In this document: positions 1 through 64,000 of the stretch, piece after piece
How the letters are laid out: each line of letters starts with the position of its first letter
Position numbering within the stretch: the first letter of the stretch is position 1
Notes under the pieces: generated by a model
What the model was told of the DNA's origin: nothing
What the model saw: only the letters and a program-made list of their open reading frames with translations
The model's database searches: none
Program-made: the position numbers and the translations under genes
Source: Verrucomicrobiia bacterium DG1235
GTDB taxonomy: Bacteria > Verrucomicrobiota > Verrucomicrobiia > Opitutales > Opitutaceae
Assembly: GCA_000155695.1 (NCBI GenBank)
Contig: DS990592.1
Location: forward strand, 2,162,473-2,226,472
Reading direction: 5' to 3'
DNA: 64,000 nucleotides

Positions 1-66
1 CCCTTCGCTCCAAAACCCTCGACATCAACAACCCCTTAAAACATAAAACCAAATGATATAAGTGTA

Positions 67-125
67 ACCGATGTGTCCGGTTTTTGTGTTACCGATGTCC
101 ATCTCGTACCCAACCGTGACCGATG
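67..125. repeat. Three ACCGATG repeats, possible transposon end
   Basis: ACCGATG occurs three times, at 67-73, 91-97 and 119-125, in the AT-richer stretch before pyrC. Short repeats like this are common at the ends of some insertion sequences, so the terminus of an element lying left of the window is possible. No transposase is visible here, so this is only a suggestion. Confidence 0.2.
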
Positions 126-309
126 AGAAAAAAGGGGTCAAACCGTAACGTTTGATATTTTGATACGATAGAGCATCGCACCGCCTCTACCTAAAGCGCT
201 TTTTCTCGCAGCCTTAATAGCTAAGAACGGGAATGCCCATTTCTCATCTCTCTGCACCTCCACAACAAGAACCTTGCCCCGCACGCCAGTTCCGCTTCCT
301 TTTACAACC

Positions 310-1740
310 GTGACCGAAGCGAAGAAAACCATCCGTATCTCCTCCAAGAACATCCATCTCGACGATGGCTCCACCGCTGCCGGCGTGATCGCCTGCACGC
401 CGGGCGAGCCCCTCCAGCTCGAGCTCGGAGCCGCCACTTCCGCAGATATCGTTCTCAAGGACTCCGCCCACGTCGCCCTGGGCCGCTTCGACCCCCACGT
501 CCATTTCCGTGAAACCGCCATCCCCACCCGCGAGGAGGTCGCCAAGCACGGCCCCGCCGAGACCAACTACGAAATCCTCGTAGCAAACATCCAAAAAGCC
601 AACGCCCTCTACACCATCCGCTCCGGCTGCCTCTCCGCCCTGAAAGGCGGGGTCAGCGTCGTAGGAGCCATGGGCAACACGCCCTGGGGCCCCGTCGGCC
701 CCTATCGCCACGAACGTATTCAAAATCACTATACCGAGCAGGCTCCTATCCCCATCGTCATGTGGCCTCGCATGGAACCGGGCGCTCCCGCTATCCCCGG
801 CCACGAAGGCAAAGACTTCGGCTCCACCTTCGGAGGCTCAGGCCTCACGGGTCAGGCCCGCCGCGACATGTTCGCGCTCTGGCGCGGACAAGCCGTCTCC
901 TACCACAACGATCAGGCCCGTACAGACGAGACCATTACCGAATTCAAGAAGCGGATACAGCCAGACGACATTCTCCTGCACCACGAGTACTTCAACGGCG
1001 ACACCGTTCTCGCCTGCCAAGCCGAAACCATGGCTATCGCGAAAGAGGCCGGCTTGAGCAGCCTGCTCGCCCGCCACATCCCCACCGGCCCCGCCCTCCA
1101 GCAAATCCTCGACGCCCGCAGCGTGATGCCCTACGCCCTGCCCGCCGAGGTTGGCCTCGATTACGTCTACTGGTGCCGCGAGCGCTTGCTCACCCAAAAA
1201 CGCGAAACAGCCCTCATCAATTACCGTCGCCCCGCCCACCCAAGCCGAGAGGATCAGCTCAGCCTCATCGAAATCACCCGCGACACCGTTCGCTCCGGTG
1301 ATACCTCCATTTTCTTTGGCACCGATCACGCCCCTCACCCCTACGCCGCCAAAGCCTTCAAAAACGGTCTGCCCGGAGCGCCAGGCACTCGAAACATCGA
1401 ACACAGCCTGCAATTCTACGGCGAGCTCTCCCAAAACTACGGCTACACCCCACACGATATCGACCGCCTCGCCTCCATCAACCCAGCCAAACACATGGCC
1501 CAATTCTTCGACTTCCCCTTCGAAGTCGGTGCCATGGCAAACGGAGCCATGGCAAACCTCGCGATTTTCGAGCCGAACGCCCCCTACCAAATCGACGAGT
1601 CCGAACTCGCCACTCAGCTTGAAGACCCGCACTACCACAGCGCTCTCGCCGGCGAGGCCAAGCTCACTGGACGATCGCTCTTCACCGTATCGAACGGCCA
1701 AGTGTGGGACGTGCAATCAAAGCCGATCCCTCTTAACTAG
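310..1740 (+). CDS. pyrC: Dihydroorotase
   Basis: Zinc amidohydrolase that interconverts N-carbamoyl-aspartate and dihydroorotate in cytosolic pyrimidine synthesis. The N-terminal metal motif FDPHVHFRET (HxH) is present, followed by an NDQA segment, HHEYF, ARHIPTG, and a late FGTDHAPH segment that carries the catalytic Asp. All are typical of dihydroorotases. Length is about 476 residues, which suits the longer members. The frame is open back to a TTG at 274, but the GTG at 310 puts the conserved strand (KKTIRISSKN) near the N-terminus and is preferred. No other pyr gene lies beside it. The family assignment is firm; the start is uncertain. Confidence 0.88.
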   Translation: MTEAKKTIRISSKNIHLDDGSTAAGVIACTPGEPLQLELGAATSADIVLKDSAHVALGRFDPHVHFRETAIPTREEVAKHGPAETNYEILVANIQKANALYTIRSGCLSALKGGVSVVGAMGNTPWGPVGPYRHERIQNHYTEQAPIPIVMWPRMEPGAPAIPGHEGKDFGSTFGGSGLTGQARRDMFALWRGQAVSYHNDQARTDETITEFKKRIQPDDILLHHEYFNGDTVLACQAETMAIAKEAGLSSLLARHIPTGPALQQILDARSVMPYALPAEVGLDYVYWCRERLLTQKRETALINYRRPAHPSREDQLSLIEITRDTVRSGDTSIFFGTDHAPHPYAAKAFKNGLPGAPGTRNIEHSLQFYGELSQNYGYTPHDIDRLASINPAKHMAQFFDFPFEVGAMANGAMANLAIFEPNAPYQIDESELATQLEDPHYHSALAGEAKLTGRSLFTVSNGQVWDVQSKPIPLN

Positions 1741-1810
1741 AGAAAATAGGAAAACGCCCTCCCAGAATCAAAACTCCTCGGAGAGCAGACGTAAGCATTT
1801 TTAGGATACC

Positions 1811-2569
1811 TCAAAGCCTTTCCGGCTGCTCTTCGTCGATCCACACCACCGGTATGTCATAGGTACGCTCCAGCAAAGCGATAACGCCGTTCCCTTTATA
1901 ACTGGGCACCGAAAAGGTCGCCTTTTTGAAAGCTGCTTCAAGCTCCTCGCTCACCTCCGGATCCGTAGTGTCGACCACATGCGGCAAGGCAACCTGCCCG
2001 CTCTGGTCCACAAAAAAACTGATCCGCGCCCGCACCGCCTTTTTCCCGGCCTTCAACGGACTCGTTCCCTTCACCTGAATCAGACCTGGAAATCCAAGCA
2101 TCCCGAGCCGCTCGTCCAATTCCTTTTCCTCGCGAAACTTCACAGTGCGAAACGGCTCGCTTCCGCCACTCTCCATCCGCTTCGAAGTGTCGAACAAAGC
2201 ATTCGTCTCAATCGGACGATCCGGCAAAAACTCCCAGTAAGCATGACAAACGCTTTTGACCGGACGACCCTCCCGATGAGCAGGCACGAAATCCCACTTC
2301 AGAATCGTCGACATCAGCTCATCCGCAAAAGCCTCGTAAGAATACTCGATCGCCAAAAACTCAGAAGCCTCCCCATTCTCGTCCACATAAAAGGCAATCT
2401 TCGCATAGCCCTGACCCACTCCGTGCGTGTACGCCCAAACTGGATACCGCGGCTCGATCTGACGCTTAATCGTCACGCTCTGATTCTCCTTCGGTTTGGC
2501 TAGAGCGCCAGACGAGAATCCAAGCGAAATTAAAAGGGCAAGAGCTACAACGATACGCGGGGCAAGCAT
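1811..2569 (-). CDS. TonB-like periplasmic protein with two TonB C-terminal-type repeats
   Basis: Predicted exported protein of about 252 residues. A hydrophobic signal segment (VVALALLISLGFSSGALA) is followed by two related stretches, each with the pattern of a TonB C-terminal fold: EPRYPVWAY...GYAKIAFYVDENGEASEF, then a second with RISFFVDQSGQVALP. No proline-rich linker is visible, so it resembles the stand-alone tandem-TonB-domain proteins common in Opitutae rather than a classical energy transducer. The ATG at 2569 has AGAGG seven bases upstream; in-frame ATGs also exist at 2575 and 2635. It converges on pyrC across a short gap. The exact role is unknown. Confidence 0.6.
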   Translation of the reverse strand: MLAPRIVVALALLISLGFSSGALAKPKENQSVTIKRQIEPRYPVWAYTHGVGQGYAKIAFYVDENGEASEFLAIEYSYEAFADELMSTILKWDFVPAHREGRPVKSVCHAYWEFLPDRPIETNALFDTSKRMESGGSEPFRTVKFREEKELDERLGMLGFPGLIQVKGTSPLKAGKKAVRARISFFVDQSGQVALPHVVDTTDPEVSEELEAAFKKATFSVPSYKGNGVIALLERTYDIPVVWIDEEQPERL

Positions 2570-2857
2570 ACTCATACCTCTGAACAAGAACTGAATTCGA
2601 CACTTCCTCAAGGATTTAATTGCATTAATTTGCACCTAAAAGACGCCCTATTAATCCCGATAAACCATGCGGCCGAATTCACTTTCCGCGAACACTCGAT
2701 CCCGCTGCGAAACGACGCCTTCGAGCGACACGCGTCGAGTCAATACAGAGCTTAAGGAGTTGGGGAAGAGCAGCTTAACCACAAATATTCGATTTCGACA
2801 AAATTCCCATTGACGGAGGAAGCGCCACTTCTATTGTGCGTGCTTCTTTCAAGCGGC

Positions 2858-2933
<76 letters not shown>

Positions 2934-3163
2934 GTTGATAATCAAAGACTTGCGAGATGTTCGCATATCCCGAGATTATTAAACCGGTGCCAGTTTTGTG
3001 CCACTTTTCGTAAGATCTCATTCGATTTTCCAGCATAGGCAGGGGCCGGAAGCAGGCAAGCCTTCGCGCCAGAAAAGGGAAGGCCCCGCACGTGCGCTCG
3101 TAGCACGAAAAGGCGCCCCGCGAAACGGGACGCCTAACCTTAGCCGGCTAGATCGACTGGCCG

Positions 3164-4495
3164 CTAAATGCGAAGTCCGAAACTATGCGGCACCACCTCC
3201 CCGATGTAGGCCTGCCGTGTTACCTTGGTGCTGGAATGCCTCAGAGAAAGGGAAGCTTGCTCAATTCCATGCTTGTCGGCTATGAGCTTCCCGTAAAACT
3301 TCCTTAAGGCGTGTATCGGAGTTCTGCATTCAAAGCCTACCGACTTCAGCCAATCGATTAGGGTCTTGCTGTGCTTGCCCGCTCGGTAGCCGCTGCTCCC
3401 TGCTGTGTTCCGCCTGGGCTTGGACTTGGACTTGACGATGAACTCGCTGTCGCGAGCTTCGTGATATTCGGCAAGCACCTTCAAAAAGGAACCCGGGATC
3501 TCCAACGTCCCCTCGGACGATTCGGTCTTGAACTCAGACAAGCCGGAGTGGCCCGGATACACCTTGAGCAAGCCCTTGTCGAAATCTACCGCTGACCACT
3601 TGAGGAACTCGGCTTCCTTGCGCCGAAGCCCCATGACGAACGCCAACAAAAAGATGAGGTAGGCTTCGGGCTCTTCCAAACGCAGATCTTTTCTGGCCCG
3701 ATCCATTAGCTCCTGCGGGCAGTAGTCGCATTCGAACCGATTGATCTTCGGCTGCGGAACCATAATCCCTTCGCCAGGCAGCCTGCCCGACAAGCCAATC
3801 TCCTCGAACATAGGACGCATCTCCTTCCCGAAAACCGAATTCAGCGACCGGAGCCTGCTCTTGTTAGTTTCACTTGATGGACTGCCGGTGTAGTGGATGA
3901 TATTCTCCTTTTTCCACTGCGCCAAAAGCGAAGGTTTCAGGGCAGTGACTTCGATCGAATCGACTCTGGCTTTCCAAAATTCGAGAGCCTCTCCCGAGTT
4001 GTTTCGAGGGGATTGGATCCTCAGGGCGCTAGTTAAAAGGCGGCGAGCCCTGTTCACGTTGTCCTCAGCCCCGGACTTATCGATTGGCGAAGCTTTAAGG
4101 TATAGCGCGAAACACATGCCGAAGGTGATCGGAGCGCCCTCGCACGCCTCCAGCTTCAATGGAAACGTCGACCGGTTCGTACGCAGGTTCGCCTGAGCTA
4201 CCTCCCAGCCAAAGGTCCTCAGGTCTTCGGCAAAATAAGCCGCGAGCTCCCTTGCCACCGCCAACACGCATACACCAAGGCTTACCTGGGTCCGAGACCC
4301 CCGGCACTGCAAACGAATGCAGTACTCAACAGCCTTGTCAGGGCCGACCTTGAGCCCCCGCGTCTTCGTGTAAACGCGAGGAACCTTTTTCGCTGGTGCG
4401 ACAGCTTTGTTCGTCGGAGCCTCTGTCGAGGCTACCGAATTTTCATTGCTCGCCTCATTTAGCGGGCGAGAGGTAGGATCTGATATGATACTCAC
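3164..4495 (-). CDS. int: Tyrosine recombinase / integrase
   Basis: Site-specific recombinase of 443 residues that would integrate and excise the island. The C-terminal catalytic part shows the family residues in order: an Arg in GLRRKEAEFLKW, HALRKFYGK (HxxR), LRHSST, and the nucleophile Tyr in RQAYIGE close to the C-terminus. A core-binding domain lies before it and the N-terminus is basic and Thr/Ala-rich. The GTG start is preceded by AGGAGG at good spacing. Its C-terminal end faces tRNA-Phe, the usual arrangement for tRNA-targeting integrases. No second copy of the tRNA 3' end was seen in the window, so the far end of the element probably lies outside or is lost. Confidence 0.88.
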   Translation of the reverse strand: MSIISDPTSRPLNEASNENSVASTEAPTNKAVAPAKKVPRVYTKTRGLKVGPDKAVEYCIRLQCRGSRTQVSLGVCVLAVARELAAYFAEDLRTFGWEVAQANLRTNRSTFPLKLEACEGAPITFGMCFALYLKASPIDKSGAEDNVNRARRLLTSALRIQSPRNNSGEALEFWKARVDSIEVTALKPSLLAQWKKENIIHYTGSPSSETNKSRLRSLNSVFGKEMRPMFEEIGLSGRLPGEGIMVPQPKINRFECDYCPQELMDRARKDLRLEEPEAYLIFLLAFVMGLRRKEAEFLKWSAVDFDKGLLKVYPGHSGLSEFKTESSEGTLEIPGSFLKVLAEYHEARDSEFIVKSKSKPRRNTAGSSGYRAGKHSKTLIDWLKSVGFECRTPIHALRKFYGKLIADKHGIEQASLSLRHSSTKVTRQAYIGEVVPHSFGLRI

Positions 4496-4804
4496 CTTCC
4501 CTCCTGTGAGAGATAAGGAAGCCGATGCTAGGGGGTTGGGATATTACCTTGAAAATTTTTCGTAAATGCAGCCCTATTACGTTGCTTGCTGGAGAATTGG
4601 GCAAATCTACCCGACGTTCTGCAAGGGGCACCGCAAGAAATCTCAGACTCGACCCGATCTCCATGGGGCACCGGCACGAGAATTCGATTCGCCGATAGAG
4701 CCTCCTACGAACGAGTTCCAAGGCGGCCGCAACCAGGGCCGAACAAGCCAAATACGGCCGGTGGCCGTTACCCCCCCCCAATGATGCAATAGACAAGTCG
4801 CCCC
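4496..4804. other. Non-coding stretch between integrase and next gene
   Basis: About 310 bases with a run of eight C at 4772-4779 and no convincing reading frame or hairpin. It could contain the integrase promoter and recombinase arm sites, but nothing specific can be pointed to. Confidence 0.4.
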
Positions 4805-5236
4805 CTATTCCTCGAAACTGAAGCAAGAAACCCTACAGAGACCATCTTCCGGTTCTTGAAATATGAGTTTTAAAGGGAAAGTGAGCCGTCCTTGTTCAAT
4901 CGCTTCGAACAGTACAAGGGTTGCAAGACGTACGAATGCGGCTGGACGATAACTTTCAAAACTCTTCCGTGCCAGTTCGAGCGTATCACAGCGCAGCCTA
5001 ACCGTTGTGACTTCGCTTGCCCCACATTCGCCCCACGATGCCAGCTCATATCTACTACCATCAGGCAGACTCTGCACCAATGCATGTGAAACAGCCCGCA
5101 ACAACGAGTTCCGACCAAGAAGAGAGGCTGCCTCAAAATGGCTCAGTTTTTCCTCCCAATCAAACAGTATCCTTAGCGGAACTGATTCGGTTTTCGGCTT
5201 AGGTTTACGGTTCCTCGTTTGCTTCTTTTCCGACAT
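4805..5236 (-). CDS. Hypothetical protein of the mobile island
   Basis: A protein of 143 residues with a strongly basic start (EKKQTRNRKPKPK) and a mixed charged remainder; no signal peptide or membrane segment. No family is recognised. Two 23-base palindromes lie directly upstream (5255-5277, 5360-5382). With the basic N-terminus this would fit a small DNA-binding regulator acting on its own promoter, but that is inference only. Confidence 0.5.
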   Translation of the reverse strand: MSEKKQTRNRKPKPKTESVPLRILFDWEEKLSHFEAASLLGRNSLLRAVSHALVQSLPDGSRYELASWGECGASEVTTVRLRCDTLELARKSFESYRPAAFVRLATLVLFEAIEQGRLTFPLKLIFQEPEDGLCRVSCFSFEE

Positions 5237-5254
5237 TCCCGTGGCTCAACCTAC

Positions 5255-5277
5255 CCTAGTAATATCTTATTACAAGG
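5255..5277. promoter_or_regulatory. Operator-like palindrome, copy 1
   Basis: An imperfect palindrome with the right arm TTATTACAAGG and a degenerate left arm CCTAGTAATA. It shares the right arm with the perfect copy about 100 bases away. It lies 19 bases upstream of the start at 5236 on the minus strand. Confidence 0.45.
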
Positions 5278-5359
5278 AAGCAAAAGAAAACACTCATAAC
5301 TCTTTCCGAACTATCGCCAATTTGCCGCTGCAGACTATTTGGCAAACAGTCTCCACAAG

Positions 5360-5382
5360 CCTTGTAATAATTTATTACAAGG
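5360..5382. promoter_or_regulatory. Operator-like palindrome, copy 2
   Basis: A perfect 23-base palindrome, CCTTGTAATAA and TTATTACAAGG around a single T. It lies between the gene ending at 4805 and the mobilization genes that start at 5692, so it could control either direction. It has the size expected for a dimeric repressor site or a replication/partition site. Confidence 0.5.
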
Positions 5383-5691
5383 ATTTATCGCGCTCTTGTG
5401 AAAGGTTTGCCTACCCGCTACCAGTCCTCGGCGCAGTTCACCCCTCTCAGCTGGCCAATTCTTTTCGTAAGAAATTGATACGAATCTTAGGCAAAAACTG
5501 AAAATCATGCGACTCCTGAGGTGGAAAATGCCACAATGCGCTTCACAACAAAATCCTTTTAATCTCTCTATATCAACACCTTACAATGCTCTATAAAACC
5601 CAAAAAGATACCCAAAAAGAAAATACTCCATCGTGCAAAAAAACGCCCGCACCCGTTTGCGAGCCCCTCCTTAACGTTGATAAGAGGGGGT

Positions 5692-6237
5692 ATGGCACCG
5701 CCAAATAATAACCAAACAAGAAACAATAACGCGTCGACCGGAGACCTCCCCATGGATGGGCTGCCGGAAGACCCCAAAACCAAGTCCAACGCTAAAACAA
5801 AGATTGGCGACCAGCTCTCAGCCTATCTCGAAAGCGAGGTTCCGGACGACTTCCTACCGCTATTTCCGAGCAATCCGGGGCAACCACCTGAGTTCTCCCA
5901 AGCCCTTCGCGAGCGTATCGCTGGCTGCCTTCCAAGCTGGGTAGAAAAAGGGGAGCGGGAGCTTCGGGCGCTCGTAAAGGCTCGGAAGCCGATACCGAAT
6001 GCAGAGGACTACCTATTCCCTGTTGGTCCAAACGACGAATCCCTCCTTTCCCTCGACGAAATTGAGGCAACGATGAGGGAGCTGTTGGTACACGACTCCA
6101 AAGCAGTGCGAGCCTGCATCGCCAAGCAGGCCCGACTGGCAATACAGGGCAACGACAGTTTCAAGGCTTCGGTATACCGACGCTACCTTGAACTCGCGCG
6201 GGAGACCCAAACGCAGCAGGCATGGGTCATCGTGTAA
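5692..6237 (+). CDS. Probable mobilization accessory protein (MobC-like position)
   Basis: Soluble protein of about 181 residues with a polar N-terminus (Asn-rich, NNNQTRNNN) and a helical remainder. The C-terminal half (SKAVRACIAKQARLAIQGN ... YRRYLELARE) looks like a small all-helical DNA-binding protein. It lies directly before and overlaps the relaxase frame, the usual position of MobC-type accessory proteins. No sequence motif proves this; the call rests on position. The ATG at 5692 follows GAGGGGG; an earlier TTG in frame is less likely. Confidence 0.45.
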   Translation: MAPPNNNQTRNNNASTGDLPMDGLPEDPKTKSNAKTKIGDQLSAYLESEVPDDFLPLFPSNPGQPPEFSQALRERIAGCLPSWVEKGERELRALVKARKPIPNAEDYLFPVGPNDESLLSLDEIEATMRELLVHDSKAVRACIAKQARLAIQGNDSFKASVYRRYLELARETQTQQAWVIV

Positions 6238-7556
6238 GCAGATCAACGACCCGCTTCGGCTCCGCGCCGAAGCGGGTTCTTTCGGGTGCGGTTCGGAACC
6301 TAAGCGAGATACTCCATCTCGATCCCAAAAGCGAGCTACACCGCGCTCACGCGATGTGGAGCTGGCTATCCAAACAGCCGAGAATTGAGCTCCTGCCCTC
6401 CGATCAATTCCCGTCGTTAAATTCGCAGTTTCCGAGTATTGGCGAGGGTGCAATGCTTGACCCCACCGGCCACGAGCTGGAGTCGACGCAGTTTTCCGAC
6501 TTACTCCTTAACGAATGCGAAGACCGGTCCTCATACGTCCGCATAACGAACAAAGGGCATGGCCGCTACGGACCGCAAACGGTACCCGTAAAAAACCCGC
6601 TTTCGAAATTAACCATCACGCTTTCGGGCCACGACAATGCTCGTCTACAGGCCCTCGAAAGGGCAGGTCTTTCGACGAAGAAGTTCATAACGCGAACAGC
6701 AACAAAGGTGGCAAAACTCTATGCCAAATACGAAGGCATGAATGTAATTGCACTGGCGGTACACGCCGACAGCGGGTGTATACACATACACGTCATCTTC
6801 TCGCACGTATCTCGCGATAAAAAACTCCTCTACAAAAACCCACACCGGGGATGTAATCGAAAGAGACAAGCCGGAATCGGATTGATCAGCACGAAGCGTA
6901 TGTGCGACATGGGCTTCTGGCCAGTTGAAGACGCTGCCAAAGCGAATTATCTACTTGCCGATCGAGAAAAAGAAACATGCCAGCTTCCCACGGACTACCT
7001 CTTGTCAAGATATGTCGACCGTGAATGCGAGGCATACTATCGAGACCTAGACCTCCTGAAAGGTAAAGACGCCGACAAGAGGCCCTCTCCCAAAGTCAAA
7101 ATGCTCCGAGGAGTAATATCCGCCACTGACCGTCAGTATAAAACCGCTGCGCTCGCGCGAAGGGAGCGGCGGATATTGACCCAAAAGCTGTTCTCCGACC
7201 TGGACGATCTGGAAAACGTCAACGAGTCGATCGCCGACCTGACGATCCTTAGCGCCGAACTCAAATTTCACGATGACAATCTCGACCGAGGGAGCCGCGA
7301 AAGAAAAGTTGACGAACTTTGGAAGACGATGGGCCTCATCACCAAGGCCTTGGACCGCTGGCAAGAAAAAGCCAAAAAGCGGAAACCGATAGAGCCTTCG
7401 CCTAACTACCTCGATGCGATCGCGTCACACAATTGGGTCCTACACCTGCAAGCCAAAATGACAAAGGATTCCAAAAAGAAAAAAGAGCGGGAGAAAAAGG
7501 AGCGGGAGGAAAACAAGAAGAAACAATCAGACCCACCGCTCTCTGGGCTCGATTAG
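6222..7556 (+). CDS. HUH-type relaxase / mobilization protein
   Basis: Predicted DNA-nicking relaxase of 444 residues for conjugative mobilization. The decisive segment is VHADSGCIHIHVIFS, which fits the relaxase motif III pattern HxDxxxxHxH that holds the catalytic metal. Upstream is a short fold (KLTITLSGHDNARLQALERAG) and the C-terminal third is charged and coiled-coil-like, ending in a Lys/Glu-rich tail. The catalytic Tyr cannot be assigned by eye. The frame overlaps the previous gene by 16 bases; however a strong hairpin lies at 6249-6277, so the ATG at 6354 may be the true start. No conjugation (type IV secretion) genes are present, so transfer would need helper functions. Confidence 0.62.
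   Translation: MGHRVSRSTTRFGSAPKRVLSGAVRNLSEILHLDPKSELHRAHAMWSWLSKQPRIELLPSDQFPSLNSQFPSIGEGAMLDPTGHELESTQFSDLLLNECEDRSSYVRITNKGHGRYGPQTVPVKNPLSKLTITLSGHDNARLQALERAGLSTKKFITRTATKVAKLYAKYEGMNVIALAVHADSGCIHIHVIFSHVSRDKKLLYKNPHRGCNRKRQAGIGLISTKRMCDMGFWPVEDAAKANYLLADREKETCQLPTDYLLSRYVDRECEAYYRDLDLLKGKDADKRPSPKVKMLRGVISATDRQYKTAALARRERRILTQKLFSDLDDLENVNESIADLTILSAELKFHDDNLDRGSRERKVDELWKTMGLITKALDRWQEKAKKRKPIEPSPNYLDAIASHNWVLHLQAKMTKDSKKKKEREKKEREENKKKQSDPPLSGLD
6249..6277 (+). terminator. Strong hairpin: terminator or oriT-associated structure
   Basis: ACCCGCTTCGG (6249-6259) pairs perfectly with CCGAAGCGGGT (6267-6277) around a 7-base loop, followed by TCTTTC. It begins 12 bases after the stop of the upstream gene. 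It could be a weak Rho-independent terminator; because it lies at the start of a relaxase gene it could equally be an origin-of-transfer inverted repeat. Confidence 0.5.
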
Positions 7557-7799
7557 CCCTTTCCTCCGTTTACGAGCTTGAAGCGTTTCTTTTGCGCAGT
7601 TCGAATATAAGTCTTCGCATCGCAGAAGCCTTTTCCGGGTGCGGGCTAGCATCGCGAATGCGGACTCCGATTCGCGATCAAGCTCGCTCCTACATGATTC
7701 CATAGATCGGCAATGCACTCTTGCATCTCGAAGCTCATTGCTGATGGCCATTTCAAGAAAGGCCGACCAAGACCGTCCTTGGTGGTTTTACGAGTAAGC

Positions 7800-8120
7800 C
7801 GATCGCCTTTAGCGGCTTGACGCACAACCTGCAGGTACGGAAGCGGTTGCTTGAATCGTCACGAAAGGACCGCCCCCCCGGGACCTGTCCGTCGATAGCC
7901 CGGCGATTGCCAACAGCTTGGAAGCGTCACGCTGATCCTCGCCCATGCTCGCGTCCCTGCCCGTGGAGGAGAGCGTTCTCGATCATCCAGCGCTCCCACG
8001 CAAGCTCCATCAGCTTGGCGGGATCGGCCTGCTAAGAGCTGCGGCTGGTCACCAAATACACGCTCTCACTCTACGGGATCCCAGATTTGACGATTTCAAG
8101 CAGCCGCGTGATCCGGCCCA
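7800..8120 (-). pseudogene. Decayed ISAs1/H-repeat-like transposase fragment
   Basis: On the minus strand, conceptual translation between about 8080 and 7930 gives YLVTSRSS, a stop, then ADPAKLMELAWERWMIEN, which resembles the C-terminal end of ISAs1-family transposases (xxxRWxIENxLH). After a frame change it continues with DASMGEDQ, matching the expected DVTFGED position. No open frame spans it, so this is a remnant with at least one stop and one frameshift. The family name is from memory of that motif and is tentative. Confidence 0.35.
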
Positions 8121-8232
8121 CGAAAACCGTTCCCGATACATCAGAATCGGCTACAATCGCCTCGCCAAATCACGCCAATCCGCGTGCATCCGCGGTAAAA
8201 ATACAGGACAGGAGCGCCCCTACTCCTCCTGA

Positions 8233-8691
8233 TTGACCAGAAGATCCATCATTCTCATCGGCAATCTGTGGATTAAAAAACAGAGTAGGAGCGATTCCAC
8301 CCGATTTGCGAATGAACCCCCAAAAAGGCTCCGATACTCACTTCGATCCGACCCCAAAGCGCCTCGACATAGTCCGCTCCCGAAACCTCACCAGCAGCAC
8401 ATCAAACACTCCTCCAACCCCGACTCCCGCACGCGGGGCATTAGACGGTTTTATTTTAATGCCCCGCAAAAACACACGGCACCAAGGGGGCCATGAAATA
8501 TCGCTGCGGCTTGGGATGAATCGCCAACGAGATCGGGATTCGGTTTCGGCTTAACTACATAGAACAGGCGAACCAACAAGGCCCCATTTTCCGAAATAAA
8601 AAGCTCCAGATAGACAGACTGGCCCCACCCTTCCATCGATAGGCGTTATCGGATGCAGTCCCCGTAGCATGACACGAGTGGTAGCCCAATT
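8233..8691. other. No recognisable gene
   Basis: Only short, overlapping frames with poor composition occur here. The stretch joins the transposase remnant to the truncated restriction gene and is best read as decayed sequence. Confidence 0.4.
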
Positions 8692-9274
8692 TTAGCCCTC
8701 GCAATCAAGAAGCAGATGAACCTCGCCCTGGCCCTCTACTCCAAGGCCGACCAACAGAACATCGAGGAAATCAACGCTTCCATCTTCACCGTAAAGGACC
8801 AGCTCGACCTGCTCGGAAAACTCTTTCACCCATTCGACGCCAAGGATTACTTTCGCGGAAATCCGGTGGAGCGCCTGAAATGTCTCAACCGCGCCGCCGA
8901 GTTTGCCCAGCTGACCGAAAAGCTCGAGAAACGTTTCATGGGCCTCGTCAAACGACTCAAAGCAGCCTACGACATCTGCAGCGGCAGCGATGCTTTCGAG
9001 CAGGAAGAGCGCGATCGTATCCACTTTTACCTAGCGGTGCGCTCCATCATCTTCAAGCTGACCCGAGGCAACGCGCCCGACACTGCCCAGATGAACGCCA
9101 AGGTACGGGAGATGATTTCCGAAGCCTTGCAGAGCGAAGGAGTAGAAGAAATCTTCAAGCTCGGCGAAGACGGAGCCAAGGAGATCGACATCTTCGAAGA
9201 CGACTACCTTGCCAAGATCGAGAAGATCAAGCTGCCCAACACCAAAATCAAGCTACTCCAGCAGCTCCTCAAGG
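8692..9274 (+). pseudogene. hsdR: HsdR C-terminal fragment, part 1 (interrupted by IS66)
   Basis: Translation from about 8692 gives the C-terminal helical region of a type I restriction endonuclease R subunit of the EcoEI class: NLALALYSKADQQNIEEI, RIHFYLAVRSIIFKLTRG, DTAQMNAKVREMI, GVEEIFKLGEDGAKEIDIF, KLPNTKIKLLQQLLK. The nuclease and helicase domains of the roughly 800-1000-residue protein are missing; homology starts abruptly near 8692. The frame runs into an IS66 element at 9275 and resumes at about 11717. No hsdM or hsdS is in the window, so the system is dead here. Confidence 0.8.
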
Positions 9275-9344
9275 GTAAGCGTGTCGCGAAGCGCCGTGAT
9301 TTAGCTCTATGATCCTTTTCGTAAGTTTCGTAGATATTGATGCT

Positions 9345-9740
9345 ATGACATCTACGAGCGACGAGGAGATAATTTTGAAGTCCGACACGATCGGCCGTGT
9401 TCGCATGCCCAAGGACAAGCGCGAGCTGATCCTGGACCGCTTCGAGGAAAGCGGGATGACAGGGCTGGCTTTCGCCAAGCATGTCGGCGTGAAGTATCCG
9501 ACTTTCGCGAGCTGGATCCAGAAGCGCCGCCGCGACCGAGTCGAGCGTCCAGCCTCCGGCCCCAAGGAAAAGGAGTCTTCGATCTCGCTGTTCGAGGCAG
9601 TGGTGGACCAACCCTCAATGCCCTCGCCCTGCAGCCTGGAGCTGGTAAGCGTAGGAGGAACGCGGATACGGTTGGAACGCTCGGAGCAGATCCCCATGGC
9701 CGTCACCTTGTTGCGTCAGCTAGGCGATGCTAAGCTTTAG
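9345..9740 (+). CDS. tnpA: IS66 TnpA (small accessory protein)
   Basis: Protein of 131 residues with a helix-turn-helix-like stretch (ILDRFEESGMTGLAFAKHVGV, roughly residues 28-48) and an aromatic-basic motif after it (YPTFASWIQKRRR). This matches the first gene of IS66 elements. The frame opens at 9309; the ATG at 9345 is taken as more likely. It overlaps tnpB by 14 bases, indicating coupled translation. Appears intact. Confidence 0.8.
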   Translation: MTSTSDEEIILKSDTIGRVRMPKDKRELILDRFEESGMTGLAFAKHVGVKYPTFASWIQKRRRDRVERPASGPKEKESSISLFEAVVDQPSMPSPCSLELVSVGGTRIRLERSEQIPMAVTLLRQLGDAKL

Positions 9741-10089
9741 CGGAAGTCTGCGCGTGTTCGTAGCGCTGGAGCCCTGCGACATGCGCAAAGGCTTCAACGG
9801 GCTAGAGGCGCTGGTCGCGGATCGCCTGGAGGAATCCGTCCAAGGCGGAGCCTTGTTTCTTTTCTCCAACAAGAAACGCACTCGGCTGAAAGTCCTCTAT
9901 TGGGATGGAAGCGGGCTTTGGGTGCTATGCAAGCGTCTCGAGAAGGGGCGATTCAGCTGGCCCAAGTCCACAGATCCCGAAGCGGTCAAGCTCAGGTTGC
10001 GTCCCGAAGCCTTCGCCATGCTATGCGACGGCGTGCAGATGCAGGGAGCGAAGTTCCTGCCCTGGTACGAGCGCGACGGGGAACAATAG
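9727..10089 (+). CDS. tnpB: IS66 TnpB (Orf2 family)
   Basis: Protein of 120 residues with the conserved Orf2 signature: DMRKGFNGLEALV near residue 20, LFLFSNKKRTRLKVLYWDGSG in the middle, and FAMLCDGVQMQG near the end. Required with TnpA and TnpC for transposition in IS66 elements. Full length for the family. Confidence 0.93.
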   Translation: MLSFSGSLRVFVALEPCDMRKGFNGLEALVADRLEESVQGGALFLFSNKKRTRLKVLYWDGSGLWVLCKRLEKGRFSWPKSTDPEAVKLRLRPEAFAMLCDGVQMQGAKFLPWYERDGEQ

Positions 10090-10129
10090 GCTTGATGAAT
10101 CCACCTTTCGGATACATGCTTGTATTCCG

Positions 10130-11620
10130 ATGAGCGAACGCGAGGCGGAACTGGAGTCCAAGCTCGAAGCGGCCAACCTTAGGATAAGGCTGCTCGAGGA
10201 CAAGGTGGACGCCTTGCTCCGCGGCCTCTACGCCAGCAAGAGCGAGAAGCTCGACCCCAACCAGCTCACGCTGCTGGAGGATGCCGAGGCAAAAAAAGAA
10301 CCGGCTCCCGCCGACGCCGATGAAAGGACGGGGGCCGCGACGAGCAAAACGGCCATTCCCCGCAAGCCACGCGGACCACGAATCCCCGACGACCTGCCCG
10401 TTCGAGAGGAGGTCCTCGATCCCGACATCGTAAAGGCCGACCCGCAGTCGTGGCGACTTGCCGGGGAAGAGGTGAGCGAACGCCTCGACTACGAGCCGGC
10501 GAAGTTCTGGAAGCATCGGCTGATCCGCCGAAAGTACGTGTCCAAGGGCAATCCCTACCTGCCTCCAGTCATCGCCCCGCTTCCCGAGCGGCTGCAGGAG
10601 CGTTGTCTTGCGACCCCGGAACTGGTCGCCCAGGTGGTCGTATCCAAATATGCCGACCACCAGCCTCTCTACCGGCAGGAATCCATCTACCGCAGCCGTC
10701 ATGGCGTGACGATTCCCAGACGAACGCTTTGCCGCTGGGTCGAGCTGGCCGCGCGCTGGCTCGAGCCTGTATACATGGAGATGATACGCAGGCGGCAGGC
10801 GGAGTCGTACCTGCAGATCGACGAGACTCCGATCGCTTACCTGGAACCTGGACGCGGCACGGCCGCCCAAGGCTACTTCTGGGTCTCGTCGAAACCTTTG
10901 GACGACGCCATCTACCATTGGCATCCAGGCCGAGGGGCCAGCTGTCTCGACGGCATCGTGGAGGAGAGTTTTTCAGGAACTCTCCAGTGCGACGGCTACA
11001 AGGCCTATCCCAAGTTCCAGAAGGATCGGAAAAGACCTCTCGAACTTGCCGGTTGCTGGGCGCACGCACGGCGCAAGTTTTTCGAAGCTCGAGCGCGCGA
11101 TCCGGCGGCATGCGACTGGATGCTCAGGCAGGTCGGACAGCTTTACCTTATCGAAAGATCCCTTCGCGAAACGCGATCGGGGCCCGCGTTGCGGGCTGCG
11201 GTGCGTTCGTCGAGTTCGGCGATGATCCTCAGGCGTATCCAGAAAGCTCTATACATCCTCAAACCACGCTACCTGCCGCAAAGCTCCATGGGAAAAGCTG
11301 TCGCCTACGCCCTCGAGCAATGGGAACGCCTGCAGGTCTTCGTCGGCAACGGGGTCGTGGAGATCGACAACAACCTTGTGGAGAACGCCATCCGGCCGAC
11401 CAAGCTTGGCCTCAAGAACTGGATGTTCATCGGCTCGGAAGGCTCGGGCCGGACCAGCGCCATCCTCTTCACCCTTGTCGAGTCGGCCAAGCGTCACGGC
11501 CTCGACCCCTACGGCTACATCAAGGAACTGCTGCGTCGCTTGCCCGAGTCGACGAACTGGCAGATCCCGCAATTGACTCCCTCAGCTGTGGCAAAGTCGA
11601 ATAAAGCAAACGCTGCGTAG
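10130..11620 (+). CDS. tnpC: IS66 TnpC transposase
   Basis: DDE transposase of about 496 residues. An N-terminal coiled coil (ELESKLEAANLRIRLLEDKV) is followed by a zinc-finger-like region and the catalytic core: first Asp in LQIDETPI, second Asp in QCDGYKAY, and the Glu in IDNNLVENAIRP. The start at 10130 (MSEREAELE) fits the family better than the long upstream extension in the same frame. Intact, so the element may be active. Confidence 0.93.
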   Translation: MSEREAELESKLEAANLRIRLLEDKVDALLRGLYASKSEKLDPNQLTLLEDAEAKKEPAPADADERTGAATSKTAIPRKPRGPRIPDDLPVREEVLDPDIVKADPQSWRLAGEEVSERLDYEPAKFWKHRLIRRKYVSKGNPYLPPVIAPLPERLQERCLATPELVAQVVVSKYADHQPLYRQESIYRSRHGVTIPRRTLCRWVELAARWLEPVYMEMIRRRQAESYLQIDETPIAYLEPGRGTAAQGYFWVSSKPLDDAIYHWHPGRGASCLDGIVEESFSGTLQCDGYKAYPKFQKDRKRPLELAGCWAHARRKFFEARARDPAACDWMLRQVGQLYLIERSLRETRSGPALRAAVRSSSSAMILRRIQKALYILKPRYLPQSSMGKAVAYALEQWERLQVFVGNGVVEIDNNLVENAIRPTKLGLKNWMFIGSEGSGRTSAILFTLVESAKRHGLDPYGYIKELLRRLPESTNWQIPQLTPSAVAKSNKANAA

Positions 11621-11716
11621 TCGTAAACGTCGTAGCTACGGAACTTACGACGCTTATCGCTACGAACCGAGATGCTCAGTCAAGCAATACGGCATGGCGC
11701 TTGGCGACACGCTTAC

Positions 11717-12215
11717 CCTCAAGCGAACCATCGAAGACTTCAAGAAGGTCAACAAAATCAAAGGCGTCGACTTCTCCAAACAATTCAAGGCCCTCGTCGA
11801 GAAGTACAATGAACGCGATGAGCAGAGCGTTTTGGTAAGCGATGTTCTCGAGGATTTCTCCGACGAGATCATCGACTTCTATCATGCGCTCCGGAAGGAG
11901 AGGGAGTCTTTCAGCGACCTCGGAATCGATTTCGAGGAGAAAGCCTTCTTCGACATCCTCAAAGCCATTGCTCACAAGTACGACTTCAACTACCCCGACG
12001 AGAAACTCATCCCCCTCTCCCAGCAGGTCAAAAACGTCGTTGACGACAAAGCGAAGTACACCGATTGGAGCTCAAGAGAAGACATCAAGGCCGAGCTCAA
12101 GATCGACCTCATCATGCTCCTAGCCACCAACGGCTATCCCCCTATCACCCACGACGAAGTCTACAAGGAGATTTTGGAACAGGCCGAGAACTTCAAGAAG
12201 TACCGTAAAGCGTAA
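11717..12215 (+). pseudogene. hsdR: HsdR C-terminal fragment, part 2
   Basis: Continues the HsdR C-terminal region after IS66: RTIEDFKKVNKIKGVDFSKQ, YNERDEQSVLVSDVLEDF, KERESFSDLGIDFEEKAF, KAKYTDWSSREDIKAELK, THDEVYKEILEQAENF. The natural stop is at 12215. Rejoining 9274 to 11725 gives an uninterrupted LLQQLLKRTIEDFKK. Only the C-terminal subunit-contact region survives. Confidence 0.82.
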
Positions 12216-12725
12216 ACTGGTGGATACCCTATGGTTCCTATTCCCACCTATAGCCCATGACCGAAAGCGAATCAGCGCCCTCTGCTCTCTGTTTGTAAGG
12301 GCATTCTCTATGCAAAAAGTCTCGGAGACAATCTACAAACAGAGAGCCATTCAGCCGGTCCTGGTTTCTTAACAACCATGACGAAGCAAACTAAACTGCG
12401 AGCGGAAACTCCCTTTGCGCAACTACGAGCGGGAAATTGGCTTCCACCTCGTCTACCGCATAATCAAGTTGGAACGCCTATGCGCTTCGCAATCCATTCA
12501 ATGGCGACGACGTGAGGAAGACAAAGAGCTCGCCGCGCTTGCTGGTCGCTTTGCAGTATGTACTCGTCAAAATTCGGGAAACAAAGACTTGTTCCTAGGC
12601 ATTAAAAGTCCAAGTCCATCAGACTCACGGCTGTTTCGTCAAAGCCCGCCGCCGCAAGTCCCCGCTTAGCAACGGCAAGCCCTCCACGATTCGTTGGGAT
12701 ACGATATAACGGTCAGCCGCTCCCT
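12216..12725. other. Intergenic region without a supported gene
   Basis: About 510 bases between the hsdR remnant and the metallophosphoesterase. The only notable content is the inverted repeat at 12284-12347. Short frames (for example 12415-12669) lack a start context or family resemblance. Confidence 0.4.
12284..12347. repeat. Perfect 14-base inverted repeat
   Basis: GCTCTCTGTTTGTA (12284-12297) is repeated as TACAAACAGAGAGC (12334-12347) with 36 bases between. It would form a long hairpin in either strand. It is unlike IS66 or IS3 ends and has no T-tract. It may be the ends of a miniature element or a recombination site. Confidence 0.6.
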
Positions 12726-13351
12726 TCAGCCCTGCGTAATCTCGAAGACCCGAGGTTCGTTGAATCGCAACTGGTTCACGTAACTTGCATTTAAAAACCT
12801 CGTCGCGCCTAGCGTTTGGTTGCCGCTACTCCAATGTACGTGACCAAAGACGTGACAATAAGGCTTCACCTCGCGAAGTTTTCGCCGCAAAAAACGGCAG
12901 CCTAAACCTTGGTCAAAGGGTCCATCATCGAGTACACCAAATGGCGGCACATGGGTAATCAGAACGTCGGTCTCGACCGGTATTTTGCTCCATGCCTCTT
13001 CAATTCGCTCGTCTTCCATGGCGAATGCGTAGCCATCGGCGTTAGGCACCCATGGCGAACCGTAATAGCGACTCCCTCGTATTCAAAACCTGAATCCACA
13101 AGCAGCTCTGCTTCGGTTAAATAATTCTTACCGGAACGGCAGCACTGGAAGACTGGTATGTCGTGGTCCCCAGGGACAAATAGCTTTGCCTTGAAATCCT
13201 GTTTCGCAAACCACGCATTGAGCCTCTTCAATTTTTTGTCTCTACAATCGGCTACATCAGCGTAATCGCCTGCATGGATGTGCACGTCGCCCGAAAGCGG
13301 AGGAAGCCTGTCATGTATCGTATGCGTATCGGAGATCACTGTTACGTTCAT
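12726..13351 (-). pseudogene. Metallophosphoesterase, frameshifted
   Basis: Calcineurin-like phosphoesterase of about 208 residues. The first part has VISDTHTIHD (Asp/His metal ligands), HAGDYADV and VPGDHD; the second part, in another frame, has LITHVPP and VFGHVHWSSG, completing the metal site. The frame breaks between 13054 and 13069, where a one-base deletion turns the expected AIYGSPW into AITVRHG. Restoring one base joins the halves. The start ATG at 13351 has AGGA upstream. It could be a real pseudogene or a sequence error; the rest of the coding sequence is intact. Confidence 0.75.
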
Positions 13352-13377
13352 AAAAATCCTTTGCTGTTTACGAAGAA

Positions 13378-13402
13378 GCGGCGTCCGGGATCCGGACGCC
13401 GC
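13378..13402 (-). terminator. GC-rich hairpin between two minus-strand genes
   Basis: An 11-base perfect stem GCGGCGTCCGG / CCGGACGCCGC around GAT. It lies after the primase-like gene and before the metallophosphoesterase start. It lacks a long U-tract, so it may attenuate transcription or stabilise an RNA end. Confidence 0.5.
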
Positions 13403-13421
13403 CACTTTACTGTTTTTGCTA

Positions 13422-13781
13422 CTAAGCCGCCTCCAAAGGCAATTCAGCCTGCGGAATGCCGCCAAACGCTCCAGTGGGACCTTCGTATTCGAGCCGAAAG
13501 CCGTAACGCTTCGCCAACCATTCCACGGCCGCGATGAACGGGAGGCGGTAAGCGAGCTTCAGATATTCGATCGCGTCACCGTGCTTACCCGTCGCCGTGC
13601 AGCGCCAGCGATTGACATGGCAATTGACACACAGGGTCACCGGATTCGTCGGAACGAATGGGCTTGGGGCAACGTAGTAGTCGCCGACTCGCGTCAATTG
13701 CATGTCTTCTGAGAGCAGGTCCAGCAGGCTTACTTGCCGCTTCAAGGCTTCGATGCTGCTCTTTTTGATGATTTTCTTCAT
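13422..13781 (-). CDS. Primase-like CHC2 zinc-finger protein, small
   Basis: Protein of 119 residues resembling the N-terminal zinc domain of DnaG-type primases: ALKRQVSLLDLLSEDM, then CVNCHVNRWRC and GKHGDAIEYL, followed by FIAAVEWLAKRYGF. In true primases the order is CPFH..., CFGC..GGD.I.F. Here the first Cys-His pair is absent, so the zinc site is divergent. There is no polymerase domain, so this is either a phage/plasmid-type stand-alone zinc protein or a truncated primase. Confidence 0.5.
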   Translation of the reverse strand: MKKIIKKSSIEALKRQVSLLDLLSEDMQLTRVGDYYVAPSPFVPTNPVTLCVNCHVNRWRCTATGKHGDAIEYLKLAYRLPFIAAVEWLAKRYGFRLEYEGPTGAFGGIPQAELPLEAA

Positions 13782-13815
13782 TTTGTTATCTAGGGTTTAT
13801 TTAGATTGAGCCTCC

Positions 13816-13844
13816 AAAAAAAGACCCTGCAACAATGCAGGGTC
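13816..13844 (-). terminator. Rho-independent terminator on the minus strand
   Basis: Reading the minus strand, GACCCTGC-ATTGTT-GCAGGGTC is followed directly by seven T. This is a textbook intrinsic terminator that stops transcription arriving from higher coordinates, just before the primase-like gene. Confidence 0.75.
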
Positions 13845-13991
13845 CAAGGCGACGGGAAGCGTTCGCCGTCTTTTGTGATTCGGGGATAGGGCTGCCGCTA
13901 GTCGCAGCAGCAATCCGAAAACAACCTTTTAGTATCCGTTTTTCAACTACTTTTAGCTTGAAAAAGACCGAACAATGGGCACTATCGAGGC

Positions 13992-14534
13992 ATGACGAAT
14001 CACTTTTCGAAAGACCTTTCCCGCTCGCTCTCCGACACGGAGAATTTTCCGCTGGACGATTGCCTCGCCCAACTTTTTCCCGACTACCTTTGCAGCCGTC
14101 AAACTTCGGAAGCAGAGGATGTCATGGGTGCCGATCTCAAGATCTACCTTAAGAGCCGGCGATGCCTTGCAGATCTCAAGATCCGTGACGAGGACCCGCG
14201 CCTATGGGGGGCGGACGACCTCGCCATCGAACTCTATAGCGTGCTTGAAAGGCGGATACGCGGATACGAGAACCGCAACGCCGACTGCCTCATCTGGCTT
14301 TTCAAGCCTACAGGAAGAGCGGTCATGATCGAGTTCGACGCCTTCAAGCGCTGTTACGAAGCCAATTGGGACTACTGGCACTTCTGGCGTGCCGAAGCGC
14401 CGCAAAAGACTCGAATGCGGGACGGGACGACCTACCACAGCGTCCACTGCTACGTGCCGCTCGAACTGTTCAAGGCGGGCGTTACGGAGGCTTATGCCGG
14501 CAGGCGCAGCTTCCCCCGATCCGTGGCCGCGTGA
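13992..14534 (+). CDS. Hypothetical protein, possible PD-(D/E)XK-like fold
   Basis: Soluble protein of 180 residues. A central stretch, GADLKIYLKSRRCLADLKIRD, has the spacing G-x-D...D-x-K seen in PD-(D/E)XK nucleases, with two strands before and a helix (DDLAIELYSVLERRIRGYE) after. This is suggestive only; no acidic first ligand can be assigned with confidence. It stands alone on the plus strand between two minus-strand transcription units, in an island otherwise rich in mobile and defence remnants. Confidence 0.4.
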   Translation: MTNHFSKDLSRSLSDTENFPLDDCLAQLFPDYLCSRQTSEAEDVMGADLKIYLKSRRCLADLKIRDEDPRLWGADDLAIELYSVLERRIRGYENRNADCLIWLFKPTGRAVMIEFDAFKRCYEANWDYWHFWRAEAPQKTRMRDGTTYHSVHCYVPLELFKAGVTEAYAGRRSFPRSVAA

Positions 14535-14563
14535 GGCAAAGGAAGAGTGCGTCGAAGCTAGGC

Positions 14564-15106
14564 CTATATGAAAAAGCCGCGAAACCCGCGGGCTAGATGC
14601 ATGGCATGCTCACTCTGACCACTGCGTAGCGCTTCTAGCACATTCGCGGTGTTGAATAGCGGAAATAGGTAAAACAGGGCACGGGTCTCCATACTCAGTT
14701 CCTCACTAGCCAAGATTGAGTTAACATCCAACACACCCGGCAACAGACTTCCTCGCCATGTCTGTATTTTTGGATACATTCTGCCTTCAACCGTTTCGAG
14801 AGCCAACAGCCTTCCCAGCCCATCCAGTTCTTCGATCTTGCAGAAACTGAGGCCAGTCTCCTCTGCAAACTCAGCCTTCGAAAGCATCAGTCCTAAGTCA
14901 GGCCTGCCGACGGCGCTCGTCTGGACGAGTCTCCCAAAGACGGAGATCCAGAGGTTCGTCGATCGATCACTACCCGTTTCGAGAGCCGCCCTGCGGGCCA
15001 AGTCCAGCCCGACACCGACGATCTCGACAGAACTCAACCCGCTTGCTTCTAAAGCATCGGACAAGCCCTTGCTTACCCGCTCGGACAATCTATCGCCAGA
15101 CCTCAT
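14564..15106 (-). CDS. Hypothetical protein, downstream gene of a two-gene unit
   Basis: Protein of 180 residues, largely helical by composition, without signal peptide or membrane span. No family recognised. The segment LSKAEFAEETGLSFCKIEELDGLGRL resembles a helix-turn-helix reading head (MerR/Xis-type). Its ATG overlaps the stop of the upstream gene (ATGA at 15103-15106), showing the two are translated together. Confidence 0.45.
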   Translation of the reverse strand: MRSGDRLSERVSKGLSDALEASGLSSVEIVGVGLDLARRAALETGSDRSTNLWISVFGRLVQTSAVGRPDLGLMLSKAEFAEETGLSFCKIEELDGLGRLLALETVEGRMYPKIQTWRGSLLPGVLDVNSILASEELSMETRALFYLFPLFNTANVLEALRSGQSEHAMHLARGFRGFFI

Positions 15107-15495
15107 CGTTCCCCCTCCCCCGTTCCATTGTCCAGGGACTGCTCCATCGCTCTCAGCAGCGAACTACTCGGCCAATGCGAGAGCGCTTGCATCACGGCCT
15201 GATAGGCCTCCGCAAACTTACCCTGCCCGCTCAATCCGGTGATCAAAGCAAACCAGAACGAGACGCAATAGCCGGCATGCCGCTCGACCAGCGGGCGAGC
15301 GTAGGCAACCACCGCGTCCCAGCGCTGGCGGTAGATCAAGGTCGAAAGCCAGGTGGCGTGGTACTCCTCGCAATCCTTGGCTTCAGGCTCCATCGCCAGC
15401 AGCACTTGCTGGCAAGCGTCATATTCGCGTTCCTGCAGCAATTTCCAAGCACGCTCCAGGGCTTCAATTTTCGTAACCAAAAATTCGTTACACAT
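15103..15495 (-). CDS. Hypothetical TPR-like protein
   Basis: Protein of about 130 residues built of paired helices (ALERAWKLLQEREYDACQQVLLAM, then WDAVVAYARPLVERHAGY, then GKFAEAYQAVMQALSHWP), the pattern of tetratricopeptide repeats, at roughly three units. A scaffold or partner-binding role would fit. The ATG at 15495 is preferred over an in-frame TTG at 15528. It is coupled to the gene ending at 14564. Confidence 0.45.
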   Translation of the reverse strand: MCNEFLVTKIEALERAWKLLQEREYDACQQVLLAMEPEAKDCEEYHATWLSTLIYRQRWDAVVAYARPLVERHAGYCVSFWFALITGLSGQGKFAEAYQAVMQALSHWPSSSLLRAMEQSLDNGTGEGER

Positions 15496-15815
15496 GCTAT
15501 ATTTCTTCTTGGGGGTTAGCGGCAACACAATTTGGAAACCATATCGTATTCACTATCTAGCTACATACGATCCAACAAACACATCCTAAGACAGATTCGC
15601 ACTCGGCGAATCCCAGGCGGCTGCCTGAACAGAAACCTCTCCTGCCCATTCGTAAGAAAGGCTCCATCAGGATTTGGGGACGCCCAGCAACGCTGGGCTC
15701 AGCCAAATCCGTTATAAAACGAACTCCAAATCGAATAACTCTCGAACAAAATCCCCAAAAGTGCTCATTCACTGTCTGTAAAAAAGCACCGAGAGCCACC
15801 TCACACTCGAATCCG

Positions 15816-16535
15816 TCCATCGCTGGTCTTTTTGAGCAAGTCTACACGACCGACACCTACAATTCTCTGCCAATCGAAGGCTACAGAGTCACGCCAGCAT
15901 TGATCATGCGCGTCCGTAGCGGCAATTGGCATCCAGATGACCTTGAGACAGATCGGGGCCACCGTTACGACATCGCAGCTCGCGCTATTGGCAGCCCTTC
16001 CATGCTCAGGTCGAGCGTTCAAGCTGTTCTCGAAGGCGGCAACCCAAGCAAGGTAGCCGACTCGAACCATGGAAGCTGGTACCTCGATCTCTTCGCCCCA
16101 AGCGTGACGGCAGGTCTTCTCGCTCCAGTCGATCCCGCAGGCTACCGACGCGGACAGGTCTACATTCGAGGATCGATGCAAGTTACAGTGAAACGAGAAG
16201 CAGTCGCCTTATACATGGAACCGCTACTCGAGTTGCGATCCTCGGAAAAGCCGGCTCCAGCTCGTGCGGTGCTCGGTCATTTCTTCTTTGTATTCATTCA
16301 CCTATGCATGGATCGGCAGGTTCCTGATGAATCTCGTGCTCGCATCCGGCGGATATCCCCGGACCGTAATCCCAGTCGAAGCGAGAACCGACTACCTGCA
16401 AACGTGGGAAGAAGCCAGCGTCCGACAGAACATCAAGCCATTCGCGAAGTTCCTTCGCGAACCTCGTGCGCGAGCAGATGGGAAGCGACAAATATCCAGG
16501 CTAAACAAAAGGCGACACCAAGCCTCCCCGAGTTT
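15816..16535 (+). pseudogene. Fic-family gene, inactivated
   Basis: Conceptual translation gives clear Fic-family sequence in more than one frame: LFEQVYTTDTYNSLPIEGYR from about 15825, then RVRSGNWHPDDLE, LRSSVQAVLEGGNPSKVAD, WYLDLFAPSVTAGLLAPVD, AGYRRGQVYIRGS, RAVLGHFFFVFIHLCMD. The active-site loop HPFxDGNGR should follow, but the sequence passes from CMD straight to GRFLMNLVLASGGYP in another frame, so about five codons plus a frameshift are missing. The 5' end is also absent. Fic proteins transfer AMP to targets and are often toxins or effectors; this copy cannot work. Confidence 0.75.
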
Positions 16536-16539
16536 CTCT

Positions 16540-16856
16540 CTGCTGGTCCCCCCCAAGCTCCTGACCTTCAACGCCTCCCCTTCAGGCTTTGAATCGGAAG
16601 AGGCAACATTCCTGACCTTCCCGAACGTATCCAACAGATTTTCGCCAAATTGGCCGGACGCTACGTAAAGGACTTAGAGTCAGTCTTTATAATATTCATT
16701 TTGTGGAATATTCAATTGACTGATTGTGCTTTTAGGTGTGGATTGCTGCTAACGAGAGCGAACCTGCTTCGGGTCGTTCCTTTCACCTAAAACACGCAAG
16801 TCCAAGAAAAAGATTCTTATCCTCTAAACTGGCAATTCCTGTCCTAGGAATAATAG
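16540..16856. other. Decayed sequence after the Fic remnant
   Basis: Short frames only. One stretch near 16615-16670 reads LPERIQQIFAKLAGRYVKDLE, which looks protein-like but has no start and no recognised family. Confidence 0.3.
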
Positions 16857-17048
16857 CTGAACGCATCCTACGCAACGCTCTTCGCGACGCTCGCGAAGTC
16901 TTCTCCGCAGGCGCTAAGCCTTCTGGATCAGCTCCAGGTCGACGTGAAAGACGACGAGTGGAAAACGTGTACTCATTGCGCACGCTTCGACGACTGCTAC
17001 AAGCTCAGTCTCGGCAAACTGGAACTACAAAAGGCTCTCCTTGCGTGA
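16857..17048 (+). pseudogene. 3' remnant of a Cys-containing protein
   Basis: An open frame that follows a stop at 16854 and ends at 17048, without a start codon. It encodes about 63 residues ending DDEWKTCTHCARFDDCYKLS and then a helix. The CxxC...C pattern suggests a small zinc site at the C-terminus of a lost protein. Family unknown. Confidence 0.3.
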
Positions 17049-17093
17049 AACTAGCGTCGCAGCCTTAAACGCTTCTGCGTCGCCGTTTTGCGC

Positions 17094-17124
17094 TTGACTA
17101 TTTCGCAATTTTGAGAAATACATT
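17094..17124 (+). promoter_or_regulatory. arsR promoter and operator
   Basis: TTGACT (17094-17099) and TACATT (17119-17124) can serve as -35 and -10, 19 bases apart. Between them lies CTATTTCGCAATTTT followed by GAGAAA, a TTTC...GAAA inverted repeat. The same 15-base core recurs before the permease gene, so it is probably the ArsR binding site. Confidence 0.55.
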
Positions 17125-17129
17125 TCGAC

Positions 17130-17441
17130 ATGAAATCGACTCGAACCCAAGTTCCCACCCACGATGTTTTCAAGGCCCTTGGCCATCCCGCTCGCATCAC
17201 CATCGTGCAAGCCCTCGCCAGCGAAGAGCGCTGCGTCTGCGAATTGGTCGAAAAGGTCGGCCTGGGCTGGTCCACCGTCTCCCGCCACCTCTCCGTCCTC
17301 CGCGAGGCCGGCATCGTCGCCGACGACAAGCGCGGCCTCCAAGTCTACTACCGCCTCACTCTCCCCTGCGTGAGCCGCTTCATCGCCTGCTTGGAATCCC
17401 CTGCGGACTTCCCCCAACTCTTCACCGGCTGCTGCAGCTAG
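17130..17441 (+). CDS. ArsR/SmtB-family metal(loid)-responsive repressor
   Basis: Winged-helix repressor of 103 residues. The helix-turn-helix ends in STVSRHLSVLREAGIV, the wing is RGLQVYYRL, and the sensing motif ERCVCELVEK carries a Cys pair typical of As(III)-responsive ArsR (CVCxL). A further CC pair at the extreme C-terminus (FTGCCS) could add ligands. It lies just before the permease, with which it shares an operator sequence, so autoregulation and control of the downstream efflux genes is expected. Confidence 0.88.
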   Translation: MKSTRTQVPTHDVFKALGHPARITIVQALASEERCVCELVEKVGLGWSTVSRHLSVLREAGIVADDKRGLQVYYRLTLPCVSRFIACLESPADFPQLFTGCCS

Positions 17442-17458
17442 CAGCTTTTTTTATCTTA

Positions 17459-17480
17459 CTATTTCGCAATTTTACGAAAC
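17459..17480 (+). promoter_or_regulatory. Second ArsR-type operator, before the permease
   Basis: CTATTTCGCAATTTT (17459-17473) repeats the 15-base core found before arsR, here completed to TTTCG-N8-CGAAA. It ends four bases before the permease ATG, so bound repressor would block initiation of the permease message. Confidence 0.55.
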
Positions 17481-17483
17481 AAA

Positions 17484-18791
17484 ATGATGAACACCAAACG
17501 CGAAACCAAGATATTTCTCCTACTGGCCGCCGCTTTCCTCGGCTTCTACTTTCTTCCAGTCGGCCAGCCACGTTTCGACGCTGCCATCAACGAAGCGCTG
17601 CAGCTGACCAAGTGGTACGCCCGCGAACACGTGGTTCTCTGCCTACTCCCCGCCTTCTGGATCGCCGGGGGCATCGCCGCCTTCGTTTCCCAAGCCTCCG
17701 TTATGCGCTACCTCGGTCCCAAGGCGTCCAAGCCGCTCGCCTACGGCGTGGGCTCCGTCTCCGGCACCATCCTCGCCGTCTGTTCTTGTACCGTCCTACC
17801 TCTCTTCGCCGGCATCTACCGCATGGGGGCCGGCCTCGGCCCGGCCGCCGCCTTCCTCTATTCCGGCCCAGCGATCAACGCCCTTGCCATCATCCTCACC
17901 GCCAAAGTTCTCGGACTCCAGCTCGGACTCGCCCGCGCTATCGGCGCCATCGTCTTCAGTATCGTCATCGGCCTCGCCATGGCCTGGCTCTTCCGCAAGG
18001 AGGAAAAGCAAAAAGCTGCCAAAGCCGCCCAACTTCCCGACCCCGAAGCCACTCGACCGCTCTGGCAAACCGCCACCTTCTTCGCCACTATGGTCGGCAT
18101 CCTCGTCTTCGCCAACTGGGGTGGCGACCCCGACGGAGCTGGATTCTTTTCGACCGTCCACAACGTAAAATGGCTTCTCGTCGCCGCCCTCGCTAGCGTC
18201 TTCGCCCTCCAGCTCTGGCACTGGTACACCTTGCCGATCACAAAACTCTCCCTCGTCGCCGCCGCTATCCTGGCGACCGTCCTCCTCGTCCCGGCTCAAC
18301 CCATGTGGCCCTTCCTCGTCGGCACTCTTGGGCTCGCCTGGATCACCGCCGGGGCCGAAGGCGAAGCAGGCGAATGGTTCTCACAAACCTGGACCTACAC
18401 CAAGCAAATCATGCCCCTGCTGCTCGGCGGCGTGCTTGTGGCTGGACTCCTGCTCGGCCGCCCAGGCCACGAAGGCCTCATCCCGGTCAACTGGATCAGC
18501 CAATCCGTCGGCGGCAACTCTCTCGGGTCCAACGCCTTCGCCTCCGTCGCCGGCTCCCTCATGTACTTCGCCACCCTGACCGAAGTCCCCATTCTCCAAG
18601 GCCTGCTCGGTAGCGGCATGGGCTCCGGGCCCGCCCTCGCCCTGCTCCTCGCCGGCCCGGCCCTCAGCCTGCCCAACATGATCGTCATCAACACCATCAT
18701 CGGCCCCAAGAAAACCGCCGCCTACGTGGCCCTCGTCGTCGTCATGGCCACCCTCTCCGGCTGGGCCTACGGCACCTTCTTCGCCGCCTAA
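17484..18791 (+). CDS. COG0701 (DUF318/ArsP-type) permease
   Basis: Integral membrane protein of 435 residues with about ten predicted spans. The family hallmark C100-S-C102-T with VLPL after it lies in the first conserved half, with a matching second half (SLMYFATLTEVPILQGLL; GPALSLPNMIVI). Members near ArsR and thioredoxins export trivalent arsenicals or other thiol-reactive compounds. A cytoplasmic linker (KEEKQKAAKAAQ) separates the halves. The DNA from here to about 24.4 kb is very rich in C-ending codons (GCC, CTC), unlike the upstream island, which suggests separate acquisition. Confidence 0.82.
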   Translation: MMNTKRETKIFLLLAAAFLGFYFLPVGQPRFDAAINEALQLTKWYAREHVVLCLLPAFWIAGGIAAFVSQASVMRYLGPKASKPLAYGVGSVSGTILAVCSCTVLPLFAGIYRMGAGLGPAAAFLYSGPAINALAIILTAKVLGLQLGLARAIGAIVFSIVIGLAMAWLFRKEEKQKAAKAAQLPDPEATRPLWQTATFFATMVGILVFANWGGDPDGAGFFSTVHNVKWLLVAALASVFALQLWHWYTLPITKLSLVAAAILATVLLVPAQPMWPFLVGTLGLAWITAGAEGEAGEWFSQTWTYTKQIMPLLLGGVLVAGLLLGRPGHEGLIPVNWISQSVGGNSLGSNAFASVAGSLMYFATLTEVPILQGLLGSGMGSGPALALLLAGPALSLPNMIVINTIIGPKKTAAYVALVVVMATLSGWAYGTFFAA

Positions 18792-18818
18792 CAATTTCAC
18801 AAAAAGGAAAACCGTCCC

Positions 18819-20177
18819 ATGTCAGTCATACACTCACGCTTCCAAACGCTCCGCCTCATCGCCTCGACCCTCGCAATGGCCTGGCCCCTGCCAAGCGCCT
18901 TCGCCCAAGCCACCCTTTCCCCACAGGATTGCATCACCGAGACCTTGGCCAAAAACCCAGACCTCGCCGCCCTGCAAGCCCACGTCGCCCAGACTGACGC
19001 CGACGCCAGCTCCGCCGACGCCGAACGCCGCCCCCTACTCTCCCTCGGCGCCACCAGCCAGCACAACACCGCCCCAGTCCGCATCCGCCCCATCACCGCC
19101 AACAACCAAGCCGGCACCTTCTCCGAACACCTCTGGCGAGCCGACCTCGCTCTCGAGTGGACCCTAAACAGCGGCGGTCGCCTCTCCGCCGCCCAAACCG
19201 CCCGCAACCTCCTCGCCGAAGCCGCCCACGCCGACCTCCACTTCTTCCAACAACGCCTCGCCACCCGCGTCGCCCAATTCTACTTCAAACTCTCCGCCCA
19301 AGACGCCCTCGTCGCTTCCATCGAAAAATCCCTCGAATCCCTCCGCCAACAAGAAACCCGGATCGGCCAACTACTCGCCGAAGGCAAAGCCGCCGAGGTC
19401 GACCGCATGCGGGTCCAGGTCCAAGCCGCCGGCGTGCAGCAGCGTCTCATCGAGAGCCGCAACCTCCGCTCCACCCTTCACGCCACTCTCAACCTCCTCA
19501 TGGATCGCCCCCTCGACGATCCCTGGCAACCCGAGCCCGTCCTGGAAAAACACTCCGCTGCGCCCCCTCTCGTCGAAGCCGATCTGCCCGCTTCTGTCAC
19601 CGACCGCGGCGACCTCGAAGCCGCCCACCTGCGCGAATCCGCCACCGCCCGCCGCATCGACGAGGCCAAAGCCGCCCGTCGCCCCCAAGTCAAAGCCCTC
19701 GCCGCATGGGGCCCACGCGGCGACTGGGAAGGCCGCGAAAACTACGAAACCGGCTTCATCGGTCTCAGTGCCAATTGGTCCCTCTGGGACGGCGGCCGCG
19801 CTAAAGCCCGCCTCCTCGCCGCCCTACAGGAAAACGCCGCTGCCACCGCCCAAGAACGCAGCCTCCAAAACCAACGCCAACTCGAAATCGACAACGCCCA
19901 ACGCGACCTACGTGCCGCCCTCGAAAGCCTCGACGTCTCCCGCCTCGCCCGATCCACCGCCTCCGAGTCCCTACGCATCGAGCGCCGCAAGTACGAGCAA
20001 GGCAGCGGGGCCATCGTCGACGTGCTCGACGCCGAAGCCGCCTCCCTCGAATCCGAATCCCTTTACCGCCGCGCCCAAGCAAATCTGCTCACCAGCCAAG
20101 TCGCTCTCGACCTCGCCCTCGGCCGCGTATTCACCGCACAGGCCACCTGCACCTGCCTGCGCCAAACCAACAACTAG
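18819..20177 (+). CDS. TolC-family outer-membrane efflux protein
   Basis: Protein of 452 residues with a signal peptide (SAFAQA) and two related Ala/Leu/Arg-rich helical halves, as in TolC. Recognisable pieces are SPQDCITETLAKNPDLAALQAHV at the start of the first repeat and YETGFIGLSANWSLWDGGRAKARL at the strand that opens the second. It would form the outer duct for the RND pump encoded next. It starts 27 bases after the permease. Confidence 0.85.
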   Translation: MSVIHSRFQTLRLIASTLAMAWPLPSAFAQATLSPQDCITETLAKNPDLAALQAHVAQTDADASSADAERRPLLSLGATSQHNTAPVRIRPITANNQAGTFSEHLWRADLALEWTLNSGGRLSAAQTARNLLAEAAHADLHFFQQRLATRVAQFYFKLSAQDALVASIEKSLESLRQQETRIGQLLAEGKAAEVDRMRVQVQAAGVQQRLIESRNLRSTLHATLNLLMDRPLDDPWQPEPVLEKHSAAPPLVEADLPASVTDRGDLEAAHLRESATARRIDEAKAARRPQVKALAAWGPRGDWEGRENYETGFIGLSANWSLWDGGRAKARLLAALQENAAATAQERSLQNQRQLEIDNAQRDLRAALESLDVSRLARSTASESLRIERRKYEQGSGAIVDVLDAEAASLESESLYRRAQANLLTSQVALDLALGRVFTAQATCTCLRQTNN

Positions 20178-20202
20178 ACTCTCCCAACAAGAAAATTTCG
20201 CT

Positions 20203-21267
20203 ATGAAAACCACCCGCAACATCAGCCGCTTCCTCCAAACCGCCGCCTTCGCCGCCGCCAGCTTCATGCTCGCCGCCTGCAGCGACCCCGCCACCAAGTC
20301 CTCAAAAAACGCCCCGCCGCCGCCCGCCGTCGAAGTCGAGCAAATCCAACCCGCCCCCTTCGCCCGCACTCTCCAGCTAACCGGTTCCGTCGAGCCTACC
20401 CGCGTGGCCACCTTGTCCTCGCCCGCCGAGGGTCCCGTCCAAGATTGCGCCGTCCGCGAGGGCGACCGCGTCCGCCAAGGCGAAATCCTCCTCTCCATTG
20501 GCCGCCAAACCTCCGCCGCCGCCAACCTCCAATCCGCCCTCGAGGAAACCAAGCGCCAGCAACGCGAATTCGAGCGCATCAGCTCCCTCGTCGCCGAAAA
20601 AGCCCTGCCCGCCGACCAGCTCGACGCCGCCCGCGCCGCCCTCGAAAAAGCCCGGGCCGCCTATGCCCTCGCCGAGCAGGTCAGCGCCGACTACCAAGTG
20701 CCCGCCCCTTGGGACGGCATCGTCTCCCGCGTCCACGTTGCCGACGGCAAATACCTCTCCCCACGAGCCTCCCTCGTCGATCTCTTCGACCCCGCCAGCC
20801 TCGCCCTGCGCTTCCGCGTCCCCGAACAGCACGCCCTCGCCCTGCAGGAGGGCGACCAACTCGCCGCACGCTTCGACGCCTTCCCTGAAAAAACCTTCGA
20901 ACTCACCATCGTCCGCGCCTATCCGGAGCTCGACCGCCACCTGCGCCAACGAACCTTCGAAGCAACTCTCCCACTCGATCAAGCCGCCTTCCAGCCCGGC
21001 CTCTTCGCCCGCCTGCGCATCCCCCTCGAGCAAATTAACCAAGCCCTAACCGTCCCCGTCGAAGCTATCATCGAAAACGCCGACGGCACCGCATCCGTTT
21101 TCCAAATACAAAACGGCAAAGCCATCTCCACCTCCGTCACCCTCGGCTTCGAGCAAGACGGTCGCCGCTGGGTCAAAACCGGCCTCGTCCCCGGCGCCAC
21201 TGTCGCGGTCCGCGGCCTCGAACAGCTGCGCGACGGCCTCCCCGTCCGCCTCGCCCACGAAATCTAA
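20203..21267 (+). CDS. RND efflux periplasmic adaptor lipoprotein
   Basis: Membrane-fusion protein of 354 residues. An N-terminal signal ends in a lipobox (FMLAAC), then come the first lipoyl half (EGPVQDCAVREGDRVRQGEIL), a coiled-coil hairpin (ALEETKRQQREFERISSL ... LPADQLDAARAALEKARAAY), the second lipoyl half (VPAPWDGIVSRVHVADGKYL) and a beta-barrel. It would bridge the TolC protein and the inner-membrane pump. The start at 20203 is chosen because it gives the lipoprotein signal; the frame is open much further upstream through the tolC gene. Confidence 0.87.
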   Translation: MKTTRNISRFLQTAAFAAASFMLAACSDPATKSSKNAPPPPAVEVEQIQPAPFARTLQLTGSVEPTRVATLSSPAEGPVQDCAVREGDRVRQGEILLSIGRQTSAAANLQSALEETKRQQREFERISSLVAEKALPADQLDAARAALEKARAAYALAEQVSADYQVPAPWDGIVSRVHVADGKYLSPRASLVDLFDPASLALRFRVPEQHALALQEGDQLAARFDAFPEKTFELTIVRAYPELDRHLRQRTFEATLPLDQAAFQPGLFARLRIPLEQINQALTVPVEAIIENADGTASVFQIQNGKAISTSVTLGFEQDGRRWVKTGLVPGATVAVRGLEQLRDGLPVRLAHEI

Positions 21268-21300
21268 ACGCTCACATCATAACTCTCAAAATTTCCCGCC

Positions 21301-24300
21301 ATGCTGCGCCAAGCCATCAACAAACGTATCGCCACCGCCGTCATCGCCCTAGGCTTCGCCCTGATCGGCGCCATCAACCTGCGGCAGCTCCCGGTCGACT
21401 TCCTGCCCGATATCAAGTACCCGCTCATCAAGCTGAGCATCGTCTGGCGCGGCGCCACTCCCGACGATATCGACCGCAATCTAGCCGACCCCATCGAACG
21501 CCAGATGGCCTCCGTCGACGGCCTCGACTACCTCTCCTCCAGCAGCCTAGAAGGCCTCTACCAGCTCGATGTCAACTTCCGCTACGGCGTCGATGTCGAC
21601 GTCGCCTACCAGGACAGCCTCGCCGCCTTCCAGCGAGCCTTGCGCGACCTGCCAGCCGAAATCGATCCGCCGATCATCATCAAGGCCGACCCCTCCCAAT
21701 TGCCCGTCGTCCAAGTCGTATTCGAATCCAACCGACACGACCTCACCGAACTGCGCACCTGGATCGACACCTGGCTCTCCGACCGCCTACTCGCCGCCCA
21801 AGGCGTCGCCGCCGTGGACATCGCCGGCGGCCTAGAGCGCGAAATCCGCGTTCTCATAGACCCCGTCGCCCTTGAAAAACACGGCCTCAGCCTCGCCCGC
21901 GTCGAGCAGCGCCTCCGCGAGGAAAACGTGGAAATGCTCGGCGGCCGCGTCACCGGCGCCCACCAGGAAACCATCGTGCGCACCCTCGGCGAGTTCCGTG
22001 ACCTCGAAAGCATTCGCGACATCATCGTCGCCCGCAGCGCGTCCGGCCAACTGCGCTTGCGCGACATCGCCCGCGTCGAGGACGGCCACGAAGAACTACG
22101 CCTCATCACCCGCCTCGACGGACGCCCAGCGGTCAAGGTCAACATCATCAAGCAAGCCGACGCCAACACCGTGACCACCGTCGCGTCCCTCGAAGCCGCA
22201 CTCGAAACGCTCGCCCCCGCCTTCCCCACCGGCATCAGCTACGCCTTGGTGGAAAACCAGGCCGACTACATTGCCGATTCCATCGCCGGGGTACGCAACA
22301 CCGCCCTCGAAGCCGCCGTCCTCGTCGTGCTGACCTTCTTCCTCTTCCTCGGCAGCCCGCGCCAAGTCGCCATCATCGCTATCGTCCTACCCGTCACCCT
22401 GGCAGCCAATTTCTTCGTCATGAAGCTAGCAGGCTTCTCGCTCAACATCTTCTCGCTCGGCGGACTCGTCGTGGCCATCGGCGTCCTGCTCGACGCCTCC
22501 ACCGTCGTCCTCGAAAACATCACCCGCCTGCGAACCGAAAAACCAGACACGCCACTCCCTGAAATCGCCGAGTCAGGCACCAGCGAAGTAGGCGTCCCCT
22601 TGGTGGCAGCGACCCTCGCCTTCTTCGCCCTCTTCGTCCCCTTCCTCATCGTACCGGGTATGATCACCCTGCTCTTCCGCGAGCTAGTCCTTATCGTATT
22701 AAGCATCGTGATACTAAGCCGCCTCTGCGCCGTCTTTCTCGTCCCCATGCTGGCCGGCCGTTTTCTCCACCCCGCCTCCCAAGCCACGCAAGGTTGGAAC
22801 GAACGCTTCAACCTCTGGCTACGCCACCACTACAGCCGCAGTATCGACTTCGTCCTCGGCCACCGCCTCCTCACTTTCATCGGCTTCATTTTCATCCTCG
22901 CAGGCGGCGGCGTCGCCTTCCGCCACAGCGGCTCCGAGTTCCTGCCCGCCGTCGACGACGGGCGCATTATGGTCAAGGTCCGCATGCCGGCCGGCGCCGC
23001 ACTCGAACGCATGGACGCCATCAACCGCGAAATCGAACAGCTCGCCCTCGGCGATCCCCGCGTGGCCACCGTCTTCACCCTCACCGGCGGCGCCGTGCGC
23101 GGCCTCTACACCAGCAAGATCGGCAACGAGGGCCAAGTGGACATCGAACTCGTCCCAGCCGACCAGCGCGACATCACGACCACCGCTTACATCAGCGAAC
23201 TCCGGCCCAAAGTCGCCAAGCTGCTCGCTCCCGGCGCCCGCCTCATGGTCACCCAAGCCAAAATGCGCGGCATCCGCCAAGTCGGCCAAGCCGACATTGA
23301 AGTGGAGATCAACGGAGCCGAAATCGATACCCTCTTCCAAACCGCCACCCAAGTCGCCAACCGCCTCCGCCAACAGCCGAGTCTGACCAACGTGTATGTC
23401 TCCCTCGACTACAGCAAACCTGAGTGGCAGGTAGATATCGACCGCGTCCGCGCCGGCGAGCTGGGCCTCACCGTCGCCGGCATCGCCTCCACCCTGCGCG
23501 GCTACATCGGCGGCGACGTTATCACCCAGTACCGTGAGGGCAACGAACTCTACGACCTACGTGTCATCGTGCCGGAACGCTCCCTCGCCACCCGCGACGA
23601 CGTCGAAAACTTCACCCTAGCCCTCCCCAACGGCGGCTTCGCTCGCCTGCGCGACGTCGCCTCCGTGCGCTCCGCCACCGGACCGGTCGAGATCATCCGC
23701 CGCGACCAGGTCAAGCAAGTCATCGTCCGGGCCGACCCCTTCGAGACCGACCTCGCCTCCGCCCAAGCCGCCACCCGCGAAGCCCTCGCCGAGGTTGACT
23801 GGCCCGCCGGATACGTCTGGAGCATCAGCGGCAAAGCCCAGCAAATGGCCCAGATGCAAGGCATCGTAAAGCAGCTGCTCGCCTACGCCGTCTTCTTCTC
23901 CTTCCTCGTCCTGGCCGTCCAGTTCAACAGCCTGCGCTTCCCCTTCCTCGTCCTGCTGGCCATGCCCTTCTGCCTCGCCGGCATGGGCTACGGACTCTGG
24001 ATCGCCGGCCAGCCCTTCGGTGCCACCGTCATCATCGGCATCATGGTCGTGCTCGCCGCCAACGCCAACGACGCCGTCCTGCTCATCGATACCGCCGAAG
24101 GCCTTCGTAAAAACGGCCTTGCCGTCAAAGCCGCCACCCGCGAAGCGGCCATCCTGCGCATGCGCCCACGCCTAATGACCACCCTGCCCGTGATCCTTGG
24201 CTTCGTGCCCCTCGCCTTCGCCCTCGAAAGCGGCGGCGAACTCCTGCGCCCCATGGCCGCTGGAGCCATCGGCGGCCTCGCCATCGAAATCCTCGTCGCC

Positions 24301-24351
24301 CTCTACCTCGTCCCCGCCCTCTACACCCTCTTCAAAGGCAAGACAAAGTAA
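21301..24351 (+). CDS. RND-family efflux pump, inner-membrane subunit
   Basis: Proton-driven transporter of 1016 residues with the AcrB-like plan: first span, porter domain, span cluster, repeat. Landmarks are LPVDFLPDIKYPLIKLSIVW near the start, GGLVVAIGVLLDASTVVLEN in span 4 (the Asp pair region) and MVVLAANANDAVLLIDTAEG in the second half. It lacks the heavy-metal (HME) signature found in the other pumps of this window, so it more likely exports organic or organometal(loid) compounds. Its place behind ArsR and the permease suggests substrates formed under metalloid stress. Confidence 0.87.
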   Translation: MLRQAINKRIATAVIALGFALIGAINLRQLPVDFLPDIKYPLIKLSIVWRGATPDDIDRNLADPIERQMASVDGLDYLSSSSLEGLYQLDVNFRYGVDVDVAYQDSLAAFQRALRDLPAEIDPPIIIKADPSQLPVVQVVFESNRHDLTELRTWIDTWLSDRLLAAQGVAAVDIAGGLEREIRVLIDPVALEKHGLSLARVEQRLREENVEMLGGRVTGAHQETIVRTLGEFRDLESIRDIIVARSASGQLRLRDIARVEDGHEELRLITRLDGRPAVKVNIIKQADANTVTTVASLEAALETLAPAFPTGISYALVENQADYIADSIAGVRNTALEAAVLVVLTFFLFLGSPRQVAIIAIVLPVTLAANFFVMKLAGFSLNIFSLGGLVVAIGVLLDASTVVLENITRLRTEKPDTPLPEIAESGTSEVGVPLVAATLAFFALFVPFLIVPGMITLLFRELVLIVLSIVILSRLCAVFLVPMLAGRFLHPASQATQGWNERFNLWLRHHYSRSIDFVLGHRLLTFIGFIFILAGGGVAFRHSGSEFLPAVDDGRIMVKVRMPAGAALERMDAINREIEQLALGDPRVATVFTLTGGAVRGLYTSKIGNEGQVDIELVPADQRDITTTAYISELRPKVAKLLAPGARLMVTQAKMRGIRQVGQADIEVEINGAEIDTLFQTATQVANRLRQQPSLTNVYVSLDYSKPEWQVDIDRVRAGELGLTVAGIASTLRGYIGGDVITQYREGNELYDLRVIVPERSLATRDDVENFTLALPNGGFARLRDVASVRSATGPVEIIRRDQVKQVIVRADPFETDLASAQAATREALAEVDWPAGYVWSISGKAQQMAQMQGIVKQLLAYAVFFSFLVLAVQFNSLRFPFLVLLAMPFCLAGMGYGLWIAGQPFGATVIIGIMVVLAANANDAVLLIDTAEGLRKNGLAVKAATREAAILRMRPRLMTTLPVILGFVPLAFALESGGELLRPMAAGAIGGLAIEILVALYLVPALYTLFKGKTK

Positions 24352-24395
24352 CCATTCACTCAATACATAATCAAAAACCGACAATCAAAACGAAC

Positions 24396-24629
24396 ATGAA
24401 AACCATCCAAATACTCGGAACCGGCTGCGCTAAATGCAACCAGCTCACCGAAACCGCCAAAACCGCAGCCGACTCCCTCGGCCTTGAATACAAAATCGAG
24501 AAGATCACCGACATGATGCGCTTCGCCGAATTCGGCGTCATGTACACCCCCGCCCTCGCCGTCGACGGAGACCTCAAGGTCGCCGGGCGCGTCCCCACAC
24601 TCGAAGAAATGCAGAAAATCCTCGGTTAA
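24396..24629 (+). CDS. Small thioredoxin-like redox protein
   Basis: A 77-residue glutaredoxin-size protein: KTIQILGTGCAKCNQLTETA with a CxxC at the first helix, then MYTPALAVDGDLKVAGRVPT containing the cis-Pro (TP) loop. It matches the TM0996/MTH895 type of small thioredoxins often encoded with COG0701 permeases and ArsR. It would act as the cytosolic thiol reductant for the cluster. Confidence 0.87.
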   Translation: MKTIQILGTGCAKCNQLTETAKTAADSLGLEYKIEKITDMMRFAEFGVMYTPALAVDGDLKVAGRVPTLEEMQKILG

Positions 24630-24641
24630 CGAAGAATCCCA

Positions 24642-24737
24642 GCCGCAAGCGGACGGGGTATTTCCAATCCACCAAGGTAGCGGCCATCGTCCCCGATGGC
24701 CAATCCCTAGCTTACTTGCCGCAAGCCGCGGGGTATT
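24642..24737 (+). repeat. REP-like element (two half-sites around a hairpin)
   Basis: GCCGCAAGCGGACGGGGTATT (24642-24662) and GCCGCAAGCCGCGGGGTATT (24718-24737) are near-identical direct units flanking the hairpin GGCCATCG-TCCC-CGATGGCC (24682-24701). The design resembles the extragenic palindromes mobilised by RAYT transposases. It fills most of the gap between the two thioredoxin genes. Confidence 0.55.
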
Positions 24738-24762
24738 CTACACGAAACGAATAAAATCCGTC

Positions 24763-25215
24763 ATGAACTTACCACTACTCACACCCTTCATCCTAGCCGC
24801 CCTCCTCGCAGTCGGCTGTTCCAAGGAACCGCAAACCAACGCCGCCGCCGAGCCCTCCACATCGGCAAAGCCCGCGCTCGAACAGGCCGCCGCAACCAAG
24901 CCGCTGCCTCAGATGGTCAATCTCGGCGCGGACAAATGCGTCCCGTGCCGGCAAATGATTCCCGTTCGTCGTGAGATCGCGGAACAATACGCCGGAAAGC
25001 TCGAAGTAAGCTTCATCGACGTCTGGGCCGACCGCGAAGCGGGAAGCCAATACGGTATCCGCATCATACCGACACAAATCATACTCGACGCAAACGGTGA
25101 AGAACTCTTCCGCCACGAAGGCTACTGGCCGAAAGAAGAGATACGCGCCACCTTCGAGCAGATCAACCTCTTCGCTCCCAAGCAGCCCAACGACCAAATG
25201 CCGGACCAACCGTGA
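24763..25215 (+). CDS. Thioredoxin-like lipoprotein
   Basis: Exported protein of 150 residues. A signal with lipobox (LLAVGC) and an Ala/Thr/Pro linker precede a thioredoxin fold with the active site CVPCRQM, strand SFIDVWAD and cis-Pro loop IRIIPTQIILDANG. The membrane-anchored periplasmic thiol protein would be re-reduced by the CcdA-like protein encoded immediately after; the two reading frames overlap by four bases. Confidence 0.85.
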   Translation: MNLPLLTPFILAALLAVGCSKEPQTNAAAEPSTSAKPALEQAAATKPLPQMVNLGADKCVPCRQMIPVRREIAEQYAGKLEVSFIDVWADREAGSQYGIRIIPTQIILDANGEELFRHEGYWPKEEIRATFEQINLFAPKQPNDQMPDQP

Positions 25216-25916
25216 ATCTAGACGCCCTGTTTGAAACCCTAACCGGGGCCATGAGCCAAGCGCCTCTCGTAGCCATGGCTGCCGCCTTGGCATGGGGAGT
25301 TCTAAGCATCGCGCTCAGTCCCTGTCATCTTGCCAGCATTCCGCTCATCGTCGGTTTCCTGCAAGACGGGCGAGGAGCGACCAGCCCTCGACGCGCAGCC
25401 ATGCTATCTTCGATCTTCGCTCTCGGAATTCTCGCATCGATAGCGATAATCGGAGGATTAACCGCAGCAGCGGGTCGAATGCTTGGCGACCTAGGTCCAT
25501 GGGGCAACTATGCAGTTGCAATCGTATTTTTCGTCTTCGGCCTGCACTTGCTCGATTTTCTACCACTACCCGGCGGTTGGCGTCCCATGCCCAACGACTC
25601 GCGACGAGGCCCATGGGGAGCTTTCCTATTCGGTCTCGTCTTCGGCGTGGCCCTAGGACCCTGCACATTTGGATTTATGGCTCCCGTGCTCGGCGTCAGT
25701 TTTCAAGTAGCGCCTACCGCTCCAGCATTTGCCTTCGGGCTACTCGCCAGCTTTGGCCTAGGACATTGCCTCGTCATCGCCACAGCTGGGACATCAAGCA
25801 AGTGGCTACAAAACTGGCTGAACTGGCAAGGATCCACTCCGGGTGCCAAATGGCTGCGCCGCAGCTGCGGTGCCCTCGTCTGCGCTGGCGGCGTCTACCT
25901 AATTGCCACTGTCTGA
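25212..25916 (+). CDS. CcdA/DsbD-like transmembrane electron carrier
   Basis: Membrane protein of 234 residues with six predicted spans. The family Cys motifs are ALSPCHLASIPL in the first span and GVALGPCTFGFMAPV in the fourth, related by pseudo-symmetry. It passes electrons from cytosolic thioredoxin to periplasmic thiol proteins. The GTG start lies inside the stop of the thioredoxin lipoprotein (GTGA), so translation is coupled and the two are almost certainly partners. Confidence 0.83.
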   Translation: MNLDALFETLTGAMSQAPLVAMAAALAWGVLSIALSPCHLASIPLIVGFLQDGRGATSPRRAAMLSSIFALGILASIAIIGGLTAAAGRMLGDLGPWGNYAVAIVFFVFGLHLLDFLPLPGGWRPMPNDSRRGPWGAFLFGLVFGVALGPCTFGFMAPVLGVSFQVAPTAPAFAFGLLASFGLGHCLVIATAGTSSKWLQNWLNWQGSTPGAKWLRRSCGALVCAGGVYLIATV

Positions 25917-25945
25917 AACGACAGGACTGAACAACGCCCCCGTCG

Positions 25946-26437
25946 TTATTCTTGCTCGCCGATCCGCTTCACGTCCTCTTCGAACTTGAGGCGGTAGTTT
26001 CGCCAAAGTTTGTCGAACGGAAGAGCCGTTAACAGATCGATGCGTCGCGAAATCTGAAGAGCGACATGATTGAAGCGCTGATAGGTTTCCTCTTCCGTCC
26101 CGACAAAAGCCGCGGGATCGGGCGAACTCCAGTGAGCATTGATCGGCTGCCCCGGCAACATGGGGCACGTCTCGCGAGCATTGTCGCACACGGTGATCAC
26201 GATGTCGAAACGCTCGCCCTTGAACTCGTCCCACGACTTGCTTCGCGCCTCCGACACATCTGCATGGAAATGCTCTTTAAGAATATTGAGAGCTACAGGA
26301 TGAGGCTGCTCCTTCGGAGAGGAACCCGCGCTAAACGAAGCAAAGCTAATCGGGTCGCGCTTGCGCAAGATATACTCAGCCAAAATGCTGCGAGCGCTGT
26401 TGCCAGTGCAAAGGAAGAGGACTTTTAGTTTATCCAT
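25946..26437 (-). CDS. arsC: Arsenate reductase, LMW-PTP type
   Basis: Cytosolic reductase of 163 residues that converts arsenate to arsenite with thioredoxin as electron donor. The N-terminal P-loop is LFLCTGNSARS (C-x5-R type), and later Cys residues (VITVCDNARETCPMLPG) provide the relay disulfide seen in thioredoxin-coupled ArsC; the Asp of SSPDPA completes the fold. The start at 26437 (MDKLKV) fits the family; the frame is open further upstream. It follows arsR on the same strand, 37 bases apart. No arsenite pump (ArsB/ACR3) accompanies it, so the permease at 17.5 kb may serve. Confidence 0.9.
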   Translation of the reverse strand: MDKLKVLFLCTGNSARSILAEYILRKRDPISFASFSAGSSPKEQPHPVALNILKEHFHADVSEARSKSWDEFKGERFDIVITVCDNARETCPMLPGQPINAHWSSPDPAAFVGTEEETYQRFNHVALQISRRIDLLTALPFDKLWRNYRLKFEEDVKRIGEQE

Positions 26438-26474
26438 TTTAAGTTGAAGAGTTGATTTGGTAGATAGGCAAAAT

Positions 26475-26843
26475 TCACTCGGACGCCGACTCGCAGCACT
26501 GCTCCGTCGCAACGCAGGCCACGGAGGTATCGATCTTGGACAGACGCGCTTTGTCTTTCTTGAACTGGCTTTCGCCAAAAAGCAGGTCCTGCAAACAACG
26601 GAGGTTCTCCTCGAGCAAGGTATTCCGCTCAGAAGGGATTTCGTACACCGTCCAATTGTTGTACCGATAAGACTTCAGCAATCCGTTCCGCTTCATGAAG
26701 GCCAGTTGCTTGCTGATCTTTGACTGGGGCAACTGAAGAGCCTCCTGAACGTGACAAACGCACAACGGACACTCGCGCAGCAGATTCAATATCCGCAATC
26801 GCGCTTCATCGCAAAGGCACTTGTAGACAGAGACACAATTCAT
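26475..26843 (-). CDS. arsR: ArsR-family arsenic repressor
   Basis: Winged-helix repressor of 122 residues. The sensing motif ECPLCVCHVQEAL lies in the helix before the recognition helix (SKISKQLAFMKRNG), matching As(III)-responsive ArsR proteins. Extra Cys residues occur at the C-terminus (VACVATEQCC). It is the first gene of an arsR-arsC operon and has its own operator-promoter at 26850-26879. It is only distantly similar to the ArsR at 17.1 kb. Confidence 0.9.
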   Translation of the reverse strand: MNCVSVYKCLCDEARLRILNLLRECPLCVCHVQEALQLPQSKISKQLAFMKRNGLLKSYRYNNWTVYEIPSERNTLLEENLRCLQDLLFGESQFKKDKARLSKIDTSVACVATEQCCESASE

Positions 26844-26849
26844 AGGCCT

Positions 26850-26879
26850 GAATATTCACTCACAAGAATATTTAGTCAA
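26850..26879 (-). promoter_or_regulatory. arsR-arsC promoter with operator
   Basis: On the minus strand TTGACT is followed 17 bases later by AATATT, a good -35/-10 pair. The GAATATT arms of an inverted repeat (26850-26857 and 26866-26872) overlap the -10 and spacer, as expected for an ArsR operator. The -10 box ends only seven bases before the ATG, so the message is predicted to be leaderless. Confidence 0.65.
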
Positions 26880-26939
26880 CCTGCTTTTTGCAGAGTGCAG
26901 CTCCCTGGACAAGGGGGGCTTACGAAAACTCACTTTTTC

Positions 26940-27165
26940 TTGGGAAAATCGACCTTGCCGAATTCCTCCAAGACAGCGCACCTCGCATCGCAACTTTCCT
27001 CGCACGCCGAAAGCAAACGCTTGAGCGATTTCGAGAAACTCCGCATCTCGCGAATCTTCGCATCCAATTCGCCAATACGCTCCTTTAGAAGCTCTTGGAC
27101 GTCTGGACAGGCTTCGTCTGGCAGGTTTTCCCATTCGAGCAGGATCTTGATATCAGCGAGCTCAC
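26940..27165 (-). pseudogene. Truncated merR, 3' fragment
   Basis: On the minus strand the translation ADIKILLEWENLPDEACPDV ... RLLSACEESCDARCAVLEEF equals the C-terminal half of the complete MerR regulator at 46.3-46.7 kb. The N-terminal DNA-binding half is missing; upstream of about 27163 the sequence is unrelated (a transporter remnant). The tail after EEFGK also differs. It is a duplicated scrap. Confidence 0.85.
26958..27160. repeat. Direct repeat, left copy (merR 3' end)
   Basis: 203 bases that match 46335-46537 with a single difference seen (A at 27155, G at 46532). Both copies have the same orientation and lie 19,377 bases apart, bracketing both czc-like modules. Confidence 0.92.
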
Positions 27166-27368
27166 GTTGCCAGGTTCGGGCTGCGGTTCCACGTGGACCA
27201 CGACGTTTCCAAGCCCCCAGTGCCGACGGTGCCCCAATCAACTGGGACAGCGACTTCACCTATCTCTTCGACGACGACACCCATTTCGACCTCTTTGTAG
27301 GAGTCGATCTCACCGCCGACGCACCGGACTGGTTTGCAGGCATCGGTTTTGCAAGACGTTGGCGTTAA
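27161..27368 (+). pseudogene. 3' remnant of an outer-membrane transporter-like protein
   Basis: The plus strand encodes an end fragment without a start: INWDSDFTYLFDDD, FDLFVGVDLTADAPDWFAG, IGFARRW and stop. This resembles the last strands of the Phenol_MetA_deg-type (PF13557) transporter family, whose members often end in DDAPDW..G.GF..R. The 5' part is lost at the junction with the merR fragment. Confidence 0.5.
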
Positions 27369-27449
27369 GGAATATAATACCTTGTAAAAGATTATAAACT
27401 TGAATTTGCAGGCAATATAAGTCTCCGTCTCGCCGTCTATCAGTTCGCA

Positions 27450-27887
27450 ATGAAGTTCTTCGCTACAGCGCTATGCCTCCTGACCCTTGTCGTAAATACG
27501 GCGACGGCGTTCTCGGGTGGTAAACTGTTTTGCAAGCACGAGACGGGCGATTCGCACTTGGTTTCCAAGGCCGAGCACGAGTCAAAATCACATCTCGAAA
27601 GTTGCCATAGCCTTGCGAACGAATCGAACGTCGGTCACGCTCCGGGGGAATCCTGCAAGTCTTGCACCGACACCGAAATAGAGAACAAGGCAGCGCTCGA
27701 CAAGGCTTCGCCCAGCAATGACCGCACCGTGGTCAAGAGTCCGGCTGTTGCCTTTTACTTCCTTCCGGAAATCCCTCTGGCAGCGGCCCGCCCGCAGAGC
27801 GACCATGAATCATTCTCCGCAAGGGCGCCTCCCGTCGTCCACGCAGCGGTTCAGCATTTTACGACTACGGTTCAGTTCCGTCTCTGA
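27450..27887 (+). CDS. Secreted Cys/His-rich protein, first gene of czc module A
   Basis: Exported protein of 145 residues with a signal peptide (LVVNTATAFS) and scattered Cys/His residues (LFCKHE, SCHSLANESN, SCKSCTDTEIENKA). The C-terminus SARAPPVVHAAVQHFTTTV ends in QFRL. A second protein with the same layout and C-terminal signature starts czc module B (38.2 kb), so the pair is conserved in position. A periplasmic metal-binding or sensing role is likely but unproven. Confidence 0.6.
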   Translation: MKFFATALCLLTLVVNTATAFSGGKLFCKHETGDSHLVSKAEHESKSHLESCHSLANESNVGHAPGESCKSCTDTEIENKAALDKASPSNDRTVVKSPAVAFYFLPEIPLAAARPQSDHESFSARAPPVVHAAVQHFTTTVQFRL

Positions 27888-27888
27888 T

Positions 27889-27996
27889 ATCCTGTTTCAC
27901 CTTCGACTTGACCGAAGCTGCCTAGTGGCGGCGAACGGCTTGCGGCGAAGAGCAAATACAAAGCTCTCCGCTTTCACATCGAAAACGAAACAGGAT
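27889..27996 (+). promoter_or_regulatory. Leader with ends that pair over the czcC ribosome-binding site, copy A
   Basis: ATCCTGTTTC (27889-27898) pairs perfectly with GAAACAGGAT (27987-27996), which contains the ribosome-binding AGGA of the following tolC-like gene. Small inner hairpins can form, for example AGAGC...GCTCT. The leader begins two bases after the upstream stop codon. The same arrangement recurs at 38.7 kb. Sequestration of the binding site is inferred; no ligand is known. Confidence 0.55.
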
Positions 27997-28001
27997 TTTT
28001 C

Positions 28002-29378
28002 ATGCCCAAATATAACTTTGCATTCAAAAAATCGGTACGCCCACGAACTGGGGCCGACCGAACAGAAATCAGTCGAAAGAAAGAGCCCAGAATCGCTCTG
28101 TCTATCGCACCTATTAAACAAGCTTTAGCTGCGAGCCTCATCCTCGGCGCGAGCTTTGCAACCGTCGAGAATGTCCAAGCTCAGCTGACAGAGGGCGAGG
28201 CGCTGAGTTTCGACCAAGCTCTAGAGTTAGCGATCGAACGCAGTCCACGCGCTCAGCTTCTGGAGGCTCAACTCGAAGCAGTCGAAGGCCAAATCGACCA
28301 AGCCAAGCTCAAGCCCAACCCCACTATCGGAGCGGAGCTGGAAAACGTTCTCGGCACAGGCGAGCTGCAAGGCGTCGACAGCGCCGAACTCACCGTGGGG
28401 ATTTCGCAATTATTCGAACGCCGCGAAAAGCGCGAGAAACGAGCGGAGCTGGCCGAGGCAGGCAAGCAGCTCCATCGATGGGACTACGAGGAGGCTTTAA
28501 CTGAGCTACGCTCCGAAGTAAGGCACGCCTTTTCCAACGCACTCATAGCACAGCAAAACGTGGAGCTTCAAAAGGAGCTTCTCGCAGTTGCAGAGGCCAG
28601 CCAGGCAGAGGTAAGGCGAAGATCCGAAGCTGCCAAAGCCTCTGCCATCGAGCTTTCGCAAGCAAATCTCGCTACTAGCAGACAGGGCTTCGAAATCAGC
28701 CGCGCGCAGCGAGAACTTGCAGAAGCGAAGATTGAACTCGCCGCTCTCCTGAACGAAACGGATCCCGGCAATTTCAAGCTGGAAGGCTCGCTCGAGCTGG
28801 AGGAACGCCTACCGAGCCTAGACGAACTTGCCAGCCTGCTCGACAAATCTCCTGCTCTCGCTCGCTACGCCGCCGAACGTCAAGCGCAGGAAGCGGCAAT
28901 CGAGGTCGAACTCGCCGAAGCAAAAGGCGACCTGGAGCTATTCGGTGGAGTGAAATACCTTCGGGGCGGCAGCGACGAGGCAGCATTCGTTGTCGGTATC
29001 GACATCCCTTGGCAAATCAGGAACCGCAACCAAGGCAACATCCGATCCGCTCGCGCCGGGCTCTTGGCTGTAGAAGCCGAACGCCGTCTTGCGCGCCGCG
29101 ACGCGCTTGCCGCTCTCTCCATCGCTTACGGCAGGCTTCGAAACGCCTTCGATGAATGGCACGGGTTGGACTCGCAGCTTCTGCCATCGGCAGAGTCGAC
29201 TCTGGAATCCACCCAAAACGGATACCAACAGGGCATCGTCACATTGCTTAGCGTGCTGGATGCCCGAACGGCACTATTCGAAATACGAGCAGAAATGCTC
29301 GAAGCAACCCGCGCCTATATCGAGGCAGAAGCCGAAATAGCACGTCTCACATCGTCCGCGCCAGCAAGTAAGAAGTAA
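28002..29378 (+). CDS. czcC: CzcC-type outer-membrane factor (TolC family)
   Basis: Protein of 458 residues with an N-terminal export region (LAASLILGASFATVENVQAQ) and two helical repeats. The first begins LSFDQALELAIERSPRAQLLEAQL; a KPNPTIGAELENVLGTG stretch matches the HME-type outer-membrane factors, and IPWQIRNRNQGNIRSA marks the second repeat. It forms the outer duct of the metal pump encoded by the next two genes. Translation is probably controlled by the leader in front of it. Confidence 0.82.
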   Translation: MPKYNFAFKKSVRPRTGADRTEISRKKEPRIALSIAPIKQALAASLILGASFATVENVQAQLTEGEALSFDQALELAIERSPRAQLLEAQLEAVEGQIDQAKLKPNPTIGAELENVLGTGELQGVDSAELTVGISQLFERREKREKRAELAEAGKQLHRWDYEEALTELRSEVRHAFSNALIAQQNVELQKELLAVAEASQAEVRRRSEAAKASAIELSQANLATSRQGFEISRAQRELAEAKIELAALLNETDPGNFKLEGSLELEERLPSLDELASLLDKSPALARYAAERQAQEAAIEVELAEAKGDLELFGGVKYLRGGSDEAAFVVGIDIPWQIRNRNQGNIRSARAGLLAVEAERRLARRDALAALSIAYGRLRNAFDEWHGLDSQLLPSAESTLESTQNGYQQGIVTLLSVLDARTALFEIRAEMLEATRAYIEAEAEIARLTSSAPASKK

Positions 29379-29398
29379 CCATATCATAACTACACAAA

Positions 29399-30436
29399 AT
29401 GAATTTAAAATTTACACACACTCTCTCATTCAACTCTCCACGCAGCCTTGCGCGAATCGTGGCTCTATTCGCAGCTTGCGGCCTCTACGCTAGCAGCTAC
29501 GCCCAATCCGACGATCACGACGACCATTCCGGGCACGATCACGAGCAGGAAGAAGCTCAGGCTGAAAGCGGTCACGAAGGCCACGATGACGGTGAGGAGG
29601 AAGAGTCGGGCGTCATCCGAATAACCGATTCGCAGCTCCAAGATTTCGAGGTCGTCGTCGAAGAGGCGGATCTCGCGGAGCTGTCTATCGAAACCATTCT
29701 TCCAGGCGAGGTGAAGCTCAACCAGGAAAGCATGGCCCACGTTAGCCCGCGCTACGATGGGATCGTAACGAAAGTTCTCGCCCGCCTCGGCGACAAGGTC
29801 AACGCAGGCCAAACGCTTGCTCAACTCGAAAGCAATGAAACGCTCGCTCCATTCGATCTCGTAGCACCGGTAGACGGCACCATCGTCGAGTTCCACATTA
29901 CGCTTGGCGAGTCTGTCGAAGCAGGCCGCTATCTCTTTATCGTAGCGGACCTCGAACACCTTTGGGTCGATCTGGATATTTTCCAGAAGGACTTGGGACG
30001 CATCGAAAAAGGACAAAGCGTTCTTATCCAAGCAGGCCACAACAATCCGAAGGCAAAAGGCGAAATCTCCTACGTCGGCCCCATCGTCAGCGAAGACACC
30101 CGAACAGGGCTCGCCCGTCTCACAATTCCGAATGAAGATGGTAAATGGAAAGCTGGCATGTTCGTCACTGGTCATGTCACTACTGAAACCGCATTCGTTC
30201 CAGTCGCCGTCAAACGCACCGCGCTTCAGACCATGGACGGGCAAACCGTCGTCTTCGTTAAGACCGAAGGAGGGTTCGAGCCAAGGACAGTTACCCTCGG
30301 GCAGCAGGATTCCCAGTTCGTCGAGATCCTTTCCGGAGTCGAACTTGGAGAACGCTATGCCGCCGAACGATCCTTCGTGATCAAGGCGCAGAAGGAAAAG
30401 GCCAACATCGATCCGCACGCAGGCCACAACCACTAG
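29399..30436 (+). CDS. czcB: CzcB-type periplasmic adaptor
   Basis: Protein of 345 residues. After a signal region comes a His/Asp/Glu-rich stretch (DDHDDHSGHDHEQEE) likely to bind metal, then the adaptor core: VSPRYDGIVTKVLARLGDKV, VAPVDGTIVEFHITLGESVE, a barrel (QAGHNNPKAKGEISYVGPIV), and a membrane-proximal end. It ends DPHAGHNH. No long coiled coil is present, as in short CzcB/CusB adaptors. It lies 20 bases after czcC and 21 before czcA. Confidence 0.85.
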   Translation: MNLKFTHTLSFNSPRSLARIVALFAACGLYASSYAQSDDHDDHSGHDHEQEEAQAESGHEGHDDGEEEESGVIRITDSQLQDFEVVVEEADLAELSIETILPGEVKLNQESMAHVSPRYDGIVTKVLARLGDKVNAGQTLAQLESNETLAPFDLVAPVDGTIVEFHITLGESVEAGRYLFIVADLEHLWVDLDIFQKDLGRIEKGQSVLIQAGHNNPKAKGEISYVGPIVSEDTRTGLARLTIPNEDGKWKAGMFVTGHVTTETAFVPVAVKRTALQTMDGQTVVFVKTEGGFEPRTVTLGQQDSQFVEILSGVELGERYAAERSFVIKAQKEKANIDPHAGHNH

Positions 30437-30457
30437 AATCCAAGACTCAAGCACGCT

Positions 30458-33400
30458 ATGAGACATATTATAGAATGGGTTCTAAAGAGCCGTCTGCTCA
30501 TCATCGTCATGATGCTGGGCGTCATGGGCGCGGGCTACTACAGCTACCGCTCTCTCCCGGTTGATGCGTTTCCGGACGTATCCCCTGCGCTGGTACAAGT
30601 TTTCGTCGAGACCGAAGGTCTCGCTCCCGAGGAAGTCGAAAAGTACGTCACTTATCCCGTAGAGACCGCAATGAACGGGCTACCCGATCTCGACCATATT
30701 CGCTCCACTTCGAACTTCGGGCTAAGCGTCGTGAACGTCTACTTCAAGGAAGGCACCGACATCTACTTCGCTCGGCAGCTCGTCAACGAACGACTCCAAA
30801 TCGCGCGGGAAGAAATCCCCGCCGGATTTGGCGAGCCCGTCATGGGACCGATCACCACAGGACTCGGACAGATCATCTTCTACGCCCTCGAAGATGCTAC
30901 CGGCGAACGCAGCGCCGAGGAAATGCGCGAGATTCAGGATTGGTTGGTGAAATTCAACCTGCAAACCGTTCCCGGCGTCACGGAAGTGCTCTCCATCGGA
31001 GGAGAAGTGAAGCAGTTTCAAGTCCGTATCCGCCCTATGGATCTTTTGCGTTACGACCTCTCTCTACACCAGGTCAAGGAGATCATAGAAAACAACAACA
31101 GCAACACCGGGGCTCAGTTCATCGTGAAGAACGATGAAGAGTACATCGTTCGCTCCGTAGGCTTGGCGACCAAGATCGACGATCTCGAAAAGATCGTCGT
31201 CAAAACGGTCGATGGGGCACCGGTTTATCTCGAAGACCTCGCGGACGTTGTCATAGGCGGAGAAATTCGCCGCGGACTCGTCACCATGAACGGTGAAGGC
31301 GAGGCAGTCGTCGGCATGGTGCTCAAGCTGATCGGCACGAATACAAACGAGGTCATCGCCGCAGTGAAGAGCGAAATGGAAGCCATCCAAAAAGTGCTCC
31401 CCGAAGGCGTGACGATCAACCCGTACTACGACCAGGCAACGCTCGTCAAGGCGGTCGTCTCGACTGTCACCAATGCGCTGATACAAGGAATTGGTCTGGT
31501 GCTGCTCGTACTGCTCCTGTTCATGGGCGGCATACGCGGCAGCATCGTCGTAGCGCTCTCGATACCGTTTTCCATTCTTTTCGCCTTCATACTCATGAAG
31601 CAGTACGGCGTCTCCGCCAACCTGATGTCGCTTGGCGGACTCGCCATCGCCATCGGGATGATGGTCGACGGCACCATCGTCATCGTCGAGAACGTGGATC
31701 GGCATTTAAGAGAGCGCGGATCCGAAGCCTCTCGCATCCGTATCATAGCGGACGCCTGCACGGAAGTAGGTAGGCCGATCGTATTCGCAATTTCGATTAT
31801 CATCATCGTGTTCCTCCCGCTCTTCACGCTCCAAGGCGTCGAAGGCACGACGTTTCGCCCACTCGCCTACGCCGTCGCTCTCGCGATGTTGGGATCGCTC
31901 ATCTTCGCTCTGTTGATCGCGCCCGTCGTCTCGTATCTCCTGATGCGTTCGCCCAAGAAAGCGCTCAAGGATGGTGAGAAACCGAAAGAGCACATCGTGG
32001 TGCGCGTGCTGCTCGTCCCTTACAAGCCAGTCATACGCTTCTTCGTCCGCTTTAGAGCAGTCGCAGTTGCTCTGTCACTCGCACTTCTCGCCATCGGTGC
32101 CTGGATTTATCCAAAGCTCGGCTCGGAGTTCGTTCCGCGCCTCAACGAAGGCGACTTGCTGATTCGCGCCTCCATGTCGCCATCCATTTCTCTCGAGATG
32201 GCCCGCGACACGATGACTGTATTCGAGAATAAACTACTCGAACGCATCCCAGAGGTGACAGAGGTCGTCACCCGCGTCGGCAGAGGAGAGATCGGTGCCC
32301 ATGCCGATCCGGTCAATAGCGCCGAAATCTTCGTCTCCCTAAAGCCGAGAAGCGAATGGACTACCGCGAGTTCGCTCGACGAGCTTTACGCCGAGATGGG
32401 TGAAGCCTTCAAGGATTTTCCAGGCACTCAGTTCAACTTCACCCAGCCCATCGCCGCCGCCGTGGACGAACTGCTGACCGGCACGAAAGCGGAACTCGCC
32501 GCCAAGCTGTTCGGAGACGATCTGCAAGTGCTTGAAGCCAAGGCTGCCGAGATCGACCGTGTGCTTCGCGGCGTGCCGGGAGCGACGGACGTCCAGAAGG
32601 ACCAAAGCTCAGGGACGCCCCAATTGCTCATCACCGTCAATCGAGACGCCATAGCGCGGCACGGCATAAACGTTTCCGACGTGCAGGAAGTCATAAGCGC
32701 TGCCGTAGGCGGGACGGAAGCGGGACAGATCTTCGAAGGCGTACGCCGCTTCGATATCTTCCTGAGGTTTGCTGAAAAAGACCGTAACACAGCGGAAGCG
32801 ATCAAGCACATCCTCGTCGATTCTCCATCGGGCGCGAAAGTGCCGCTGGACGAATTGGTAACGGTCAAAGAAATCGTCGGCGCTCGGCAGATCACGCGCG
32901 AGCTGAACCAACGCTTCATCACGATTCAGTGCAACGTGCGCGGCCGGGACATCGGGAGCTTCGTCGCCGAAGCGGAAGAACGTATCGCCGAGCAAGTTGA
33001 CTTGCCGCCTGGATACATCGTCCGTTGGGGAGGTCAATTCGAGCTGCAGCAAGCCGCCAACAAACGGCTCATGGTGGTTATTCCGATCACGCTGGGCCTC
33101 GTCTTCCTGCTCCTCTACAGCAGCTTCAACTCGCTTCGAAGCGCCCTGCTCATCGTACTCAACATCCCCCTCGCTCTGGTTGGTGGCGTAGTCGCTCTGT
33201 ACCTAGGAGGGGAGAACCTCTCCGTACCGTCCTCAGTGGGCTTCATCGCTCTGTTCGGCATCGCGTTGGAAAACGGTCTGGTTCTGGTGACCTACCTCAA
33301 CCAATTGGTCAAGGAGGGAAAGACCATTGATGTCGCTTCGATCGAAGCCGCTTGCCTGCGTCTGCGACCTGTCCTCATGACGGCCATCACCACTGCCCTC

Positions 33401-33562
33401 GGTCTACTGCCGCTGCTTGCGGCCACTGGCACAGGCAGCGAGGTGCAACGACCTTTGGCCCTCGTCGTGACGGGTGGTCTTATCAGCTCGACGCTCCTTA
33501 CCCTGCTTGTCCTTCCGTCCATCTACAAATGGTTCGCACCCAACCCCAACGAAGAATCCTAA
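30458..33562 (+). CDS. czcA: CzcA-type heavy-metal RND pump, module A
   Basis: Proton-driven metal exporter of 1034 residues. Landmarks: LPVDAFPDVSPALVQVFVET after the first span, GGLAIAIGMMVDGTIVIVEN in span 4, FTQPIAAAVDELLTGTKAEL in the porter and RWGGQFELQQAANKRL before the second span group. Span 4 has GLAIAIG-VDG rather than the DFG-DG pattern of the module B pump, which suggests a different ion preference. It forms a tripartite system with the two genes before it. Confidence 0.88.
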   Translation: MRHIIEWVLKSRLLIIVMMLGVMGAGYYSYRSLPVDAFPDVSPALVQVFVETEGLAPEEVEKYVTYPVETAMNGLPDLDHIRSTSNFGLSVVNVYFKEGTDIYFARQLVNERLQIAREEIPAGFGEPVMGPITTGLGQIIFYALEDATGERSAEEMREIQDWLVKFNLQTVPGVTEVLSIGGEVKQFQVRIRPMDLLRYDLSLHQVKEIIENNNSNTGAQFIVKNDEEYIVRSVGLATKIDDLEKIVVKTVDGAPVYLEDLADVVIGGEIRRGLVTMNGEGEAVVGMVLKLIGTNTNEVIAAVKSEMEAIQKVLPEGVTINPYYDQATLVKAVVSTVTNALIQGIGLVLLVLLLFMGGIRGSIVVALSIPFSILFAFILMKQYGVSANLMSLGGLAIAIGMMVDGTIVIVENVDRHLRERGSEASRIRIIADACTEVGRPIVFAISIIIIVFLPLFTLQGVEGTTFRPLAYAVALAMLGSLIFALLIAPVVSYLLMRSPKKALKDGEKPKEHIVVRVLLVPYKPVIRFFVRFRAVAVALSLALLAIGAWIYPKLGSEFVPRLNEGDLLIRASMSPSISLEMARDTMTVFENKLLERIPEVTEVVTRVGRGEIGAHADPVNSAEIFVSLKPRSEWTTASSLDELYAEMGEAFKDFPGTQFNFTQPIAAAVDELLTGTKAELAAKLFGDDLQVLEAKAAEIDRVLRGVPGATDVQKDQSSGTPQLLITVNRDAIARHGINVSDVQEVISAAVGGTEAGQIFEGVRRFDIFLRFAEKDRNTAEAIKHILVDSPSGAKVPLDELVTVKEIVGARQITRELNQRFITIQCNVRGRDIGSFVAEAEERIAEQVDLPPGYIVRWGGQFELQQAANKRLMVVIPITLGLVFLLLYSSFNSLRSALLIVLNIPLALVGGVVALYLGGENLSVPSSVGFIALFGIALENGLVLVTYLNQLVKEGKTIDVASIEAACLRLRPVLMTAITTALGLLPLLAATGTGSEVQRPLALVVTGGLISSTLLTLLVLPSIYKWFAPNPNEES

Positions 33563-33574
33563 GCCTCACCTGAA

Positions 33575-33901
33575 ATGAAAGAAGTCAAAGCATACATAAA
33601 AGCCTTCAAACTAGGCGATGTCACCCAAGCCCTTCACAAGATCGAAGGCCTGGATGGGGCTAGCGTATCCGAAGTACGCGGCTTCGGTCGCAGCAAAAAG
33701 GCGACCTCCGGATTCGACTCAGAAAAGAGCCCGTCCGAGTTCGTCAAGCACGTGAAGATCGAGGTCGTCTGCGAAGACGAGGTCGAAGCGCAGGTCGTCA
33801 ACGCCATCCACAAAGCCGCCCATACCGGGCTGCGAGGCGACGGAAAAATCTACGTCAGCGACGTGAGCCGAGGCATCCGCATCCAAGAGCTAAGCGAGTA
33901 A
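33575..33901 (+). CDS. PII-like protein of a metal-efflux operon
   Basis: Protein of 108 residues with the PII ferredoxin-like order: KEVKAYIKAFKLGDVTQAL, a T-loop-like stretch around GRSKKATSGFDSE, then KIEVVCEDEVEAQVVNAI and GDGKIYVSDVSRGIRI (B-loop and C-terminal strand). The uridylylation Tyr of GlnB is not evident. A PII-like group linked to CzcA-type pumps rather than nitrogen genes is known, and the place 12 bases after czcA agrees with it. It may tune the pump in response to a nucleotide or metal. Confidence 0.78.
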   Translation: MKEVKAYIKAFKLGDVTQALHKIEGLDGASVSEVRGFGRSKKATSGFDSEKSPSEFVKHVKIEVVCEDEVEAQVVNAIHKAAHTGLRGDGKIYVSDVSRGIRIQELSE

Positions 33902-33937
33902 AATATTCAAATTCTAAATATCCAAAATTCAAATACA

Positions 33938-34480
33938 ATGAACACATCTAAAATGAGAACAGCCCTCGCCCTCTCGCTTATGGTTTTCTACTCGGGAGCC
34001 CAAAGCTTCGCCGAACCCAAAGACACGGACCATGACGGTCACGATCATCCGAAAAAAGGCCATGAGGATCACGACGACCACGAACATGAAAGCCACGATG
34101 ACCACGATCATTCGAAATACGAAAAGGCAACGCTCCCTCAACTGCTCGAAATCATGGAGGAAAGCGTCGGAGAGCTAACGTCTATAGCCTCGGGAAAGGT
34201 CTCGCACGATGCGGAGGCAAGCATCGAGACGCTAATCGACGCAGCTAAAGCGCTCCCCTCGAAAAGCAACGGCCTAGAGGAAAAGCAAATCCTTAGGGTG
34301 AAGTCAGCTATCGGCAGCATGCAGACCATCGCCATGAAACTCGAAACCGCTCTCCATCAGAACAACACGGCAGAGGCTGAGAAAATCGCTGGCCAACTCG
34401 GGAAACTCTTCGAGCTAATCAAATCGCAATACCCCGAAGCCGCTCATCAAGACCACGATGGGCATGGCCACGATCACTAA
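33938..34480 (+). CDS. His-rich periplasmic protein
   Basis: Exported protein of 180 residues. A signal peptide (SGAQSFAEP) is followed by a dense His/Asp tract (DHDGHDHPKKGHEDHDDHEH), then a helical domain of about 100 residues and a C-terminal HQDHDGHGHDH tail. The two His tracts suggest periplasmic binding of zinc, nickel or cobalt, buffering metal for the RND pump. The central helical domain is not recognised. Confidence 0.65.
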   Translation: MNTSKMRTALALSLMVFYSGAQSFAEPKDTDHDGHDHPKKGHEDHDDHEHESHDDHDHSKYEKATLPQLLEIMEESVGELTSIASGKVSHDAEASIETLIDAAKALPSKSNGLEEKQILRVKSAIGSMQTIAMKLETALHQNNTAEAEKIAGQLGKLFELIKSQYPEAAHQDHDGHGHDH

Positions 34481-34533
34481 GAAGTCCTACGCCTCATTCG
34501 ATACTAGAGTTTAGGTAGTAACAAACAATCCGC

Positions 34534-34561
34534 CGCCTGCCTAGCGAAGACTAGGCAGGCG
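34534..34561 (+). terminator. Strong intergenic hairpin
   Basis: CGCCTGCCTAG (34534-34544) pairs perfectly with CTAGGCAGGCG (34551-34561) around CGAAGA. Only a weak T-run follows (ACGTTTATC), so it is a partial terminator or an mRNA stabiliser. It separates the PII/His-rich genes from the next gene block. Confidence 0.6.
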
Positions 34562-34585
34562 ACGTTTATCAACACGATCAATTCC

Positions 34586-35038
34586 ATGAATACAAAAACA
34601 GTACTCACATTCGTCGCCCTTTGTTTACTCTATGGAGCGACCGCGAATGGCCAAGCCATTGAAGGTACGGATAAAGCTGTAGCGTACCAAAACTTATCTC
34701 AGTACGAACTCCTGAACAGAATCGGGGAAATCTCGGAAAGCCTTCAGAATCCAAAAAATGAAGACATTCCAAATCTTCTCCGAGAGATCGTAGCGATCAA
34801 CGACCTGATCGTCAACAAGAGCAAAGACACACTTAGAAAAAGCGAAAGCGACAAGGTCGAGAAGCTCGCCAAGAAAATAACCCAGAGCATAGACAAGGTG
34901 CTACTTTCCGAAGGGAATAAAGAAGCGCAGCTCAAAAAAATCACGAAAGGGCTGAAGCGACTCAATTCCGTTTTCCAAGAACCCCCAAGCATATTAAGGA
35001 GAAAAAATCATGGCTTACGATACCCTCGCCGTCGCTAG
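34586..35038 (+). CDS. Small exported helical protein
   Basis: Protein of 150 residues with a signal peptide (LLYGATANGQA) and a charged helical body (LLREIVAINDLIVNKSKD, LAKKITQSIDKVLLSEG). No family recognised and no metal-binding cluster. The C-terminus overlaps the next gene by 29 bases. Confidence 0.5.
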   Translation: MNTKTVLTFVALCLLYGATANGQAIEGTDKAVAYQNLSQYELLNRIGEISESLQNPKNEDIPNLLREIVAINDLIVNKSKDTLRKSESDKVEKLAKKITQSIDKVLLSEGNKEAQLKKITKGLKRLNSVFQEPPSILRRKNHGLRYPRRR

Positions 35039-35498
35039 CAACCAGGCCACTGGCTTACGTAAGCTAGCTCTCTCGCTACTCGTTGGATCGATCCTCTGCG
35101 CTCTCGGAGCAGCAGCTCCCAATCCAGAAATAGAGCTACCCAACGAACACGAGTTCCTTCAAGTCCGAGATGTCACTATCCTCGAGAAGGAAGGCCAGAC
35201 CGCCATCAACGGTTCTGTATTCAAAATACGAAACAAGTTCATGCCATGGGGCAGCCACTTGCACATCGATCTCATCGACGTCTCGACTAACGAGGAAGGC
35301 GAGGAAGAGGACATCCTACTCGACCGAGTCGAATACCGATTCCGCCGCAACGACTTCGATGACGGAAACAAGTTCAAACGTTTCTTCAAGTACGTCGATC
35401 TCTCGAACCAAAACCTAAACAAGATCGTAATCGATTCTTTCACCCAGAAACACAGCGAAACCTGCGGCGATAAAGAGGCAAGCGACACCGGAAACTAA
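35010..35498 (+). CDS. Exported beta-rich protein, HLHI type
   Basis: Protein of 162 residues with a hydrophobic export segment (LLVGSILCALGAAA). The body is predicted beta: FLQVRDVTILEKEGQTAING, then GSHLHIDLIDVST, and near the end LNKIVIDSFTQKHSETC. The protein at 40180-40626 shows the same order (SSHIHMEIYDANS ... ISRIEIRTCQQKH), so the two are likely paralogues, one in each czc module. Function unknown. Confidence 0.5.
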   Translation: MAYDTLAVASNQATGLRKLALSLLVGSILCALGAAAPNPEIELPNEHEFLQVRDVTILEKEGQTAINGSVFKIRNKFMPWGSHLHIDLIDVSTNEEGEEEDILLDRVEYRFRRNDFDDGNKFKRFFKYVDLSNQNLNKIVIDSFTQKHSETCGDKEASDTGN

Positions 35499-35508
35499 GG
35501 CAGCCGCC

Positions 35509-35787
35509 ATGGCCCGTAAATCAAAGAAAAGAACAACCGGAAGCCGATCTAAAACTGAAGGCAGGCTTTCTCGTGCTCAAAAAGCTAAGGAGCAACGCGT
35601 TCGCCGTAATCTCGCTCTAGGCTTCAATGCGTTCGCCTTAACGGCGCTCGGAGGCTTCGCCGTCTTCCGCTACCAATCATTAAGCCGAACCGGTCATTTC
35701 CCAGCTCCCGTATCCATTCTACTGTTACTTCTAATATTGGTCGGCTGTGCTCTCTGGAGCCTCTTCGACTGGCAGCGCAACCGTTAA
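35509..35787 (+). CDS. Small two-span membrane protein
   Basis: Protein of 92 residues with a very basic cytosolic start (RKSKKRTTGSRSKTEGRLS) and two hydrophobic segments (FNAFALTALGGFAVF; SILLLLLILVGCALWSL). It lies 15 bases before the CDF transporter gene. No family recognised. Confidence 0.5.
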   Translation: MARKSKKRTTGSRSKTEGRLSRAQKAKEQRVRRNLALGFNAFALTALGGFAVFRYQSLSRTGHFPAPVSILLLLLILVGCALWSLFDWQRNR

Positions 35788-35801
35788 CACCCAATTACGC
35801 G

Positions 35802-36728
35802 ATGAGCCACGATCACAACCATAGTCATAGTCACGGCACCGAAGAAGTTTCCGACAAAGCTCTTTTCTGGTCCCTTTTACTAAACGTGGGGCTCTCGGTC
35901 TTCGAGTTCGCCGCTGGCATCATCGCCGGCAGCGTCGCTCTCATGGCCGACGCCCTTCACAATACAAACGACGCGGCCGCACTGCTCATCGCTTACATCG
36001 CCCGCAAGATCTCACGAAAAGGAGCGGATAAGAAATACACTTTCGGCTATCGAAGAGCCGAACTCATCGGAGCCATGATCCAGCTCACCGCTCTGATCCT
36101 TGTAGGCCTCTATCTCGTCTACGAAGGCGTCGTCAGGTTTTTCAACCCAGAGCCCATTCTCGGAGTTTGGATGATGGTCGCATCCGGCGTCGCTCTCATT
36201 GTCGATCTTGGCACCGTTTGGCTGCTATGGGCCATGTCCAAAGGAAGCCTCAATGTGAGAGCTGCCTTTCTCCACAACCTTACCGACGCAGCCGCGTCAG
36301 TAGCCGTCATGGCGGGAGGAGCAGCCGTGTATTGGCTTTCCTGGGACTGGGTAGATCCAGCTCTGACCTTGGTCATCGCAGGATACATTCTCTACATGTC
36401 GTTCGGCCTCATCCGAAAAACTTCAAGCATTCTTATGGAACGAGCTCCAGAAGACCTCGATCTCGACAAGCTGATAACGACCGTAGAAGAGATCGACGGC
36501 GTCGTAGGCCTGCACCATCTCCACGTTTGGGAATTGGACGAAGACCACAGGGCAATGGAAGCCCACATAGAACTCGAGAGCGACGATACTGACAGGAAAA
36601 GACTGCGGCGCGAGATCAAGTCGATGCTACAGCACAAATTCGACATCGTGCATTCCACCCTAGAGCTAGAAACGCCAACCGATAGAGACGACTGCTCAAA
36701 CATAGTACTTTTCCCAGATCACGATTGA
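35802..36728 (+). CDS. czcD: CDF-family cation efflux protein (CzcD/ZitB type)
   Basis: Inner-membrane divalent metal/proton antiporter of 308 residues. The His-rich start MSHDHNHSHSHG is followed by six spans with the family metal-site residues: SVALMADALHNTNDAAA (H-x3-D) in span 2 and NVRAAFLHNLTDAAASVAVM (HxxxD) in span 5, then the cytosolic domain (GLHHLHVWELDEDHRAMEAHI). It would load the periplasm with zinc or a related ion for the RND pump. It overlaps the next gene by one base. Confidence 0.9.
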   Translation: MSHDHNHSHSHGTEEVSDKALFWSLLLNVGLSVFEFAAGIIAGSVALMADALHNTNDAAALLIAYIARKISRKGADKKYTFGYRRAELIGAMIQLTALILVGLYLVYEGVVRFFNPEPILGVWMMVASGVALIVDLGTVWLLWAMSKGSLNVRAAFLHNLTDAAASVAVMAGGAAVYWLSWDWVDPALTLVIAGYILYMSFGLIRKTSSILMERAPEDLDLDKLITTVEEIDGVVGLHHLHVWELDEDHRAMEAHIELESDDTDRKRLRREIKSMLQHKFDIVHSTLELETPTDRDDCSNIVLFPDHD

Positions 36729-38149
36729 TGGATGCGTTACCCACTCAGACCTCACGCCACCAAACTGGTGGTGCGCCCTTGGAGGAGATGCGATTCCGTG
36801 AATTGCCGTTCGCGAAACTAAAAGATAGGAGCTATTCGCACCAACGCCTCCTTGCGGACCAAACCCGATGCGAGTCTTTTCGCGCTGCGATACAGGAGGC
36901 AGTCAAACCAGGCGATGTCGTAGTGGACCTCGGGACTGGATCCGGTCTTCTCGCCTTTTTTGCCGTCCAAGCAGGAGCGAGAAAAGTCTACGCCATCGAG
37001 CTTGGCCCCATCGTTCGCTACGCCGAACGTATAGCGAAGCGGAACAAGCTCGACGACAAGATCGAATTCATACGTGGAGTCAGTTACGACATTGAAATTC
37101 CGGAGCTTGCAGACGTCGTTATCGGCGAGAACCTCGGAAGCCTCGGTATCGAGGAAAACATTCTTCCAATGTATCAAGACGCTGCCAGGCGTTTTCTCAA
37201 ACCGGGCGGCAGAATGCTCCCCAACAAACTGGCGGTGTCTATCGCGCTCGTATCTGATACAGGGATTCACAGTCGATACATCGATCCATGGCGTTCGAAG
37301 ATGTATGGAATCGACTTCGACACCTTTCTTCATATTCAGTTGCAGACGCTGTTCCTAGGCCACTTCGACGATGAGCGAATAATCACGCTTCCTCAGCTCT
37401 ACTCGGAAAGTATACTCGATCAGAATCTAAGCTATTCTGAAACCACCGATAAAACGCTACAATTCGACATTGATCGACCGACGACGCTCTCTGGCTTCAT
37501 CGCTTACTTCGACGCCTCTTTGACAGATAGCATTAGAATAACGAACGCTCCATCCTCTGGAAAAGGCAGCTGGGACCAAGTCTACTTCCCAATTGGGGAA
37601 TTGCTGCAATTGAAACGCGGATACAAGATTTCGGTACGGATCAAATTTTACACTACACGATCAGACGTCATTGTTTCGTGGCGCGTAACCATAGCCCAGG
37701 AAAACGGCGAAACGGTCTACGACTACAGGTCGACACGCTACCCTCCCCTTTCCATGCCTGCAGATTTGATTGGACCAATCAAACCTCCAGAGATTGACCC
37801 CGAAAACCGTTGGATCGCCTTCGTCCTCTCACGGTTCGACGGGAGTATCAGCAGAGAGCAACTAAAGGACATGCTTCACGCAATCGATCCAGAGCTATCT
37901 GGAAACTTCATTGAGCGAACTCTAGACTTAGCTTTCACCTACGTCGGAACCCAATCAATTTCCCCCGAACTCGAAGTGTCGGAACGCATGAATTTCCTTA
38001 TTCAATCTCACTTCGACGGTTTGCTTTGCTGCGACGAGATAGCAGAAATCATTTGGACCGAATTTCCTGAAACATTCAGCCCTTCACACGCCCTCCTTCG
38101 CATCCAGCAAAATATCGAGCAGTGTGTCGCGTCTGCAATCGGCGTGTGA
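36728..38149 (+). CDS. PRMT-like SAM-dependent methyltransferase
   Basis: Protein of 473 residues. The N-terminal 300 residues follow the protein arginine methyltransferase plan: LLADQTRCESFRAAI, VVDLGTGSGLLAFFAVQAGA (SAM motif I), KVYAIELG (motif II Glu), and GENLGSLGIEENIL in the place of the double-E loop, then a beta-barrel region (GFIAYFDASL...). The last 120 residues are helical and resemble a PqqD/SPASM-like carrier domain (FVLSRFDGSISREQLKDML). It begins with ATG inside the stop of the CDF gene (TGATG), so it belongs to the metal operon. Substrate unknown. Confidence 0.65.
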   Translation: MDALPTQTSRHQTGGAPLEEMRFRELPFAKLKDRSYSHQRLLADQTRCESFRAAIQEAVKPGDVVVDLGTGSGLLAFFAVQAGARKVYAIELGPIVRYAERIAKRNKLDDKIEFIRGVSYDIEIPELADVVIGENLGSLGIEENILPMYQDAARRFLKPGGRMLPNKLAVSIALVSDTGIHSRYIDPWRSKMYGIDFDTFLHIQLQTLFLGHFDDERIITLPQLYSESILDQNLSYSETTDKTLQFDIDRPTTLSGFIAYFDASLTDSIRITNAPSSGKGSWDQVYFPIGELLQLKRGYKISVRIKFYTTRSDVIVSWRVTIAQENGETVYDYRSTRYPPLSMPADLIGPIKPPEIDPENRWIAFVLSRFDGSISREQLKDMLHAIDPELSGNFIERTLDLAFTYVGTQSISPELEVSERMNFLIQSHFDGLLCCDEIAEIIWTEFPETFSPSHALLRIQQNIEQCVASAIGV

Positions 38150-38241
38150 AAGTCCTACGCCCCGCAATTGAGAACGACTCTCAGGAAAAGACTTGAGTTT
38201 CCGGCAATCTTATTCAGACAAGGATCGTAAACCAAAACGTA

Positions 38242-38670
38242 ATGAAACCTATCTTCGCGCTCATCTTCACAATCGCTCTCGCGTGCAACTCTGCACTAGC
38301 GGGCATTGGTGGTTGGGTCTACTGCGTCGAGAAGGGCTCCGGAACGATTTGCAGCGTCACTTCGGAGAAGACTGCTAACCTTCCGGAAAACTGCTGTCCA
38401 ATCGAGGAGGTAAAGAGTTCAGCGAACGCACCACGTCCTTTCGAATGCGATCACTGCATCGATTACGAAATCGATGCGAGCGAGGAAGAAGCGACTGTCA
38501 GCGTTGACCGAGTTGTCGTAAAAGCTATTGCTGTTATCGCTTGGACTTCGACGGACTTAATTGTAGTCCGCAACGAAGAGATAAACTCAAAGAATACTCC
38601 TGTAAGGGCTCCACCAATACAAAATGGAGCCGCCCGGCTTTTTGCGGACACCGTCGTGTTCCGCGTCTGA
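38242..38670 (+). CDS. Secreted Cys-rich protein, first gene of czc module B
   Basis: Exported protein of 142 residues: signal peptide (LACNSALAG), Cys pairs (ENCCPIEE, FECDHCIDYEIDASEEEA), and the C-terminal VRAPPIQNGAARLFADTVVF. It parallels the protein at 27450-27887 in length, in the C-x2-C-x-D-x-EI element and in the RAPP...FR ending. Both precede the same kind of leader and a tolC-like gene. Confidence 0.6.
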   Translation: MKPIFALIFTIALACNSALAGIGGWVYCVEKGSGTICSVTSEKTANLPENCCPIEEVKSSANAPRPFECDHCIDYEIDASEEEATVSVDRVVVKAIAVIAWTSTDLIVVRNEEINSKNTPVRAPPIQNGAARLFADTVVFRV

Positions 38671-38671
38671 T

Positions 38672-38780
38672 ATCCTGTTTTAGATTCGATACCTCCCTAA
38701 ATGCGCCGATGCGCCTAGGGCCTTACTGACCGCGATTCCCTCAGGGAAACCGCGTCTCACTCTCGAAAACGAAACAGGAT
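38672..38780 (+). promoter_or_regulatory. Leader with ends that pair over the czcC ribosome-binding site, copy B
   Basis: ATCCTGTTT (38672-38680) pairs with AAACAGGAT (38772-38780), which holds the AGGA of the next gene. Inner hairpins are strong: CCCTA...TAGGG enclosing GCGC...GCGC, then TCCCT-C-AGGGA closed by GCG...CGC. The outer sequences (TGATATCCTGTTT and CGAAAACGAAACAGGATTTT) are shared with copy A while the inside differs, which is what a conserved RNA switch or attenuator would show. Confidence 0.55.
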
Positions 38781-38785
38781 TTTCC

Positions 38786-40141
38786 ATGCCCAGTCTCCAA
38801 TCTTCTACTTTAGAAATCGCGCCGCATTGGCGTCTCAGATCAACAGCCATTGTGCTCGCTAGCTTACTTGCGCTCAGTAGCACAGCCACCCAAGCACAAG
38901 AACCCGCCTATCCCGCTCCGCGGGACGTCTCCAGCAAGACAGAAGCTCCTAAAGTATCGGGTACGGTTACGCTCCAGCGGGCGATCTCGCTCGCCATCGA
39001 GCATAGCCCAGAGCTTCAGGCTCTCGCATGGGATGCCAACGGCTCTCTCGCCAGAATTCGCCAAGCCCGTCTATGGCCGAATCCAGAGCTTGAATACGAA
39101 CGCGAGAACTTCGGAGGCACCGGAAAGTTCGATGGATCGGACTTGGCCGAAACCACACTAAGCCTCGCTCAAGCCCTCCCGGTTGGCGGAGACATCAAGC
39201 AGCGGCGCAAGATCGCAGAGCTGGATTCTCAACTCGCCGACTGGGACTATCACGCGGCCCGCCTTGAAACCATTGCCGAAGTCACGCGGCGGTTCGTCGC
39301 CGCTCTCGCTGCAGATCGGAGCCTGCTTCTCGCGAAACAGGAACTCGAGCTCGCCCAAGCCACCGAAGAACTAACCCAGAACCGCGTTGACGCAGGCGAT
39401 GCATCACCGCTGGAACTCTCCCGAGTAATCGTCCCCGTTATAACGACCGAGCTCGCACTCAAACGCGCCGAACGGCTACGCGAGGCCGCTTATCGAAGAC
39501 TTTCCCTAAGCTGGGGAGAACGAGTAGTGACGTTCACAGAAATCGCTGGCGACCTGGACGCAGTGTCGCCAGCCCCCAGTCCCGAGGCCTTGATCCAACA
39601 TCTAGGCGAGAATCCAGACGTTGCTCGTTGGGCCATCGAAATCAGCGCTCGGATCGCCGAACGCCGCCTCGCTAAAGCCGAAGCCATCCCGAATATAACT
39701 GGACGATTCGGACTAAAGCGAGACAACGAAAGCGGAGACGAAGCCATCGTAGTCGGGATATCACTACCACTGCCGCTATTTAATAGAGGACAAGCGCAAA
39801 TTCAATCCGCCCGAGCTGGCGAAGCCTCAGCCCGCAGTCGCCAGAAAGCTGCCGAGCTTCGCCTCGAACGACTCCTTAGCGAATCCTATTCCGAACTTGC
39901 CAACGCCTACGACGAAGCCGTCGCCATCCGCGACCGAGCGCTACCCGCCGCAGAAAAGGCTTACCAAGGAACCCAGCTCGCATTCAAGGAAGGCAAGCTT
40001 CCCTTCCTCGACGTTCTCGACGCGCAGCGAACCCTTTTCGAGCTCCAAGAGAGCTACCTGCAAGCGCTCCAAGCCTACCACATCGGAGCCGCCAACATAG
40101 AATCGCTAATTGGCCGCAGTCTCGCCGAGCTGTCCCGCTAG
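38786..40141 (+). CDS. czcC: CzcC-type outer-membrane factor, module B
   Basis: Protein of 451 residues: export region (ASLLALSSTATQAQ), first repeat VTLQRAISLAIEHSPELQAL, HME-type segment LWPNPELEYERENFGGTGKF, and second-repeat marker SLPLPLFNRGQAQIQSARAG. It is clearly related to the module A protein but diverged. It would supply the outer duct for the module B pump. Confidence 0.82.
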   Translation: MPSLQSSTLEIAPHWRLRSTAIVLASLLALSSTATQAQEPAYPAPRDVSSKTEAPKVSGTVTLQRAISLAIEHSPELQALAWDANGSLARIRQARLWPNPELEYERENFGGTGKFDGSDLAETTLSLAQALPVGGDIKQRRKIAELDSQLADWDYHAARLETIAEVTRRFVAALAADRSLLLAKQELELAQATEELTQNRVDAGDASPLELSRVIVPVITTELALKRAERLREAAYRRLSLSWGERVVTFTEIAGDLDAVSPAPSPEALIQHLGENPDVARWAIEISARIAERRLAKAEAIPNITGRFGLKRDNESGDEAIVVGISLPLPLFNRGQAQIQSARAGEASARSRQKAAELRLERLLSESYSELANAYDEAVAIRDRALPAAEKAYQGTQLAFKEGKLPFLDVLDAQRTLFELQESYLQALQAYHIGAANIESLIGRSLAELSR

Positions 40142-40179
40142 CACTCACGACAAACTCAAGACAATCCACCAAATTAATA

Positions 40180-40626
40180 ATGAAACACCGAACATTCTAC
40201 ACCTCCGTTGCAAAGCCACTCACAGCTATTCTGATCCTGTTCGCAACCTATTCGATAGCGGACGCTCGACCCGAAAAAACCTCCCCAACAGTAGAAATAA
40301 ACGACAAGGGACAGGTGGTGCATGTCCAATGGGCAAAAGCGTTTGTTAAAAAAGACAACACTTGGATCCGCATGCGCCTCTCCAAGAGCCGTTTCGCAAA
40401 TCTTTCACCGAGTAGTCACATACACATGGAAATCTACGATGCGAACAGTACGCTACTAAAACATGGCTACCAAGAGATATCGTCCAAAGCTTTCTTTCGA
40501 GGCACAGCAGGTCACCTAAGGCAACAAACGGTGCACTACGACACCGAACTAAATAAGGATATCGACATCTCTAGAATCGAGATTCGTACGTGCCAACAAA
40601 AGCACGACAACGATAACAACCGCTAG
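40180..40626 (+). CDS. Exported beta-rich protein, HLHI type, second copy
   Basis: Protein of 148 residues with a signal (LFATYSIADA) and predicted strands: VVHVQWAKAFVKKDNTW, SSHIHMEIYDANS, then DISRIEIRTCQQKH at the end. It has the same order as the protein at 35010-35498. It lies between czcC and czcB of module B. Unknown function, probably periplasmic. Confidence 0.5.
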   Translation: MKHRTFYTSVAKPLTAILILFATYSIADARPEKTSPTVEINDKGQVVHVQWAKAFVKKDNTWIRMRLSKSRFANLSPSSHIHMEIYDANSTLLKHGYQEISSKAFFRGTAGHLRQQTVHYDTELNKDIDISRIEIRTCQQKHDNDNNR

Positions 40627-40779
40627 AGTAATCCTTCCACAAGCAGAACAGGAAATCGCAATATGGCCCAAGTTGTCACGACAAGGTACGTCGAAATCGC
40701 ATCGGGCAAACATAGAGAGCGCACGCAACATTTCCACAGCAATCGCTCGGACGAACAATCACCCTCCAAATAAACGAAT

Positions 40780-42375
40780 ATGAGAAAAAACAAAACGTAT
40801 CCAAATATCGGATTGTCGTCACTGACAGCGGTTCTCCTCGCAGTCGGAGCGCTCTTATTGAGTGGCTGCGGCCAAGAGAAGACGGAAGTCGCCAAAGCGG
40901 ATGATCATGCCGGGCACGATCACGCCGCAGAGGAAGGCTACACGCCAATCCCTCACAGTCATGAAGTCGCAAGCGAAACATGTTTCATCTGCGACGCATC
41001 GAAACGCGACAAAGGCCGACTCTGGTGCAAGGAGCATGACCGCTACGAAGACCGCTGCTGGCTCTGCCATCCTGAACTGGAAGACAAGAGCCGCATGTGG
41101 TGCAAGGAACATTCCCTCTACGAAGACGAGTGCTACCTTTGCCATCCAGAGTTGAAGAAGGAAGACGGGGCCTCTGCCTCTGTCACCCCTTCAGCCAAAA
41201 CCAGCGAGGGCGGTCACGCCCTTTTTTGCAACGAACACAACGTGCCCGAAGCGGAGTGCGGGATCTGCCAGCCGGACCTCGCCGCTTCGCTTCTCCCGGG
41301 CGATGACATGAAGGTTCGCTTCATCTCCGAAGCCTCCGCAGGCAAGGCAGGTATCCGAACGGAGCTTCCACGCATGAGCGAGGCCGCTCCTGTCATCGGA
41401 GCCTTTTGTGAAACGCAATACAACCTCAACACAATGGCTAAGGTGACTCCCCTCGTCGGGGGCGTCATCCGCCTTGTGCACAAAGACGTCGGCGAAATCG
41501 TCGAGGCGGGCGAACCGCTCGTAGAACTACACTCCGCCGAAGTCGCCGCCGCCAAGAGCGCCTACCTTTCCGCAGTAGTGGAACTAGACATACGCAAACA
41601 ATCCTTCGACCGTGAAACACGCCTCCAGAAACAAAGCGTCACTTCCGAAAAGGAACGGCTCGAAGCCCAAGCCAACTACCGCAAGGCCCAGCTAGCCGTT
41701 AGCAATCTTCGCCAACGTTTGATCAACCTCGGCCTCGAAATCGACGAGATTGCTCGCGTCGAAAACGAGCAGGACACCTCCGCCCAGCTCATCGTCTGCG
41801 CACCGTTCTCCGGCACTCTGGTCGATCGCAAATCCGTAATGGGCGAAGCTGTCGAAGCGGGGCACCCGCTCTTCACGCTCGCAGACCTCTCCACGCGCTG
41901 GCTAGAGATTTCTGTTCCCTCCGATCACGTAGGTCAGCTTCAAGTCGGCCAACCCGTTGAAGCCGCCTTCCCCGAACTGCCAGGCGCGCGCATTACTGGG
42001 CGCATCACTTGGGTAGACACTTCCATCGATCCGGACACCCGCATGATACGAGCGCGCGCCCTCATCACGGAAAACGCCGAACAACTCACCTCGGGCCTCT
42101 TCGGCAAGATCTACATCGCCACCGGCCAGAAACAACTATCGGCCATCGTACCCAAATCTTCCGTACAACGACATGAAGGTTCGGATTTCGTATTCGTGCA
42201 AAACGCTCCCGACCTGTTCGCCCTCCGCCGCGTATCGCTCGGCAACGCGAGAGACGGCCAAGTGCATGTGCTCGCCGGACTAACCCCACGCGACTCCGTC
42301 GTCACCGATGGAAGTTTCATCGTCATGTCCGAATTTCTCAAATCCCGCCTCGGGGCTGGCTGTGTGGACGACTAA
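40780..42375 (+). CDS. czcB: CzcB-type adaptor with tandem Cys/His modules
   Basis: Lipoprotein adaptor of 531 residues. The lipobox Cys is residue 30. A short His tract (DDHAGHDHAAEE) and a C68-x2-C71 pair come first, then three modules C-x2-H-x6-C-x2-C at residues 83-96, 108-121 and 150-163, resembling small zinc-binding knuckles. From about residue 175 it is a usual adaptor: lipoyl halves (TPLVGGVIRLVHKDVGEIVE; VCAPFSGTLVDRKSVMGEAV), a coiled-coil hairpin, barrel and proximal domain. The knuckles probably capture metal in the periplasm and hand it to CzcA. Similar Cys/His N-termini are known in Planctomycetes adaptors. Confidence 0.83.
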   Translation: MRKNKTYPNIGLSSLTAVLLAVGALLLSGCGQEKTEVAKADDHAGHDHAAEEGYTPIPHSHEVASETCFICDASKRDKGRLWCKEHDRYEDRCWLCHPELEDKSRMWCKEHSLYEDECYLCHPELKKEDGASASVTPSAKTSEGGHALFCNEHNVPEAECGICQPDLAASLLPGDDMKVRFISEASAGKAGIRTELPRMSEAAPVIGAFCETQYNLNTMAKVTPLVGGVIRLVHKDVGEIVEAGEPLVELHSAEVAAAKSAYLSAVVELDIRKQSFDRETRLQKQSVTSEKERLEAQANYRKAQLAVSNLRQRLINLGLEIDEIARVENEQDTSAQLIVCAPFSGTLVDRKSVMGEAVEAGHPLFTLADLSTRWLEISVPSDHVGQLQVGQPVEAAFPELPGARITGRITWVDTSIDPDTRMIRARALITENAEQLTSGLFGKIYIATGQKQLSAIVPKSSVQRHEGSDFVFVQNAPDLFALRRVSLGNARDGQVHVLAGLTPRDSVVTDGSFIVMSEFLKSRLGAGCVDD

Positions 42376-42415
42376 GCCGCTTTTCATACCATTTATCTAG
42401 AACCGGATTTTCATC

Positions 42416-45400
42416 ATGCTTTCAAAACTAGTCGAATTTTCTCTCAAAAACCGCCTGCTCATCGCGCTCCTATTCGCCGCTGTCAGCGTAGTTGGCATCT
42501 GGAGGCTGAGCATGTTGCCAGTTGACGCATTCCCCGATACGACACCGGTTCAAGTGCAAATCAACACCGTCGCTCCCGCACTCAACCCCGAAGAGATCGA
42601 ACAGCAAATCACACTGCCCATCGAACTCTCCGTCGGCGGCCTGCCCGGACTCAGCAACGTAAGATCCGTATCCAAATTCGGTTTCTCCCAAGTCGTCGCC
42701 ACCTTCGACGACGAAACCAAAATCATCGACGCCCGCCAATACGTCTTCGAACGCATCAACTCCGTCGAACTGCCCGACGGCATCGAACGCCCGCAGCTCG
42801 GCCCCATCGCCACCGGACTCGGCGAAGTCTTTCACTACATCGTTCGATCCGAAGACCCGAACCGCACGCTCGAAGAACTGCGAACTCTGCACGATTGGGT
42901 AGTGAAACCGGAACTACGTAAAGTCTCCGGAGTGGCCGAGGTCAATTCCTGGGGCGGCGAAGTCCGCCAGTACCACGTCGTCGTTTCGCCCACCGCGCTA
43001 CTCAAATACAATCTCACGCTCGACGATGTCTACGAAGCGCTCGAATCCAACAACAGCAACGTCGGAGGAGGCGTGCTCACCACAAGCGGCGTCTCACAGC
43101 TTGTCCACGGCATCGGCCGCGTGACCAACATTGAGCAAATCGAAAACATCGTCGTCGACTCCTTCGACGGCAACCCCATCCGCATCCGCGACATCTCCGA
43201 AGAAGTGAAGATCGACCGCGAAATCCGTCGCGGAGCTGTCACTTCCGACGGACGCGGCGAATCCGTCCTCGGGCTCGCCTTCATGCTCATGGGCGAAAAC
43301 AGCAAGGTCGTCACCGAAAACCTGAAGGAAAAGCTCGACCAAGTACGCCCCGCACTTCCCGACGACGTGATCGTCGAAGTCGTCTACGACCGTACCGAGC
43401 TCACCACCTCGGTGATCGGCACCGTGCAGCACAATCTTTTCCTCGGGGCCATCCTCGTTATCGTAGTTCTTTTTCTGTTACTCGGAAACGTCCGAGCCGG
43501 GCTCCTCGTGGCCTTCGCCATCCCGCTTGCCATGCTTCTCGCCATTCTCGGCATGTACGAATTCGCCATCGCCGCCAGCCTGCTCAGCCTCGGCGCCATC
43601 GACTTCGGCATCATCATCGACGGCTCCGTCGTCATGACCGAATCCAACCTGCGCAACCTCGCCAACAAATCAAAACAGCTCGGCCGGCCACTCACTAAAT
43701 CCGAGCGACTGCAAACGATTATCGAATCCGCCAAACAAGTCGCCCGACCCATCGCTTTCGGTATTGGCATCATCATCATCGTTTTTATTCCCATCCTCAC
43801 CCTCGAAGGCATCGAAGGAAAGATGTTCAAGCCCATGGCCTGGACCTTCATCTTCGCCTTGCTCGGAGCCCTCGTCCTTTCGCTCACGCTATCGCCTGTA
43901 CTCAGCTACTACTTCCTCCCCCGCAAGCAAAAGCACAGCCAAGGGATCGTAGAGAAAGCCATCCTCGGCGTCTACGGCTTTTGCCTCAACGGAGCCTTGA
44001 AAGCCAAGAAAGCCGTGCTGATAGCCGTCCTTGCTATCCTCGCACTCACCGGCTGGCAAGCCACCCGCCTCGGCGGCGAATTTCTCCCGCGACTCAGCGA
44101 AGGAGCCATCGCCATCAATACCATCCGCCTCGCCGGAATCTCCATAGACGAATCCACCGCCTACAACACCCGCATCGAACAGCTCCTCAAAGACAACTTT
44201 CCCGACGAAATCCGCCACGTCTGGAGTCGCATCGGCACCGCCGAAGTCGCCACCGACCCCATGGGCACCGAGCTCACCGACATCTTCGTCTCGCTCATGC
44301 CGCGCGACGAGTGGACCAAAGCCGACAACCAAACCGAGCTCGTTGCCGCAATGCAAACGGTCTTGTCTGATCTTCCCGGACTCAATCAAGCATTCACCCA
44401 GCCCATCGAAATGCGACTCAACGAGATGGTGTCCGGCATCCGCTCCGACCTCGGCATCAAAATCTACGGCGACGACTTTGACGAACTCGTCCGAATCAGC
44501 GACGACATACAACGCGTCCTGCTAACCGTCCCAGGAGCGACCGACATCGCCGTCGATCAGCTCACCGGCCAACCCACCTTGCAAGTCCGCGTCGACCAGC
44601 AAGCCATCGCTCGCTACGGCGTCCCCGCCAACGACGTGCTCCAATTCGTCCAAGCCGTCGGTGGCCGAGAAGTCGGCGAAGTATTCGAAGGACAACGACA
44701 CTTCGACCTCGTAGCCCGTCTCCCCGACGAGCACCGCAGCGACGCCACAACACTCGCCAACACCATAGTGCCCACCGAGATCGGCCAACGCTTGCCTCTC
44801 CGCACGCTCGCCACCATTGAAGAAACTGCAGGCTCCGCCACCATCAACCGCGAGTGGGGACGCCGCCTCATCCGCGTCCAGTGCAACATCGCCGGACGCG
44901 ACGCCCGCTCCTTCATCGAAGAGGCCAGAGAAAAGATAGAGCAATCCGTGTCGCTGCCAGATGGATACGTCGTCGAATGGGGCGGGCAATTCGAAAACCT
45001 AGAACGCGCCCAAAACCGCCTCATCCTCGTCGTGCCCGCCACGCTGCTGCTCGTCTTCCTGCTCCTCTTCCTCAGCATGAAGAACCTCCGAGACGTGTTG
45101 CTCATCTATACCGGCATCCCATTTGCCCTCATTGGAGGCGTATTTGCCCTCTGGATGCGCGACATCAACTTCAGCGTCAGCGCCGCCGTCGGTTTCATCG
45201 CTCTCTCCGGCATCGCCGTCCTCAACGGACAAATCCTCGTCGTCGCCATCCGTAACTTCATCGACGAAGGGCAAGCCATCGGAGCCGCTGTCAAAAACGC
45301 CGCTCTGCAACGCCTCAAGCCCGTCCTCGCCACCGCCGTCACCGACGCCGTCGGCTTCCTGCCAATGGCGCTATCGACCGGCGTAGGAGCCGAAGTCCAG

Positions 45401-45538
45401 CGCCCACTCGCCACCGTCGTCATCGGAGGCGTCGTAACATCCACGATCCTCACGCTCATCGTCCTCCCGATCCTCTACACCATGTTCGGAAAGAAGAAAC
45501 CGGAAGCCACTGATGGAATGCAAGAAAACGACCTTTAG
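42416..45538 (+). CDS. czcA: CzcA-type heavy-metal RND pump, module B
   Basis: Proton-driven exporter of 1040 residues. Landmarks: LPVDAFPDTTPVQVQINTVA after span 1, LGAIDFGIIIDGSVVMTESN in span 4 (the DFG-x3-DG pattern of zinc/cobalt/cadmium-type HME pumps), FTQPIEMRLNEMVSGIRSDL in the porter and EWGGQFENLERAQNRL before the second span group. It overlaps the next gene by 26 bases. Confidence 0.9.
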   Translation: MLSKLVEFSLKNRLLIALLFAAVSVVGIWRLSMLPVDAFPDTTPVQVQINTVAPALNPEEIEQQITLPIELSVGGLPGLSNVRSVSKFGFSQVVATFDDETKIIDARQYVFERINSVELPDGIERPQLGPIATGLGEVFHYIVRSEDPNRTLEELRTLHDWVVKPELRKVSGVAEVNSWGGEVRQYHVVVSPTALLKYNLTLDDVYEALESNNSNVGGGVLTTSGVSQLVHGIGRVTNIEQIENIVVDSFDGNPIRIRDISEEVKIDREIRRGAVTSDGRGESVLGLAFMLMGENSKVVTENLKEKLDQVRPALPDDVIVEVVYDRTELTTSVIGTVQHNLFLGAILVIVVLFLLLGNVRAGLLVAFAIPLAMLLAILGMYEFAIAASLLSLGAIDFGIIIDGSVVMTESNLRNLANKSKQLGRPLTKSERLQTIIESAKQVARPIAFGIGIIIIVFIPILTLEGIEGKMFKPMAWTFIFALLGALVLSLTLSPVLSYYFLPRKQKHSQGIVEKAILGVYGFCLNGALKAKKAVLIAVLAILALTGWQATRLGGEFLPRLSEGAIAINTIRLAGISIDESTAYNTRIEQLLKDNFPDEIRHVWSRIGTAEVATDPMGTELTDIFVSLMPRDEWTKADNQTELVAAMQTVLSDLPGLNQAFTQPIEMRLNEMVSGIRSDLGIKIYGDDFDELVRISDDIQRVLLTVPGATDIAVDQLTGQPTLQVRVDQQAIARYGVPANDVLQFVQAVGGREVGEVFEGQRHFDLVARLPDEHRSDATTLANTIVPTEIGQRLPLRTLATIEETAGSATINREWGRRLIRVQCNIAGRDARSFIEEAREKIEQSVSLPDGYVVEWGGQFENLERAQNRLILVVPATLLLVFLLLFLSMKNLRDVLLIYTGIPFALIGGVFALWMRDINFSVSAAVGFIALSGIAVLNGQILVVAIRNFIDEGQAIGAAVKNAALQRLKPVLATAVTDAVGFLPMALSTGVGAEVQRPLATVVIGGVVTSTILTLIVLPILYTMFGKKKPEATDGMQENDL

Positions 45539-46310
45539 GATCAAGGACATGGACTGCCCTTCCGAGGAGCAGATGATTCGCATGAAGCTCGAACCGCTAG
45601 ACAACGTCTGCCGGCTCGACTTCAACATCCCTGAACGCGCTCTGGAAGTCTACCATCACGAAAGTCCACAAGAGATATTCGAGGCGTTGACTGAGCTAGA
45701 TCTCGGTACAGAGATGCACTCGACCATCGACGCACTCGCTCCGAGTCATTCCGAGCCCCAAATACAGCGAACCGCTCTCTGGTGGGTGCTCGGGATCAAC
45801 TTCGGCTTCTTTATCATCGAAATGACGGCTGGCTGGATCGCCCATTCGATGGGACTAGTGGCGGACTCGCTCGACATGCTCGCCGACTCCATGGTCTACG
45901 GACTCAGCCTCTTCGCAGTAGGGGCGGCCGTCGCTACCAAGAAGAAGATCGCCAAACTCAGCGGCTACTTCCAGATGGGACTCGCCATCCTCGGTTTCGC
46001 AGAAGTGATCCGACGCTTTTTCTTCAGCACCGAGACGCCACTCTTCGGTTGGATGATCCTCGTTGCCACCCTCGCTCTTATCGCAAACGGCATCTCTCTG
46101 CTCATCATCACCAAAGCCAAAAGCAGCGAAGCCCACATGCAAGCCAGCGCCATCTTCACCTCCAACGATATCATCGTAAATGGCGGCGTCATCGTAGCAG
46201 GCCTCCTCGTCTACGCCCTGGAAACCCGTTGGCCCGATCTCATAGTAGGCGCCATCGTCTTCGCCTTCGTAATGAAAGGCGCGTTCAAGATCCTGAAGCT
46301 GTCGCGGTAG
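45513..46310 (+). CDS. CDF-like cation transporter with N-terminal HMA-like domain
   Basis: Protein of 265 residues. The first 70 residues look like a ferredoxin-fold heavy-metal-associated domain in which KDMDCPSEEQMIRMKL replaces the usual GMxCxxC helix start. The remainder has six spans like CDF proteins: SMGLVADSLDMLADSMVYGL (D-x3-D metal site) and AIFTSNDIIVNGGVIVAGL (the second site has N-D rather than H/D-x3-D). The cytosolic C-terminal domain of CDF proteins is missing. It overlaps czcA and completes module B. Confidence 0.75.
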   Translation: MECKKTTFRIKDMDCPSEEQMIRMKLEPLDNVCRLDFNIPERALEVYHHESPQEIFEALTELDLGTEMHSTIDALAPSHSEPQIQRTALWWVLGINFGFFIIEMTAGWIAHSMGLVADSLDMLADSMVYGLSLFAVGAAVATKKKIAKLSGYFQMGLAILGFAEVIRRFFFSTETPLFGWMILVATLALIANGISLLIITKAKSSEAHMQASAIFTSNDIIVNGGVIVAGLLVYALETRWPDLIVGAIVFAFVMKGAFKILKLSR

Positions 46311-46318
46311 CGTCCGGG

Positions 46319-46717
46319 CTATTTCGATCGCTTCCCGAATTCCTCCAAGACAGCGCACCTCGCATCGCAACTTTCCTCGCACGCCGAAAGCAAACGCTTG
46401 AGCGATTTCGAGAAACTCCGCATCTCGCGAATCTTCGCATCCAATTCGCCAATACGCTCCTTTAGAAGCTCTTGGACGTCTGGACAGGCTTCGTCTGGCA
46501 GGTTTTCCCATTCGAGCAGGATCTTGATATCGGCGAGTTTCAGGCCACAGCTTTGAGCGTGCTTGATAAAGTGGAGCCTTCCCAAAGCGTCCTCGTCGTA
46601 CTCGCGATAGCCCGAGTCATATCGGCGCCTAGCTTCTGGCAAAATGCCCTCCCGTTCGTAATATCGTATCGTCTGGGTCTTGAGCCCGGCAGTCTTCGCT
46701 AATTCGCCAATCGTCAT
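46319..46717 (-). CDS. merR: MerR-family metal-responsive regulator
   Basis: Regulator of 132 residues: N-terminal winged helix (TIGELAKTAGLKTQTIRYYE), second element (YREYDEDALGRLHFIKHAQ), a dimer helix, and a C-terminal part with Cys residues (EACPDV, SACEESCDARCAVLEE). Mercury-sensing MerR uses one Cys at the helix start and two in the following loop, which fits. It is divergent from the merTP fusion with a shared operator. A 203-base piece of its 3' half is duplicated at 26.9-27.2 kb. Confidence 0.9.
   Translation of the reverse strand: MTIGELAKTAGLKTQTIRYYEREGILPEARRRYDSGYREYDEDALGRLHFIKHAQSCGLKLADIKILLEWENLPDEACPDVQELLKERIGELDAKIREMRSFSKSLKRLLSACEESCDARCAVLEEFGKRSK
46335..46537. repeat. 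Direct repeat, right copy (inside intact merR)
   Basis: Partner of 26958-27160, same orientation, one difference seen in 203 bases. This copy is part of a complete gene and so is the probable source. Confidence 0.92.
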
Positions 46718-46735
46718 GTCATTTGAGAAAACGTC

Positions 46736-46767
46736 TTTACCTTATACCTTACTGCAAGGTTTACACT
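46736..46767 (+). promoter_or_regulatory. MerR-type promoter/operator for the merTP fusion
   Basis: TTTACC (46736-46741) and TACACT (46762-46767) are 20 bases apart, the overlong spacing that MerR proteins correct by DNA distortion. The spacer contains the palindrome ACCTT-ACTGC-AAGGT (46746-46760). The -10 ends seven bases before the ATG at 46775, so the transcript is nearly or fully leaderless. Confidence 0.7.
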
Positions 46768-46774
46768 GCCTACG

Positions 46775-47398
46775 ATGAACGTGGAAGGAGAACCTAAGAA
46801 ACGGAACTGGCTGCTGACGGGCGGACTTGGAGCGGCGTTCCTTGGATCGCTTTGCTGCATCGGACCGGCGATCTTCATCGCTTTCGGTCTCGGGAGCTTT
46901 GCGGCGGGAGCGTTTTTCGAAACCATCCGCCCTTGGATGGGAGGACTGGCAATAATCGCTTTAGCTTTCGCGTGGCGACAAGCGTTCCGCAAAAAGCCCT
47001 GTCTAGATGACGCATGCGAAGTTCGTCCCAAACGAGACAAAAGGCAAATAGCCATGCTCGGCATCGGGACGCTGCTGGCTGCCAGCCTTCTAGCTTATCC
47101 CAATATTTCCGAGGGAATTCTCGAAGCACGAAATGCGGATTCAATCGAGGAAGCTGAGGGAGCGGCTCATCTAGCGGTCTCGATTCCGAGCATGGATTGC
47201 CCGGCCTGCGCGGTCGGCATCCAAAGGAAGCTTGTAGGATTAGAGGGCATTGGAAGCGCTAGTATCACCTACGAAACCAAACTCGCTCAGATAGTCTTTG
47301 ACTCGCGACTGATATCCGAAACCGAAATCCTCGAAACCATCGAAGCGACTGGATTTCCTCCGACGCAAATTCAGCCCAGCAAAAACCATGTCCAATAG
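46775..47398 (+). CDS. MerT-MerP fusion, mercuric ion transport
   Basis: Protein of 207 residues. Residues 1-115 are MerT-like: a span with C27-C28 (SLCCIGP), a second span, a cytosolic C76...C81 pair (PCLDDAC) and a third span. Residues 130-207 are a MerP/HMA-like fold with MDCPAC (C142, C145) and SASITYETKLAQIVFD. It would pass Hg(II) from the periplasm to the inside. No mercuric reductase (merA) is present, so either it lies elsewhere or the system handles another thiophilic ion. Confidence 0.87.
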   Translation: MNVEGEPKKRNWLLTGGLGAAFLGSLCCIGPAIFIAFGLGSFAAGAFFETIRPWMGGLAIIALAFAWRQAFRKKPCLDDACEVRPKRDKRQIAMLGIGTLLAASLLAYPNISEGILEARNADSIEEAEGAAHLAVSIPSMDCPACAVGIQRKLVGLEGIGSASITYETKLAQIVFDSRLISETEILETIEATGFPPTQIQPSKNHVQ

Positions 47399-47624
47399 CC
47401 AAGGCATTAAACCCGACTCTACAATCACTTGCCCGAATTGTGGCCACAGTCAGACTGACACAATGCCAACGGACTCCTGCCAATTCTTCTGGAAATGCCC
47501 CAGTTGCGAAGCGCTCCTCAAGCCCAAGGAAGGCGACTGCTGCGTGTATTGTTCCTATGGAGACACCCCTTGCCCGCCGATTCAAGAAAGCGATGAGTGC
47601 AGCGACGACTGTTGTGGAAGCTAA
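47388..47624 (+). CDS. Small GDCC zinc-ribbon-like protein of mer-type operons
   Basis: Cytosolic protein of 78 residues, very Cys-rich: TCPNCGH, WKCPSCE, then GDCCVYCSYGDTPCPPIQ and a C-terminal ECSDDCC. The GDCCVYCSYG...CPPIQ signature recurs in small proteins encoded beside mercury/HMA transporters. It overlaps merTP by 11 bases. A metal-binding or chaperone role is likely. Confidence 0.75.
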   Translation: MSNSQGIKPDSTITCPNCGHSQTDTMPTDSCQFFWKCPSCEALLKPKEGDCCVYCSYGDTPCPPIQESDECSDDCCGS

Positions 47625-47639
47625 TTCCCGAGATCGCCG

Positions 47640-48422
47640 TTTTTTCGATTTCGTAAAATCGAATTTCCAAACTTCACCCGCTTCTGGCGTGTAAGTGCAG
47701 GTGTATCCCGTCTTCAACCTCGATTCGATGTGATCCCGACCAAGCGGAAGCGAGGTGAACATGCGTTGAAACGCCCTTAGGACAGATAAGCGAGCCTTCT
47801 CCTTTTCGCCCTTCAGTCGAGATCTTCCGCCCGCTCCAGAAACCGCAGAGAGGTGCTTCAGAATTGAGTCCTTCTCTTCCTCTAGGCGTTCGATTTCGTC
47901 TTCGCGGTCAAAGGCGATAGCTTCTTCAAGTTCTTCTTCGATATCGAAGATGCGCTCCTTGTAGTACCTGAGAGAGGCAGTATCCGTCGCCTCCATATCT
48001 GAAACATCAAAGGACTCGCACGCGGCTTCGGGATTAGCTAAAGCGAAAGCCGAGAACTCCTCGGACGGCTTACTCAGAAGCTTAGCCAGAAAGCGAATTC
48101 CCTTCGAATCCGCAACAGTAGAGACCTCGCCATCGAAGATAAAACGCCAAGTTTTCCCCTCGCAGATCAAAGCATGCTGAGGTCTCGATTTCTCGATGCC
48201 TAACGACATAGGCCAGTTGATTTCAAAACTAACTGTATCGAAATCAGTCACGAATAGATTAGAAGCCTCAAGCAACTCTTCAGTCGCCGAATCCAGATCC
48301 GGATAGACTGGAAAGACGACGACCCTTACCGAACGGCTCCGTTCGCGAGCCAGAGCCCTCAATCGCAATTCTAGCGAATCGAGAAACCCACTACCTATCG
48401 AGAGATAGACTCTTTGATGCGC
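47640..48422 (-). pseudogene. C-terminal part of an uncharacterised regulator-like protein
   Basis: Minus-strand coding sequence: VYLSIGSGFLDSLELRL, ICEGKTWRFIFDGEVSTVAD, GIRFLAKLLSKPSEEF, a coiled coil (YYKERIFDIEEELEEAIAFD), KARLSVLRAFQRMF and SRLKTGYTCTYTPEAG. This order resembles, from memory, a C-terminal region shared by several ATPase-linked and stand-alone bacterial proteins. No native stop is present; the frame runs on into mer DNA, so the 3' end was lost. The 5' end meets the IS3 element. Confidence 0.55.
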
Positions 48423-48468
48423 ACTGGGAAAAGTGGACACGAGATTCTCAACTAAGGAGAATCGAAAA

Positions 48469-48765
48469 ATGAGGAAACCCCGCTACAGCGAAGAGTTCAA
48501 GAAGGAAGCCGCTAGGCTGATAATTATCGACGGGATGAGCGTCTCGGACGTATCTAAGAAGCTGGGTGCCAGCCCTGCTCAGCTCTACAAGTGGCGCGAC
48601 GCCCACCTCGAAAGCCATTCGCAGGAAGCTGCAGCTTTGGGGCAAGCCAGCCCCAAGGAGATGGCCGCCGAGCTGGACAGCCTGCGCAAGCAGTTGCGCA
48701 AGGCTGAGCGGGTGAACGAGATTCTAAAAAAAACGGTGAGCTACTTTTCCAAGGACGAGATATGA
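48469..48765 (+). CDS. IS3 OrfA, helix-turn-helix protein
   Basis: Protein of 98 residues: KPRYSEEFKKEAARLIIIDG, VSDVSKKLGASPAQLYKWRD (helix-turn-helix) and a leucine-rich C-terminal helix (ELDSLRKQLRKAERVNEILK). The ATG at 48469 follows AAGGAG. It ends ATGA with orfB at 48762, so OrfB may be made by re-initiation; a frameshifted OrfAB is also usual in the family. Confidence 0.88.
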   Translation: MRKPRYSEEFKKEAARLIIIDGMSVSDVSKKLGASPAQLYKWRDAHLESHSQEAAALGQASPKEMAAELDSLRKQLRKAERVNEILKKTVSYFSKDEI

Positions 48766-49679
48766 AGTTCGAGTTCATTGGAAAGCACCGAAGCCTCTAC
48801 GATGTGGTCGAGATGTGCGAGACCCTTGGCGTATCCACAAGCGGCTACTATCGCCGGGAGAGATCCGAACCTAGCTTTCGCCAGAGCGAAGACGAGTCGC
48901 TCAAGGAGAAGATCCTCGAGGTGCACGATCAGGCTGTTGGGGACTACGGGCACCGCCCAGTCCATCGACATTTGCTCGAAGACGGGGTCAACTGCGGGCG
49001 GGACCGAACGCTTCGACTGATGAACGAACTGCAGATATCCGGCAGGCAATCGAAGGGATACAAGCCCCAGGGCACAGACAGCGCCCACGACTTCGGCTAC
49101 AGCCCCAACCTGCTCAAGGCGCTTGGCCAAACCCGTCGCTGCGACGAGGCCTGGGTGGCGGACACCACTTATCTTCGGGTGGGCCTACAGTGGATGTATC
49201 TAGCTACCGTAATGGACCTGCATAGTCGCCGCATCCTGGGGTGGAGCGTTTCCCCGAGCAACGACACCGCATTGATCCTTGAAGCTCTCAAAGCGGCCGT
49301 AGCGACACGCGGCTCCAAGGCGTCCGGAATAATCCATCACAGCGATCGCGGCAGCACGTACGCTAGCTACGCCTACCAGAACTATCTCTTCGCTCTGGAC
49401 ATGAACTCGAGCATGAGCGCGAAGGGGAACTGCTACGACAATGCGGCTAAGGAGTCCTTCTACGGCCGCTTCAAGAGCGGCAGCGTCCGCGAGCGTATCT
49501 TCCTGGACGAGGCCGAGCTAAGACGGCATGTATTCCTCTATATCGAAATGTTCTATAACCGCTTCAGGAAGCATTCATCGATTGGATACAAGAACCCGAT
49601 CCAATTCGAGCGAGATTTTTTTGCCCCCCATGGGGGGCAAAGCAAGGAAAGATACCTTTACCAGGATCAAACAAACTGA
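48762..49679 (+). CDS. IS3 OrfB transposase
   Basis: DDE transposase of 305 residues. HTH_21-like start (SLYDVVEMCETLGVSTSGYY), YGHRPVHRHL, then the rve catalytic core: D in WVADTTYLRV, D in IIHHSDRGSTYAS, and E in CYDNAAKESFYGRFK. The rve_3 end FYNRFRKHSSIGYKNPIQFE is present. Intact. Confidence 0.92.
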   Translation: MKFEFIGKHRSLYDVVEMCETLGVSTSGYYRRERSEPSFRQSEDESLKEKILEVHDQAVGDYGHRPVHRHLLEDGVNCGRDRTLRLMNELQISGRQSKGYKPQGTDSAHDFGYSPNLLKALGQTRRCDEAWVADTTYLRVGLQWMYLATVMDLHSRRILGWSVSPSNDTALILEALKAAVATRGSKASGIIHHSDRGSTYASYAYQNYLFALDMNSSMSAKGNCYDNAAKESFYGRFKSGSVRERIFLDEAELRRHVFLYIEMFYNRFRKHSSIGYKNPIQFERDFFAPHGGQSKERYLYQDQTN

Positions 49680-49756
49680 TAGATCCACCAACATACCAAA
49701 CCAAAACCCAACTAACATACCTAACAAATAAGAATCCTGTGTCCCAGTAAATCAGG

Positions 49757-50172
49757 GCGCTTCATCTTAGCGTATCCTCCGAGGAAATACGCTTGTCTTC
49801 TAATCGTATGAACCCCTCCGATTCCTGAAGTCGCTTGCCAGCGATGGCGTTGCACTGCCGCAACGAATCCGCAAAGGATGAAGGCGAAAAGCAATACTGC
49901 CGCACATCGTCTTCGCTCAGAACTTCGAAACCGTTCGGTTCGTCGGAATCTTCGACGCCAAATAGCTTCCCGTTCACCTGGCGAACGATCATCCATCGGT
50001 TGTTCTCATCCAGATAGCTTTCGGGAATCGGAGTTTCATTGAGCAGTCCGTTCCGAACCAATGGGTCCCAAAGGTCAGGATTGTAGCGCTGCAACTCGCG
50101 GAAGCGAAACAGAGGCCCTTGAACGGCTCTGACTCTTCGCCAAAGAAACGAGAGATCGTCTGAAATCTTCAT
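49757..50172 (-). pseudogene. N-terminal part of the same uncharacterised protein
   Basis: Minus-strand frame starting ATG at 50172: SDDLSFLWRRVRAVQGPLFR, LDENNRWMIVRQVNGKLFGV, FEVLSEDDVRQYCFSPSS, then IRLEDKRISSEDTLR and a stop at 49762. Removing the IS3 element and one extra base joins SSEDTL to DEAHQRVYLSIGSG of the fragment at 47.6-48.4 kb, giving one continuous protein. It therefore carries both a frameshift and an insertion. Its ATG overlaps the stop of the gene upstream (TAATG). Confidence 0.5.
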
Positions 50173-51304
50173 TAGGCAGACAAGAGCCCCCAGCGTCTAA
50201 GATAACGAAAAACCTCCATGCAACGAGTGGAGCGATTAAAGGAGATCTTGTTGGTATCGGAAAGCGTAACCGTTTTTCCACGACGGCACTCGGGAAATAC
50301 GATTTTGATCTTAGCGGAGGCCAAGCGAGCTTCACTCAGCGAAGGGCGAAGCTTAAGCTTCTCCAGAGTTTGAAATACGTCCTTCGAGTTAAATTCCCTC
50401 GATGGACTTCCTTCCCTCCAAACTGACACCGCACATCCGTCAAAGCCGCTTGATGGCCCGATTCCATTTCGAAGGTAAACATCGGATCCTTCAACCGTTC
50501 CAAGTCGATCAAGGTTTGAGATTCCTCCGAATCGAAAAACTCCGGATCATCCAAGAACACCTTGCCAAAGGTTGTTCTCAAAATCGAAGTATCTCGCTTC
50601 GTTGACGATTCGATTTCGATCTTACCGAAGCGGGGGAAGTAGGCGATGAAGTCCTGTCTCACCGGCCGGAAAATCAACGGCTGTATGTCGATAGTCTCCC
50701 CATGTTCCTTCATTTCGAGCACCGCGTGGACGCGCTCTTCGTGGTACACAATGAAGTTTTGCACATCGCCATCGACGAAGCGTTTGACCAGGACCTTCTC
50801 CGTGCCCTTACGAACCGCGAAGGCCTTTCGCAAAGCCTTCTCGAAATGCTCCGTGTTCGCGTCCAAGTCCTCAAGAGAACGAGCGTCCTTCCCTCGAAAC
50901 ATCGTAAACTTGTCCACCCGCGAAAGGGTAAGGAAGTCGTAGGCCATCTCGAACACCTCCGGATGCTCCGAATACACCCGCAAGGCCAGCACTTCCACAT
51001 GCAGCGAGTGAACGCCCGGGATCTGCACTCCGCACTGCTCAAGGGCATCGAACAAAATCTCATGTCCCTGTTTCGTCGACAAATCGTACGCCCGATAGAT
51101 GCCCTCTAACATCCCCTTGTAAGCCACCCGATTCCCCGCCGACGACCTCAGCCATTCCTTAAACGTCTCCACCGTGAGCATCTCAGGAAAGCCGTCGAGG
51201 CCTTCACGCCATTGGTCACAATAGCGTCGAAGCACACCTTCAAAGCATTTGAATTTGTCGAGAAAACGGTCCGCGTTGAATTTACGACGAGGTGATTTGG
51301 GCAT
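50172..51304 (-). pseudogene. Uncharacterised protein, frameshifted near its 3' end
   Basis: Minus strand. From ATG 51304 the frame encodes about 320 residues (FEGVLRRYCDQWREGLDGFP ... LEVL; VQNFIVYHEERVHAVLEM; IDIQPLIFRPVRQDFIAYFP) and ends at 50336. A second frame (50172-about 50400) continues naturally: DVFQTLEKLKLRPSLSEARL, ASAKIKIVFPECRRGKTVTL, CMEVFRYLRRWGLL. A one- or two-base slip near 50395-50420 explains this. The restored protein of about 375 residues forms an operon with the gene at 49757-50172. Function unknown; no nuclease or ATPase motif is seen. Confidence 0.55.
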
Positions 51305-51583
51305 AGTTGGATTCCTTCCTTTGGGGTTGTGATTACGGGATACCCGATCCGGCAACAGCTGACCGAATCGATAAGGGAAACTACCCTAACACAGACCCTA
51401 AGACAACAGCTGTCCGATGCTAAATGTTAGGTTTAGCAGCTCAACCACCGAGGAAGATTTTTTCGGATCGAAAGACGCCTGATGAGCTACTGCTTGCCAG
51501 GATTGCTAAGATCGGTCATCTACCCCAAACTTATGAATTATAGCAGAGAACCTCGTTCAATCGTTCGCGACTAATCGCTCACT

Positions 51584-52468
51584 ATGCTTTATCAACGACA
51601 GAAACTTCTCCTTTCACTTCTTGAAACACTCGGAGGCGAAGTGAAGAGCACCGATTTCCAAAAATTACTTTTCCTCTTCACGAAAGAACACGAAGAGGAA
51701 CCATCCTACGAGTTCGTACCCTATAAATTTGGATGCTTCTCATTCACTTCGTACGCTGACAAAAGGAAGCTAACCGAGAAAGGTTATCTCGAAGACTGCG
51801 AAGGTTGGAAACTCGCCAAAGAAGGTCCTAAACTAGCTTCATTTGCCCAGCGACAAGGCTTGTTTAGATTAAACAAGAACTATGGAAACAAACGAGGATC
51901 CGACCTTGTGAGCGAAGTCTACACCCGCTACCCAGAGACCGCTTGGAGAAGCGAGATCGTCGATAAGGTGATTGATGACCCAAGCCTTAGGAGGCGCATC
52001 AAAAATGCTCGACCTTCTAAAAACGGGCCAGGCCTTGTGACTATCGGATACGAAGGAAAAACACTGGAAGGCTATTTAAACCTATTGCTTGAAGATGGGG
52101 TAACAATTCTTTGTGACGTGAGGCGAAATCCGCTGAGCCGAAAGTACGGCTTTTCCAAAGGAGCCCTTTCTTCAGCCTGCGAAAGCCTAGGTATTCGCTA
52201 TGAACATTTGCCTCAATTGGGAATAGCCTCAGAACAACGGCGCGAACTGCACACGCAAGCCGATTACGACGCGCTTTTCGAGGAATACGAACGCGACAAT
52301 CTCCCGAGCCAGACTGAAGCTGTTGAAACTATTTCATCATGGATCAAAGAAGGAGATCGCGTTGCATTGACGTGTTATGAACATGCTCCGCATCAATGTC
52401 ATCGACACTGCGTCGCCGAAGCTGTTGAACATCAAATAGGAGGAATTTTAGATTTATGCCATTTATAG
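51584..52468 (+). CDS. DUF488 protein with SocA/Panacea-like N-terminal domain
   Basis: Cytosolic protein of 294 residues. Residues 1-90 resemble the SocA/Panacea antitoxin-type domain (TDFQKLLFLFTKEHEEEPSY; FVPYKFGCFSFTSYADKRKL). The C-terminal half is a DUF488 domain: LVTIGYEGKTLEGYLNLLL, LCDVRRNPLSRKYGFSK, LPQLGI, and a CYEHAPHQCHRHCVAEAV end with Cys/His residues. DUF488 proteins occur in defence and DNA-repair contexts but lack a known reaction. The next gene starts 17 bases later. Confidence 0.65.
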   Translation: MLYQRQKLLLSLLETLGGEVKSTDFQKLLFLFTKEHEEEPSYEFVPYKFGCFSFTSYADKRKLTEKGYLEDCEGWKLAKEGPKLASFAQRQGLFRLNKNYGNKRGSDLVSEVYTRYPETAWRSEIVDKVIDDPSLRRRIKNARPSKNGPGLVTIGYEGKTLEGYLNLLLEDGVTILCDVRRNPLSRKYGFSKGALSSACESLGIRYEHLPQLGIASEQRRELHTQADYDALFEEYERDNLPSQTEAVETISSWIKEGDRVALTCYEHAPHQCHRHCVAEAVEHQIGGILDLCHL

Positions 52469-52484
52469 CCTGTTGCCCTAGTAA

Positions 52485-53306
52485 ATGAAAAATGAACGAA
52501 TCCTTGTAGCAGTAAAAACTTACCCAACTCTTTCTTCTACTCACATAGAGCTAGTTTGTACGGCTGGCATTCGAGAGGACGGCTCTTGGGTACGGATATA
52601 TCCAGTTCCCTTCCGGTTTCTGGACGGAGACCGAAAATTCAGCAAATGGCACTGGGTCGAACTCCCTCTCATCAAGAGAGAGAAAGATACGCGACCGGAA
52701 TCTCATTCTCCGGTAGATCGACACAAGATCGACGTCTTGGAAGAAGTCGGAACCCATGACAACTGGCGCTTGCGAAAGGAGCTGATCCTAGAAAAGGGAA
52801 AAGTTTGGACCAACATGACCGAACTGATCTGTGCCGCCAAACGCGGCGATTGCTCTCTCGCTACGTTCAAGCCAACTAAAATCGAATTTCAATACCAGGG
52901 ATGCGAGAGAGAGTGGGACGAAAACAAGCTAGCATCCGCTCAGAACCAAATGAGTCAGCAGGGGTTGTTCGAGGATGATGCGGTTCCCGAAAACTTTCGC
53001 ATCGCAGACAAAGTACCCTACGATTTTTCCTATAAAATAACCGACGACGACGAACGCGTATCCACCCTCAAAATACTAGACTGGGAAATCGGAATGCTGT
53101 ACTGGAACTGCTTGAAGATCGCAAACGGAGACGAAAAGGCAGCGCTTTCCAAGGTCTATCAAAAGTACGGTGAAGAATTCCTTCAAAAGGACATTCACCT
53201 GTTTCTTGGGACCAGTTTGCAATGGCACAACGTTGGTCCCAATCCCTGGATGATTATCGGAGTTTTTCCTCCTCCGATTGTAAGACAAATGTCGCTAGGG
53301 ATCTGA
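52485..53306 (+). CDS. Hypothetical partner of the DUF488 protein
   Basis: Cytosolic protein of 273 residues: ILVAVKTYPTLSSTHIELVC, GIREDGSWVRIYPVPFRFL, HWVELPLIKREKDTRPES, then a charged middle and a C-terminal domain (LKILDWEIGMLYWNCLKI; DIHLFLGTSLQWHNVGPNPW). Apart from its consistent place behind a DUF488 gene, no function is recognised. The predicted beta-rich N-terminus and a conserved-looking WVRIYPVPFR loop suggest nucleic-acid handling, but this is speculation. Confidence 0.55.
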   Translation: MKNERILVAVKTYPTLSSTHIELVCTAGIREDGSWVRIYPVPFRFLDGDRKFSKWHWVELPLIKREKDTRPESHSPVDRHKIDVLEEVGTHDNWRLRKELILEKGKVWTNMTELICAAKRGDCSLATFKPTKIEFQYQGCEREWDENKLASAQNQMSQQGLFEDDAVPENFRIADKVPYDFSYKITDDDERVSTLKILDWEIGMLYWNCLKIANGDEKAALSKVYQKYGEEFLQKDIHLFLGTSLQWHNVGPNPWMIIGVFPPPIVRQMSLGI

Positions 53307-53797
53307 GCAGGGCTCGCGTTCTTTAGATGCACATGAGTCCTGGACCTGTTCAAGGCGCTTGTGCCCCCCAGCTTCTTCGAAAACGACGGTCCGAACAGAG
53401 AACTTCGAGAGCTTTGACCCTCATCTCGGGACTTGCCTTACGGGTGAGTATTAAAGCTGCGATCGCACAGAGAAGCGGGCGAAATAACGAGGCAAGTACA
53501 ATAGATGAGACTACAATGGCGAGCGGGAGAGAGCTTTCAGAATTCAGGATTTCGAATATGGCGCGTTTTGGTTGCCGCCCAGTATACACCCTGTTTTCGG
53601 AAAAACGACTTGAGCACTTCGCCTGAGAAGGCCCAAACCAGACGCCAATCTTGCAGAGGCCTTGCAAGACCATTGCAAAGCCTGCAGAGGCTCGAAACTT
53701 TTCTCACTTTCTGCTCGACAGGTTTTCGAAAGGCACGTCTTGATGGCTAAAATTCAGTCTACCACCTAAACCATTTCGTTTGCGAACGTACCGATTT
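53307..53797. other. Spacer between defence-like and copper clusters
   Basis: About 490 bases. A minus-strand frame (53350-53673) encodes a possible small membrane protein (LPLAIVVSSIVLASLFRPLL ... ILTRKASPEMRVKALEVL), but it lacks a clear ribosome-binding site and is treated as uncertain. Nothing else is supported. Confidence 0.3.
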
Positions 53798-54127
53798 TCA
53801 CTGGCAACAGGGCGGCTTCTCCCCGGAGTTCTTCGGAGGCCAAGCAGTCCACAGAGAAATCACTATCAGTGCCAGAACGCCGAGCGGGACCAAATCACCG
53901 GCTCCGGGAGAAAGCTTTCCTAGCGTTACGAGAATAGCTCCGACCAATCCATAGCGTACTGGTCTGTATCCACGCCACTTGGACGCTTTCCAAGCGAGAG
54001 CGATAAGGTTTATAAGGACGGCGAGACCGAGGAGAACAACCGTCCATTCTCCGTTCATGAATCGATCGAGAGCGTAGGCGGAAACGGTCGCCAAGGCACC
54101 ATAGATCGGGTAACGATAGATCTTCAT
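53798..54127 (-). CDS. Small membrane protein of the copper cluster
   Basis: Protein of 109 residues with three to four hydrophobic segments (GALATVSAYALDRF, VVLLGLAVLINLIALAW, VRYGLVGAILVTLGKL, LVPLGVLALIVISLW) and a C-terminal PPCCQ that could bind metal. No family recognised. It overlaps the upstream gene by four bases (ATGA), so it is co-translated with it. Confidence 0.5.
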   Translation of the reverse strand: MKIYRYPIYGALATVSAYALDRFMNGEWTVVLLGLAVLINLIALAWKASKWRGYRPVRYGLVGAILVTLGKLSPGAGDLVPLGVLALIVISLWTAWPPKNSGEKPPCCQ

Positions 54128-54393
54128 TTCTTCGCTGACTTACTCGTTTCTGGAAGATGACGCCACCAATCACGCACACACCATGCCGCTAGGATGATCA
54201 AGACACCGCCCGAGCCTATCGGCAGGAAAATTTCTTTCTCATGAGCTACAGAATACCAGACGTAGATTGAAAACCCGATGATGAACAAGATGGCCGCAGC
54301 AGAAAGCCAAATAGCCATGCTCTTGCGTTCTTGTTGCTCCTTTAGCAGCTGGTGCTTGCTTCGCTTTCTAATCCGTTTTTTGGATACTTTCAA
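54124..54393 (-). CDS. Small two-span membrane protein
   Basis: Protein of 89 residues with a basic start (KVSKKRIRKRSKHQLLKEQQ) and two hydrophobic segments (AIWLSAAAILFIIGFSIYV; IGSGGVLIILAAWCV). It resembles in layout the protein at 35509-35787, which also lies beside a metal transporter. It overlaps the upstream gene by four bases. Confidence 0.5.
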   Translation of the reverse strand: MKVSKKRIRKRSKHQLLKEQQERKSMAIWLSAAAILFIIGFSIYVWYSVAHEKEIFLPIGSGGVLIILAAWCVRDWWRHLPETSKSAKK

Positions 54394-55169
54394 AACAAGT
54401 AGTCAGGTCCGTAGATCAAGCTTCCGCCAAAGTGTCCTGCTGTGAAGACGAGAAGAGCGAGTGCCGCGTAAAGCGGAATACGGTAACGCGTTTTAGGCCA
54501 GTAGAGGATAACGGCTGAAACCAACGCGGCGAGAGTCGCCACACTCGTGCCCAGCCAACGATGGTATTCAAGTATTACCGATAGGTTGTCGGGATAGGAC
54601 GATTGCGATGCCGCGATCCACCCCATGATAGCCGCGACAACCGCAGCAAAGGCACCGGCGAACAGTGAGATGTCCGCCAGTTGATTGAATGCTGGCTTTC
54701 GTAGCAATGGGCTAAGAATGGCCAGCAAAGCGGCAAAGGGTATCAGAGCCACCGGAAAATGCACAGCAAGCACATGCAACTTGCCGAGAAAAGAAACGAT
54801 CGGATTTGAACCGCCTCCGCCATGGTCAGAGTGATCATGCTCTGAATCGCCGTGTTCGCTCCTTTCATCCGAACCATGGGCTTGCGCCTCAGTGGAACCG
54901 TGCCCGTGCTCGCCGTGACCCCCACTTTCTTCCGTAGAGGCCAAGTTGGCCAAATAGACCTCTGGGTCCTTATTGAAGTCGCGCAGACAAGACTTGCAGC
55001 AGAAGTAAATCGTCTCCCCTTTATATTCGGTATGTATGTCCGCTTCGGCTAGGTCGGTCGGAGTGACCGGGCAGTACTCGTTGCTTGGAGTGTCCCGTTC
55101 TGGTGAAGCCAGTAGAAGCAACGGCATGGCAAAGACTCCGAGAACGAAAGAGAGTAAAATAGTTTTCAT
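54390..55169 (-). CDS. YHS / His-rich / DUF2231-like membrane protein
   Basis: Protein of 259 residues. After a signal segment comes a YHS-type metal-binding domain (YCPVTPTDLAE ... YKGETIYFCCKSCLRDFNKD), then a His/Gly/Ser tract (GGHGEHGHGSTEAQ; EHDHSDHGGGG) and four spans of DUF2231 type starting LHVLAVHFPVALIPFAALL. The soluble domains face the periplasm and probably bind Cu or Zn. The fusion of the three parts is unusual. It lies between nhaA and two small membrane proteins. Confidence 0.72.
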   Translation of the reverse strand: MKTILLSFVLGVFAMPLLLLASPERDTPSNEYCPVTPTDLAEADIHTEYKGETIYFCCKSCLRDFNKDPEVYLANLASTEESGGHGEHGHGSTEAQAHGSDERSEHGDSEHDHSDHGGGGSNPIVSFLGKLHVLAVHFPVALIPFAALLAILSPLLRKPAFNQLADISLFAGAFAAVVAAIMGWIAASQSSYPDNLSVILEYHRWLGTSVATLAALVSAVILYWPKTRYRIPLYAALALLVFTAGHFGGSLIYGPDYLF

Positions 55170-55180
55170 AAGCAGTTAAC

Positions 55181-56428
55181 TTAAGATTCAGCATCCCCAT
55201 CAAGGCAGGCATCCAGCTGCGGAGCGCGTCCTTTCAATCGCAGACGTTTTGCGAGTAGCAGAACCGGTATGGCAACTGACGAAGAGAGTAAGGCCCCCAT
55301 CTTAGCAGCTCCTTGAAAATCAGTCTCCACACGAAAGGCTTGGCCGCTTACGAACAGCGCGACGGTAAGCCCTAAACCGGCGATGGTTCCGGCAAAAAAC
55401 AGATGCCGAAGCCCCATGCCTTGAGGCAATGGAAAGCCAAGTTTGATGCCTATGATCGAAAAGAGCGACACCCCGAAAGTCTTGCCTATAATAAGGGAGA
55501 GCAGGACGATCCACGTGAGTTCGCTCATATTGGAAAAGACTACGCCCGCGTTCGCAAAGGCGAAGAAGAACAGCCCAACGTCGACTGGCAGTTTGAGCTG
55601 GTGCTCAAAGCGTTCCAAAGCGAACGGCGGTACTGCGTGACTTTCCTCCACAAAGAGCCCTTCATCGTTTTTAGCCGATGGCATGAAGGGCACGATAAAG
55701 ACAAGCGCCAACGCTGGATGAAGATTGGCACTGTAGAGTCCGTACCAAGCAAGCCCACCTCCCAATAGCACATAGGCTATCCAATGTTGCACACCCGCTT
55801 TACGCAAAGCGAACGCAACTAACATTGCTGGCAGTATCCAAAGTACATTTAGCCATTCGGGATCGGCGACGGGATAGAACAATGCAATGATCACCAATCC
55901 GATAGCGTCATCAGCCACCGCTAACAGAAGAAGGAAACTCACGGCAGGATGCCCTTTGCCGAACGCAGCGCGAGCGACTAGCCAAGCCAGAGCGATATCC
56001 GTCGCAGTTGGGATGCCCCAGCCCCCAGACCACTCAGTCCTTCCTAACACAGAATTGAGGAATAAATAGACAGCAATAGGCCCCAGCACCCCTCCCAAAG
56101 TTCCGAGCAAAGGATTGATCGCTCGATTGAGCGGGTTCAACGCGCCCCCTGGCAGGCAGGATTCCACTATTTCCTTGGCCGCAATTCCAAAGAACAGGAC
56201 CATGAAGATATCGTTGATGAGAAAATGTGTCGTAAACCTTGTAGCATGCAGCGATTCCGTCCCCGAACCACTAACAAGAAGCGCAAGCTTACTAAGCGGA
56301 AGGTGTACGATATTCTCGTAGAGTTCGTGATTCGCATTCGCGAATACGATAGCTGTGACGACTCCTAGAATGAGAGGAATTGAAAACTCCTGCAGGATAT
56401 TTACTAATCGACGAGGTTGTGAAGCCAT
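55181..56428 (-). CDS. nhaA: Na+/H+ antiporter NhaA
   Basis: Inner-membrane antiporter of 415 residues. The family ion-binding segment is GGWGIPTATDIALAWLVARA followed by LLLLAVADDAIGLVIIALFY (the Asp pair), with HFLINDIFMVLFFGIAAKEI earlier and SLIIGKTFGVSLFSIIGIKL in the second half. It contributes to sodium and pH balance. Its place inside a metal cluster suggests support of proton-driven pumps or a co-acquired marine trait. Confidence 0.9.
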   Translation of the reverse strand: MASQPRRLVNILQEFSIPLILGVVTAIVFANANHELYENIVHLPLSKLALLVSGSGTESLHATRFTTHFLINDIFMVLFFGIAAKEIVESCLPGGALNPLNRAINPLLGTLGGVLGPIAVYLFLNSVLGRTEWSGGWGIPTATDIALAWLVARAAFGKGHPAVSFLLLLAVADDAIGLVIIALFYPVADPEWLNVLWILPAMLVAFALRKAGVQHWIAYVLLGGGLAWYGLYSANLHPALALVFIVPFMPSAKNDEGLFVEESHAVPPFALERFEHQLKLPVDVGLFFFAFANAGVVFSNMSELTWIVLLSLIIGKTFGVSLFSIIGIKLGFPLPQGMGLRHLFFAGTIAGLGLTVALFVSGQAFRVETDFQGAAKMGALLSSSVAIPVLLLAKRLRLKGRAPQLDACLDGDAES

Positions 56429-56561
56429 GATCTTCGCTATATGATCAATACAATTTACAGATTCCTAAAAAAATTGTATGTCCCCTTAGGTACTCCATCG
56501 GAGAAACGCGGGAACCGTCCTCCTCGACTGGCCCCCGCGCTCTGTTACCCTTCCTCAAATT

Positions 56562-57140
56562 CTAATGGCTATGACCACTATGGCCATGGCTGCCTTCTTT
56601 CTTCTTCATCTTTCCATGGTCCATGTGTCCATGGCCGCCCTTTGCAGATGCGAGCGTTTCCTTCACGGAGCCGCACTTGAGCATCATCGCTCCGTAATAG
56701 GGGTTGGCGAGATCCTCGCTGTTTTGCAGCCAGGCGCCGCCTTTGTTGTTGAAGGCCATTGGGCAATGCATCTTAACGACGTCGCTCTTGCCCGAGGTCC
56801 CGACGTGCTCGACCATCTTCGCGAGGTCCTTCGAGATCGCGTGAAAGGCTACGCGAGCGATCTTGATATCGGAAGCCGATTGGATCTTAGCCGCTTCTTC
56901 TGTAAGATCAACGAGCGATGGAGCGTCTTCGTGCGAAGGGCCGTGACCGAGCATTTTCTTAAAGGTTCCAGCACTGCTTTTAGCGGAGGCAAGGTCATCC
57001 TTGGCAAGTGCGGTTTGCAGCTCGAAATAAGGCGTTAGCAGCATATCGACATACTCCGGCTTGATAGCCTTGGAGTGGGCGAATGCGGAGGATGCGCCAA
57101 TGAGCGCAACGATTAGCGTGGTAATGATTTTCTTATTCAT
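56562..57140 (-). CDS. DUF3347 periplasmic protein, copy 1
   Basis: Exported protein of 192 residues: signal (ALIGASSAFAHS), then a DUF3347 domain of helices (DMLLTPYFELQTALAKDDLA ... LTEEAAKIQSASDIKIARVA) with the conserved end KMHCPMAFNNKGGAWLQNSE, PYYGAMMLKCGSVKETL. A His/Lys-rich tail (GHGHMDHGKMKKKEGSHGHS) follows. The CPM...MLKCG residues are typical ligands of the domain at the C-terminus of CusB adaptors; a periplasmic Cu/Ag chaperone role is plausible. Confidence 0.75.
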   Translation of the reverse strand: MNKKIITTLIVALIGASSAFAHSKAIKPEYVDMLLTPYFELQTALAKDDLASAKSSAGTFKKMLGHGPSHEDAPSLVDLTEEAAKIQSASDIKIARVAFHAISKDLAKMVEHVGTSGKSDVVKMHCPMAFNNKGGAWLQNSEDLANPYYGAMMLKCGSVKETLASAKGGHGHMDHGKMKKKEGSHGHSGHSH

Positions 57141-57178
57141 TGATGTATTAGGTTTATGGTTACTTTTTGTAGAATGTT

Positions 57179-57706
57179 TTACCCGTGGGTGTTTATGATC
57201 CGGTCAAAAGTTGCGTCGCAGCTGTTTGGCGAACAACCGTAGGGCGAACTCGCCGTCCGCTCTTGTTGAATCCAAACAGCTCCTTGCCCACTTTGAGCGG
57301 TATTGCATTTGAAGAGAAACAAGCTCGTAGATTCGCTACGCTCGAGATCTTCGAGTGCATCCGCCAATGCCACAGACAGTTTTGAAAATTCGCTTCGAGC
57401 TGCGGAAAGCTGCTGTGACTTTCCGATGCGGTGCGCGGATCGCCGTATTGCGGAGAATCTGGAGTGAGCACCTTCGCTTGGGCCAAGATTGAAAGACTTC
57501 GAAAGGGATTTACCGTGACGATTCGCCGTTTGAAGATCGCCTTCGCTCAGAGCATTTTGCGTGGCAAGATACTCTTCCACCAAAGCATCGACAAACTCCG
57601 GAGAAACCCCATCAGAATGGGCGTGAAGAACTGGGCCTAAGCTAGCACCCCAAAAGAGCAATGCCGAGGCGCACAGTATCCTTATTTTAAGTACATTACG
57701 AAACAT
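57179..57706 (-). CDS. DUF3347-like periplasmic protein, copy 2, ligand residues changed
   Basis: Exported protein of about 175 residues with signal (LGPVLHAHS) and the same helical plan (FVDALVEEYLATQNALSEGD). At the conserved end CPM is replaced by CNT and the Met-rich MLKCG by PNSC (FKCNTAQSGQGAVWIQQ; PYGCSPNSCDATFD). It may bind a different metal or be degenerate. The ATG at 57706 is preferred. Confidence 0.6.
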   Translation of the reverse strand: MFRNVLKIRILCASALLFWGASLGPVLHAHSDGVSPEFVDALVEEYLATQNALSEGDLQTANRHGKSLSKSFNLGPSEGAHSRFSAIRRSAHRIGKSQQLSAARSEFSKLSVALADALEDLERSESTSLFLFKCNTAQSGQGAVWIQQERTASSPYGCSPNSCDATFDRIINTHG

Positions 57707-57726
57707 AAGCCCCAATCAGAAAGCGC

Positions 57727-58320
57727 CTATTTGCTGCAGCAGGAGCTTCCGCTCCCATGCGAGCAGGCCTGCGATGAATCCGAATCATGATCGCACCTAG
57801 CGGAAGATGATACTGGTGAAGCGGCTGATGCGCTGATGCTCCCTGCAACTGACCCACAACGAAGCATGCTCGCTCCGTAGTAAGGATTGGCTACGTCTTG
57901 GGAGTCCTGAATCCACTCCGCCCCTTGCCCATCGAACGCCATCCCGCAACGGACAACGAAGAGCGTAGCCCCAGAGCCTCCTCCGAGATATTCGAAGAGC
58001 ATCTTGGCCTGATCAGTCAATGGCTTGAAGGCCTCGCGGGCTTGCGGCAGGTTCGCCGCACTGGCGATGATCTCTGCGTGCTGTGTAAGGTTTTCGACAT
58101 TGAGCTCAGCTTTGGACTTCTGAAAAGCGGATATGTAGAACAGAGCCCCCTCTTGAGCACCGGTCAAATCGTCTTGGGAGAGGCTCCTCTGAATCGCGAG
58201 ATAGCCCTCGGTAAGGTCTCGTGAAAACTCAGATGCTTCTGTTTTTGGGTGGTGCTGGGCGATGAGGCTCGATGCCGCTGCCAGCGCCCACAATGTACTC
58301 ACTATCTTGATTATCTTCAT
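57727..58320 (-). CDS. DUF3347 periplasmic protein, copy 3
   Basis: Exported protein of 197 residues with signal (ALAAASSLIAQ), DUF3347 helices (TEGYLAIQRSLSQDDLTGAQ) and conserved end RCGMAFDGQGAEWIQDSQDV, PYYGASMLRCGSVAGSI. The tail is Ser/Cys/His-rich (ARCDHDSDSSQACSHGSGSS, then CC). It lies in tandem with copies 1 and 2, so local duplication is likely. Confidence 0.72.
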   Translation of the reverse strand: MKIIKIVSTLWALAAASSLIAQHHPKTEASEFSRDLTEGYLAIQRSLSQDDLTGAQEGALFYISAFQKSKAELNVENLTQHAEIIASAANLPQAREAFKPLTDQAKMLFEYLGGGSGATLFVVRCGMAFDGQGAEWIQDSQDVANPYYGASMLRCGSVAGSISASAASPVSSSARCDHDSDSSQACSHGSGSSCCSK

Positions 58321-58415
58321 ACTAATAATGATTTGCCGGAGATAGCGACACCAGACGGATCTCGCCCAGTGCAGCTACTCTTCCAGTCCCTAAACGTACG
58401 TTTTCTCAAAAACCC

Positions 58416-58658
58416 TCACATTTTTTCGAAACTCCCTCCAGCACTGTACTGAAAGTCGCCTGAGCCAATTTCGCTGAACATTTCCGAGCTACTTTTCTTC
58501 CTCCTTTGATAACCTGCGAAGCAATCGGTTGAGCAAAGAGCGACCACGCTATCATCCTTCTTGAGGACGCAGTAGATGCGATTGCCGCCAAATTCGTAGT
58601 CACAAACATGACAGCTCGGTGGCGGCGTTTCGAAGTTGTATCGGCGTCGCGCGCTCAT
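58416..58658 (-). CDS. Small zinc-finger-like protein
   Basis: Protein of 80 residues with CHVCDYEFGGNRIYC and later ALCSTDCFAGYQ, a C-x2-C ... C-x3-C pattern like TRASH/FCS zinc fingers found in metal-sensing proteins. The ATG at 58658 follows GGAGGAAT. It lies between cusA and the DUF3347 genes on the same strand. Confidence 0.55.
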   Translation of the reverse strand: MSARRRYNFETPPPSCHVCDYEFGGNRIYCVLKKDDSVVALCSTDCFAGYQRRKKSSSEMFSEIGSGDFQYSAGGSFEKM

Positions 58659-58683
58659 CAATCGATTCCTCCATCAGCTGTTC

Positions 58684-61600
58684 CTATTTCGTGAATTTCG
58701 TTTTGATCTCCTCGATCCCGCAATAAAGCACGGGAACGACGAAGATCGTCAGAATGGCTAGCATCATGCCTCCAAAGGACGGAATCGCCATCGGCACCAT
58801 GATGTCCGATCCGCGCCCGACCGAGGTCAGAACCGGCAACAATGCTAAGATCGTGGTCGCGCTGGTCATCATCGCGGGACGCACACGACGGTTGCCCGCT
58901 TCGATGGTAGCCGCGCGAATCTCCGCGATACTCTTGGGCGACTTCTCTCGGAAGATTTGCTGCAGGTAGGTACAGACGATGACGCCGTTGTCGGTCGCAA
59001 TGCCAAACAAGGCCAGGAAGCCCACCCAAACCGCAACGCTCAAGTTGATCGTCTCCATCTGGAAAAGCGCTCGCAGGTTGTGACCGAAAAGATCGATGTT
59101 CATGAACCACGGTTGGCCGTAGAGCCAGATCAGCACGAAGCCACCCGACCAGGCGAAAAGGATTCCAGAGAATACCAGCACCGTCTCCGAGATGCGCTTG
59201 AACTGAAAATACAGTATGAGCCAGATCGCAAACAAGGCGATAGGCAGCACGATTGAGAGCCGCTTCTCCGCACGGACTTGGTTCTCGTAGCTTCCGGTGA
59301 ACTTGTAGCTGACGCCTGCTGGAATATCGAGCTCGCCGCTGGCGATCTTGCCTTGCAGAAACTCCTGAGCTTGCTCCACCACCTCGACTTCCGCGTAGCC
59401 GTCGCGTTTGTCGAAAATGACATAGCCTACGAGAAAGGTGTCCTCGCTCTTGATGACTTGCGGGCCACGCACGTAGTTGATCGTGGCCAGCTCACGAAGC
59501 GGCACTTGAGTTCCATTGGGCGAGGCAACCAGTATTTGTTCTATGGATTCAATCGTATCTCGAAGCTCTCGCATGTAACGCACCCGAACAGGGTAGCGCT
59601 CGCGACCTTCGACAGTTTGCGTGATAGGCTTTCCGCCGATGGCGACTTCAATGACATCTTGCACCATCTTGATTTTCACCCCGTAGCGAGCGATGGCATC
59701 GCGGTCGATGTCGATCTCCAGATACGGCTTGCCGACGATGCGGTCAGCCAACACGGCCTCCTTCTTGATGGAAGGCACTTGCTTGAGCAGCCCTTCAATA
59801 TCGAGCGCGACCTTCTCCAGCGTTTCCAAGTCTGGCCCATAGACTTTCAAGCCCATGGGAGCCCGCATGCCGCTTTGCAGCATTACGATACGGGCCGCGA
59901 TGGGTTGCAGCTTCGGAGCGGAAGTCGTACCTGGAATAGAGGCCGCTTTGACGATCTCGTCCCAGATGTCGTCGGGACTTTTGATCTCGTCTCGCCACTG
60001 GCGGAAGGGGCGACCGTCTGGATCGAGCACAAGCTCCTCGTTCGCGTCGCGAACGAATTCGTCAGCGGCCTCGTCGTAGGCGAAGCTAAGGATACGACCG
60101 TCCTCGTCGGTGATGAACTCCGACTTGTAGGAAATGATGGTCTCGATCATCGAAATCGGCGCGGGATCCAGCGGACTCTCGACACGGCCCAACTTGCCTA
60201 CGGCGCTCTCGACTTCAGGAATGGCGTTGATGGCCATGTCTTGTTTTCTCAATACATCCATGACTTCGCCAATCGAAGCGTGCGGCATGGTAGTCGGCAT
60301 GAGAAGATAAGACCCTTCGTCGAGTGATGGCATAAACTCTTTTCCGAGCCCGGGCATGGTGTGGTTCATCGCCACATAGGTATCCGTCTTCTTGGCCCAC
60401 TCCGGCATCCAGCCAAAGGTCTTTTCCCACCCCAGCCATGCCGTGAAGCCCATAAGGACAATCAGCAAGCTTCCAGCGACGAACAGCATCTTCACCTTTA
60501 ACAGGAGCTGAAGAATCGGTGCGTAGAACCTGATGAAGATGTAGAAGAAACCAAGCAGTCCGCCCACCGTCAGCAGAACGAAGATCGTATTGTGCAGCGG
60601 CACCTCGGGTCCCAAGGGCTTCCAGTCGAGCGCCAGCCAAACGGCGACGACCGCCGCGACCACGAAGTTGAAACTAAACAACGTACCTCGCTGCACCTTG
60701 GCCGGAATTCGCGGTCCGGCGATATGAAACGCAGCCGAAGCCACGAGAAGCAATCCAAGCCACCAAGGAAACCATGCGAAAGCAAAGATGCCCACGATGC
60801 CAAACAAGCCAACCGCGCCCCACAAACTCGCCTTCGCCAGGTTCGACTTCGAGCGGCCCGCGATGAACCAATGAGCGAGCGGTGGGATGACGGTCAGAGC
60901 GACCACAATCGAACCGATCAAGGCAAAGGTTTTGGTGTAGGCAAGCGGGCGAAAGAGCTTACCCTCTGCCGCCTGCATAGTGAAGACGGGCAGGAAGCTG
61001 ATCACGGTCGTGAGCACTGCCGTCACCACCGCGCTAGCTACCTCGCTACAGGCCCGATACACGACCTCCAAGCGACTCTCATCCGGCGGGGCCTCGTCCA
61101 GATGCTTGAGAATATTCTCAATCAAGACGACGCCCATATCGACGATCGTACCGATAGCGATCGCGATACCGGAGAGAGCGACTACGTTGGCGTCCACCCC
61201 GAAGAGCTTCATGCCGATGAAAGAAAACAGTACCGCCAAGGGTAGAACGCCAGAAATCAATGCCGCGCTGCGCAGGTGCAAAACCATTACAACTACAACG
61301 ATTATTGTAACCAATATCTGCTGACGCACTGCGTCTTCGAGCGTACCGAGCGTTTCGTAGATCAAACCAGTGCGGTCGTAGAAAGGCACGATCTGCACTT
61401 GGCTCACGGTCCCGTCTTCCAACGTTTTTTTAGGTAGGCCAGGAGAGATCTCCGCGATCTTGTCCTTTACTCGCTTGATTACCGCCAATGGGTTCTCGCC
61501 ATAGCGCGTGACGACCACGCCGCCGACCGCTTCCGCGCCTGCCTTGTCGAGCGCGCCGCGTCGCAAGGCGGGACCGTATTCGATTTCGGCAACCTCATCG

Positions 61601-62451
61601 AGCGTGATAGGGATGTTTTCCCGTTGCGTGATGACCGTCTTACGCAGGTCGTCCAGGCTTTCGATAAAGCCGAGGCCACGAATCACGTATTCGGCAGCGT
61701 TGATCTCGATGGTTCGAGCCCCCACGTCGAGATTGCTGCCACGCACCGCGTCAAACACCTCGTGCAAGGCGATCCCGTAGGTACGCAAAGCGTCGGGGTC
61801 CACGTCCACTTGATACTCCTTTACGTAGCCACCAATGGAAGCGACCTCCGCCACTCCATCCACCCCTTGCAAAGCGTAGCGAACGTACCAGTCTTGAGCG
61901 CTGCGAAGCTCGTCGAGGTCCCAACCGCCGGTAGGCTCGCCTTCTGCGTCCATGCCTTCTAGCGTGTACCAATAGACCTGCCCAAGCGCCGTCGCGTCCG
62001 GACCGAGTTGAGGCGATACGCCTTGCGGCAAGGTTCCAGACGGAAGGCTGTTAAGCTTCTCCAGAATACGACTACGGGTCCAATAGAACTCTGCGTCTTC
62101 CTTGAAAATGATGTAGATCGAGGAGAAGCCGAACATCGAATAGCTACGCACCGTTTTGACCTGCGGCAAGCCGAGCAAGGCGGTCGTCAACGGATACGTG
62201 ATCTGGTCTTCGATGTCCTGAGGCGAACGACCCATCCATTCTGTGAATACAATTTGCTGGTTCTCGCCAATGTCAGGAATCGCATCCACGGGTACCGGGT
62301 CGCGCGGCAGGGACTCCGTTTCCCAGTCAAAGGGAGCGACCATGATCCCCCAAAGGATCAGGCCTGCGGTGAAGAGAACTACGACAAGCTTATTCTCCAG
62401 GCAGAACCGGATGAGCTTGTTGATCGGATTTGAAGAATTATCAGTGGGCAT
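58684..62451 (-). CDS. cusA: CusA-type Cu/Ag RND pump, enlarged
   Basis: Proton-driven exporter of 1255 residues, about 200 longer than usual CusA. Landmarks: PVDAIPDIGENQQIVFTEWM after span 1, SGIAIAIGTIVDMGVVLIEN in span 4, LMPTTMPHASIGEVMDVLRK in the second porter half with methionines, and IAGSYENQ-type KFTGSYENQVRAEKRL before the second span group. The extra length is a block of four or five hydrophobic segments after span 6 (from LWGAVGLFGIVGIFAFAWF) and an acidic insert (SFAYDEAADEFVRDANEEL) in the second porter domain. The ATG overlaps the end of cusB by 11 bases. Confidence 0.88.
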   Translation of the reverse strand: MPTDNSSNPINKLIRFCLENKLVVVLFTAGLILWGIMVAPFDWETESLPRDPVPVDAIPDIGENQQIVFTEWMGRSPQDIEDQITYPLTTALLGLPQVKTVRSYSMFGFSSIYIIFKEDAEFYWTRSRILEKLNSLPSGTLPQGVSPQLGPDATALGQVYWYTLEGMDAEGEPTGGWDLDELRSAQDWYVRYALQGVDGVAEVASIGGYVKEYQVDVDPDALRTYGIALHEVFDAVRGSNLDVGARTIEINAAEYVIRGLGFIESLDDLRKTVITQRENIPITLDEVAEIEYGPALRRGALDKAGAEAVGGVVVTRYGENPLAVIKRVKDKIAEISPGLPKKTLEDGTVSQVQIVPFYDRTGLIYETLGTLEDAVRQQILVTIIVVVVMVLHLRSAALISGVLPLAVLFSFIGMKLFGVDANVVALSGIAIAIGTIVDMGVVLIENILKHLDEAPPDESRLEVVYRACSEVASAVVTAVLTTVISFLPVFTMQAAEGKLFRPLAYTKTFALIGSIVVALTVIPPLAHWFIAGRSKSNLAKASLWGAVGLFGIVGIFAFAWFPWWLGLLLVASAAFHIAGPRIPAKVQRGTLFSFNFVVAAVVAVWLALDWKPLGPEVPLHNTIFVLLTVGGLLGFFYIFIRFYAPILQLLLKVKMLFVAGSLLIVLMGFTAWLGWEKTFGWMPEWAKKTDTYVAMNHTMPGLGKEFMPSLDEGSYLLMPTTMPHASIGEVMDVLRKQDMAINAIPEVESAVGKLGRVESPLDPAPISMIETIISYKSEFITDEDGRILSFAYDEAADEFVRDANEELVLDPDGRPFRQWRDEIKSPDDIWDEIVKAASIPGTTSAPKLQPIAARIVMLQSGMRAPMGLKVYGPDLETLEKVALDIEGLLKQVPSIKKEAVLADRIVGKPYLEIDIDRDAIARYGVKIKMVQDVIEVAIGGKPITQTVEGRERYPVRVRYMRELRDTIESIEQILVASPNGTQVPLRELATINYVRGPQVIKSEDTFLVGYVIFDKRDGYAEVEVVEQAQEFLQGKIASGELDIPAGVSYKFTGSYENQVRAEKRLSIVLPIALFAIWLILYFQFKRISETVLVFSGILFAWSGGFVLIWLYGQPWFMNIDLFGHNLRALFQMETINLSVAVWVGFLALFGIATDNGVIVCTYLQQIFREKSPKSIAEIRAATIEAGNRRVRPAMMTSATTILALLPVLTSVGRGSDIMVPMAIPSFGGMMLAILTIFVVPVLYCGIEEIKTKFTK

Positions 62452-64000
62452 GACCTTGATGAGCGTCAGAGTTTGCTTTGATGGTTTCCTTAACGTCTCC
62501 GCACTTGAGCATCATGGCTCCAAAGTAGGGATTTTGCAGCGGTTCGCTGCTTTGAAGCCAATCGGCTCCACGATCTGGATACACCATAGGACAATGCATG
62601 ACAGAGAGCGATTGCTCGAAGGCATTCGGATCCGCCTTGGCGGCGGCGATCATTGCATTTGAAAGGGTTTCGAAGTGCGGCTTGCGCAGGGCATCCAAAC
62701 TTTTCGCCGCTAGCATATCGTGAAGCAGCGCAGGCAACGCGCCCGAGTGGCCCGTCGTCTCCATCATCGCTTTGGCGGCAGCCTTCGCCGCCTCGAGATC
62801 ATCGCCAGCGAGAGCGGCTTGCATATCCAGATAGTCGCCTACCAACTGCGATGCTTGTTCGGGCGCAATTTCCAGAGCCGACATTTGATGGCCGCTATGA
62901 TCTCCGCTGCCTTGAGTGGGAGAGTCACCGTGGTTGTGCCCGGGAGCGGGGCCTCCTCCTTGCGGGTTCATCATGCTGGGCTTCGCTTGGATTTGTAGAG
63001 CGCTATCGATCTTGAAGGCCCCCTTGGTAACGACTCGCTCACCTTCGTCCAATCCAGCGGCAACGAGAAACTGATCGCCTGCCCTAGGACCAAGCACGAT
63101 CTCGCGTCCTTCGTAGGTCGGACGTTCCGTATCCGGTTTCTCGATATACACGACCGCACGCTTGCCGGTACGCATGACCGCTGAAGCGGGAAGGTAGAGC
63201 GGAGCTTCGTCCCCCTCATCACGCACATATCCCAGTTCCTCAGCGGGCACGAGATCCATGCCGCAGATGTCGCAATCCCCTGGACCATCCTTCACGATTT
63301 CCGGGTGCATGGGGCTAATCCATTTTCCCGCAAATTCCGGAGCGTAGACTTTGCCGCCTTCCGCAAGCTGAGCTTTGACAAGTCCCTTGGCGAACATGCC
63401 AGGCTTCAGCCGCTGGCCCTCATTCGGAACATTGACGCGTACCTGAACCGTGCGTGTCTTGCCATCCACTTCCGGTTCGATGAAGGCGATTTGCCCATGA
63501 AAGGTTTCACCGGGGAATGCTTCTACCGTAAAAGAAACGTCCTGTCCGTAGCGGAGCCATGCGAGATCTGACTCGTAGGCGTCGAGGTAAAGCCAAAGTT
63601 CGTCGAGGTCTACGATGCGGAAGAGCGACTCGCCCGTCTTCACGTAGTCTCCTTCGTTCACTTTTTTGGACACAACCACGCCGCCGATTGGAGCACGCAG
63701 GATGAAGTGATCCTTCGCCTGACCGCTCTCGATAATCGCGTTGATCTGATCGGGCAACAAATCCCATAGCCGGAGCTTTTCACGGGCCGCTGCGGTGATC
63801 GATGAGCTCGGGTCGCTTCGATAGGAAGTGAGCAACTCGCGTTGCGCGGTCAGCAGCTCGGGGCTGTAGACCTTAGCGAGATGCTCGCCTTGCTTCACGG
63901 CTATACCCGTGTAGTTGACGAAAAGCTCGTCGATGCGAGCCGGAAAGCGGGCGGTGAGCGATTTCTCTTTGGTCTCATCGTAGGCCAGCTTTCCGACGAG
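62441..64000 (-). CDS. cusB: CusB-type adaptor with HMBD and DUF3347 domains (5' end outside)
   Basis: The frame is open to the window edge, so the N-terminus is missing. Visible parts in order: start of the lipoyl/coiled-coil hairpin (QGEHLAKVYSPELLTAQREL), second lipoyl half (ILRAPIGGVVVSKKVNEGDY), barrel, a heavy-metal-binding domain (WISPMHPEIVKDGPGDCDIC, GMDLVP), membrane-proximal region and, from about 135 residues before the end, a DUF3347 domain with HCPMVYPDRGADWLQSSE and PYFGAMMLKCGDVKETI. It delivers Cu/Ag to CusA. The fused DUF3347 is the likely relative of the three single-domain copies downstream. Confidence 0.88.
   Translation of the reverse strand, partial: LVGKLAYDETKEKSLTARFPARIDELFVNYTGIAVKQGEHLAKVYSPELLTAQRELLTSYRSDPSSSITAAAREKLRLWDLLPDQINAIIESGQAKDHFILRAPIGGVVVSKKVNEGDYVKTGESLFRIVDLDELWLYLDAYESDLAWLRYGQDVSFTVEAFPGETFHGQIAFIEPEVDGKTRTVQVRVNVPNEGQRLKPGMFAKGLVKAQLAEGGKVYAPEFAGKWISPMHPEIVKDGPGDCDICGMDLVPAEELGYVRDEGDEAPLYLPASAVMRTGKRAVVYIEKPDTERPTYEGREIVLGPRAGDQFLVAAGLDEGERVVTKGAFKIDSALQIQAKPSMMNPQGGGPAPGHNHGDSPTQGSGDHSGHQMSALEIAPEQASQLVGDYLDMQAALAGDDLEAAKAAAKAMMETTGHSGALPALLHDMLAAKSLDALRKPHFETLSNAMIAAAKADPNAFEQSLSVMHCPMVYPDRGADWLQSSEPLQNPYFGAMMLKCGDVKETIKANSDAHQGHAH

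Follow-up and report, generated by a model that had tools for sequence, protein, structure and literature searches.

A stop-anchored stem over the czcC ribosome-binding site in czc operons of Verrucomicrobiota, a candidate translational-coupling switch

The window analysed here is a stretch of 64,000 nucleotides from Verrucomicrobiia bacterium DG1235 (contig DS990592.1, positions 2,162,473 to 2,226,472 of the forward strand), and it carries two czc operons on its + strand. The first starts with a gene for a Cys/His-rich protein of 145 aa with a hydrophobic N-terminus and a C-terminal RAPP (27450..27887, assigned from its ORF and alignments), followed by czcC copy 1, which encodes an outer membrane efflux protein (28002..29378; PF02321, E 3.6e-42). 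In the second, a gene of the same type for 142 aa (38242..38670, also from ORF and alignments) precedes czcC copy 2 (38786..40141; PF02321, E 2.9e-48). Genes similar to czcB and czcA lie downstream of czcC in both operons, with a 148-aa ORF intervening among them in copy 2. A sigma-70-like promoter was found 5' of the first small gene (TTGCAA, 18 nt, TATAAT; 27349..27378, +), as a consensus match only, and the consensus scan matched none 5' of the second. Directly 3' of czcA copy 1 there is a gene for a P-II type signal protein (33575-33901; PF00543, E 1.4e-19), and after it a 180-aa ORF (33938-34480) for which the matches are weak, one of them being to the zinc uptake protein ZrgA (E 0.0019).

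The two small proteins are CzcI-like by gene order and by their Cys/His pattern. No NCBIfam or Pfam family matches them at E 0.1, and the CzcI profile NF045614 leaves them unmatched at the same threshold. Among 36 aligned relatives, three give weak matches to the CzcI model (E 0.012 at best) and none matches the Pfam family DUF2946 at E 0.1, which is also the case for the window proteins. In copy 1, the CXXC codons (CKSC, 27654..27665, +), whose second Cys opens a C-x-D motif, are followed by the RAPP codons (27822..27833, +), after which there are 17 sense codons and the stop. In copy 2, the corresponding CDHC and RAPP codons are at 38446-38457 and 38605-38616 (+).

Between each czcI-like gene and its czcC lies a leader whose two ends pair with each other. 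In copy 1 (27885..28004, +, from the czcI stop to the czcC start codon) the stop TGA is at 27885-27887 and the czcC ATG at 28002. The 5' arm of the stem, named P1, is ATCCTGTTTC (27889..27898, +), an anti-SD sequence starting 1 nt past the stop codon, and the 3' arm is GAAACAGGAT (27987..27996, +), which ends 5 nt 5' of the ATG and includes the czcC SD core AGGA (27992-27995, +). In copy 2 (38668..38788, +) the stop TGA (38668-38670) is followed by the arm ATCCTGTTTT (38672..38681, +), and the same 3' arm with the SD, GAAACAGGAT (38771..38780, +), precedes the ATG at 38786. P1 therefore joins the bases just past the czcI-like stop codon to the czcC SD region in both leaders, over 10 bp, with one U-G pair in copy 2. 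A sequence-only reading of this DNA had proposed complementary leader ends with AGGA in the 3' arm, as found here in both copies; its span for the first leader, 27889-28004, takes in the pairing ends and starts after the stop codon, the position of which is relevant to the mechanism discussed below. That the 5' arm stands right behind the stop, and that the upstream protein carries a RAPP-like motif, are features that hint at the mechanism and are absent from that reading.

Inside P1 of copy 1, a 5-bp helix (TTCGA 27902-27906 / TCGAA 27979-27983, spanning 27902..27983, +) enclosing two hairpins appears in the predicted fold, as a prediction only. The whole leaders fold more stably than dinucleotide shuffles (z = -5.56 and -4.55 for copies 1 and 2; 0 of 200 shuffles fold as well as either), and the interiors alone are also more stable than shuffles (z = -3.44 and -2.35), in agreement with the earlier description of interiors that are hairpin-rich in both copies and different in sequence. 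Of the 4227 Rfam models none matched either leader up to E 1; at gathering score the sole Rfam match in the window is a tRNA gene (2858-2930). Neither leader contained a + strand promoter or an intrinsic terminator in a consensus scan of both stretches, and intrinsic attenuation was set aside, no + strand terminator-like site being present there. Sites like attC and repeats like REP, considered from sequence only, were also set aside.

The exact 20-base 3' end of the leader occurs at three places in the same genome. The third copy, on the minus strand at ~4.599 Mb, shares the P1 arms, lies behind a CzcI-like protein gene whose product is 99% identical to that of copy 2, and has a czcC-like frame downstream. 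A fourth, weaker match to the covariance model (E 9.0e-5) is behind the CzcI-like gene of locus L030, where the gene downstream of the leader is an OEP gene (E 5e-19). All four matches to the covariance model up to E 1 in this genome sit behind CzcI-like genes. Two further candidates were discarded: the match at 13192 had no second arm noticed nearby, and L004, with three mismatches to the leader 3' end, lies apparently inside a different kind of coding stretch, as judged by eye.

Operon copies 2 (window 38195-40110) and 3 (L005 7526-9959) form a mosaic. Their czcI genes are ~99% identical; then come a diverged leader interior and czcC 5' part, after which czcC is 100% identical until near its end, where the sequences part. 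This looks like gene conversion, judging from the pattern of identity. The czcC frame of copy 3 is open for ~629 codons versus 451, and is perhaps fused to the next gene.

Searches with a CzcI profile gave genomes with matches in five rounds (10 of 150, 8 of 8, 18 of 252, 17 of 387, and 49 of 372). The first four provided a first set of 46 loci, with L014, on a cut contig, left out. In 41 leaders with spacers of 74-143 nt, pairing was measured as the longest uninterrupted run that the first 16 nt past the stop form with the last 22 nt ahead of the ATG; outside this number remain L011 (contig end), L058 (no stop), L039, whose leader has a 10 bp stop-to-SD pairing, and L044 and L052, in which no P1-like stem was recognised and which count as misses. 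The mean run in the 41 leaders was 9.46, and the run reached 8 or more in 34 and 7 or more in 37, numbers that carry a mild bias, as the choice of ATG was partly guided by the stem. When the arms were swapped between loci the mean run was 6.50 and 25% reached 8, and with shuffled arms it was 5.02 and 3.4% reached 8; the observed mean was attained by 0 of 20000 permutations of the swapped arms. The P1 5' arm begins 0-6 nt past the stop in 40 of the 41 loci and ends by +15 within the 16-nt search window. With a 25-nt window every recognisable stem was obtained again, and a few loci, such as L022, L041, and L042, then gave longer chance pairings. P1 is absent from one locus of the same genus, L023.

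The order search supplied 46 of the 47 loci of a second set, which left 36 distinct leaders with an ATG and an SD-like triplet once 8 loci without such a triplet and 3 duplicates had been put aside. Here the start codon required an SD-like triplet before the ATG, a criterion independent of the stem, and the start appears to be wrong in L095, L098, and L114. In this set, 25 leaders pair over at least 8 bp and 28 over at least 7 bp. Its independence is partial, because some of its genomes also fed the first set. Both sets together make 77 leaders, of which 65 have a best stop-to-SD pairing of at least 7 bp, and in 73 at least 5 pairs of the best pairing are present in the predicted structure. 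Among the eight loci without an SD-like triplet, L101 has 12 bp and L103 a stem seen by eye, L105 and L110 pair differently, and in L108, L109, L111, and L115 no P1-like stem was seen. In L029, L105, and L110, arms of the GTTTCG type pair, by eye, around a start region lacking an AGG/GGA SD, so that this subgroup perhaps hides the start codon itself. Besides both window copies, the downstream gene was PF02321-positive in all ten other loci examined.

The sequence of the stem changes between loci and its pairing is largely preserved. Alignment A4 contains 35 of the 41 leaders, after removal of the duplicates or near-duplicates L007 and L059, of L023, which has no stem, and of the divergent L025, L027, and L029 (7, 8, and 7 bp). 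In A4, 90.5% of the P1 cells are paired and eight of the ten pairs show changes on both sides, with 42 double-change cells versus 12.7 in shuffles (0 of 500 shuffles as high); further pair types are less telling, since 25 of 500 shuffles reach them. When the partner was slid by one column, 44-46% of cells were paired. Compensated arm pairs are, for example, TCCTGTTT/AAACAGGA, TCCTGATTCG/CGAATCAGGA, TCCTAATTC/GAATTAGGA, and CTCCTGA/TCAGGAG. In the second set, with its 36 leaders aligned and none dropped, the figures were 91.0% of P1 cells paired, six of nine pairs with double changes (8 of 500 shuffles reach as many), and 34 double-change cells versus 11.0 when shuffled (0 of 500), with further pair types reached by 49 of 500. 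Run unprompted on the alignment, RNAalifold predicted P1 and nothing else; conserved sequence was not found in the leader interior, which aligns poorly. These alignments show that the P1 pairing is kept across families while its sequence changes. The earlier idea of a conserved outer stem that masks the czcC ribosome-binding site in a regulated RNA gains support from these copies: it would have been refuted by an absence of further copies with compensatory changes, and such copies are numerous.

The covariance model R1, built on P1 and the leader, gave 36 matches in 24 of the 273 genomes of the order on which it was run, and a coordinate check placed all 36 directly behind a CzcI-like ORF; 15 are places used for building the model and 21 are not. 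Both window leaders, with which it was trained, match it at E 4.5e-7 (copy 1) and 2.5e-10 (copy 2). The model is not exhaustive: G288 and G296 have five CzcI hits each but three and two model matches, and at E 0.001 it misses known leaders such as L042, L053, and L060. In addition, a pattern scan for one motif variant across a collection of 84,980 genomes gave 11 matches, all of which precede a czcC-like ORF (by eye, two being cut at 75 residues), with an upstream CzcI-like ORF visible in 10; the eleventh, L124, has just the last three CzcI-like residues on its contig. They come from Pelagicoccus, Coraliomargarita, other Opitutales, Opitutaceae, Puniceicoccaceae, and one MAG labelled Gammaproteobacteria. 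In this MAG (JAACDF01), contigs L125 and L127 carry a Coraliomargarita-like CzcI, leader, and czcC, which represents either misbinning or transfer.

Concerning the upstream protein, two Cys and one Asp (C-x-D) are invariant in the 36 aligned members, followed in conservation by PP and a penultimate Arg. In 88 distinct proteins, a set that may include a few non-members and in which the signal sequence was judged by eye, PP stands exactly 17 residues before the end in 58, and R[AG]PP lies 15-20 residues before the end in 54, including both window copies, and exactly 17 in 44. QAPP occurs in nine, and 16 have no PP among the last 30 residues. The penultimate Arg is present in 73, within a conserved C-terminus T-V/I-x-L-R-I/L-stop. 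In shuffled proteins, R[AG]PP appears in the last 25 residues at a frequency of 0.0001, and this motif is reported to be avoided in proteomes (PMC12992588). The codons of the motif differ between loci, by eye, so it is the C-terminal peptide, and not the RNA, that seems to be conserved. In 53 of the 66 proteins with both, 49-52 residues separate the C-x-D Cys from the motif, and many proteins have a single Cys there and not CXXC. If the tunnel takes up ~30 residues and the membrane 17 (PMC9973294), a gap of this size would bring the C-x-D Cys close to the outer translocon side during decoding of RAPP.

The accessibility of the czcC SD was modelled by folding in 73 of the 77 leaders, the other four having no AGG/GGA triplet or not enough upstream sequence. 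These models ignore kinetics and proteins, and the RAPP-paused position was set at 57 nt before the stop for all leaders, with the motif present or not. A ribosome reaches 16 nt forward. The mean unpaired probability of the SD core was 0.02 in the free leader, 0.02 with a ribosome at RAPP, and 0.44 with a ribosome on the stop, and the ribosome on the stop opened the SD more than the RAPP-paused one in 70 of the 73 leaders, to a value above 0.5 in 29, which is a partial opening only. The window copies reached 0.61 and 0.24 with the ribosome on the stop; eight control genes of the window gave a mean of 0.34, two of them near 0.08. Opening takes place between the ribosome-front positions +5 and +10 relative to the stop. 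Pairing between the czcI tail and the leader was also considered as an alternative fold and rejected, as the SD was still closed when 60 nt of czcI were included.

Taken together, the leader is probably a translational-coupling switch from the czcI-like gene to czcC, with a pause at RAPP that metal would relieve. The two parts of this reading, which was built on comparative sequence data, differ in strength. That the upstream ribosome opens the stem hiding the czcC SD is very likely: according to the folds, the SD would be closed with no ribosome on the leader or with one paused upstream, and a ribosome on the czcI stop codon would cover the P1 5' arm and partly free the SD. The gating of czcC by a metal-relieved pause has about even chances. 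In this scheme, the nascent CzcI-like chain would pause the ribosome at the RAPP/RGPP-type motif, 17 codons before the stop, with the metal-binding C-x-D region near the outer translocon side, as protein anatomy and precedent suggest. In CruR, the third and fourth RAPP residues are reported in the P and A sites during arrest (PMC12992588); with such a placement the front of the paused ribosome would be ~41 nt before the stop and P1 would stay shut. Metal would relieve the pause, the ribosome would run to the stop, the stem would open, and the CzcCBA efflux pump would be made. Hence, in the model, czcC should be switched on by release of the arrest and not by the arrest, a preference due to the 17-codon tail that separates RAPP from the stop.

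Plain translational coupling without a signal, in which P1 ties czcC to the translation of czcI for stoichiometry and RAPP has another role or none, is a possible if rather doubtful alternative. Coupling through an SD-hiding stem is of an established kind, and P1 is also present where the protein lacks PP, as in L033, L036, L031, L037, and L053, so an arrest step cannot be universal. Against it, the proteome-avoided R[AG]PP keeps a constant spacing to the stop in most of the proteins, which also have conserved Cys, His, and Asp residues, and the similar proteins CruR and CutF are reported as metal sensors. Plain coupling may nevertheless be older than any gating, since leaders without a RAPP upstream still have P1.

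A logic of the CutF type is rather unlikely; here the pause would fall not at RAPP but at or very near the stop codon, where metal would stall the ribosome and the stalled ribosome would keep the stem open. The extreme C-terminus, with its penultimate Arg, is conserved and would occupy the upper tunnel; a ribosome on the stop does open P1 in the folding model, and CutF itself has been proposed to work so (PMC9973294). However, the sole recognised arrest motif is the RAPP 17 codons upstream, from where a paused ribosome misses P1 in the model.

The binding of a CsrA-type repressor to the SD region is very improbable. The genome has one CsrA gene (E 3.5e-22), and ACAGGAU in the leader resembles the CsrA consensus, but the stem is kept in the CAGGTT leaders L041, L042, and L065 and in L101 and L103, which lack AGG/GGA before the ATG, and thus it is the pairing rather than GGA that is kept. 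There is even less room for a riboswitch sensing metal or another ligand directly: interior hairpins more stable than shuffles are present, but no conserved interior emerged from the (poor) interior alignment, from which RNAalifold took P1 only, and Rfam gave no match. Of the three options offered by the sequence-only reading, a translational attenuator is the best fit; a metal-sensing RNA is unlikely for lack of a conserved interior, with the caveat of that poor alignment, and a protein-binding leader keeps a small chance through the one CsrA gene. Finally, a feature at the DNA level (an inverted repeat that serves recombination or binds a regulator) or a remnant of island duplication is scarcely credible. 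Copies 2 and 3 do belong to mosaic, duplicated operons. However, operons with CzcI-like proteins of just 29% identity have retained the same arms, and in other loci the arms show compensated changes and stay in the same position between the stop and the start codon. This placement is a stronger argument than covariation, because a DNA inverted repeat could also covary.

The full sequence of events proposed from these comparisons, namely that RAPP holds the ribosome, metal frees it, and the terminating ribosome opens the SD stem, has somewhat less than an even chance of being right. If true, it would mean that metal induces efflux at the level of translation, with the small secreted CzcI-like protein acting as gatekeeper, and it would give a testable answer to how nascent-peptide metal sensors switch on an efflux gene across a spacer of ~100 nt. 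What CzcI-like proteins do in czc operons can now be tested directly, and a specific covariance model is now supplied for locating their leaders. No description of this leader, or of translational control of czcI-czcC in Verrucomicrobiota, was found in the literature covered, which was largely open-access main text.

Regarding known systems, CzcI of Cupriavidus metallidurans pMOL30 shares with these operons the czcI-czcC order, a Cys/His-rich protein, and a profile similarity that is weak (probability 21) and spans 38 N-terminal columns. Its 75-nt junction differs, with a longest stop-to-SD pairing of 4 bp, and the stop-to-SD stem is absent from two Cupriavidus czcI-czcC junctions. A strong hairpin lies right after the czcI stop in the pMOL30 junction (L160 1303-1377) and does not reach the SD. 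Classical coupling through hidden SD sequences is known from rplJ-rplL, atpHA, and the coat-replicase pair of RNA phages, where a terminating or passing ribosome opens the structure; in contrast, a single stop-anchored stem is associated here with a putative metal sensor and shows covariation over an order of bacteria. Outside Verrucomicrobiota, related small proteins are encoded ahead of a TolC-family gene on three plasmids of Methylomonas (Gammaproteobacteria). The L161 protein is a distant relative of those aligned here (hhalign probability 87, E 3.8e-6, C-terminus unaligned), and the other two loci, L165 and L166, were found together with it. In all three, the SD region pairs with nucleotides immediately past the stop, over 12 uninterrupted pairs in L166, when an upstream ATG is used instead of the annotated start, and over 5+4 and 4+4 bp in L161 and L165. 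A similar layout on three plasmids with unrelated stem sequences suggests that it also occurs more widely than in Verrucomicrobiota.

The sequence-only reading knew of no described element of this form, which agrees with Rfam, although the SD-shielding stem-loop of CutF is a close functional precedent (PMC9973294). In CutF-cutO of Rhodobacter capsulatus, copper is proposed to prolong stalling and so to open the stem, and, as in the operons described here, the gene of a small secreted metal-binding protein, Pro-rich at its C-terminus, lies before an intergenic stem-loop shielding the SD of the next gene; CutF-like proteins also often adjoin OEP/RND genes, according to the same source (PMC9973294). 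The PP of CutF is near the C-terminus, whereas here it mostly has 17 residues after it, which would leave a RAPP-paused ribosome out of reach of P1. The filter of the CutF survey, PP inside the last 15 residues, is passed by one of the 88 proteins and by neither window protein, so 87 of this group of CzcI-like proteins would fail it. With CruR (DUF2946) of Bordetella pertussis, in which copper is proposed to relieve a RAPP arrest, the likeness lies in a nascent chain with a C-terminal arrest motif, putative here, at the head of a metal operon. CruR has its Cys motif ~45 residues before RAPP (PMC9426467), and the gap here is mostly 49-52 residues, often from a single Cys. However, the CruR RAPP is three residues from the end and not mostly 17, its output is Rho-dependent termination before an importer gene and not an SD-hiding stem before an efflux gene, and its long spacer has been called incompatible with coupling (PMC9426467). 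RAPP/RGPP proteins have been reported upstream of metal genes in a study whose main text does not use the term czc (PMC12992588). From what these sources describe, CutF, for its SD-shielding stem-loop, and CruR, for its RAPP arrest relieved by copper, are the closest kin of the czcI-like/czcC leader, which, if the proposed release by metal is true, would join the arrest direction of CruR to an output of the CutF type.
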